A stretch of DNA of 29,290 nt from a virus. Positions within the stretch are counted from its first letter, which is position 1. Each line of letters begins with the position of its first letter. The DNA lies in IMG/VR virus record IMGVR_UViG_3300047361_000061, positions 1 through 29,290 of that record. One strand, written 5' to 3'. Made by a program: the position numbers and the translations under genes. Below, piece after piece: positions 1 to 29,290 of the stretch. Below the pieces are notes generated by a model that did no database searches, was not told the DNA's origin, and saw nothing but the letters and a program-made list of their open reading frames with translations.

Positions 1-1
1 T

Positions 2-55
2 TTTGATAGGATAGCGTTGCGACCATTGAGAAAGTGTCACAGAGAGCTAATATGA
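2..55 (+). CDS. Possible 3' end of an upstream gene, cut by the window edge
   Basis: Only one + strand frame is open at the left edge. It reads about 17 residues (including ALRPLRKCHREL) to a TGA at 53-55; the other two + frames stop within the first dozen bases. The sequence is less AT-rich than the DNA just after it, which fits the tail of a coding region. A 6-bp hairpin (57-73) follows directly. Too short to assign a function, and it could be chance. Confidence 0.25.
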   Translation, partial: FDRIALRPLRKCHRELI

Positions 56-103
56 ATGCACTCTTTTAGTGCACTATTTGAATAGTTATGCACCAATGCT
101 GTG

Positions 104-145
104 CTTATCTATTTTATAGATATACTTATCTATTTTATTGATATA
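104..145. repeat. 21-bp tandem repeat, two units
   Basis: Two adjacent units, 104-124 and 125-145, both begin CTTATCTATTTTAT and end GATATA; 20 of 21 positions are identical. Each copy contains the heptamer (A/G)CTTAT(C/G), which occurs five times in the first 330 bp. Confidence 0.8.
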
Positions 146-280
146 TTCATTTGATTTAAAAACCTCTAATTTTCCAAAAAAATATAATAAAATTAATCAC
201 TTGACATTAATTGATTTATGTGCTTATGGTTGGTTATGTGTACCCGCACAAATACATTCATCTGTCAAGCTTATATTGAT

Positions 281-322
281 TTGTTTTACTTATCACGTGA
301 TTTATTTTACTTATGACGTATA
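281..322. repeat. Second 21-bp tandem repeat, two degenerate units
   Basis: Units 281-301 and 302-322 share the core TTTTACTTAT(C/G)ACGT; about 16 of 21 positions are identical. The period is the same 21 bp as the pair at 104-145, and both pairs carry the RCTTATS heptamer. The first unit ends in the palindrome ATCACGTGAT. A two-helical-turn spacing suits a DNA-binding protein. Confidence 0.7.
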
Positions 323-430
323 AATTGATAGGGGGGGGTGTGTATTTGTATTTGTAAATATGCATATGTACCACACTAAATATATCAGAGGGTAAATGGG
401 GGAAAATAGTTAAAAAAACACTTGACATTT

Positions 431-458
431 TGCGTCAGGTGGTTTGCCACCCTCCGCA
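431..458 (+). ncRNA. GC-rich hairpin in the noncoding leader, possible structured RNA
   Basis: TGCG pairs with CGCA at the base and GGTGG with CCACC at the top, across a symmetric 3x3 internal loop and a TTTG tetraloop. It is one of very few GC-rich patches in the first 660 bp. It lies about 20 bp before an intrinsic terminator, so transcripts reading through from the left would end with this structure. A small RNA is possible, but no convincing promoter is visible just upstream. Confidence 0.35.
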
Positions 459-480
459 TTGATTAGATAAATACATTATA

Positions 481-512
481 AAAAGCCTTCCCTAAACAGA
501 AGGCTTTTTTAT
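481..512 (+). terminator. Rho-independent terminator upstream of the terminase operon
   Basis: AAAGCCTTC (482-490) pairs with GAAGGCTTT (499-507) around an 8-nt loop, followed by a T run. The A tract before the left arm could let it work on both strands. It insulates the late operon promoter at 649-677 from transcription arriving from the left. Confidence 0.88.
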
Positions 513-516
513 TATT

Positions 517-547
517 AAAAAAGTTTTTTTTTGTTAAAAAACTTTTT
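517..547. repeat. Perfect A/T inverted repeat
   Basis: AAAAAGTTTTTT (518-529) is the exact reverse complement of AAAAAACTTTTT (536-547), with a 6-nt loop. It sits directly after the GC terminator and may act as a second, weaker terminator or as an easily melted DNA element. Confidence 0.6.
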
Positions 548-648
548 AATTAATTATTAATTATATAAATATTATATCATATTTTTAATCATTTGTAAAT
601 ACCTTTCTTTAAAATAATTAAACTTTCTTTACTTCTATAACATAGTCC

Positions 649-677
649 TTGACTTTTGTCAAGAGTTGTGGTATAAT
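649..677 (+). promoter_or_regulatory. Promoter P1, consensus sigma-70, first late operon
   Basis: -35 TTGACT (649-654), 17-bp spacer, -10 TATAAT (672-677). The -35 is part of a palindrome TTGAC-TTTT-GTCAA (649-662) that could be an operator. Seven bases after the -10 is 684, which is the A of the first terS ATG, so the mRNA may be leaderless. No Shine-Dalgarno sequence is present before that ATG. Confidence 0.85.
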
Positions 678-683
678 TATTAT

Positions 684-1145
684 ATGAGTGAAGAAATTTC
701 TATTGAAATAGACAAAGTGGATGCACCTAAGAAGAAAGACGGTCGAGGGGGTAAACGCCCTGGTGCAGGTCGCCCATCTATAAAAAACCAAAATAAAAAA
801 CGTAAAGAAGAAGGATTACCTCCTATACAAAGCTCAATTAATAAAAAAGCTATACTTCCTCAAAGTAAAAAAGCTCGTAGCCAAGAGGTACTTGCTGAGA
901 TGCTTGGTCGTAAAAGTAAATACATTGTTCAGAAAGTTTTAGATAAAGCTTTGAATGATGAAGACGAAGACCAGATGGCTTGTCTTAAAATAGTTATGGA
1001 TAGAGTTGTTCCTGCAGATTACCTTACTAAAATGAAAAGTAAGAACAATTCAATCAATATACAAATTATGGGTGTTGGTGAAACTGTTATTTCTTCTAAA
1101 GAAGATGAAGAAATAGATGGTGAATTTACAGAAATAAAAGAATAA
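684..1145 (+). CDS. Terminase small subunit (putative)
   Basis: A 153-residue basic protein in the expected terS position directly before terL. Residues about 22-32 carry GGKRPGAGRPS, a Gly/Arg/Pro-rich motif frequent at the N-terminus of phage small terminases and related DNA-binding proteins. The middle (AEMLGRKSKYIVQKVLDKAL) looks helical and could be the DNA-recognition or oligomerisation part; the C-terminus is acidic. A TTG at 666 would add six residues but lies across the -10 region of P1, so ATG 684 is preferred. The stop overlaps the terL start (TAATG), indicating coupled translation. The small subunit would select phage DNA for packaging. Assignment rests on motif and position, since terS genes diverge strongly. 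Confidence 0.75.
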   Translation: MSEEISIEIDKVDAPKKKDGRGGKRPGAGRPSIKNQNKKRKEEGLPPIQSSINKKAILPQSKKARSQEVLAEMLGRKSKYIVQKVLDKALNDEDEDQMACLKIVMDRVVPADYLTKMKSKNNSINIQIMGVGETVISSKEDEEIDGEFTEIKE

Positions 1146-2401
1146 TGGCTAACTTACAAGTAAAGCTGCATGAAAAGCAGCTAGAAGTATTTAACGATAC
1201 AACTAGATTCCGTATAGTAGCTGCAGGTAGGCGTTTTGGAAAATCTCGTTTGGCTGCGTGGATGCTTTTAATAGAAGCATTAAAAAGTACAAGTAAAGAT
1301 GTATTTTATGTAGCACCTACATATCAACAAGCAAAAGATATTTTGTGGGGACTACTAAAAGAATTAGGGCATGAGGTAATTAAATCTGCTCATGAGAATA
1401 CTTCTGTACTCACTCTAGTAAATGGACGTAAAATTTACTTAAAAGGTGCAGATAGACCTGACACTCTTAGGGGTGTAGGCTTAGCATTTTGTGTTATTGA
1501 CGAATATGCTGACATTAAACCTAATGTATGGGAACAAATACTACGTCCTGCATTAGCTGATGTACAAGGTGGAGCACTATTTATTGGTACTCCTAAAGGA
1601 CGTAACCACTTCTACGAATTATATACATTTGCAGAGAGTGGAAAAGATAAGCAATGGGCAGGATTTCATTATTCATCATATGATAATCCTCTTATACCTG
1701 CTAGTGAAATAGAAGCTGCAAAAACCTCTATGAGTTCTTTTGCATTTAGACAAGAATTTTTAGCTTCATTTGAAGCAGCTAGTAGAGATATATTTAAAGA
1801 GGAATGGATACATTTAGATGATGAAGAACCTTCTGATGGTAGGTATTATATTGCTGTTGACTTGGCAGGGTTTATTAATGTTGATAAAGAGTCAGCTAAC
1901 AAAAGTAAAAAACTTGACGAAACAGCAATTGCAATTGTCAAAGTTTCGGAAGAAGGATGGTGGGTAGCTGAAATAAAACATGGTAGATGGGATATTAAAG
2001 AAACATGCCATCAGATTATGACTGCTGTTATGCAGTATGAACCCACTGCAGTAGGTATAGAAAAAGGTGCATTAAAAAATGCAGCATTACCATATTTAAT
2101 GGATTTAATGCGTAAGCATAACCATTACTTTAGAATTGATGATTGTACTCATGGAAATCAAAAGAAAACTGATAGAATTGTATGGTCATTACAAGGTAGG
2201 TTTGAACATGGAAAAGTAACTTTAAATCATGGACAATGGAATAATGAGTTTATAGACCAATTATTAAATTTTCCTAATTCACAGTTACATGATGATTTGG
2301 TAGATGCTTTATCATACATAGACCAAGTACAAGTAGTAGATTATGTACAAGATTATGAAGATGAAGAGTATGAAGTACTAGATGTAGTCTCTGGATATTA
2401 A
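1145..2401 (+). CDS. terL: Terminase large subunit, packaging ATPase/nuclease
   Basis: 418 residues with both terminase domains. The N-terminal ATPase has Walker A AAGRRFGKS (26-34), the adenine-side VAPTYQQAKDI segment, Walker B VIDE (117-120) preceded by hydrophobic residues, and a coupling motif GTPKGRNHF (about 148-156). The C-terminal RNase H-like nuclease shows YYIAVDLAG (first Asp about 239) and LHDDLVDALSY near residue 390, which supply the metal-binding acids. The protein pumps DNA into the prohead through the portal and cuts concatemers. It overlaps terS by one base and is followed by the portal gene after 14 bases. Length is slightly short for the family, but all key motifs are present. 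Confidence 0.95.
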   Translation: MANLQVKLHEKQLEVFNDTTRFRIVAAGRRFGKSRLAAWMLLIEALKSTSKDVFYVAPTYQQAKDILWGLLKELGHEVIKSAHENTSVLTLVNGRKIYLKGADRPDTLRGVGLAFCVIDEYADIKPNVWEQILRPALADVQGGALFIGTPKGRNHFYELYTFAESGKDKQWAGFHYSSYDNPLIPASEIEAAKTSMSSFAFRQEFLASFEAASRDIFKEEWIHLDDEEPSDGRYYIAVDLAGFINVDKESANKSKKLDETAIAIVKVSEEGWWVAEIKHGRWDIKETCHQIMTAVMQYEPTAVGIEKGALKNAALPYLMDLMRKHNHYFRIDDCTHGNQKKTDRIVWSLQGRFEHGKVTLNHGQWNNEFIDQLLNFPNSQLHDDLVDALSYIDQVQVVDYVQDYEDEEYEVLDVVSGY

Positions 2402-2415
2402 CAAAAGGAACACTA

Positions 2416-4392
2416 ATGACACAAAATAAATTAGTAAGTTGGATTATGGGGTACGTAGAGGACTGGAAAGACCACAGAGACTCTAATTACTTAGAACAAT
2501 GGAAGGAATATGAACGTCTCTGGAGAGGAGAATGGCATGCAGAGGACAGATTAAGAGACTCTGAAAGAAGTAGAATTATATCTCCTTCACTACAACAAGC
2601 AATTGAAAACCACACAGCTGAAATAGAAGAGGCTGTATTTGGTTCAGGAGGGTCTTTATTTAATATAGAAGACGACTTAGTAGACCAAAATAAGCAAGAC
2701 ATAGAAGTTATCCAGGCTTATATGAAAGAATGCTTTAAAAAAAGTGGTTTACGTAAAGCTGTAGGAGATATTACACTATTAGCGTCTATTTACGGCACTG
2801 GTATTGGTGAAGTAACACTTAAAAAGGTAGAAGAGCTTGTTCCTGCCCAACAAAATATGCCTGATGTAGATGCTAGAGCTATTGGAGTAGTAAAAAAAGA
2901 TAAAGTTAGCGTTGAATTAATGCCAATAAACCCTCAAAACTTCTTAATTGACCCTACAGCAACATCAATTAAAGATGCAATGGGTGTAGCTGTTGAAGAA
3001 TTTGTATCTACACATAAAATTGCAGAAAATATGACTAATGGTGTATATTTTGCTACAGATTTAGGTACACCATCCACACCTGACAATGATATAGAAGCAA
3101 GTTGGATTGATGAAGAGTATAATCAAGATAAAGTTAAGATAGTACGTTATTATGGATTAGTTCCTGAAGTATTATTAGAGTCATTAGGTGAAGAAGAGCC
3201 TATTGAAGAGTTATTTACAGATGATGTAGAAACACCAAAAATATTAGAAGATTATGGTAATTTAGTAGAAGCTATTATTGTTATTGGTAATGGCACTGCT
3301 TTATTAAAAGCAGAAAAATCACCATATATGATGCAAGATAGACCTGTTGTAGCTTACCAAGATGATACTGTTCCTAATAGATTTTGGGGTAGAGGTGTAG
3401 CAGAAAAAGGCTTTAATATGCAAAAAGCTATTGATGCACAACTAAGAAGCCATTTAGACTCTTTAGCATTAACAACAGTGCCTATGATGGGTATGGATGC
3501 TACTAGACTTCCTCGTGGAAGCCGACTAGAAATTAGACCTGGTAAATCAGTATTAACAAATGGTAACCCTGCTGAAATACTAATGCCATTTAAGTTTGGT
3601 AACACAGACCCTAGTAATATTCAAACAGCACAAACATTTGAAAATATGTTATTACAAGCAACAGGTACTTTAGATACTGCTAGTATGCAAAAACAACCTA
3701 CAGGAGGAGAATTATCAGTTACTCTTTCTGGAATACTAAAACGTAATAAACGAACATTAGTAAACTTTCAAGACCAATTTTTAATTCCTTTTGTAGAAAA
3801 GGCTGCTTGGAGATTTATGCAGTTTGACCCAGAAAATTTCCCAGTACAAGATTGGAAGTTTGTTCCAAGTTCAAGTTTAGGAATGTTAGCTAGAGAAGTA
3901 GAGCAGTTACAATTTATTAATCTACTTAAAACACTAGGACCAGACAGTCCAGTAACACCAATATTGCTTCAAGGTATTTTAGAAAATTCTACTTTACCTA
4001 ATAAAGAGCAGTTAAAAACTACACTAATGGAAGCTATGTCTCCAAACCCAGAGCAACAGCAACAAGAGGCTCAGATACAGCAAATGGTAACACAACTACA
4101 AATGCAAAAAGCACAAGCAGATGTAGCAGAAGTTGCCTCTAAAGTTGAGGTTAATAAATCTCAAGCTGTACGTAATATGGCAGAAGCCTCCTCAGTGCCA
4201 GAAGAAACTAGAGCTAAAGTACTTACAGCTATATCAACTAACTTACCAAATGAAGATGATATGATTGCATCAGAGTTTGATAGAAGAGTTAAAGTAGCTG
4301 AGTTAATGCTTAAAGAAGCAGATATGGACCAAAACAAAGAAATAGTAGAATTACAAATGAAAAAAGACATGGATACCTTGACAAACAAGTAG
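2416..4392 (+). CDS. Portal protein (head-tail connector)
   Basis: 658 residues, directly after terL. Such length and gene order fit the large portal proteins of podoviruses, which form a dodecameric ring at one capsid vertex. It has an acidic, helical N-terminus (YVEDWKDHRDSNYLEQWKEY), a central region with RPVVAYQDDTVPNRFWGRG, and a Gln-rich C-terminal helix from about residue 545 (EQQQQEAQIQQMVTQLQMQK) that likely makes a coiled barrel. The start has AAAGGAAC upstream. The last codons contain promoter P2: the -35 TTGACA encodes Leu-Thr and the TAG stop lies in the promoter spacer. Recognised by size, context and general sequence character. Confidence 0.87.
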   Translation: MTQNKLVSWIMGYVEDWKDHRDSNYLEQWKEYERLWRGEWHAEDRLRDSERSRIISPSLQQAIENHTAEIEEAVFGSGGSLFNIEDDLVDQNKQDIEVIQAYMKECFKKSGLRKAVGDITLLASIYGTGIGEVTLKKVEELVPAQQNMPDVDARAIGVVKKDKVSVELMPINPQNFLIDPTATSIKDAMGVAVEEFVSTHKIAENMTNGVYFATDLGTPSTPDNDIEASWIDEEYNQDKVKIVRYYGLVPEVLLESLGEEEPIEELFTDDVETPKILEDYGNLVEAIIVIGNGTALLKAEKSPYMMQDRPVVAYQDDTVPNRFWGRGVAEKGFNMQKAIDAQLRSHLDSLALTTVPMMGMDATRLPRGSRLEIRPGKSVLTNGNPAEILMPFKFGNTDPSNIQTAQTFENMLLQATGTLDTASMQKQPTGGELSVTLSGILKRNKRTLVNFQDQFLIPFVEKAAWRFMQFDPENFPVQDWKFVPSSSLGMLAREVEQLQFINLLKTLGPDSPVTPILLQGILENSTLPNKEQLKTTLMEAMSPNPEQQQQEAQIQQMVTQLQMQKAQADVAEVASKVEVNKSQAVRNMAEASSVPEETRAKVLTAISTNLPNEDDMIASEFDRRVKVAELMLKEADMDQNKEIVELQMKKDMDTLTNK

Positions 4393-4406
4393 GTTTGTGG
4401 TATAAT
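4378..4406 (+). promoter_or_regulatory. Promoter P2, perfect sigma-70 consensus inside the end of the portal gene
   Basis: -35 TTGACA (4378-4383), 17-bp spacer, -10 TATAAT (4401-4406). The sequence before the -10, TTTGTGG, is close to GTTGTGG in P1 and ATTGTGG in the - strand promoter P4, and the sequence after it (TATAATTATAATATAGA) matches P1 and P3. It would add expression of the scaffold and major capsid genes, needed in large amounts. Confidence 0.85.
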
Positions 4407-4457
4407 TATAATATAGACGGACTATTATAACACATTTTTTTAAAAGGTGCAATAGTA

Positions 4458-4700
4458 ATGGATAAAGATTTACAAACTTATTATGAAGAACGTTTTAACA
4501 TGATGGCTACTAAAGGTTGGAAAGACCTTATAGAAGACACACAAGAAATGTTTGACGCTTACAATAAAATTAATACTGCCGAAACATTAGAAGACTTACA
4601 TAAGCGTAAAGGGCAGTTAGATATACTTCAGTGGATACTTACACTACATCAAGTGTCAGAACAATCCTATGAGGAGCTACAAAATGAAGAAACTATTTGA
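4458..4700 (+). CDS. Hypothetical protein between portal and scaffold
   Basis: An 80-residue acidic, predominantly helical protein (YYEERFNMMATKGWKDLIED near the N-terminus; a second helix around LHKRKGQLDILQWILTLHQV). No signal peptide, membrane segment or metal motif is visible. It is the first gene after promoter P2, with AAAAGGTG as ribosome binding site, and overlaps the following zinc-ribbon gene by 17 bases. Short helical proteins at this position are common in marine podoviruses, but I do not recognise a function; a head-assembly role is inferred from location only. Confidence 0.8.
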   Translation: MDKDLQTYYEERFNMMATKGWKDLIEDTQEMFDAYNKINTAETLEDLHKRKGQLDILQWILTLHQVSEQSYEELQNEETI

Positions 4701-4914
4701 GTTTCAATGCTCACATTGTAATCATTACTTTGAAGAGCTAACCGAATATACAAAAACATATGAATGTCCTAAATGTGGAAAAGAAGCTGACAAAATTATC
4801 AGCTCTCCAAATTTCTACCTTGAGGGTATAACAGGAAGCTTCCCAGGTGCTGCAGCCAAATGGGACAAAAAGCATAAACAAAAGCTGCAACAAGAAAAGA
4901 AGCAACAAGAATAG
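4684..4914 (+). CDS. FmdB-like zinc-ribbon protein
   Basis: 76 residues from ATG 4684, chosen over ATG 4669 because GAGGAG lies at a usable distance before 4684. The N-terminal 40 residues form a rubredoxin-like zinc ribbon: FEFQCSHCNHYFEEL, then YECPKCGKEADKII, giving two CxxC pairs. This matches the FmdB-type putative regulatory domain. The remainder is a Lys/Gln-rich tail (KWDKKHKQKLQQEKKQQE). It lies between portal and scaffold and is co-transcribed with them. It could bind nucleic acid or help a head-assembly step; the family has no firmly established function in phages. Confidence 0.82.
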   Translation: MKKLFEFQCSHCNHYFEELTEYTKTYECPKCGKEADKIISSPNFYLEGITGSFPGAAAKWDKKHKQKLQQEKKQQE

Positions 4915-4963
4915 CCGCTTGTGATTTCTTTCCTAAAATGCTATTAGCACAGGAGAAAATAAT

Positions 4964-5785
4964 ATGGCAGAATTAATTGATGAAGTTATAGAAGACAGTA
5001 CGAAGGAAGCTACACCTATTGATGATACAGTTACAAAAGAAGCTACATTGGAAGATGTAGTAGAACCTGTAGCTGAAAAAGTCGAGGCTAAGGAAGAGGC
5101 TAAACCTGAGGATGATTTACCAGAGAAGTATAAAGGAAAATCTGTTAAAGAGATTGTAGAAATGCACCAACAGGCTGAAAAGCTAATTGGTAAACAAGGC
5201 TCTGAAGTAGGTGACCTAAGAAAAGTGGTAGACGACTTCATAAAAACTCAAACATCAAAAGATTCAGCGAAGCAAGAAACAGAAGTAACGGAAGAAGACT
5301 TTTATGCTGACCCTAAATCTAGTGTAAATAAGGTAATTGACAGTCACCCTGCTATTAAGGAAGCTAAAGAAGCTAAAGTGGCAATGAAACGTAATGAGAC
5401 ATTGACACGATTAAATTCTGAGCATCCAGATATACCAGAGATAGTTCAAAACCCTGATTTTGTAGAATGGATTAAAGCCTCTAAAGTAAGAACCGAACTT
5501 TTTACACGAGCTGAAGTTGATTATGATTATGACTCTGCACATGAGTTACTATCAACTTGGAAAGAAAAGCAAAACATTAGTAAAAAAGTTGCTGAAACAT
5601 CTAAAGTGGACAGAGAACAACAATTAAAAGCTGCTGATGTTGGTGGAAAAGGTAATAATGAACCTGTTTCAAAAAAGAAGTATCGTAGAAGCGATATTAT
5701 TAAACTTATGCAAAACGACCCAGACCGTTATGATGCTATGTCTGAAGAGATTATGGCAGCCTATAGAGAAGGTCGTGTAATTTAA
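4964..5785 (+). CDS. Capsid scaffolding protein (putative)
   Basis: 273 residues, strongly acidic N-terminal third rich in Glu, Asp, Lys and Ala (VAEKVEAKEEAKPEDDLPEK), predicted mostly helical or coiled coil, with a short basic C-terminal segment (KKKYRRSDIIKLM) like the coat-binding tails of scaffolds. It directly precedes the major capsid gene, the normal position. An AGGAG ribosome binding site precedes ATG 4964. It would nucleate prohead assembly and be removed before packaging. Assignment is by composition and position, not by a specific motif. Confidence 0.8.
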   Translation: MAELIDEVIEDSTKEATPIDDTVTKEATLEDVVEPVAEKVEAKEEAKPEDDLPEKYKGKSVKEIVEMHQQAEKLIGKQGSEVGDLRKVVDDFIKTQTSKDSAKQETEVTEEDFYADPKSSVNKVIDSHPAIKEAKEAKVAMKRNETLTRLNSEHPDIPEIVQNPDFVEWIKASKVRTELFTRAEVDYDYDSAHELLSTWKEKQNISKKVAETSKVDREQQLKAADVGGKGNNEPVSKKKYRRSDIIKLMQNDPDRYDAMSEEIMAAYREGRVI

Positions 5786-5811
5786 CGTAACATTTTAAAA
5801 AGGAAATTATC

Positions 5812-6732
5812 ATGGCACTTGGTACAAATCATGTAACAACAACAACTGCCGCTACCTTTATCCCTGAAATTTGGAGTGACGAGATTGTCGCTGCATATAA
5901 AAAGAGTTTAGTAGCAGCAAATATGTTTAAAAAAATGTCTTTTACAGGCAAAAAAGGTGATACAGTTCATATTCCATCACCTACAAGAGGTTCAGCTTCA
6001 GCTAAAGCTGCAGAAACAGAGGTAACTCTAATTGCTGCAACTGAAACAGAAGTTGTAGTTAATATTAATCAACACTTTGAATATTCTCGTTTAATTGAGG
6101 ACATTACAGAAGTACAGGCACTTACATCTCTACGTAAATTCTACACAGATGATGCAGGTTATGCTCTAGGTAAACAAGTAGATACATCTCTTGTTCAACT
6201 AGGTCGTGGCTTTAATGGTGGTTCAGGTACTAATGCTTATAACAAAGCTCTTATTGGTTCAGACGGAACTACAGAGTATGTTGCAGGTTCTAACAACGAA
6301 GCTGCTCTTACAGATGCTGCTATTCGTAGAACTATTCAAAGACTAGACGACAATGATGTTCCTATGGACGGTCGTTTCTTCTTAATCCCACCAAGTGCTA
6401 GAAATACACTTATGGGTTTAAATCGTTATACAGAACAAGCTTTTGTTGGCGAAGTTGGTAACCAAAACACAATCAGAAATGGTGAAATCGGTAACCTATA
6501 TGGTATGCCAGTATTTGTTTCATCTAATGCTGATACAACATCTGGTTCTGCTAATGCTCGTGTAGCATTAATGGGACATAAAGATGCTGCTGTTTTAGTT
6601 GAACAACAAGCTGTTCGTTCACAAACTCAATACAAGCAAGAGCACTTAGGTACTCTTTACACTGCAGATGTACTTTATGGTGTTAAAGAACTACGTGATG
6701 GTTCTGCTTTCGCATTAGCAGTTCCTGCATAA
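5812..6732 (+). CDS. Major capsid protein
   Basis: 306 residues following the scaffold gene, with a good ribosome binding site (AAAAAGGAAATTATC before ATG). The start (TFIPEIWSDEIVAAYKKSLV) and the segment VHIPSPTRGSASAKAAETEV are typical of HK97-fold major capsid proteins of tailed phages, where the N-arm leads into the E-loop. The C-terminal half contains NRYTEQAFVGEVGNQNTIRN and GEIGNLYGMPVFVSSN, a layout shared with many marine phage capsid proteins. A strong terminator lies just downstream, as expected for a highly expressed gene. No decoration domain is fused. Confidence 0.92.
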   Translation: MALGTNHVTTTTAATFIPEIWSDEIVAAYKKSLVAANMFKKMSFTGKKGDTVHIPSPTRGSASAKAAETEVTLIAATETEVVVNINQHFEYSRLIEDITEVQALTSLRKFYTDDAGYALGKQVDTSLVQLGRGFNGGSGTNAYNKALIGSDGTTEYVAGSNNEAALTDAAIRRTIQRLDDNDVPMDGRFFLIPPSARNTLMGLNRYTEQAFVGEVGNQNTIRNGEIGNLYGMPVFVSSNADTTSGSANARVALMGHKDAAVLVEQQAVRSQTQYKQEHLGTLYTADVLYGVKELRDGSAFALAVPA

Positions 6733-6746
6733 GGAATTGTAATCTA

Positions 6747-6774
6747 TATCCCCTCTTAGGAGGGGGTATTTTTA
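6747..6774 (+). terminator. Rho-independent terminator after the major capsid gene
   Basis: CCCCTC (6750-6755) pairs with GAGGGG (6760-6765) around TTAG, followed by TATTTTTAT. It would stop or strongly reduce transcription from P1/P2 before the fibre genes, keeping capsid mRNA in excess. Confidence 0.88.
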
Positions 6775-6796
6775 TACTTACTTTTTAGTAGGTATA
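6773..6796 (+). promoter_or_regulatory. Second hairpin in the capsid/fibre intergenic region
   Basis: TATACTTACT (6773-6782) and AGTAGGTATA (6787-6796) pair along ten positions with one G-U, around a TTTT loop. It follows the terminator at once and precedes the AGGAG site of the next gene. It may protect or process the 5' end of read-through mRNA. No promoter of P1-P3 quality is present here. Confidence 0.45.
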
Positions 6797-6819
6797 AATA
6801 TACTTTATAGGAGACTAAA

Positions 6820-6978
6820 ATGGCAGTTTTTAAATGTTTAACTACAGGTAATACAGTTGAGTTTCATGCTGAGCATGATGTTAAAGCTATGCAAGAACAT
6901 CCTGGATATGAAGAAGTAAAAGAAGTTAAAAAAGAAAGCAAACCTAAAAAGAAATTTTTTAAATCTGACGAGGACTAA
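6820..6978 (+). CDS. Small conserved-looking hypothetical protein
   Basis: 52 residues from ATG 6820, with TAGGAGAC as ribosome binding site. The N-terminal half (MAVFKCLTTGNTVEFHAEHD) looks like a short beta-rich fold; the C-terminal half is a charged Lys/Glu tail ending KKKFFKSDED. It has no membrane segment. It lies two bases before the fibre gene, so the two are translated together. Small proteins with this kind of start occur after the capsid gene in marine podoviruses; a head or head-tail role is possible but not shown. Confidence 0.75.
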   Translation: MAVFKCLTTGNTVEFHAEHDVKAMQEHPGYEEVKEVKKESKPKKKFFKSDED

Positions 6979-6980
6979 TA

Positions 6981-8660
6981 ATGGGGATATATAGAGGACC
7001 TGGTGGACCAGGAGACGCTACAACAGACGCAACTGCAGAAGGAACTATTGCTAGTACTAAAGCAAGTGAGGCTGCAGCTAGTGCCTCTGCTGCTTCTGCT
7101 AGTGCAACCTCTGCTTCAGGGTCAGCAACAACTGCTACAGCTCAGGCAGCTATAGCTACAACAAAGGCAACGGAAGCAAGCTCATCCGCAACAAGTGCTA
7201 GTACAAGTGCTACCTCAGCAACGTCTAGTGCAACATCTGCAACTAGTTCTGCAACGTCAGCTACTTCATCTGCTTCTACCGCAACAACTAAAGCTTCAGA
7301 AGCTAGTACATCAGCTACAAATGCTGCTACCTCGGCAAGTAGTGCTTCTACTTCAGCTACAACAGCTACTACAAAAGCTAGTGAAGCAGCTACATCTGCT
7401 ACTAATGCAGCAACTTCAGAAACTAATGCAGCAGCAAGTTATGATTCTTTTGATGATAGATACTTAGGAGCAAAAAGTTCTGCACCAACAGTAGATAATG
7501 ATGGAGATGCTTTATTAACAGGAGCATTATATTGGAATAGTAGTTCTAATAGTTTATTTTTGTGGGATGGCTCTGCATGGAATGCAGCAGCTTTTTCAGC
7601 TTCAGGAGCAGTTACTTCATTTAACACAAGAACAGGTGCAGTTACCCTTTCTAGTGGAGATGTAACAACAGCACTTGGATTCACTCCCTCAGCCTCAGCA
7701 GGAATTTCTAATGTAGTAGAAGATACTACACCTCAGCTCGGTGGTGATTTAGATGCTAATGGTAATGATATTGACATGGGTACTAATGTTATTACTGATA
7801 CTAAAGTTGGTCAATGGGATACAGCATATACTACAACAACAGGACTTGGTGCATTAGCAACTAGAGCTACGGTTGGCACAGCACAAATTGATGATGATGC
7901 TGTAACAGCAGATAAACTAGCTAACTCTATTAATACAGAAATTGCAGCTAATACTGCTAAAGTAACTAATGCTACTCATACAGGGGATGTTACTGGTGCA
8001 ACTGCATTAACAATAGCTAATGATGCAGTTACCACTGCTAAAATTAATCTAGTATCTGTTGGAACTACACCTAGTATAGAAGCTAAAGGTACATCAGGAG
8101 ATACCTCAGGATTTATTCAATTAAACTGTGAAGAAAATACACACGGTATTAAATTAAAAGGACCTCCTCATAGTGCAGGAGCTGATTACACACTAACATT
8201 TCCTAATAATGATGGTAGTGCTAGTGAGTTTTTGCAAACAGATGGTTCTGGTGCTCTTACTTGGGCAGTACCTACAAACACCACTTATACAGCAGGAGCA
8301 GGGTTAAGTCTTGGTGGTACAACTTTTACATTAGATTTAACCAAAGACCAATCATGGACTGGTTCACAAAGAGCAACTGTTATAGATAATACAACCTCTT
8401 TATCATTTGACCAAGATGGTGGTAATAATTTTAAAGCTAGTCCAAGTGGTGGTGGTACATTAACATTTACCAATCATACAGATGGTCAATCAGGATATAT
8501 ATTATTAACCAATGCTAGTAACCATGCTATTACAGCTCATGCTAATACTAAAATTACTGCAGCCGACCTAGCAACTATTAGTGTTACAGGTTCATACTTA
8601 CTATCTTATTTTGATAATGGTACAAACGCTTATATAACTGTAAGTGCATCTTACGGATAA
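6981..8660 (+). CDS. Tail fibre protein with long Ala/Ser/Thr repeat stalk
   Basis: 559 residues. Residues about 15-150 are almost only Ala, Ser, Thr and Lys, with repeated TKASEA / SATSA / TNAATSA units, like the stalk of lambda side-tail fibres. Next come a segment reading YWNSSSNSLFLWDGSAWNAA, the phage-fibre motif FNTRTGAVTLSSGDV (about 213-228) followed by ALGFTP, and repeats of the type DDAVTADKLANSINTEIAAN. The C-terminus is a beta-rich region (FDNGTNAYITVSASYG). It probably trimerises and takes part in host recognition. The repeat DNA is a likely site of recombination. The start uses GAGGAC weakly and probably depends on coupling with the upstream gene. Confidence 0.85.
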   Translation: MGIYRGPGGPGDATTDATAEGTIASTKASEAAASASAASASATSASGSATTATAQAAIATTKATEASSSATSASTSATSATSSATSATSSATSATSSASTATTKASEASTSATNAATSASSASTSATTATTKASEAATSATNAATSETNAAASYDSFDDRYLGAKSSAPTVDNDGDALLTGALYWNSSSNSLFLWDGSAWNAAAFSASGAVTSFNTRTGAVTLSSGDVTTALGFTPSASAGISNVVEDTTPQLGGDLDANGNDIDMGTNVITDTKVGQWDTAYTTTTGLGALATRATVGTAQIDDDAVTADKLANSINTEIAANTAKVTNATHTGDVTGATALTIANDAVTTAKINLVSVGTTPSIEAKGTSGDTSGFIQLNCEENTHGIKLKGPPHSAGADYTLTFPNNDGSASEFLQTDGSGALTWAVPTNTTYTAGAGLSLGGTTFTLDLTKDQSWTGSQRATVIDNTTSLSFDQDGGNNFKASPSGGGTLTFTNHTDGQSGYILLTNASNHAITAHANTKITAADLATISVTGSYLLSYFDNGTNAYITVSASYG

Positions 8661-8667
8661 GGATTAA

Positions 8668-10977
8668 ATGGGAATACTAAATAACAGCAATGCTATACCT
8701 GTAAGTGGAGCATATGAATTAGAAGATAGCTTACGCTTTCGTTCCTCTGCTAGTGCAAGTTTAACAAGAACATATGGAACTCCTACAAGTGCAAGAATTT
8801 TTACTTTAAGCATGTGGGTAAAAAGAGGTAAATTAGGTTCTTTACAGCAACTATATTCTGGTTTTACTGATTCTACAAATAGAGGTTTTATAGCTTTTCA
8901 ATCAGGAGATTTTATAGCTTGTTATGTACGAAATTCTGGAGGTGATTTATATGAATTTTCAACGCCTGCCGTTTTTCGTGACCCTTCTGCTTGGTATCAT
9001 ATTGTAGTTGCTTTTGATACTACACAAGGAACAGCAACGAACAGAGTTAAAGTTTATGTAAATGGTGTTCAACAGACTTTAACCTTAACAACAACAACTC
9101 AAGATGTTGATTTATCTTTAAATACTTCTGGTTCAGGCAAAGCAATAGGACAAAGTAATTCTATTGAGCATTTTGACGGCTACCTAACAGAAGTAAACTT
9201 TGTAGATGGACAACAATTAACACCATCAGACTTTGGTGAAACTGACGATAACGGCACTTGGATTCCTAAAAGATACACAGGAACATATGGTACAAATGGT
9301 TTTTATTTAAAAGGTAGAGGTACAGATAACTCTGGCAATGGTAATAACTTTACTGAAAATAATATAGATACATCTAGTGGTGATGCTACTTATGATTTGA
9401 TGTCAGATGTACCTACGCTAACAGATGAAGATACAAGTAACTTTGCTACATTAAATCCTAACAATATGGCAGTCAACACTACAATGACTGACGGAAACTT
9501 AAAAGCATCTAACTCTGTAAATCATGCAACTATGTTTCCTACAATTATACCTACAACAGGTAAGTATTATTTTGAGTGTACAATGCCTGTTCATGCAGCT
9601 GTAGGTGGAATAGGATTTAGAACAGATACTAACAAAGTAGAATCAGCTTACTCTGATGAAGCTAATAAATACTATTATTATTTAAACAATAGTAATGCTT
9701 ATAGAATTGTAGAAACTACTAACACAGCTTATGGCTCTAATTTAAACTCTGGTACAGCAACATTCCAAGTAGCTATAGATTTTGATGCAGCTAAATATTA
9801 CTTTGGTAGAAATAATACTTGGTATGCAGCAGATTGGGGAACAGATGGCGACCCTGCAAGTGGTACAAACCCCTCATATGATTTAACAGATGGTACTAAA
9901 ATATTTCCATTTGTTTATGTAGCAGGTATAACATGGGCAGTAAACTTTGGTCAGCAACCATTTAATTACACACCACCTACAGGATTTAAAAAGTGGAATA
10001 CATTTAACTTACCTGACTCTACTATTGAAGATGGTAGTGAGCATTTTGATGTTAAATTAGATACAGGTGCTGATATTAAGTCTACTTCAGAAGGTGTATT
10101 TACTAATCAATGGTATTGGATAAAAGACAGAGCTAATACTAACAACCATCAGCTAATAGATAGTGTGAGAGGATTAAGTGCAGTTGTTCAATCTAATACT
10201 AATGCAACAGAAACAACTTATTCAGCTCCATCTGGTAACTCGGTAGGCTGGGTTTGGAGAGGTTCAGATTCATCAGCAGTATCTAACACAGATGGTTCTA
10301 TAGCATCTACAGTATCTGCTAATCCAACTGCTGGATTTAGTATTGTTAGATATTCTGGAAATGCTACTTCAGGTGCTACAGTAGGACATGGATTAAGTGC
10401 TGCTCCAGAATTTGTTATAGGTAAAACTTTAAGTACAAGTGGTTATGATTGGGCAGTTTATGCTACTGCTCTAGGAGATACTTCAAAAACATTAACTCTT
10501 AATTTAACTGCTGCAGCAGGAACAGAAACTAATAAATATAATGGTACTGCACCTAGTGCTACTCTAGTTACTTTGGGCAATCATGCTACTAATTTAAGTG
10601 GTACAAATAATCAAGTATTATATTGTTTTGCACCAGTAGAAGGCTACAGTAAATTTGGTAAATATACAGGTAATGGCTCTGCTGATGGACCATTTGTTTA
10701 TACTGGTTTTAAACCTGCTTGGATTATGACTAAAAGAACAAATAGCACTTCACAATGGGCAATAACTGATACAGCAAGAAGCACATATAATGTTGCAAAA
10801 GAAACTTTAGAAGCAAACACATCTGCAGCAGAATCATCAGGAACAGCATATCAAATAGATATACTTTCTAATGGATTTAAGTTAAGAGATGCAGATGATG
10901 CTAGAAATGGTAGTGGAGATACATACATATACATGGCATTTGCCGAGAACCCTTTTAAAAACTCAAACGCACGATAA
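8668..10977 (+). CDS. Large tail adhesin/spike with LamG-like and SPRY-like domains
   Basis: 769 residues, the largest protein in the window. Residues about 20-205 form a concanavalin A/LamG-like lectin domain (TLSMWVKRG, WYHIVVAFD, VKVYVNGVQQ, FDGYLTEVNFVDG are its recognisable strands). Residues about 270-440 look SPRY-like (GKYYFECTM, YYFGRNNTW, VNFGQQPF followed by NYTPPTGF). The last 290 residues are a third beta-rich region containing GYSKFGKYTGNGSADGPFVY and ending YMAFAENPFKNSNAR, a layout common in marine phage tail proteins. It probably binds surface glycans of the host. It lies seven bases after the fibre gene and before a possible fibre-associated protein, so the three form an adhesion block. 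Confidence 0.83.
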   Translation: MGILNNSNAIPVSGAYELEDSLRFRSSASASLTRTYGTPTSARIFTLSMWVKRGKLGSLQQLYSGFTDSTNRGFIAFQSGDFIACYVRNSGGDLYEFSTPAVFRDPSAWYHIVVAFDTTQGTATNRVKVYVNGVQQTLTLTTTTQDVDLSLNTSGSGKAIGQSNSIEHFDGYLTEVNFVDGQQLTPSDFGETDDNGTWIPKRYTGTYGTNGFYLKGRGTDNSGNGNNFTENNIDTSSGDATYDLMSDVPTLTDEDTSNFATLNPNNMAVNTTMTDGNLKASNSVNHATMFPTIIPTTGKYYFECTMPVHAAVGGIGFRTDTNKVESAYSDEANKYYYYLNNSNAYRIVETTNTAYGSNLNSGTATFQVAIDFDAAKYYFGRNNTWYAADWGTDGDPASGTNPSYDLTDGTKIFPFVYVAGITWAVNFGQQPFNYTPPTGFKKWNTFNLPDSTIEDGSEHFDVKLDTGADIKSTSEGVFTNQWYWIKDRANTNNHQLIDSVRGLSAVVQSNTNATETTYSAPSGNSVGWVWRGSDSSAVSNTDGSIASTVSANPTAGFSIVRYSGNATSGATVGHGLSAAPEFVIGKTLSTSGYDWAVYATALGDTSKTLTLNLTAAAGTETNKYNGTAPSATLVTLGNHATNLSGTNNQVLYCFAPVEGYSKFGKYTGNGSADGPFVYTGFKPAWIMTKRTNSTSQWAITDTARSTYNVAKETLEANTSAAESSGTAYQIDILSNGFKLRDADDARNGSGDTYIYMAFAENPFKNSNAR

Positions 10978-10986
10978 GGAAAAATA

Positions 10987-11526
10987 ATGGCTTACAAACT
11001 AGACGGAAAAACTCTTATTATGGACAGGAGTTTTACACATAATGAAATACAATATCCTAGAAACTGGTTACAGAACTCTACACAAGAAGAGAAAGATGCT
11101 ATAGGTGTTACATGGGAAGCAGACCCTGTAAGGGCAGATGACAGATACTATTGGAATGGTGAGATAGATAACCCTAAAGCTATGGAAGATGTAGAGGAAG
11201 TAGATGAAAATGGTAATCCATTATATGTACAAGTATGGAATCCAGAAACTGAAGCAATGGAAGATACTGACGAAAGATTAGTAACTAAAGGATTAAAGTC
11301 TACAAAGATTGCAGAAGTAAATCACACTGCAGGAATGATTCTAGCTAATACAGATTGGTATATAACTAGAAAAGTAGAAAGAGAAATAGATATTCCAGAA
11401 AAAGTTGTTACACATAGAGCTGCTATTGTTGCTGAATCTAATAGACTTGAAAATGCAATAGCTGCTGTAGAGTCTGTAGAGGCTCTTATAGAGGTTATGG
11501 CAGGGCAAGTATGGAGAGAAGTATAA
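10987..11526 (+). CDS. Tail fibre-associated protein, possibly an assembly chaperone
   Basis: 179 residues. The N-terminal part contains YPRNWLQNSTQEEKDAIGV and a Trp/Asp-rich stretch (WEADPVRADDRYYWNGEID); the C-terminal part is helical (ANTDWYITRKVEREIDIPEK, then VAESNRLENAIAAVESVEAL). This pairing of a WL-TxEEK-AIG segment with a DWYxxRKxE helix is frequent in phage genes placed after tail fibre genes, often annotated as tail fibre assembly-like. No membrane or catalytic motif is seen. Its stop overlaps the next gene's start (TAATG). The chaperone role is inferred from position and pattern. Confidence 0.65.
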   Translation: MAYKLDGKTLIMDRSFTHNEIQYPRNWLQNSTQEEKDAIGVTWEADPVRADDRYYWNGEIDNPKAMEDVEEVDENGNPLYVQVWNPETEAMEDTDERLVTKGLKSTKIAEVNHTAGMILANTDWYITRKVEREIDIPEKVVTHRAAIVAESNRLENAIAAVESVEALIEVMAGQVWREV

Positions 11527-11705
11527 TGACTCCTCATGAAGAATTATTAGCACATGAAAAACTATGTGCAGAAAGATATACAACTATACACAAAAGATTA
11601 GATAGAATAGAAACAATGTTAAACAAACTTATTTGGGGAGCATTAGCAGGGTTTGGAGCAATAGTTACTGCTGTTTTAATACATACAGTTACTATGTCAG
11701 TATGA
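11526..11705 (+). CDS. Small one-TM protein, XhlA-like lysis accessory
   Basis: 59 residues. An N-terminal amphipathic coiled helix (HKRLDRIETMLNKL) is followed by one transmembrane segment (WGALAGFGAIVTAVLIHTV) near the C-terminus, the layout of XhlA/haemolysin-type accessory lysis proteins. ATG 11526, which overlaps the previous stop, is chosen over an upstream in-frame ATG inside the previous gene. The stop overlaps the next start (ATGA). As first of four membrane proteins before an endolysin it likely helps place or time lysis. Confidence 0.72.
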   Translation: MTPHEELLAHEKLCAERYTTIHKRLDRIETMLNKLIWGALAGFGAIVTAVLIHTVTMSV

Positions 11706-11803
11706 GAGTAGTAAAACCTATATTAAGTTTTTTAGCTTTACTAGCTATATTACCAATAAGTCCTATAGTAGCTTGTATAATTTACGGAGTAGTTAATTTA
11801 TGA
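11702..11803 (+). CDS. Tiny membrane protein in the lysis cassette
   Basis: 33 residues: a short basic start (MRVVKP) and one long hydrophobic stretch (ILSFLALLAILPISPIVACI) ending in IYGVVNL. It is locked between neighbours by ATGA overlaps at both ends (11702-11705 and 11800-11803), strong evidence that it is translated. It could be a pinholin-like or antiholin protein, or an accessory to the three-TM holin that follows. No sequence family is recognised. Confidence 0.7.
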   Translation: MRVVKPILSFLALLAILPISPIVACIIYGVVNL

Positions 11804-12192
11804 TTAATGTTTTATTACCATTAATTTCAACAGTTATAGATAAAGTAGTACCAGACAAAAATGGAGCAGAAAAAGCCAAACAGGCAATTGAAAAGACACT
11901 TATTGATAATGCTAATAAGCTTAACCTTGCACAAGCTGAGACAAATAAGATTGAGGCAGCACATAGAAGTGTGTGGGTAGCAGGTTGGAGACCTGCATTA
12001 GGTTGGGTAGCAGCTTTTGGATTTGCATGGTTATTTGTTTTTGCACCATTACTACAATGGATACTGGCAATAACAGGAACAGACTTACCTATGCCACAGT
12101 TTCAAGTAGATGTATTATTGGAGTTGACTTTAGCAATGTTAGGTCTGTCTGGTTTAAGAACATTTGAAAAACTTAAAGGACTAACTAAATAA
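11800..12192 (+). CDS. Holin, three-TM 'gene transfer release' type
   Basis: 130 residues. The N-terminal third is soluble and helical (KAKQAIEKTLIDNANKLNLA, then AETNKIEAAHRSVWVAGWRP); hydrophobic segments follow (GWVAAFGFAWLFVFAPLLQW, then LLELTLAMLGLSGL), ending in RTFEKLKGL. The AHRS-WVAGWRPALGW signature and overall plan match the three-TM holin family first described from alphaproteobacterial gene transfer agents. It would open the inner membrane for the M15 endolysin. Coupled by ATGA to the 33-residue protein. The family supports an alphaproteobacterial host but does not prove it. Confidence 0.85.
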   Translation: MINVLLPLISTVIDKVVPDKNGAEKAKQAIEKTLIDNANKLNLAQAETNKIEAAHRSVWVAGWRPALGWVAAFGFAWLFVFAPLLQWILAITGTDLPMPQFQVDVLLELTLAMLGLSGLRTFEKLKGLTK

Positions 12193-12204
12193 AAAAGGAG
12201 AGGT

Positions 12205-12546
12205 ATGGAGTACTTAATAACACACTTTGGCAGCAAAGCTTGTTGTATTGTAGCATCCATACTAGGAGCTTTATTTAATTATAATAAAAAAAAGCTTAAA
12301 GGTAAAACACCTAAAGGTGGACATATAAACTGGTTAGTAGAAAGAAAAAGAGCTAGACAAGAATTAGCTTTTACTTTAATACTTGCAATCGTAACAGCAG
12401 AGTTTTTTATACCACCTTTACTAGAAATATTTAATTTAAGTATGTTAGCAGGACCAGCAATAGCATTCTTTATAGGATATAGTGGAATGAGATTCCTACC
12501 TATGATAGAAACAAAAATTGAACAATTAATAAATAAAAAGGTATAA
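12205..12546 (+). CDS. Second holin-like membrane protein
   Basis: 113 residues with hydrophobic segments around CCIVASILGALFNY, FTLILAIVTAEFFIPPLL and LAGPAIAFFIGYSGMRFLP, separated by a very basic loop (NKKKLKGKTPKGG). This resembles phage holins of the two-to-three TM classes with a conserved GYSGMR-like last helix. An AAAAGGAGAGGT ribosome binding site precedes ATG 12205. It lies between the GTA-type holin and the endolysin, with the endolysin ATG immediately after its stop. It may be the true holin, an antiholin or a helper; the sequence does not decide. Confidence 0.7.
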   Translation: MEYLITHFGSKACCIVASILGALFNYNKKKLKGKTPKGGHINWLVERKRARQELAFTLILAIVTAEFFIPPLLEIFNLSMLAGPAIAFFIGYSGMRFLPMIETKIEQLINKKV

Positions 12547-12975
12547 ATGACACCACATTTTACTTTAGAGGAATTAACTTTCTCTAATACAGCAATAAGA
12601 CTAGGAATAGACAATACTGCTAGTGAAGAGATAAAAAATAACTTAGAAATACTTGCAGAAGGATTAGAACAAATAAGAACAAAGCTAGACTCTAGACCTC
12701 TTATTATTTCTTCAGGATATAGAAGTCTACCTTTAAATAGAGTAATAGGTTCAAAAGATTCTTCATATCACTGTAAAGGATTAGCTGCAGACTTTAAAAC
12801 AAAGTATTGTAGTGTTAAAGAAGCTATGGACATATTATCAGAATCAGGAATAGAATTTGATAAATTAATTCTTGAATTTAATTCCTGGATTCACGTACAG
12901 TTTCCTAAAAAAGGAAAAAAAGCAAGACGACAAGTCTTAGAGATTGATAACCAAGGTGTAAGATTTTATTCATAA
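12547..12975 (+). CDS. Endolysin, M15-family peptidase
   Basis: 142 residues, single peptidase M15 domain. Zinc ligands are visible: SSYHCKGLAADF supplies His75 and Asp82, and SWIHVQF supplies His116, with Glu110 as likely catalytic base. The substrate-loop motif ISSGYRS (54-60) is present. The N-terminus (HFTLEELTFSNTAIRLGIDN) is the usual start of the family. It cleaves peptide cross-bridges of peptidoglycan (endopeptidase or D,D-carboxypeptidase type). No signal peptide or SAR segment, so it depends on the upstream holins to reach the wall. The start codon follows the previous stop directly. Confidence 0.92.
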   Translation: MTPHFTLEELTFSNTAIRLGIDNTASEEIKNNLEILAEGLEQIRTKLDSRPLIISSGYRSLPLNRVIGSKDSSYHCKGLAADFKTKYCSVKEAMDILSESGIEFDKLILEFNSWIHVQFPKKGKKARRQVLEIDNQGVRFYS

Positions 12976-12984
12976 GGAGAAAAT

Positions 12985-13116
12985 ATGCCAAACGTAAACG
13001 GAAAGAAGTTCCCATATACCTCAGCAGGAATGAAAGCAGCTAAATTAGCTAAAAATAAAGTAAAGAAAAAAGTTGTAGCTAAAAAACCTACAAGAATGAA
13101 AGGCAGATATGTCTAA
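12985..13116 (+). CDS. Small basic protein 1 of the Lys-rich cassette
   Basis: 43 residues, about one-third Lys/Arg, beginning MPNVNGKKFPYTSAGMKAAK and ending TRMKGRYV. A strong AAGGAGA ribosome binding site lies five bases before ATG 12985. The xVNGKKFPYTxxG start is recurrent in small proteins of marine podoviruses. It overlaps the next gene by eight bases. The composition suggests nucleic-acid binding or a virion-internal DNA-condensing role; no function is known to me. Confidence 0.75.
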   Translation: MPNVNGKKFPYTSAGMKAAKLAKNKVKKKVVAKKPTRMKGRYV

Positions 13117-13393
13117 GGATGCAATTTTAAAAAGAATAGGAGTATCTGGGTATAATAAACCTAAACGTACTCCTAATCATCCGACTAAATCTCATGTAGT
13201 AGTTGCCTTATGTGATGGCAAACCTAAAACAATTAGATTTGGTCAACAAGGTGTTTCAACTGCAGGTAAACCTAAAGCAGGTGAATCTAAGAAACAAAAG
13301 ATGAGACGTAAATCTTTTAAAGCAAGGCATGCCAAAAATATTGCTAAAGGTAAATGCTCTGCTGCATATTGGGCAAATAAAGTAAAATGGTAA
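13109..13393 (+). CDS. Small basic protein 2 of the Lys-rich cassette
   Basis: 94 residues, strongly basic. It contains GVSGYNKPKRTPNHPTKSHV, a beta segment ending KTIRFGQQGVSTAG, then RRKSFKARHAKNIAKGKCSA and a closing YWANKVKW. The FGQQGV...RRKSFKARH...YWANKVKW arrangement is a recurring phage protein family of unknown function. No Cys pairs or membrane segment. Overlaps neighbours on both sides by 7-8 bases. DNA or RNA binding is inferred from charge only. Confidence 0.82.
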   Translation: MSKDAILKRIGVSGYNKPKRTPNHPTKSHVVVALCDGKPKTIRFGQQGVSTAGKPKAGESKKQKMRRKSFKARHAKNIAKGKCSAAYWANKVKW

Positions 13394-13578
13394 ATATAGT
13401 TAAAAAGAAAAGTACAGTAAACAAAGCAGGTAACTACACTAAACCTACAATGCGTAAAAATCTTTTTAATAAGATTAAAGCAGGTACAAAAGGAGGCAAT
13501 GCAGGACAATGGTCAGCACGTAAAGCACAAATGTTGGCTAAACAATATAAAGCTAAAGGTGGAGGTTACAGAGGATAA
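13387..13578 (+). CDS. Small basic protein 3 of the Lys-rich cassette
   Basis: 63 residues, highly basic, with NKAGNYTKPTMRKNLFNKIK, then AGTKGGNAGQWSARKAQMLA and a C-terminal KAKGGGYRG. The NYTKPxxRKxLFxxIKAxxxGGxxGQWSARKAQxLA pattern recurs in many marine phage genomes without assigned role. It overlaps the previous gene by seven bases and the next by one (TAATG), so the four small basic proteins are probably made together. Confidence 0.8.
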   Translation: MVNIVKKKSTVNKAGNYTKPTMRKNLFNKIKAGTKGGNAGQWSARKAQMLAKQYKAKGGGYRG

Positions 13579-13817
13579 TGGCATTAGCTAAATCACAAAA
13601 GAGTTTAAAAAAGTGGACGAAACAAGAATGGACTACTTCTAGTGGTAAACCTAGCCAGGGTAAACGAAGATACTTACCTAAGAGTGCTTGGAGTTCATTA
13701 TCTGCAGCAGAAAAAAAAGCAACTAATGCTGCAAAAGCAAAAGGAAATAAAAAAGGTAAACAGTTTGTTGCTCAACCTAAAAAAATTGCTAAGAAAGTAC
13801 GTAAATACAGGGCATAA
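13578..13817 (+). CDS. Small basic protein 4, DUF5872-like
   Basis: 79 residues, Lys-rich. It starts with SLKKWTKQEWTTSSGKPSQG, continues KRRYLPKSAWSSLSAAEKKA and ends in GKQFVAQPKKIAKKVRKYRA, the arrangement of the small DUF5872-like phage family (W-KQ-W-T-SGKPS, RYLP-A-LS--E--A, GKQF--QP). Function unknown. It is the last gene of its run; promoter P3 begins two bases after its stop. Confidence 0.82.
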   Translation: MALAKSQKSLKKWTKQEWTTSSGKPSQGKRRYLPKSAWSSLSAAEKKATNAAKAKGNKKGKQFVAQPKKIAKKVRKYRA

Positions 13818-13818
13818 C

Positions 13819-13847
13819 TTGACTTTTAGTCAAAAGTATGTTATAAT
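13819..13847 (+). promoter_or_regulatory. Promoter P3, consensus sigma-70, tail/ejection operon
   Basis: -35 TTGACT (13819-13824), 17-bp spacer, -10 TATAAT (13842-13847). The -35 forms a perfect palindrome TTGACT-TTT-AGTCAA (13819-13833), closely matching P1. Bases after the -10 (TTGTTATATAGAATAGG) resemble the same positions of P1 and P2 and lead into a ribosome binding site for the gene at 13873. Confidence 0.87.
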
Positions 13848-13872
13848 TGTTATATAGAATAGGAATAAATAA

Positions 13873-14517
13873 ATGACATATTTAGAAATTGTAAATAAAG
13901 TATTAGTAAGACTCAGAGAGAATGAAGTTACTTCTCTTAATGAGAGTTCTTATTCGTCTTTAATAGCAGATTTAGTAAATGTAGTAAAAAGAGAAGTTGA
14001 AAACTCTTGGAACTGGCATGCACTACGAACTACACTTTCAGCTACAACTGTAGATGACCTATTTAACTATGTATTAGTTGGGTTTGGAACAACATCTAGA
14101 GTTCTCCATGTTTATAATGATACTGATGATATAGAGTTATATCCTAAAAGTAGTACATGGTTTGACAGACAAATGAGAATGGTTTCTACACCACAAAAAG
14201 GTTCACCTCAATACTATAACTTTAATGGTGTTTCAGCATATGGTGACTTACAAATGGATGTATACCCAATTCCTGATAAAGCCTACGATATTAGAATTAA
14301 TATTGTTAAGCAGCAAGATGACTTAACAGAGCCTACTGAAAGTATATTAATAAATCCTAATGTAGTAATTGAAGGAGTTGTTTCTAGAGCTATTATGGAA
14401 AGGGGTGAAGATGGTGGTTCTATGGACCATGAACTAAGATATAGAAATATGTTAGCTGACCTCATTGCTATTGAAGCAGGACATAGACCTGATGAAGTTA
14501 CTTGGTATCCTAGCTAA
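13873..14517 (+). CDS. Head-tail adaptor / tail tubular protein A-like
   Basis: 214 residues. An N-terminal helical part (EIVNKVLVRLRENEV, then VNVVKREVENSWNWHALRTT) is followed by a beta-rich middle (LFNYVLVGFGTTSRVLHVYN) and a helical C-terminus (YRNMLADLIAIEAGHRPDEV). The SWNW motif and general plan match the adaptor proteins that seat below the portal in podoviruses (T7 gp11 / P22 gp4 role). It is first in the P3 operon and overlaps the putative nozzle gene by one base. Assigned from pattern and gene order. Confidence 0.75.
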   Translation: MTYLEIVNKVLVRLRENEVTSLNESSYSSLIADLVNVVKREVENSWNWHALRTTLSATTVDDLFNYVLVGFGTTSRVLHVYNDTDDIELYPKSSTWFDRQMRMVSTPQKGSPQYYNFNGVSAYGDLQMDVYPIPDKAYDIRINIVKQQDDLTEPTESILINPNVVIEGVVSRAIMERGEDGGSMDHELRYRNMLADLIAIEAGHRPDEVTWYPS

Positions 14518-16139
14518 TGGCTGTATCTCCATTAAAAAATGTTAGTATAGGGTCTCCTGGATTTTTAGGATTAAATACCCAAGACTCTGGAATTAATTTA
14601 GAGAGTGGTTATGCTACAGTAGCTACTAATTGTGTTATTGATAAGTTTGGTAGACTTGGTGCTAGAAAAGGATACCATTTAGATACAACATCTACACCTT
14701 TAACCTCTGGCAAAGAAATAGAGTCTCTCTTTGAGTTTCAAGATATAGATGGTTCTACTACAATATTATCTGCAGGAGATGCTAAACTTTTAAAAGGAAC
14801 AACAACACAAACAGCAGTAAGTGTATTTGCAGCAGATGAAACTACAGTAGTTACAACTAGTTTTACAGGAAATAGATGGCAGTTTTCTAGTTTATTAGAA
14901 GGAACAGGTCCTTCAGCAAAGTCATTAGCAGTTGCAGCACAAAGAGGTAATCCTCTATTAGTTTATCGTAGAAAAAGTGGTACAGGAGATTACATATTTC
15001 AACGTGTTGGTTCTGGCTCAGGATATGGATATGGTGATGCTCCTTCAGGAGTAACTACATTTGACCCTGATTGTGCTTTATCTGCCTTTGGTAGGATGTG
15101 GGTAGCAGGTTTAACTAGTAATCAATCTACAATATACTATAGTGCATTAAGTGACCCAAGCGATTTTCAAGCTTCAGGTTCAGGTATATTAGATATTAGT
15201 ACTGTTGTTGGTGGTAATGATAGTATAGTTGCACTAGAGCAGCATAACAATTATTTAATTATATTTTGTAAACATAATATAGTAATTTATGAAGGAGCTC
15301 AAAGTCCTTCTACTATGACACTTGCTGATGTAGTTAGAGGAGTTGGTTGTGTAGCAAGGGACAGTGTTCAAGCTACTGGAACTGATTTAATATTTTTATC
15401 TAATAGTGGTGTAAGAAGTTTTAATAGAACCATACAAGAGAAATCAATGCCTATGCGTGAACTTTCTCTTAATATTAGAGATGACTTAGTTAGTTTTTTA
15501 GCTGTAGAAACAATGAATAATGTAAGAAGTGTTTACTTTGAAGAGGAAGCTTTTTATTTACTAATGTTACCAGGTTCTCGTACAATGATTTATTTTGATA
15601 TGAGAAGTGCTCTACCTAATGGTGCTGCTAGAGCTACTTTTTGGAGAGCTAGTGATGGAGTAATTTATAAAGCAGCAGTTAATACACAAGATAGAAAACT
15701 TTTATTAGGTGTACCAGATGGTATAGCAGAGTACAAAGGTTATCGAGATAATAATAGCACATATGAATTTGAATATTTAACAACTGCTTCTGATTTAGGT
15801 GGTCCAACAGCTAATAAATTATTAAAAAGAGCTGAGTTAGCTGTAATAGGTAGTGGAGAGCAAGACTTTACTTTTAGGTATGGGTATGATTATACTCTTA
15901 ACTTAAATACAACTACTATAACTAGAGATTTCGGAGTAACTTCATTATCAAGGTTTGGTATGACCTTTTTGTATGGAGTAGCTAAATACTCTTCTGTTGG
16001 AATAGGAATACAAAATATTAAAATACCTTTAGGAGGTTCAGGTAAGGTGGTTCAATTTGGAATTAACTCTACTATTGATGATGAACCGCTTAGTGTACAA
16101 AAAATTGATGTATATTTAAAAACAGGGAAAACTATATAA
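14517..16139 (+). CDS. Tail nozzle / tail tubular protein B-like
   Basis: 540 residues, beta-rich. The N-terminus (SPGFLGLNTQDSGINLESGY, then NCVIDKFGRLGARKGY) is typical of podovirus proteins that continue the tail tube beyond the adaptor (T7 gp12 / P22 gp10 role). The central part shows repeated blades (NPLLVYRRK, RMWVAGLTSNQSTIYYSALS, NNYLIIFCKHNIVIYEGA) consistent with a propeller-like fold. It overlaps its neighbours at both ends by one base (TAATG). It would form the tube through which DNA leaves. Confidence 0.78.
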   Translation: MAVSPLKNVSIGSPGFLGLNTQDSGINLESGYATVATNCVIDKFGRLGARKGYHLDTTSTPLTSGKEIESLFEFQDIDGSTTILSAGDAKLLKGTTTQTAVSVFAADETTVVTTSFTGNRWQFSSLLEGTGPSAKSLAVAAQRGNPLLVYRRKSGTGDYIFQRVGSGSGYGYGDAPSGVTTFDPDCALSAFGRMWVAGLTSNQSTIYYSALSDPSDFQASGSGILDISTVVGGNDSIVALEQHNNYLIIFCKHNIVIYEGAQSPSTMTLADVVRGVGCVARDSVQATGTDLIFLSNSGVRSFNRTIQEKSMPMRELSLNIRDDLVSFLAVETMNNVRSVYFEEEAFYLLMLPGSRTMIYFDMRSALPNGAARATFWRASDGVIYKAAVNTQDRKLLLGVPDGIAEYKGYRDNNSTYEFEYLTTASDLGGPTANKLLKRAELAVIGSGEQDFTFRYGYDYTLNLNTTTITRDFGVTSLSRFGMTFLYGVAKYSSVGIGIQNIKIPLGGSGKVVQFGINSTIDDEPLSVQKIDVYLKTGKTI

Positions 16140-16792
16140 TGACAGCATATACTAAAGCTACTAACTTTTTAGCAAAAGATACTTTACCTGACTCAGATGC
16201 CGATAAAATTATTAAAGGTTCTGAGTTTGATGTAGAATTTAATGCTTTACAAACTGCAGTAAATAGTAAATCAGATACTATTTCTCCTGCACTTTCAGGG
16301 ACTCCTACTGCACCTACTGCAGGAGCAGGAACTAATACAACACAACTAGCTACAACAGCTTTTGTAACTACAGCAGTAAATAATGGTTTTCCTAGTGGAG
16401 GTATTATTATATGGTCAGGAGCTGAGGCAGCAATTCCTACAGGATGGTCATTATGTAATGGCACAGGAAGTACTCCAGATTTAAGAGATAGGTTTGTTGT
16501 AGGAGCAGGTAGTACATATAATGTAAATGATACAGGTGGTAGTGCAAATGCTACATTACCTAGCCATACTCACACAGCTACAGTTACAGACCCTGGACAT
16601 AACCATACTTTTACACAACCTGTAAATGAAGATGGAGGTGGTTCTGGAGAGTCAGAAGTTCAGAATACAACTACAGGAACTACAAGTACAGCAACAACAG
16701 GAATTACAGTAGCAAACTCTACAGAAGGTTCATCTGCAACTAATGCTAACTTACCTCCTTACTATGCTTTGTGTTACATTATGAAAGATTAA
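16139..16792 (+). CDS. Tail fibre with phage tail-collar domain
   Basis: 217 residues. The N-terminal 50 residues (TKATNFLAKDTLPDSDADKI and DVEFNALQTAVNSK) probably attach it to the tail. A fibre-like SGTPTAPTAGAGTNTTQLATT segment follows. Residues about 86-122 hold the tail-collar signature: PTGWSLCNGTGSTPDLRDRF followed by VVGAG. Then come His/Thr-rich metal-binding-like repeats (LPSHTHTATV and PGHNHTF) and a C-terminal LPPYYALCYIMK, both standard in collar-domain fibres. Likely a short fibre or tail tip involved in receptor contact. It starts by one-base overlap with the nozzle gene. Confidence 0.87.
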   Translation: MTAYTKATNFLAKDTLPDSDADKIIKGSEFDVEFNALQTAVNSKSDTISPALSGTPTAPTAGAGTNTTQLATTAFVTTAVNNGFPSGGIIIWSGAEAAIPTGWSLCNGTGSTPDLRDRFVVGAGSTYNVNDTGGSANATLPSHTHTATVTDPGHNHTFTQPVNEDGGGSGESEVQNTTTGTTSTATTGITVANSTEGSSATNANLPPYYALCYIMKD

Positions 16793-16807
16793 CTATAGGA
16801 AAAAATT

Positions 16808-17734
16808 ATGGGAATATTTAGTGGTATTACTGATATGTTTAAAAGTCCAAAAGCTCCAGACTATAGTAAGTTAGAGTTCTCTCCTTACTCGGTTTCTGGT
16901 CCTTCAGGTGGCGTTACATATGATACAAAAGCTAAAACAGCAGAAATAAGTTTATCTCCAGAGCTACAAGGCTTTATGGATATGTACTTTGGTGCTGCTA
17001 CGGAAGCTCTACCTTCTGCAGAAGAAATGAGATTTGCAGGAGATGTATCTAGGTATGGTACAGGGTTATTTGAAGATGCCACTAAAGCTGATTTAGATAA
17101 AATGACTTCTGATTATTATAATAGAAGTCTACGTATGTTAGCTCCTGAAAGAGCTGCTGAAGATGTTAGACTATCAGAAAGACTCTATGGTACAGGTACA
17201 ACTGGTCTAGGTACTTCTGTAGGTACGGAAGGATATATTAATCCATTAGCTTACTCACAATCATTAGCTAGAGAGCAGGCAAACTTAGGTTTGTTTGAAC
17301 AAGCTGACCTTAGAGCTAGACAAGAGCAAGAACAAGATATAACTAGAGGACTTTCTTTATATGGTGCAGGGCAAGATTTACGATTTGCTCCATATCAGCA
17401 AGCCAGTGGTTTACTTTCTCAAGGTGTAAACTTGCAAGGATTAGCTGACCCTTATATGTCGTATGGGCTTAGCCTTGGTCAAGGACAAGCAGCAGCAGGA
17501 CAAAGAATTGTAGATGCACAACAAGCTTATGATAAAGAGAGAAGAAGTGGTGGTATATTTGGAGACATTCTTACAGGAGCTATAAGTTCATACACTGGTG
17601 ATATGCCTTCATTACCTTCATTTAGTATGCCTAGTTTCTCAAGTATTTTTAGTGGAGGATATACAGGTGGTGGAACATTTATGCCTAGTTCTTCTAGTTT
17701 TGCAGGAAGTCCTGCGTTAAGGAGTATGAGATAA
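16808..17734 (+). CDS. Internal virion / ejection protein 1 (putative)
   Basis: 308 residues. The N-terminus MGIFSGITDMFKSPKAPDY is an amphipathic helix; the centre is helical and rich in Ala, Gln, Leu and Arg (SQSLAREQANLGLFEQADLR); the last 60 residues are Ser/Gly/Phe-rich and low complexity (MPSLPSFSMPSFSSIFSGGY). This plan is common for the smallest of the three internal proteins that podoviruses eject into the cell wall. Its stop overlaps the next start by one base. Assigned from position after the tail genes and composition. Confidence 0.62.
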   Translation: MGIFSGITDMFKSPKAPDYSKLEFSPYSVSGPSGGVTYDTKAKTAEISLSPELQGFMDMYFGAATEALPSAEEMRFAGDVSRYGTGLFEDATKADLDKMTSDYYNRSLRMLAPERAAEDVRLSERLYGTGTTGLGTSVGTEGYINPLAYSQSLAREQANLGLFEQADLRARQEQEQDITRGLSLYGAGQDLRFAPYQQASGLLSQGVNLQGLADPYMSYGLSLGQGQAAAGQRIVDAQQAYDKERRSGGIFGDILTGAISSYTGDMPSLPSFSMPSFSSIFSGGYTGGGTFMPSSSSFAGSPALRSMR

Positions 17735-19011
17735 TGGCTGAAATAGTAGATAAAATATTTGGCTTAAGTCCTGAAGAGGTACAAATAGCCAATCAACAAA
17801 GAACTCAAGACTTAAACAAAATGTTTTTGTCAGCTCCAACTACATCACAAAGACTAGGTGGAGTTTTAGGTGTTGCTTTAGGAAGTGGACTAAGTAAAGT
17901 ATTTCCTTCAGAAGACCCACAACTTAACAAAGCTGTTGCTATGTCAAAGATACAAAAAGGTTTAAGAGATGATTATACATCAGAAGAGCTACAAGACCCC
18001 AATGTATTCTTTCCTGCTTTGTCTCAAAGACTTTCAGAAGGAGGGTTTCAGAATGAAGCTAATGAGGCTACAATACTAGGACAAAAACAAATAGACGATT
18101 ATAATAAAAATCAATCTATTATTGCTAAGAATATACGTGAGGAGTCTTCAGTAGAAATGACTGCTCTTGATAAAGCAAAATTATCTTTAAGTAAGGCACA
18201 ATCTGCCTTAGATAAAGACCCTTTAAATCCTTTATTACTACAAGACGTAGAAGACTATAAACTTGCTGTAGACAATCTATTAAAGAGGGGAGAGGAAAAA
18301 GAACTTACTAAAAACCAGCTAGAGGTACAAGCCTATAAAACTCTAGTTTCTGATACAGCTAGTGAAGAAGATAAGAAAAAAGCTCAAAATTTACTTAATA
18401 CATTTAATGCTGAAAAAGGCATGAAGTATAATGCAAAGGAAGAAAGGTATGAATGGATTATAGGTTCTCCTGAGTATAAAGAAGCTGTTATTGATAAAAA
18501 AAATGAGATTAGGTCTGCTTTTGGTAAGCTTCCAAATAATCAACAAGTTATTAAAGAAATTAAAAGAGCTATATCTCTAGTAAGTCCATTATCTGCAGGT
18601 GCGTCAGCATACCTAAAAGGTTTTAAAGGAAGTCCTGCTTTAGAACTAGACAAAGCTATAGACCAAATAAAAGCTAATATTGGTTTTGATAGACTACAAA
18701 AAATGAGAACTGACCCTGCAAATAAAACTGGAGGAGCTTTGGGACAAGTTGCTGTAAAAGAGCTTGATATGCTTCAAGCTACTTTAGGAAGTTTAGATAC
18801 AGGACAACCCCCTGAGACACTTAGACTTCAACTAAATAAAGTTCTTAAAGAGTATAACGCAGTAGCTGCCAGATGGGAACAACAAATTGAAAGAACTACT
18901 AAAGAGTTTAAACAAGAGTTTCCTACTGAAAAATTTGAGAAACCTATAGTTAGCAATGATGAAAAGAAACCAGAAGTACCTTTGGCTGAAAGAGATGACC
19001 TATTTAATTAA
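17734..19011 (+). CDS. Internal virion / ejection protein 2 (putative)
   Basis: 425 residues, mostly helical and Lys/Glu/Gln-rich. Near the N-terminus is a short hydrophobic glycine-containing segment (RLGGVLGVALGSGLSKVF), after which come long coiled-coil stretches (LDKAKLSLSKAQSALDKDPL; KDVEDYK-like runs). No enzyme motif is visible; I see no lytic transglycosylase signature. The middle position in a three-gene run at the end of the late operon matches an internal core protein. The overlap with the preceding gene suggests fixed stoichiometry. Confidence 0.6.
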   Translation: MAEIVDKIFGLSPEEVQIANQQRTQDLNKMFLSAPTTSQRLGGVLGVALGSGLSKVFPSEDPQLNKAVAMSKIQKGLRDDYTSEELQDPNVFFPALSQRLSEGGFQNEANEATILGQKQIDDYNKNQSIIAKNIREESSVEMTALDKAKLSLSKAQSALDKDPLNPLLLQDVEDYKLAVDNLLKRGEEKELTKNQLEVQAYKTLVSDTASEEDKKKAQNLLNTFNAEKGMKYNAKEERYEWIIGSPEYKEAVIDKKNEIRSAFGKLPNNQQVIKEIKRAISLVSPLSAGASAYLKGFKGSPALELDKAIDQIKANIGFDRLQKMRTDPANKTGGALGQVAVKELDMLQATLGSLDTGQPPETLRLQLNKVLKEYNAVAARWEQQIERTTKEFKQEFPTEKFEKPIVSNDEKKPEVPLAERDDLFN

Positions 19012-19020
19012 GGATAAATA

Positions 19021-20673
19021 ATGACACTTGATATAGAAAAAGCAAGAGAAGAGGGATATACTGATGAAGATATTGCTCCTATACTATCTAAAGAACAAGG
19101 ATTTGACTATACAAAAGCAATCCAAGAAAGATATACACCTACAGAAATTGTTGACTATCTTATGACAAAACCAAAGTCAGGAGAAGAACTTGCAAAAGAA
19201 GCCTCTACAATACCTGAAAAAGTCACTGACTATCTATTTTCAGAACAAGAGCCTCAAGATACAAGTCTAGGAAGAGTCGTAGCTGGTGGTGTTTCAGGAG
19301 GAGTAACAGGAGCAGCTATAGGTAAATTTTTTGGTCCTAAAGGAGCTGTAGCAGGAGGAGTGTCAGGTGTTGCTGCAGGAGTTTCTTCAAGTATTTTAGG
19401 AGAGATTTCTAGAGCAGCAGGTAATAGTAGAGCTACTACATTTGCACTTGAGTTTGCAGGTGGAGGTGTTCCTACTTGGTTACATTTAGCAGGTAGTAAA
19501 GTTTTAAACCCTGCCTATTTAAAAGGGACACCTGTATTAGAATCTATATCTAATATGATACAGCCAAGAACATTTAAAGACGCAGTTACACGTAGAGCAA
19601 AGCAGTATTTATTTGGAAAAGATACTATTTCAGGTACAGCTATTACTGCAAACATGCAAAATACACAAAATCAACTTCGTGCCCAGTATGACTTATTTGG
19701 AGACTCTGAACAGCTAGTTTCAACTATCTTAAGAAAAAGAATGTTATTAGGTATAGATAAAGCAGGTAAAGGCACTACTCCAAAACAAGTAACTATTTCT
19801 CCTTCTAAACCAGGATTACAGCAGGCTAAAACAGCAGTTGTTTTAGAAAGAAATGTATTTGCAAACTCTCCGGAGTTTAAATCGTTACAAAATACTTTAA
19901 ATATATTAAAGGAGAGAGGTAGAATCCGTTCTTCTGACATTGCAGAAGTAAATAGAGTAGTTGGTAATGCCATAAATAAAAATAAAGATGTTGCAGATAA
20001 ATCTGCAGAAGATATTTTAAACTTTATACAAAATAAAGGGTTGCGTGAAAGTAAGCAATTAATTGATGGGAAACCAGTAACCGAAACTGCTATTACTTCT
20101 GCTACACAAAAAGAACTTAGACTAGCTTTTGATACGTATTTACAAAGAAACTCTGATGAAATTACTTATAATGCTTTAAAAGAGGCGGAGCGTCTAGAGT
20201 TTGGAGCTGCTGCTGCAGATTCTATCCCCACCCTTATTGCGTCTAGATTTAAAACAGGAACTAAAGAAGTAGAAGAGGCTTTACGTAACATTCAAAACTT
20301 TGATGGGGGTAAAGAGATGCTTATAAATGCTATTAATACCCACTTCAAACAGTTTGGTACAAAACTTCAAGTTGGTAATAAAGAGATAGGAGGTAAATTT
20401 ACTGTAGACGAGTTAATGTCTGAATGGTTTAGAATATACCCTATGCTAGAAAAATTACAGGTTCTTCCGAAAAAGGAAATTATTGCACTTTCCAGAAAAA
20501 TGGAAACGACAATTAGAAAAATTCCAAAAACAATGAGAAATCAAGGTACAAAAGAATTTATTGCTACAAGTATTAGACAAGGGTTGGCAGGAAGCCTAGC
20601 AAGTGAAGCTGCTGCATCTGAAACAGCTACATCAACTAAAAATCGTGCAATAAATAAGATATTTAGCCTATAA
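19021..20673 (+). CDS. Internal virion / ejection protein 3 (putative), membrane-active segment
   Basis: 550 residues. Residues about 82-125 form a long Gly/Ala-rich hydrophobic stretch (VVAGGVSGGVTGAAIGKFFG, then AVAGGVSGVAAGVSSSILGE), like the membrane-inserting segments of ejection proteins. The N-terminal 70 residues contain two short repeats of the type EGYTDEDIAPILSKE and ERYTPTEIVDYL. The remainder is helical and charged. It ends the + strand module. It probably enters or spans the host envelope during DNA delivery. No peptidoglycan hydrolase motif is seen. The function is inferred from composition and order. Confidence 0.62.
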   Translation: MTLDIEKAREEGYTDEDIAPILSKEQGFDYTKAIQERYTPTEIVDYLMTKPKSGEELAKEASTIPEKVTDYLFSEQEPQDTSLGRVVAGGVSGGVTGAAIGKFFGPKGAVAGGVSGVAAGVSSSILGEISRAAGNSRATTFALEFAGGGVPTWLHLAGSKVLNPAYLKGTPVLESISNMIQPRTFKDAVTRRAKQYLFGKDTISGTAITANMQNTQNQLRAQYDLFGDSEQLVSTILRKRMLLGIDKAGKGTTPKQVTISPSKPGLQQAKTAVVLERNVFANSPEFKSLQNTLNILKERGRIRSSDIAEVNRVVGNAINKNKDVADKSAEDILNFIQNKGLRESKQLIDGKPVTETAITSATQKELRLAFDTYLQRNSDEITYNALKEAERLEFGAAAADSIPTLIASRFKTGTKEVEEALRNIQNFDGGKEMLINAINTHFKQFGTKLQVGNKEIGGKFTVDELMSEWFRIYPMLEKLQVLPKKEIIALSRKMETTIRKIPKTMRNQGTKEFIATSIRQGLAGSLASEAAASETATSTKNRAINKIFSL

Positions 20674-20744
20674 CGCATTTTAAGAGCCTATGACGCAATA
20701 TCTAATATTTTGATACCACAGCATAGGCTTACTTAAAATAATGC
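20666..20744. repeat. Direct and inverted repeats between the convergent gene modules
   Basis: GCCTATAACGCA (20666-20677) is repeated as GCCTATGACGCA (20686-20697). The second copy pairs with an inverted copy: AGCCTATG (20685-20692) with CATAGGCT (20722-20729), extended by TTTTAAG (20678-20684) with CTTAAAA (20732-20738) and GCA with TGC, with small bulges and a 29-nt loop. It could form a large hairpin that blocks both transcription directions. Confidence 0.65.
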
Positions 20745-20749
20745 AATAC

Positions 20750-20775
20750 AGAGCGATTATGGAAGCTCTTTTTTA
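20750..20775 (+). terminator. Terminator of the + strand late operon
   Basis: AGAGC (20750-20754) pairs with GCTCT (20765-20769), 10-nt loop, followed by TTTTTT. It lies about 75 bases after the last structural gene. Its right arm overlaps the 3' end of the small - strand gene at 20757-20912. Confidence 0.75.
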
Positions 20776-20912
20776 GCTATCCATGCAAATTGTAGCGTAA
20801 TTAAGAGAATATCTAATAAAACAACATTAACTTGTGTTCCATCTTCAGATTGTCCTCCTGTTGCTTGAAAACCTAAAGAAAGTCCATAAATTGGATAGAA
20901 AGATACTATCAT
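20757..20912 (-). CDS. Small hydrophobic protein coupled to nrdJ
   Basis: 51 residues: MIVSFYPIYGLSLGFQATGG, a short polar linker (QSEDGTQ), then a hydrophobic helix (VNVVLLDILLITLQFAWIA) and a basic end KKELP. The start ATG overlaps the nrdJ stop as ATGA (20909-20912), and GGAGGAG lies in the last nrdJ codons, so translation is coupled. One membrane or amphipathic helix is predicted. It is the last gene of the - strand module. Function unknown. Confidence 0.7.
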   Translation of the reverse strand: MIVSFYPIYGLSLGFQATGGQSEDGTQVNVVLLDILLITLQFAWIAKKELP

Positions 20913-22756
20913 ATTTCACATGCTCCTCCAGAACAAGCTAAATTATCTTTAGCTTCTGTTAAATCATCATGCTCAACTACCTTAGTTAAATCTATACTCT
21001 TGAGATATTTGTATAGTTTATCAAATGTAGCTTTATCACAATCTTCAAAAGGTGCTTGAATATATGTGCCACCATCATAAGGTAATACAGAAATACCTGT
21101 ATAGTTATTACGATTATCCCACATCCATTTTCCACACGCATTCCATTGAGAGTCTTTTAGAGATATAGTACATGATACATTATGTTTATTGTCTCCGTGA
21201 TTATGCCCTCCCTCTATCCATTCTAAGTTAAACCTTTTAACTCTTTCTAAAATAGCTTTATATGATTCTGTTCTTAAGATAGCATTATTTGGTGCTTTCT
21301 GTGGGAACGACATAACTGCTTCTAGATGAGGTTTAAACTGACAGTCTTCAATAAGCTGTGGACAAGTCTCTATCATATATTTATATAAAGGTTCGTTCTT
21401 ACCAACCCTCATACGTCTAATATAATAGTCATTATGCCAAGCATGAATGCCACTACTACTACCTAAAACAAGAGAAGTTGTACCTGCAGGTTTTACTGTT
21501 GTAATTCTTGCAGACTCGTTAATACCTATGAGGTTAGATACACGTTTATTTTCCTCTTGTGTTACTGCTGAAGCTTCTTTTAAGTCTAACTCCAAGACTC
21601 CTGCAGAGGCAATACCTGTCATACTAACTCCTAACAAAGCATCTTCCTCTGAAGTTTCTTTCCACACACTTCTTAAGTAATGAAAGTCTGTGTAACCTGC
21701 TTGTAGAGTGCCTATAAAAGTTGCGGCTTTTACTCTATTGTTTAATTCTTTTTGTGTCTTAACATCACTTACGTTTACCTCAACTAGATTACAATAACTG
21801 TTAGGACGTAAACTAATTTCCGCACATGGGTTCGTTCCTACATCATGATTGTTAGTCCAAAATACTCCTGGTTCTCCTGAACCTGAATCTTCTACACGTT
21901 TCCACAATGTATTCCACTCATCCTCTGTCATAGTTTCTCTATTTAAAGATACAGAGTTATTTGCTCTACCTCGTTGAGGATTAAGCTCCCACCAGTTGCC
22001 ACTTTTAGCTGATAACATATCCATGTCATCTTTATCAAATAAACTAATTAAAGCGGCTCGTCTGATGCCACCTGATAATACTGCATCAGCAATGTGACAT
22101 ATCATATCATGTACTTCAATTGGCTTTAGTTTTCTACCTACTGCGTTGTTAAGTACAGACCTTAGTTTATCTAGACAAATTCTTAATGGGTCAGGACCTG
22201 GAGCTTTACCTCCTGAAGTAATTAATCTAGAACCTTTTGGTCTTACATCCCTAAAATCAAATGCAGGGTCTGACTTACCTTTAGTGTAAGCTTTTATTAA
22301 TACTTTAACTGCGTCTGCCCAACCTTCAATAGAGTCTCCTACGAGAAACCTCCGTTGTTTATTACTCGTACCAATAATGACTGGCAGTTTCTCTGTATGT
22401 CTGCTTTGAACGCTAAATCCCACTCCAGAGCCACCAAGTAAGTTAAACATGGTTTCACTAAAGACGGCAGGATGGTCAACAGGGGAATAAGCACAATTGA
22501 ACATACGATTGTTACTAAGTTCAATAGGAGTCCCCCCAAACTGTAAAGACCGCATAGAAGGCAACACTTGACGATTGAATACATACTTATAAACATCTTT
22601 AATTTCCTCTTTTAGTTTAGGGTATTTGCGAATGTGCATGACCATATTTCGTTCCACTAACTCATCCCAGGTTTCTCTGCGGTTTGTTTCAGGAACATAT
22701 TTAGCATACTTGTTAAATATAGTTATATCTGATAATATTTTTTGACTTTTGTCCAT
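20909..22756 (-). CDS. nrdJ: Class II (B12-dependent) ribonucleotide reductase, monomeric type
   Basis: 615 residues. All catalytic landmarks of adenosylcobalamin-dependent ribonucleoside-triphosphate reductase are visible: Cys88 in RMFNCAYSP, NPCAEISL with the thiyl Cys311 and Glu313, Cys322 in SYCNLVE (11 residues later, as in the Lactobacillus enzyme), the loop PAGTTSLVLGSSSGIH, and the C-terminal redox pair in CSGGAC. It makes dNTPs from NTPs for phage replication and needs host cobalamin. It is shorter than the 739-residue Lactobacillus enzyme. AGAGAG precedes the ATG. It is transcribed after DUF3310 and an acidic small gene, probably from promoter P5. Confidence 0.95.
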   Translation of the reverse strand: MDKSQKILSDITIFNKYAKYVPETNRRETWDELVERNMVMHIRKYPKLKEEIKDVYKYVFNRQVLPSMRSLQFGGTPIELSNNRMFNCAYSPVDHPAVFSETMFNLLGGSGVGFSVQSRHTEKLPVIIGTSNKQRRFLVGDSIEGWADAVKVLIKAYTKGKSDPAFDFRDVRPKGSRLITSGGKAPGPDPLRICLDKLRSVLNNAVGRKLKPIEVHDMICHIADAVLSGGIRRAALISLFDKDDMDMLSAKSGNWWELNPQRGRANNSVSLNRETMTEDEWNTLWKRVEDSGSGEPGVFWTNNHDVGTNPCAEISLRPNSYCNLVEVNVSDVKTQKELNNRVKAATFIGTLQAGYTDFHYLRSVWKETSEEDALLGVSMTGIASAGVLELDLKEASAVTQEENKRVSNLIGINESARITTVKPAGTTSLVLGSSSGIHAWHNDYYIRRMRVGKNEPLYKYMIETCPQLIEDCQFKPHLEAVMSFPQKAPNNAILRTESYKAILERVKRFNLEWIEGGHNHGDNKHNVSCTISLKDSQWNACGKWMWDNRNNYTGISVLPYDGGTYIQAPFEDCDKATFDKLYKYLKSIDLTKVVEHDDLTEAKDNLACSGGACEI

Positions 22757-22771
22757 AATCTCTCTTATATA

Positions 22772-22966
22772 TTAATAAAGTTGGTCGGATACTTGGTTAT
22801 CTAAATCTCCTAGTTCTAGCTCTTGTATTAGCCTATCAGCGTTTTCTTCGATAAGGTCTGAAAAAGAGTTGACTATATCCTCAGTAGTTAGTCCAAGTAT
22901 ATCTATTAAATCTACCTCGTCCACTTGCTCGACAAGTTTTTCTTTAAGTTCATTTAGTGTTAGCAT
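22772..22966 (-). CDS. Small acidic hypothetical protein
   Basis: 64 residues, very acidic and leucine-rich (LKEKLVEQVDEVDLIDILGL, then LIEENADRLIQELELGDLDN), predicted helical. No metal or membrane motif. It overlaps the upstream DUF3310 gene by 17 bases and precedes nrdJ by 15. Small acidic helical proteins next to nucleotide-metabolism genes may be inhibitors or binding partners, but nothing in the sequence identifies one. Real coding status is supported by the tight spacing. Confidence 0.75.
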   Translation of the reverse strand: MLTLNELKEKLVEQVDEVDLIDILGLTTEDIVNSFSDLIEENADRLIQELELGDLDNQVSDQLY

Positions 22967-23171
22967 TTTCTAGTTCTTCCAAAAGGTCTATATAATGGCG
23001 AATCTTATGTAAATCTTTAAGTCCACCCTTGTCTTTCCATCTAATTATATACTTAATAATACATCCCTCAATAAAAGGGATGTTATTTTTATGTATAAAC
23101 TCAATAGGCTGTATAGCATAGTTCTTGTAGTGGTTTCCCCCTACCTGCTCTAATAGAGCCTTAGTACTCAT
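22950..23171 (-). CDS. DUF3310 protein
   Basis: 73 residues containing the DUF3310 signature: GGNHYKNYAIQPIEFI, then IPFIEGCIIKYIIRWKDKGG, then DLHKIRHYIDLLEEL. The family is common in phages, sometimes labelled 'nucleotide kinase' without good evidence. The conserved His and Lys residues are present. AAAGGA precedes ATG 23171. It is the first gene after promoter P5, upstream of nrdJ, which fits a link to nucleotide metabolism; the exact reaction is unknown. Confidence 0.88.
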   Translation of the reverse strand: MSTKALLEQVGGNHYKNYAIQPIEFIHKNNIPFIEGCIIKYIIRWKDKGGLKDLHKIRHYIDLLEELENANTK

Positions 23172-23188
23172 ATATAGTCCTTTCTAAT

Positions 23189-23217
23189 ATTATACAACAT
23201 TAACAAACCTTTGTCCA
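23189..23217 (-). promoter_or_regulatory. Promoter P5, - strand, for DUF3310-nrdJ
   Basis: On the - strand: -35 TGGACA (complement of 23212-23217), 17-bp spacer, -10 TATAAT (complement of 23189-23194). The -10 contains the TAA stop of the upstream exonuclease gene. The bases around the -10 (TTGTATAATATT) resemble P4. Confidence 0.7.
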
Positions 23218-23945
23218 ATCTCTTTTTCAAGAAGATTTCTTTTCTCTCTAAACCAAGTACCACAATCAACACATTGTCTTCGTTGATACTTACTAGAGTT
23301 AGTATAAGCAAAACCTCTTCGTTGGTGATGAGTTCCACCACAGTTTGGACAAACTAATACTTCATCATTAAATAATGACATATTAATATGATTTTTACAC
23401 CAAGGCTTGAACTTCTCATAGACACGTTCTAAGAGTATAACATCATTCTTGTTATATTCCTCCATGATTGCCCATGCTTCTTTGTCACGACTCATACAAC
23501 GAAGCCCAAGTTCATGCCCTTGATGTTCGGTCTTCTTTCCCAACCCAAGTTGTTGAGCTACATAATCAAGTTTGTTAGAAACAAATCTAAATTGTCTCTT
23601 AGCTACTGACAGTAGGTCAATTTGTTTTGAGGGAGAAGGAGGATTCATCCCTGCTAGTAAGAACTCCTTATTGAGAGTAGGAATATCAAACTTAGCACCG
23701 TTATAGTGAATGATAGCATCTGCATCATCTAATAACTTATGAGCAGATTTTAACATCTTCTTATGTGAAGATTTTAATACACTATCAAACATTACTTCAT
23801 CCTCTCCTAACCATTTCGCTGCATAGCAGATGGTACGAGAAGACTCTAGTAATTGGTTTATTGAGACATTTTGTTGCCATATACCCCATACCGAGGCTGT
23901 ATTAGGCGAAGTCTCTATATCAATAAGTAAAATTTTAGGACTCAT
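23190..23945 (-). CDS. DEDD-type 3'-5' exonuclease with C-terminal zinc ribbon
   Basis: 251 residues from ATG 23945; this start has AAGGAA seven bases upstream and begins MSPKILLIDIETSP, the first exonuclease motif. An in-frame start 39 bases earlier would add 13 residues without motif value. Further acidic motifs are AIIHYNGAKFDIPTLN and the final EYNKNDVILLERVY, so the full DEDD RNase H-like set is present. The last 60 residues hold a zinc ribbon: CPNCGG, then CVDCGTW after about 25 residues. It may trim or proofread DNA or process RNA; it is separate from the polymerase's own exonuclease domain. Its stop lies within promoter P5. The zinc-ribbon fusion is notable. Confidence 0.82.
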   Translation of the reverse strand: MSPKILLIDIETSPNTASVWGIWQQNVSINQLLESSRTICYAAKWLGEDEVMFDSVLKSSHKKMLKSAHKLLDDADAIIHYNGAKFDIPTLNKEFLLAGMNPPSPSKQIDLLSVAKRQFRFVSNKLDYVAQQLGLGKKTEHQGHELGLRCMSRDKEAWAIMEEYNKNDVILLERVYEKFKPWCKNHINMSLFNDEVLVCPNCGGTHHQRRGFAYTNSSKYQRRQCVDCGTWFREKRNLLEKEIGQRFVNVV

Positions 23946-24102
23946 CTTTTGTTTCCTTATTAGTTTGAACATAAGACGCACCATTAGTATTAAACTGATT
24001 TGAGTTAGGTTTGCTATTAAATACTTTATTCCAAGCCTCTTCTAAATCTTCATCAGTTACTTGTTGTGGTCTTCTTTTGCTACCTTTTCCTCCATCACTC
24101 AT
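23935..24102 (-). CDS. Small phage protein with MSDGGKGS start
   Basis: 55 residues, from ATG 24102 with AAGGAG eight bases upstream. The start MSDGGKGSKRRPQQVTDEDL followed by EEAWNKVF is a pattern seen in small proteins of many T7-like and marine podoviruses (typically ending in a D-IFG-like segment). The C-terminal half is Asn/Lys/Thr-rich and probably disordered. It overlaps the exonuclease gene by 11 bases and the upstream gene by 8. No function known. Confidence 0.75.
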   Translation of the reverse strand: MSDGGKGSKRRPQQVTDEDLEEAWNKVFNSKPNSNQFNTNGASYVQTNKETKDES

Positions 24103-24328
24103 TACAGCTCCTTTTTAGTTTACAATTATCGTGTAAAGTTATAATACGCTTTTTAAAATCTTTTGGTAAATACATATATTCTTCTAAAATACATCTAGAT
24201 TCTTTTGCTCCTTTATGATGTATATTCATGTACTCATGAGCTACATCACATGAAACAAAGTTTCCCACATATTGCAGGTCTGTTGGAGAACCTGTCATTG
24301 AAATTATAAGTACAAAGTTTGCTATCAT
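24095..24328 (-). CDS. Hypothetical protein with hydrophobic N-terminus
   Basis: 77 residues. It starts MIANFVLIISMTGSP, a short hydrophobic stretch that could be a weak signal peptide or anchor, and has four cysteines (SCDVAHEYM, SRCILEEYM, DNCKLKRSC), compatible with disulphides if exported. The rest is mixed charged. It starts one base after the previous stop and overlaps the next gene by eight bases. Function unknown; export is a guess from the N-terminus and cysteines. Confidence 0.68.
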   Translation of the reverse strand: MIANFVLIISMTGSPTDLQYVGNFVSCDVAHEYMNIHHKGAKESRCILEEYMYLPKDFKKRIITLHDNCKLKRSCNE

Positions 24329-24329
24329 A

Positions 24330-24500
24330 TTAATGTCCTTTGGCTATAGACTGAATTGAAAAGTTAGAATTAACTACAAACTCATCTAGGTTTTTATCTA
24401 CATTAGCATAAAAAACTTCTTTTGCATGTAGCTCTGTTTCAGCTTCAACAGGAATTTCAAACTCTATTGTTTCTGAACATTTTACAACAAATACACTCAT
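24330..24500 (-). CDS. Small hypothetical protein
   Basis: 56 residues beginning MSVFVVKCSETIEFEIPVEA and ending FVVNSNFSIQSIAKGH; beta-rich start, acidic overall. The ATG overlaps the HNH gene stop as ATGA (24497-24500), and the next gene starts one base after its stop, so it belongs to the operon. No recognisable family or motif. Confidence 0.7.
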   Translation of the reverse strand: MSVFVVKCSETIEFEIPVEAETELHAKEVFYANVDKNLDEFVVNSNFSIQSIAKGH

Positions 24501-24874
24501 GTTTTACCTTTCTTTTTAATCCTAGTCTTACGCTCTTTTGCAGTTTTTTTATCATGACATCCACTACATAAAACTTGTAGATTATCTTTTGTACAATAGA
24601 GTCTATTTATAAAAGTATCCCAATCTATAAATCCTTCTTTAGGGCATACTACTGGATTAATATGGTCAACATTAACTTCTTTTGCAGGATAGTGCTTTTT
24701 ACATTTAGCACACTTGTAGTGCATTGCTAAACGCTTTGTTGCCTTATTAATTTTTTTACCTACATAAGCCTCTTTTAAAGTTTCGTATTTAGGAGGAAAC
24801 CTACGATACCCTCCCCTTAATACTGAAGTAATAAAAGACTTAAGCCTTCCTTCAGTCCATGGTTTTTGAGCCAT
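24497..24874 (-). CDS. HNH endonuclease
   Basis: 125 residues with one HNH domain. Zinc is held by CAKC (55-58) and CSGC (103-106); the catalytic motif is VDHINPV (Asp70-His71), with Asn98 and His107 (CSGCHDKKTAKER) completing the core. The N-terminus (KPWTEGRLKSFITSVLRGGY) and both ends are basic and may hold DNA. Start ATG 24874 has AAAGG at good distance and overlaps the exonuclease end by 23 bases. In its place among replication genes it may act as a resolvase or DNA-degrading nuclease; a free-standing homing endonuclease is the alternative. Confidence 0.9.
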   Translation of the reverse strand: MAQKPWTEGRLKSFITSVLRGGYRRFPPKYETLKEAYVGKKINKATKRLAMHYKCAKCKKHYPAKEVNVDHINPVVCPKEGFIDWDTFINRLYCTKDNLQVLCSGCHDKKTAKERKTRIKKKGKT

Positions 24875-25565
24875 TAGCTAGCCTTTCAAAATGAAGTTTA
24901 AAGTCATCATCTAAACTTCTTAAGATATATAAACATCTAGCGTTCATTATAAACTCATCATCATGTCCGTAAGATTCTCTAACTACATCAAACATTTCTT
25001 GTTCATTTAAACAGTCTTTTAACATTTTTGTAGCTGTTTTATTTCCAATTCCTTTTATACCTTTTATATTATCTGAAGTATCGCCTTTTAAGCACTGTTC
25101 ATAAAATAATCTTAAACCTTCTATATCATCTTGTTCAAAGAATGTATCCTCTTTTTTCCATCCCTTACCACTTATTTCCCATTGAAAATGTTTTCCTGGG
25201 ATTTGCAGTAAATCTTTATCAAGAGAACAGATAATGCTATTTTCATCTTGATGAATACCTAACATATCGTCAGCTTCTAAGTCTTTCTCAGCTAACTCTG
25301 CATTCATTGATTGCATAGCATATTCTCTCATATCGTTTAAATGTTTAGGTCTTTCTGCTTTTCTGTTAGCTTTATATTCAGGATATACTGTGTTTCTAAA
25401 GTTAGTAGTTCCAGTTAGAAATGCCCTGTAACTATCAGCTTCTGTCTTTGTCAGAATGTTATCTAATAACTCTTCTGCTCGATAGATAGCAATATTTACA
25501 GGGTCATTCTCAGCACTTGCAGAACACCTAAAGCATACTAAATCCATGTCTATTAAGGCTAGTAT
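24852..25565 (-). CDS. 5'-3' exonuclease, FEN/T7 gp6-like, non-canonical start
   Basis: FEN-family 5' nuclease. Motifs in order: LALIDMDLVCFRC (first metal-binding Asp), YKANRKAERP (arch/basic), EKDLEADDMLG, CSLDKDLLQIPG, and CLKGDTSDNIKGIKGIGNKT (acidic pair plus helix-three-turn-helix). It degrades DNA from 5' ends and removes RNA primers. The first ATG (25545-25547) would start the protein at MDLV and lose the first catalytic Asp. The open frame continues upstream only to the ssb TAG (25575-25577) and has no ATG, GTG or TTG. ATA at 25565 lies seven bases after AGGGGA and gives a normal N-terminus, so an AUA start is proposed here; 25547 is the conservative boundary. Confidence 0.88.
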   Translation of the reverse strand: MLALIDMDLVCFRCSASAENDPVNIAIYRAEELLDNILTKTEADSYRAFLTGTTNFRNTVYPEYKANRKAERPKHLNDMREYAMQSMNAELAEKDLEADDMLGIHQDENSIICSLDKDLLQIPGKHFQWEISGKGWKKEDTFFEQDDIEGLRLFYEQCLKGDTSDNIKGIKGIGNKTATKMLKDCLNEQEMFDVVRESYGHDDEFIMNARCLYILRSLDDDFKLHFERLANGSKTMD

Positions 25566-25574
25566 AGTGTTCCC

Positions 25575-26096
25575 CTAAACTGGTATATCATCTTCTAAGT
25601 CATCAATAGACTTGGCACTCCCACTAGAGGGGTTTCCAAACACATAGTCTTCAAACTGTTTGGCTACTGAGAGTACCTCATCTACTTTAACACCCTTACC
25701 TGAAGCAGTTAGGAGGTCTACTGCATTAGATATAGAGCTTTGGCGAACTATATACACTTGCCTCTTAGCTCTTTCATCAGAGGTTTCATAGTTACTTCCT
25801 GTGACACGTGTATTAGCTTTCCCTCCTGTTGAGGCTTTGGGGGGAGCTTCACCCTCTTTAGCAATGTTTTTCCACTGCCAATACCCATTATCATCCTTAA
25901 AGGTTTCAATATCAAGGCGGTCATCTTTAGCAAACTCTTGTATTTCTTTAAAAACTGCAGGGTTAGCAAAAGACATTAACTTCTTACCTTGTACTTGACC
26001 TGACTCGTTCCTATAACTTACTTCTAAAGATTGATAAGACCCACGTTGAGTTTTAACTGACTGGGGTTGACTTACATCTATTAAAGTTACTATCAT
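25575..26096 (-). CDS. ssb: Single-stranded DNA-binding protein
   Basis: 173 residues. The N-terminal half is an OB-fold-like beta region (MIVTLIDVSQPQSVKTQRGS, then YQSLEVSYRN and WQWKNIAKEG). The C-terminal half has RQVYIVRQSSISNAVDLLTA and EVLSVAKQFEDYVFG, recurrent in phage SSBs, and ends in an acidic tail DDLEDDIPV that normally binds partner proteins. It protects single-stranded DNA at the fork. Ribosome binding site AGGAGAA precedes ATG 26096, and promoter P4 lies just upstream, giving it separate expression. Confidence 0.87.
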   Translation of the reverse strand: MIVTLIDVSQPQSVKTQRGSYQSLEVSYRNESGQVQGKKLMSFANPAVFKEIQEFAKDDRLDIETFKDDNGYWQWKNIAKEGEAPPKASTGGKANTRVTGSNYETSDERAKRQVYIVRQSSISNAVDLLTASGKGVKVDEVLSVAKQFEDYVFGNPSSGSAKSIDDLEDDIPV

Positions 26097-26130
26097 TTAT
26101 TTCTCCTATTAATTTTATATCTGTACAAAT

Positions 26131-26158
26131 ATTATACCACAATTATATAACTTGTCAA
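26131..26158 (-). promoter_or_regulatory. Promoter P4, - strand, before ssb
   Basis: On the - strand: -35 TTGACA (complement of 26153-26158), 16-bp spacer, -10 TATAAT (complement of 26131-26136). The -35 includes the TGA stop of the polymerase C-terminal gene. The ATTGTGG before the -10 matches P1 and P2. It would raise SSB and exonuclease levels above those of the polymerase. Confidence 0.83.
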
Positions 26159-26871
26159 GCATTTTCCCAAACTTTCATATCCTTCCAATTACGTCCAATT
26201 TGTACCTCAGCTTTCATAGGTAAATTAAACTCTACACCAAATATTTTCTGAAAGTTTTTAGGTACATCTTCAAACACTTGTAACATCATTGCAGATAATT
26301 CATCTACTAAGTTTTTTTCACAATCAATAATAATTGAATCATGTACTGTGTTTACTAGCTTAGCATTTTTATACTTACCTTTCATACGATTGTATAAAGA
26401 CACTCTTGCAATTGTCATAAGGTCAGCACCCAATCCTTGAACAGGATAATTTAATATCGTAGTTCTAGGATATTTCTTTTTACCATACTGCATAGTAGGT
26501 TCAAACTGATAAACTCTACCAGTTGGTAAGGTAACTTTTTTAGTTGATATGGCTTCTTGCACAAGCTTAATGTGCCATGTATGAAGTCCTTGATACTTTG
26601 CATAAAACTCATCAATAACCTTTTGCCAAAACTTTTCTGACTTACTAACCTCAGCAAAGTTAGGGTCATTTGCATAACTAAAAGCACTACCACCATAGAT
26701 AAGTCTAAACACAAATGTCTTTGCTATGAGTCTAGAGGGTAGTCCAAACCTATTCTGATTATCTGTATGTTGGTCTACATCATTCCATATCTCTTGATAG
26801 GCTGTCTTATCTTGACTTAAAAATCCTGCACATCTCCACTCTAATGCTGAAGCGTCCCCTTGTATTAGCAT
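26155..26871 (-). CDS. polA: Family A DNA polymerase, C-terminal (palm/fingers) half of a split gene
   Basis: 238 residues. It starts MLIQGDASALEWR, polymerase motif A (Asp6 = catalytic). Motif B is SRLIAKTFVFRLIYGG (Arg47, Lys51, Phe55, Tyr59); Phe55 equals E. coli Phe762. Motif C is NTVHDSIII (Asp178). The palm and finger catalytic residues are therefore complete. The exonuclease, thumb and motif 1 are missing here and are encoded separately at 27330-28496. It has its own perfect ribosome binding site (TAAGGAGGTAAA before ATG), so it is translated independently. The two products must associate to make an active polymerase. Confidence 0.93.
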   Translation of the reverse strand: MLIQGDASALEWRCAGFLSQDKTAYQEIWNDVDQHTDNQNRFGLPSRLIAKTFVFRLIYGGSAFSYANDPNFAEVSKSEKFWQKVIDEFYAKYQGLHTWHIKLVQEAISTKKVTLPTGRVYQFEPTMQYGKKKYPRTTILNYPVQGLGADLMTIARVSLYNRMKGKYKNAKLVNTVHDSIIIDCEKNLVDELSAMMLQVFEDVPKNFQKIFGVEFNLPMKAEVQIGRNWKDMKVWENA

Positions 26872-26880
26872 TTTACCTCC

Positions 26881-27168
26881 TTATAATATAGTACATCCTT
26901 TATGTTCCATGCAAGGATAATCTGAATATAACTTACCACTGCATACGTTTCCTGTTACTCTTTGTTCTTTCTTGGTAAATAAATCAATTACCATTTCTGT
27001 TGTTGTGTCTTCCCCTTGTATTATTGCCCTACCATCATATATGTACTTACTTCTATCTATAAATCTATAGTATTCATTAGTAGGAAAACTAACTATTAGA
27101 CTGCAACTTTGCAACATTATACAAATTAATAGGAGGCAAACTAATTTCTTTTCATAAGAGACATTCAT
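26881..27168 (-). CDS. Putative lipoprotein inserted between the polymerase halves
   Basis: 95 residues. The N-terminus has a basic start (YEKK) and a hydrophobic run (LVCLLLICIMLQSC) ending in a lipobox LQSC, with Cys22 as the likely lipidated residue. The mature part is short with three further cysteines near the end (GNVCSG, YPCMEH, KGCTIL). It lies nine bases before the C-terminal polymerase gene and overlaps the previous small gene by 17. It would sit in the envelope, unrelated to replication. Roles such as superinfection exclusion or spanin are possible; neither is shown. Confidence 0.72.
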   Translation of the reverse strand: MNVSYEKKLVCLLLICIMLQSCSLIVSFPTNEYYRFIDRSKYIYDGRAIIQGEDTTTEMVIDLFTKKEQRVTGNVCSGKLYSDYPCMEHKGCTIL

Positions 27169-27328
27169 CTTCTTTATTACTCCAATCTATATGTTCAATT
27201 TTAGATAAACTTAGTCCAGGCTTTTCTTGTATAAAACGTTTAGCTGATTCTTTATCTTTAAATCGTTTTACAACATAGCCATCTGTATCTACTACATTAT
27301 AATTAAAATCCCATTTTGTAGTTTCCAT
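27152..27328 (-). CDS. Small hypothetical protein between the polymerase halves
   Basis: 58 residues starting METTKWDFNYNVVDTDGYVV, then KRFKDKESAKRFIQEKPGLS, ending WSNKEDECLL. It looks like a compact alpha/beta protein with a basic central helix. Its ATG is one base after the stop of the polymerase N-terminal gene, and the last two glycine codons of that gene (GGAGGG) form its ribosome binding site. No family recognised; no nuclease, intein or intron-encoded motif is present. Confidence 0.7.
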   Translation of the reverse strand: METTKWDFNYNVVDTDGYVVKRFKDKESAKRFIQEKPGLSLSKIEHIDWSNKEDECLL

Positions 27329-27329
27329 A

Positions 27330-28496
27330 TTACCCTCCGTACCTTGAATAAAATAACTCTTTTATTTCTCCGTCAAAATTTTGTAGATTCGGTCTTGAGG
27401 AACTAAGACGACCAGTTCTAGCAACACACTGGTTGAGTTGCCCATGTAGTTTACCTTCAAGCCAACCTTGAGTTTGTCTGAGTTCGGGCAGTCCTTGATA
27501 GTAAGTTCCTCTACGTTTCTCAAGTCCATTCCTTTTAAGGATACGTTTAATAACTTCTTTAGCGTCTTTTGTACCCCTAAGACTTCTAAGCGTTTGTTCA
27601 TCTGTGCTGAAATATCCATCTTTCTTTAACTCACTCCCTTTTAATGGCTCTACTATCCTAGGTAGTTTATATGTATAGTCTACCCACCCAAACTTATCCT
27701 CACCTTTTCTAGCTCCTGTTTTATATGTGCCAACCAGTTCTTTCTTAGGTATCGTAACATCTCCTCCATAAAGCAAACAACTGAGATGGTCATTGCTATT
27801 AAAATTAATATCGTCCACACCACAAATATCCACAAGCTCTTCATCAATTTTAGTAAGCTCTTCTTGCATAGCTTTCCCAAGTTCAATAGATTTTTTTTCA
27901 TCATACAAAATTCCATTATATTCCATCTCCTCTAAAACTTTTAAGTCTTGGTTATGTAAACTAATCAGTCTTTGTCTTTCAGGAGGACATTGTGTAACCT
28001 CCTCTTGCTGTTTTTTAAGAACTTGATAAGTTACCTCTAGGTCTTTCTGTAAATACTCTTCAAGTAAATCTTTTGGTACATCAGGAGTATCTATACCTTT
28101 ACTCCAATACTCATCATGTACAACATCTAACTTCTGTTCTAATCCATAATGCTCGGCAACTTTATTTAAAGATGGATAAGGTGCAGATTGATTTTGCAAA
28201 ATAAAATGTACCAACTGTCCGTCCCATATTCTATGGTTAGAAAAATCTATCCCATACTTACGCACCCAATGCAAGTCAAACTTAGCATTAAAAGCCACAA
28301 GACAATCATATTCATTTATAATATTTTGTATCTCTTCTAACTTCTTACGATAAGGGTCATCAGAATATTCTATGTCAAATATATGACTAGTCTTCCCATC
28401 ATACAATCCAACATAACACAACTTATTATTAACTGAAAAAGGGCTACCCTTATTCGTAGTAGTAGTCTCTACGTCCAATACTAAATATTTAGTCAT
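27330..28496 (-). CDS. polA: Family A DNA polymerase, N-terminal (3'-5' exonuclease/thumb) half of a split gene
   Basis: 388 residues. The exonuclease domain has YLVLDVETTT (Asp8, Glu10), AFNAKFDLHW (Exo II) and EYLQKDLEVTYQV (Exo III), so proofreading is expected. A thumb-like region follows, and the protein ends just after motif 1, ARTGRLSSSRPNLQNFDGEI, with KELFYSRYGG and a stop. In intact enzymes motif A comes directly after this point; here it begins the separate gene at 26871. Together the halves total 626 residues, a normal phage PolA size. The start overlaps the stop of the upstream Cys-rich gene (ATGA). Confidence 0.93.
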   Translation of the reverse strand: MTKYLVLDVETTTTNKGSPFSVNNKLCYVGLYDGKTSHIFDIEYSDDPYRKKLEEIQNIINEYDCLVAFNAKFDLHWVRKYGIDFSNHRIWDGQLVHFILQNQSAPYPSLNKVAEHYGLEQKLDVVHDEYWSKGIDTPDVPKDLLEEYLQKDLEVTYQVLKKQQEEVTQCPPERQRLISLHNQDLKVLEEMEYNGILYDEKKSIELGKAMQEELTKIDEELVDICGVDDINFNSNDHLSCLLYGGDVTIPKKELVGTYKTGARKGEDKFGWVDYTYKLPRIVEPLKGSELKKDGYFSTDEQTLRSLRGTKDAKEVIKRILKRNGLEKRRGTYYQGLPELRQTQGWLEGKLHGQLNQCVARTGRLSSSRPNLQNFDGEIKELFYSRYGG

Positions 28497-28630
28497 TTCT
28501 TTTTTTTCTCCTTTTTCGCTTTACATATTCCTTTGCTTGTTAAAAAGTCAACTCCACACCACCACTTTTTATTATCAAATATTTTTGCAACACCTTTACA
28601 AACATTACACTTTCTATCCAATGTCTTCAT
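28493..28630 (-). CDS. Small Cys-rich, Lys-rich protein (possible zinc finger)
   Basis: 45 residues: RKCNVCKG, then KKWWCGVDFLTSKGICK and a Lys-only tail (AKKEKKKK). The four cysteines (CxxC, then C and C ten residues apart) could hold one zinc. It overlaps the helicase gene by 17 bases and the polymerase start as ATGA, so it is translated as part of the operon. It may bind DNA or RNA near the replisome; no family recognised. Confidence 0.72.
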   Translation of the reverse strand: MKTLDRKCNVCKGVAKIFDNKKWWCGVDFLTSKGICKAKKEKKKK

Positions 28631-29290
28631 ATCTCGCTACCTCTGGTTTTATTATAACATCTAATTTACCATGACGCAAGTCTGGAATAGAATCTTCATC
28701 TCCTACTAACTTATTTTTACTAATGTTGAGATGTCTAACAAACTCTAATCCCTCATCATTACTTTTACCAATGCCTAAAATCCAGTCAGCCTCGGCTTGT
28801 TTAGCAGTCTTAGCATTTGCTACATGACCCATATTTAACCATTTAACACCTTCTCCTTGTCCGTCTGCTTGACATACACCTATTACTGGAGCATAGGTCT
28901 TAGCAAGTTCACGTGCCCATTGGTAGATTGCACCAAGAGTCAAGTCAGTTCGTGCCTCTTCAAAGCCTTTTACTTTATCTATTTGGTCAAAGATAATCAT
29001 GCTAGGTTGAATAGCCTCACAAACTTTTTGTACATAGGTTTTATGTATAGAGGCTGAGTCAACAATCTTTAAATTGTTTTTAGTTTTCTCTTGATATTGT
29101 TTTTTGTAACTTTCAATATTTGAGAATAGTTGTGCCTGGCTTACTCCTAGTGTTGCCTGGATACATCTAATCATAACCTTTTCACCTTGTTCCTCGTTAT
29201 TAAACCAAACTACTGGTCTATCTGTTTGAGATAACATATGAGTTACTTCACTCGCTAAAAATGTAGTCTTGCCTGTCTCAGGTCTAGCGA
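28614..29290 (-). CDS. DnaB/gp4-type replicative helicase, 5' part beyond the window
   Basis: The visible 225 residues form the RecA-like core of a hexameric SF4 helicase. The reading frame is open to the window edge, so the N-terminus (and any primase domain) is outside. Walker A reads ARPETGKTT, with Ala where the first Gly of GxxxxGKT is usual. Walker B is IIFDQIDKV, followed by GAIYQWARELAKTYAPVIGV, the QADGQG segment and a conserved helix AKTAKQAEADWILGIG. It unwinds DNA ahead of the polymerase. An internal ATG (29235-29237) is not the true start because it would remove Walker A. Confidence 0.88.
   Translation of the reverse strand, partial: ARPETGKTTFLASEVTHMLSQTDRPVVWFNNEEQGEKVMIRCIQATLGVSQAQLFSNIESYKKQYQEKTKNNLKIVDSASIHKTYVQKVCEAIQPSMIIFDQIDKVKGFEEARTDLTLGAIYQWARELAKTYAPVIGVCQADGQGEGVKWLNMGHVANAKTAKQAEADWILGIGKSNDEGLEFVRHLNISKNKLVGDEDSIPDLRHGKLDVIIKPEVARYEDIG

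Follow-up and report, generated by a model that had tools for sequence, protein, structure and literature searches.

Starts at AUU, AUC, and AUA occur in bacteria, and IF3 discriminates against them (PMC4611024). In S. aureus the infC, ccpN, and citZ genes start at AUA. Reporters with non-canonical sites in this species yielded about 10% of the AUG level in poor medium and, for ccpN, up to 30% in rich medium, and the non-canonical start of ccpN was described as strongly conserved (PMC13009471). In E. coli, excess IF3 lowers re-initiation past an upstream stop, and does so less when a Shine-Dalgarno sequence is present (PMC2268962). The proposed 5' exonuclease start that we describe here resembles the infC class (AUU in E. 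coli infC; AUA in S. aureus infC, ccpN, and citZ), in that it is an AUH codon with a good Shine-Dalgarno sequence and is conserved among relatives (PMC13009471, PMC4611024). It differs from that class in belonging to a phage DNA-replication nuclease instead of a host gene and in immediately following the stop codon of a neighbouring gene. A literature search of open-licence papers found no earlier phage AUA start. On sequence grounds, the exonuclease AUA adds a conserved phage example to a type of start that is already known.

The window, i.e. the whole stretch of DNA analysed, is a virus record of 29,290 bases from a phage of marine type. Its nearest named relatives are the Methylophilales phages MEP402 and MEP401 (Zobellviridae; PMC10580990), which likewise carry the gene order polymerase, SSB-like gene, exonuclease, and HNH endonuclease, and whose exonucleases are 65-67% identical to the window protein. 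Unlike the exonuclease of the window, both of theirs begin with ATG. MEP402 has TAGGAGATAAATATG, with layout and spacing as in the window but with ATG at the start (TAG GAG ATA AAT ATG), and differs further in that its SSB-like gene is separated from the exonuclease by a small additional gene. The DNA polymerase A of the window (26155-28496, minus strand) is divided between two genes, at 27330-28496 and 26155-26871, and between the halves lie a lipoprotein-like ORF of 95 aa (26881-27168) and a small ORF (about 27152-27361). The polymerase is split in the same manner in MEP401 and MEP402, for which an intron was suggested (PMC10580990).

The exonuclease and its first Asp

The exonuclease frame (25574-24852, minus strand) is open from 25574, and the gene is predicted to encode a 5'-3' exonuclease of the FEN/PolI type. 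The protein matched the PHROG 107 exonuclease (E = 8.6e-61) and the 5'-3' exonuclease N-terminal domain of Pfam (PF02739; 46.3 bits, above the cut-off of 34.3), and the C-terminal PF01367 scored 38.1, slightly below its cut-off of 40. PDB profile matches were to the T5 5'-exonuclease and to DNA polymerase I 5' nuclease domains. By profile match, fold family and acidic residues are common to the window protein and the FEN-type phage 5' nucleases (T5 5'-exonuclease, PHROG 107), from which it differs as a shorter phage variant with a non-canonical start codon. Counted from the AUA, the FEN-type protein comprises 237 aa, begins (M)LALIDMDLVCFR..., and occupies 24852-25565 of the minus strand. The end of the gene is overlapped by the HNH endonuclease gene (24497-24874, minus strand), recognized from the ORF list, Pfam HNH, and the PHROG HNH endonuclease.

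The first Asp of the exonuclease is residue 6 from the AUA (codon 25548-25550, minus strand) and aligned with the Asp of LLDGNSLAFRA, the N-terminal motif of DNA polymerase I 6vde. This Asp and the EADD, DKD, and GDxxDN motifs did not vary in two alignments (A1 and A3), which comprised 18 and 20 relatives, and the DxD motif was missing from none of the homologous loci collected. An earlier note on this DNA had claimed that no canonical start precedes the first catalytic Asp and that the first ATG, at MDLV, would remove it. Both statements held: in the window ATG, GTG, and TTG are absent from the exonuclease frame ahead of the GAC codon, and the Asp was found in every relative. For the protein to contain its first Asp, translation has to begin upstream of ATG 25547.

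This ATG (25545-25547, minus strand) is nevertheless the first canonical start in the frame and the choice of standard gene callers. Translation from it would yield 231 aa without the first Asp, a product that would be inactive or of altered activity, and we regard such a start as very improbable. The ATG has no Shine-Dalgarno sequence (duplex energy of +1.3 kcal/mol vs. -6.4 for the ATA), its Met is not conserved and is Q, H, G, A, or S in relatives, the ALID codons upstream of it are conserved, and the Asp that would be deleted is invariant. Relatives truly starting at MDLV, which would have counted against the AUA reading, were sought and none was found.

The start position in the window and its relatives

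On the minus strand the junction reads GAT ATA CCA GTT, then TAG (25577-25575), GGG AAC ACT, ATA (25565-25563), CTA GCC TTA ATA, GAC (25550-25548), ATG (25547), and GAT. The proposed AUA start codon of the exonuclease (25563-25565) is preceded at a distance of six bases by the Shine-Dalgarno core AGGGG (25572-25576), identified from the sequence and its anti-SD duplex, and the AG of the upstream stop (25575-25577) is part of this Shine-Dalgarno sequence. The claim that it is well positioned was borne out by the six-base gap and a duplex energy of -6.4 kcal/mol. In the relative L007 the energy was -7.3 kcal/mol, and the median at the ATG starts of relatives was -3.3. A Shine-Dalgarno sequence this strong lies upstream of only about 4% of the ATA triplets in the window. 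The layouts of the window (TAGGGG-AACACT-ATA) and L007 (TAGGAG-ATAATC-ATA) are alike, each with the core overlapping the TAG and with a six-base spacer. Local RNA folds around the junction had nothing in common that we could find.

IMG/VR was scanned with the exonuclease and the SSB-like protein as queries, yielding over 200 loci. Across 118 distinct junctions the distance from the start codon to the first Asp was five codons, apart from a few starts placed another one to four codons upstream. The codon was nearly always ATG, and in a few cases GTG or TTG. Repeated over all loci, the analysis covered 127 distinct junctions, with 113 ATG, 4 GTG, 6 TTG, 2 ATA, and 1 ATC; the remote outlier L058 was assigned no start by the method. 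The ATA of the window occupies exactly the place at which relatives have ATG, GTG, or TTG. Compared with the infC class, the window thus has an AUH codon at the NTG position of its relatives, no earlier in-frame NTG, and a well-placed Shine-Dalgarno sequence six bases upstream at -6.4 kcal/mol.

Of the 127 junctions, the two with ATA belong to the window and to the group L007-L009. The three contigs of this group, which originate in separate metagenome records, agree at every position over 1,571 bases, and their exonuclease shows 73% protein identity to that of the window. A direct scan of the closest motif for ATH at the start position returned L007-L009 and nothing else. The window is a single metagenome record and ATA is one base from ATG, which raises sequencing or assembly error as an explanation. 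That L007, L008, and L009, from other metagenome records, have ATA at this site too makes error the least probable of the alternatives, and we give it next to no weight. The alignment of the junction that the earlier note had called for thus returned mostly ATG at this position, and ATA itself in L007-L009. Its proposal that translation begins at AUA 25565 gained support from the homology of this codon to the NTG of relatives, the ATA of L007-L009, and the Shine-Dalgarno sequence well placed in both lineages.

In the tree the window paired with L007 (SH-aLRT of 89, below the mark of 95) beside a sister group that carries ATG. The simplest reading of this tree suggests a single change from ATG to ATA that was long retained. 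On this reading the retention is old, as only 19 of 40 fourfold sites are identical between the window and L007. The conservation of ATA represents two lineages, probably with one origin. At this fourfold-site identity the third-base A alone could be kept by chance about half the time, and for this reason the position of the codon and its Shine-Dalgarno sequence outweigh the conservation of the A. The codons between ATA and Asp behave as coding sequence in the two lineages, with Ala-Leu-Ile kept while TTA is changed to CTC.

Two exonucleases of more remote relationship showed other unusual codons at the start position. L232 (start codon at 9393, minus strand; also seen as L241:948) has ATC and no in-frame NTG, with the Shine-Dalgarno sequence AAGGAG six bases upstream (AAGGAG-AACTAT-ATC), and its relative L242 (79%) has ATG. 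L281 (minus strand, start codon at 4341) has CTG and no in-frame NTG, with GGAG six bases upstream (GGAG-ATAAGT-CTG). Each of these codons comes from one contig, is one base from ATG, and may be an error; both were found by patterns targeting such codons and give no frequency. A scan of viral contigs for AGGA plus ATH provided no further non-NTG case: L269 was rejected, as an ATG directly follows its ATT, and the other hits were unrelated or had an NTG start upstream. In bacterial and archaeal genomes a scan for exonucleases with ATH starts gave no genuine exonuclease, and its hits looked like chance matches.

The upstream gene and the shared frame

The gene upstream of the exonuclease (25575-26096, minus strand; 173 aa) was delimited from the ORF list, its relatives, and a conserved C-terminal tip. 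In the window its protein ends ...DDLEDDIPV before the TAG, and DDIPV corresponds to DDIPY in L007. Most of 137 distinct relatives end in DDIP, SDIP, DDVP, or a similar motif, with F, L, Y, or V as the usual last residue, and when examined for an acidic C-terminal tip of the DDIPF type, as in SSB, the upstream protein was found to have one. The label ssb in the earlier note needs qualifying. We infer the name from position, small size, and the SSB-like tip; searches of Pfam, PHROGs, NCBIfam, and PDB matched the protein to no family or structure. It is annotated as hypothetical in the named phages and carries no annotation in all five matching phage records. This conserved SSB-like protein with its DDIP(F/L/Y/V) tip is possibly an undescribed phage SSB family.

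As the earlier note had stated, the upstream gene and the exonuclease are in one frame across the TAG, and this is the case in both the window and L007. The shared frame could mean that ribosomes must read through TAG 25577 to make the exonuclease, which would then exist solely as a fusion with the SSB-like protein. However, 60 of 72 distinct adjacent pairs (relatives and window) are out of frame, mostly since TAA overlaps ATG, and the stop of the upstream gene in relatives is mostly TAA. The linker of three residues from TAG to ATA varies, being GNT in the window and EII in L007, and no suppressor tRNA was seen in the window. In bacterial SSB the tip functions as a free C-terminal end, through which partners are bound; in a fusion the conserved DDIP(F/L/Y/V) terminus would lie buried inside the chain. 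The shared frame is explained by arithmetic instead, because the TAG doubles as part of the Shine-Dalgarno sequence and is followed by a six-base spacer. Readthrough, which the earlier note had offered as a second possibility, is therefore highly unlikely.

Proposed initiation and its meaning

The best explanation, in which we have high confidence, is that the FEN-type 5' exonuclease of this Zobellviridae-like phage is translated from AUA 25565-25563, placed by the AGGGG Shine-Dalgarno sequence. Overlapping the TAG stop, this sequence would place ribosomes at the AUA, which the initiator tRNA would read, presumably with fMet. The N-terminus of the product would then read MLALIDMDLVCFR. Ribosomes terminating at the upstream TAG probably help initiation, and the two events would in that case be coupled.

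By analogy with the bacterial AUA starts, initiation at this AUA may be attenuated and IF3-sensitive. We see an even chance that the weak, IF3-discriminated codon holds the amount of exonuclease below that of the SSB-like protein encoded on the same message. A more general idea is that Zobellviridae-like phages repeatedly put codons discriminated by IF3 at the start of this gene (AUA in the window and L007, AUC in L232, CUG in L281), either as a built-in check on a nuclease that could be self-destructive or to time it by the IF3 level of the host. Each of these codons has a Shine-Dalgarno sequence six bases upstream, and we hold the idea to be speculative and rather unlikely.

Gene callers that take only ATG, GTG, and TTG would truncate the enzyme past an active-site residue, and because of this truncation the gene would be misread as defective. 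Most known examples of start-codon attenuation are infC and a small number of host genes, and an AUA start that is conserved in a replication enzyme of phages would extend it to phage DNA metabolism.

Follow-up and report, generated by a model that had tools for sequence, protein, structure and literature searches.

The 29,290-bp stretch of viral DNA analysed here (the window) carries its family A DNA polymerase (PolA) as two genes, with the break between motif 1 and motif A and two small genes lying in between. This raises the question of whether the two products are working parts of one enzyme, and of how a replication gene came to be cut at this point. The reading that we favour, with a probability of roughly 0.78, is that the locus encodes a natural two-subunit family A polymerase, a 'gene in pieces' with an old, clade-fixed fracture whose break point is a hot spot for HNH endonuclease genes.

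Two polymerase genes and the gap between them

The features of the locus are all on the minus strand:

27330..28496 (-), N-part of the split family A DNA polymerase, 388 aa (ORF list, Pfam, PHROG, dN/dS)
26872..27329 (-), 458-bp gap between the polymerase genes (coordinates of the flanking ORFs)
27152..27328 (-), 58-aa cargo gene (ORF list)
26881..27168 (-), 95-aa predicted lipoprotein (signal peptide and lipobox LQSC, the lipobox read from sequence)
26872..26882 (-), 8-nt Shine-Dalgarno match AAGGAGGT, immediately 5' of the C-part ATG and sharing bases with the lipoprotein stop codon
26155..26871 (-), C-part, 238 aa, its first residues being motif A (ORF list, Pfam, PHROG, dN/dS)

Both polymerase ORFs lie exactly where the initial annotation had placed them, and their lengths add up to the 626 residues that it gave for the joined protein. 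The N-part holds a 3'-5' exonuclease domain (PF01612, E=2.1e-6) and the N-terminal part of the polymerase domain (PF00476, E=2.5e-19, model positions 53-132), and ends just past motif 1 (RTGRLSSS...LFYSRYGG); the motif 1 stretch reads RTGRLSSSRPNLQNF, and RTGRLSSSRPNLQNFDGEIKELFYSRYGG directly precedes the stop codon. The C-part opens with motif A (MLIQGDASALEWR), intact in the window, with five residues ahead of its Asp, and continues through motif B (RLIAKTFVFRLIYGG) and motif C (VHDS), matching PF00476 (DNA_pol_A) with E=7.5e-29 over model positions 154-381. On the PHROG 17 profile, the N-part covers positions 669-1002 and the C-part 1008-1238. Since the coordinates of both profiles continue across the halves, no conserved residue has been lost, as originally claimed. 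PF00476 spans motifs 1, A, B and C, and the exonuclease motifs DxE, NxxxFD and YxxxD are all present, which identifies a family A polymerase with 3'-5' exonuclease.

PolA is thus broken into two ORFs between motif 1 and motif A, as in the phage MEP401, and, in the manner of genes in pieces, one ancestral gene (in one piece in the outgroups HMO-2011, HTVC033P and VpV262) is represented by two separately translated genes with nothing lost. The endonuclease gene that also marks genes in pieces was not found in the window gap by Pfam, PHROG or inspection of the gap; it is missing from some known cases as well, such as 44RR.

The description of the insert as nearly all coding was accurate: 448 of its 458 bp are coding, and the 58-aa and 95-aa genes overlap by 17 bp. 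Because 458 is not divisible by three and stops occur in all frames, a read-through fusion is excluded, in agreement with the earlier view of a stable two-gene polymerase rather than a frameshift. The ribosome binding site noted for the C-part is also borne out, its 8-nt Shine-Dalgarno match being unique to the window among 138 relatives with intact motif A, most of which have 3-5 nt. The 58-aa cargo gene has no Pfam or PHROG match and nothing similar among GenBank phages. A relative, 48% identical, lies near the primase gene of contig L062 (3592-3765), outside the polymerase gap, suggesting that cargo is mobile within the replication module. The lipoprotein matches phrog_7228 weakly; no relative was found, and GenBank phages gave no match. 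In the near kin L015, L059 and L060, nothing is inserted and the halves overlap by 7 bp; most simply, then, the cargo was gained between already separate genes. Judging from such comparisons, gap cargo appears to come and go between genes that are already apart.

Three other genes of the window were noted. A 45-aa Cys-rich (CxxC) protein gene at 28493..28630 (-) overlaps the start of the N-part by 4 bp, and a similar gene also precedes the N-part in L062. The replication module includes, besides the polymerase's own exonuclease, a second exonuclease-like gene at 23190-23984 (-), with RNase_H_2 and a Zn-ribbon-like end. At 6981-8660 (+) is a probable tail-fibre gene with a long, repetitive, Ser/Ala/Thr-rich start.

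The break across relatives

Relatives were collected by tblastn of both halves against phage records and by scans of 2.9 million viral contigs. The scans yielded 194 loci with both halves, corresponding to 143 distinct junctions. All 140 junctions of the clade, the window included, share the same break codon, with no fused copy; the remaining three are the outgroups HMO-2011 and HTVC033P plus ICP2, which our script scored as fused, its stop being earlier. By tblastn, we found the same split in the OM43 phages MEP401 and MEP402, in Alcaligenes phage QDWS535 and in two uncultured Manatee Spring genomes. The search of related contigs proposed in the initial annotation has therefore recovered the break throughout, and the notion that it is a peculiarity of this phage has to be given up: the split is a known but unexplained oddity of its clade, already published for MEP401/402 (PMC10580990). 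Gaps occur in each of the three relative frames, from an overlap of 17 bp to a spacing of 3598 bp, and their content varies. In one Manatee Spring genome (L002:9158-12756), the halves are 3.6 kb apart, and the genes between them include one for a cytosine methyltransferase and several small ones.

Many relatives have in the gap a member of a small acidic protein family (~60 aa, EEAYFYHTLGDFE...; for example L063:7161-7340, L010:5019-5213 and L007:5161-5394) that occurs nowhere else in the loci scanned and could bind the split enzyme. The split might itself be adaptive, by allowing the exonuclease half to act alone or the halves to differ in dosage, with gap proteins such as this family regulating or bridging them. 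The confinement of the family to the gap and the lack of a single re-fusion in 140 junctions both speak for such a role. We nevertheless regard it as unlikely: in the stretches scanned, the family is missing from the window gap and from all relatives with overlapping halves, gap content is highly variable, and re-fusion, which needs precise in-frame deletions, may simply be rare.

Much less probable is that the gap is a spliced intron, group I or other, whose removal unites the two parts in the mRNA, as was suggested for MEP401/402 (PMC10580990). Introns are common in phage PolA genes, and the PolA of Bacillus phage Moonbeam is interrupted near the same point by endonuclease genes. Motif B of the C-part is also the site of an HNH insertion in two relatives (L056:3900-4650 and L057:5440-6000), whose polymerase is thereby in three pieces, and the L056 insertion gives a weak group I intron match. 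Against splicing at the break itself, no Rfam intron was detected in the window or in the loci with an HNH gene in the gap, and the halves of many relatives overlap by 1-17 bp in different frames, leaving nothing to splice. Moreover, the gaps, mostly coding, are of no uniform length or content, and each C-part has its own start codon.

Both polymerase genes are under purifying selection. In comparison with near kin, dN/dS is 0.09-0.12 for the C-part and 0.12-0.18 for the N-part, which together with 140 junctions at the same place excludes chance or artefact; the break appears to be old and fixed in the clade. Identities of the N- and C-parts correlate across 131 contigs (r=0.84), and this correlation and the low dN/dS indicate that both halves are working and evolving together. 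Recombination between the window halves was rejected, as the nearest neighbours of the N- and C-parts agree (L015/L059/L060/L062/L010) and their identities correlate. A decaying polymerase in a phage dependent on another enzyme is slightly less credible than an intron: the window is only a genome fragment (its helicase gene is cut at the record end) with room for another polymerase elsewhere, but dN/dS is 0.09-0.18 over the two halves and all exonuclease and polymerase motifs are kept. A second PolA, which the initial annotation had said would count against the split polymerase, is absent from the 29,290-bp record, and none was found in relatives of 33-53 kb or in one circular genome.

The polymerase alignment was built from in-frame pseudo-joined rows, and the structure model is a pseudo-joined single chain of one relative (L093) with stops read as Gly. 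This model has a pLDDT of 83.5 and matches Klenow/Bst structures with E of about 1e-22 to 1e-23. The break falls in a low-confidence loop between the strand at 381-382 and the motif A strand at 405-410. A cut in a loop between two palm strands would allow the chains to fold into one palm with no residue lost, and we infer that the halves assemble in trans. Marine phage metagenomes do contain fractured genes with split inteins, yet a split intein joining the chains after translation has a negligible chance of being the explanation here: there is no intein Pfam match, and the N-part ends 13 residues past its own match to Pfam while the C-part has only 5 residues ahead of the motif A Asp, which leaves no room for intein halves.

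HNH genes and interrupted motif A

A minority of relatives have a free-standing HNH gene in the gap (PHROG 3322 endonuclease and others). Motif A is interrupted in 12 of the 13 HNH rows of the tree versus 1 of the 138 non-HNH rows (Fisher p=9e-16, with rows that are not independent but related by descent). The interruption point in the HNH rows lies a few codons into the C-part, between the motif A Asp and the E-W pair; L089 and L057 bear an HNH gene but have motif A intact. On the tree, each trait changes 11 times. Among independent pairs, HNH gene and interruption go together in about 5 of 6 and never in opposite directions, which alone gives p=0.06.

Empty-site pairs reveal the insertion directly. 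Alignment of L172/L169 with L189, and of L082 with L085, places the insertion inside the motif A Asp codon. The C-body proteins of L189 (HNH, interrupted) and of L169/L172 (no HNH, intact) are identical over the region compared. The inserted segment of L189 starts in the Asp codon and comprises, in order, a dead stub of the old start, the HNH gene, a Shine-Dalgarno sequence and a recoded copy of the start (ATG TTA CTC CAA GCG GAT GCA AAA CAA CTT) with an out-of-frame junction to GAG TGG; the second pair follows the same pattern. The site beside motif A is a landing site for mobile HNH genes. In L313 (3325-3840), an HNH-type endonuclease gene is fused in frame with the ten opening codons of the C-part (MAIVNADAKS); a recoded copy of that start and a CTT TAA CTG site come after it.

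Interrupted motif A was found in L162, L189, L291, L289, L084, L085, L086, L209-L214, L003 and L056, and further in L310, L311, L313, L330 and L331. The interruption is a stop or a 1-8 nt shift just past the catalytic Asp, mostly beside an HNH gene, and at least 13 different interruption sequences were seen. Six-base kinds take the form Leu-stop-Leu (CTG TAA CTG, CTA TAG CTA, CTT TAG CTC, CTT TAG CTG, CTT TAG CTT and CTT TAA CTG), with one CTT TAG CCC; others are CTT T CTT, CTT C CTT, CAA ATATG CAG CTT, +1 and +2 insertions and a -1 deletion. Matched Leu codons often flank the interruption, while L211 and L209 have no matched landing codon. A Shine-Dalgarno sequence of 6-8 nt precedes 12 of the 13 interrupted rows, versus mostly 3-5 nt in intact relatives. 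Features of a gene 60-type bypass cassette are thus present in most HNH-bearing relatives and not in the window.

Across the entire collection, D-A-K-x-L-[any codon]-L-E-W occurs in 15 places: all five in split PolA have a stop in the middle, whereas all ten elsewhere have a sense codon. Likewise, the five contigs matched by the CTT-N-CTT pattern are all contigs already seen as split PolA. Leaving aside L056/L057 and the outgroup-type L276 and L005, only two of about 150 rows show a frame break elsewhere in the polymerase. No second PolA was found in the records of the interrupted relatives, including one circular genome. Codon reassignment was discarded because TAA, TAG and TGA all end long ORFs in relatives and it would leave frame-shifting indels unexplained; sequencing error was discarded because identical interruptions recur in separate contigs. 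No suppressor tRNA gene was found near the interrupted C-parts. In circular genome MW202697 (L003:5971-6054), a tRNA-Leu (UAA) gene lies just downstream of the C-part with the +1 interruption.

The interrupted relatives therefore probably need ribosomal bypass, by hopping or slippage that restores D-A-K-x-L-E-W. We consider it likely that HNH cassettes interrupt motif A, that the ribosome hops or slips to D-A-K-x-L-E-W, and that the changed site is shielded from the endonuclease. Where the interruption was acquired recently, as in L189, a conserved C-part is only weak evidence that it functions.

Origin of the break and known systems

In the two-subunit polymerase that we propose, chain 1 would run from the 3'-5' exonuclease through the thumb into the palm as far as motif 1, and chain 2 would supply the fingers together with motifs A, B and C. 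Each chain would be translated from its own start, with two small cargo genes between them in the window, and the two would fold together into one palm. In relatives, an HNH gene has inserted at the motif A codons, bringing a strong Shine-Dalgarno sequence and a recoded start and leaving a short interruption behind. The original break would go back to an endonuclease event in the ancestor, and the window lineage, where the endonuclease is absent, now carries ordinary cargo in the gap.

An endonuclease event in the ancestor is the most likely origin of the break. We only infer it, because 138 of 151 rows lack an HNH gene, many halves overlap with no insert, and HNH genes could have entered a gene that was already split. 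The same doubt has been voiced for gene 43 of phage 25, where the endonuclease may have invaded an already split gene (PMC2988022). The proposal of the initial annotation that cargo had replaced an old mobile element at the break is supported for the site, where HNH genes of relatives lie between the halves or within motif A; for the window itself, replacement is only a possibility, as the gap has no endonuclease remnant and no remnant of a displaced C-part start. The strong Shine-Dalgarno sequence of the window, elsewhere a mark of HNH-bearing relatives, hints at an HNH past but does not prove it.

Few enzymes have been studied as thoroughly as family A polymerases, and a natural two-chain form cut through the palm offers a ready-made split polymerase for mechanistic and engineering work. 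At one conserved site, the clade presents a series of overlapping halves, cargo, free endonuclease and interrupted motif A, and these natural variants allow the tracing of how phage genes become genes in pieces.

The closest described system is that of MEP401 and MEP402 (group I, Zobellviridae), OM43 phages whose split DNA polymerase was published in 2023 and seen in most group I relatives (PMC10580990). Break, domain allotment and replication module are as in the window, with identities of 60% for the C-part and 52-53% for the N-part. The gaps differ, MEP401/402 having the small acidic protein where the window has the 58-aa gene and the lipoprotein. The published study noted a small ORF between the halves and suggested an intron without deciding (PMC10580990); our analysis argues against the intron and adds the link to HNH genes. 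PolA of Vibrio phage ICP2_2013 (NC_024791) is also split between motif 1 and motif A, with a separate start, but its break (L005:7140-7170) lies about 16 residues earlier, after NLQNISN, and consists of a single in-frame TAA with no cargo. This is a second fracture point, and probably a separate event. The nearest one-piece PolA genes found, those of HMO-2011, HTVC033P and VpV262, are uninterrupted and share 28-35% identity in the C-part.

Outside family A, the replicative polymerase of Aeromonas phages 25 and 44RR is, as in the window, encoded by two genes (43A/43B), but it belongs to family B and to T4-like phages. The halves of phage 25 gene 43 co-purify and polymerise, the split NrdA of Aeh1 works, and 44RR has a split DNA polymerase with no endonuclease (PMC2988022).

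The best parallel for the HNH-bearing relatives is T4 genes 39/60, with mobA and a 50-nt bypassed insert (PMC2988022, PMC5009743). Ribosomes bypass the insert in gene 60, which may protect from the nuclease (PMC5009743). Both systems have two working chains, a homing endonuclease site and an interruption near the start of the downstream half. They differ in the enzyme and in the interruption, a 50-nt insert in T4 but lineage-specific stretches of 1-8 nt inside a catalytic motif in the relatives; the window, unlike T4 39/60, has neither endonuclease nor interruption. If bypass does operate in these relatives, the near-solitary T4 gene 60 gains many short natural counterparts that can be tested by simple reporters. 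The T4 gene 60 bypass would then recur in compact form within the clade, with the window as a lineage free of it.
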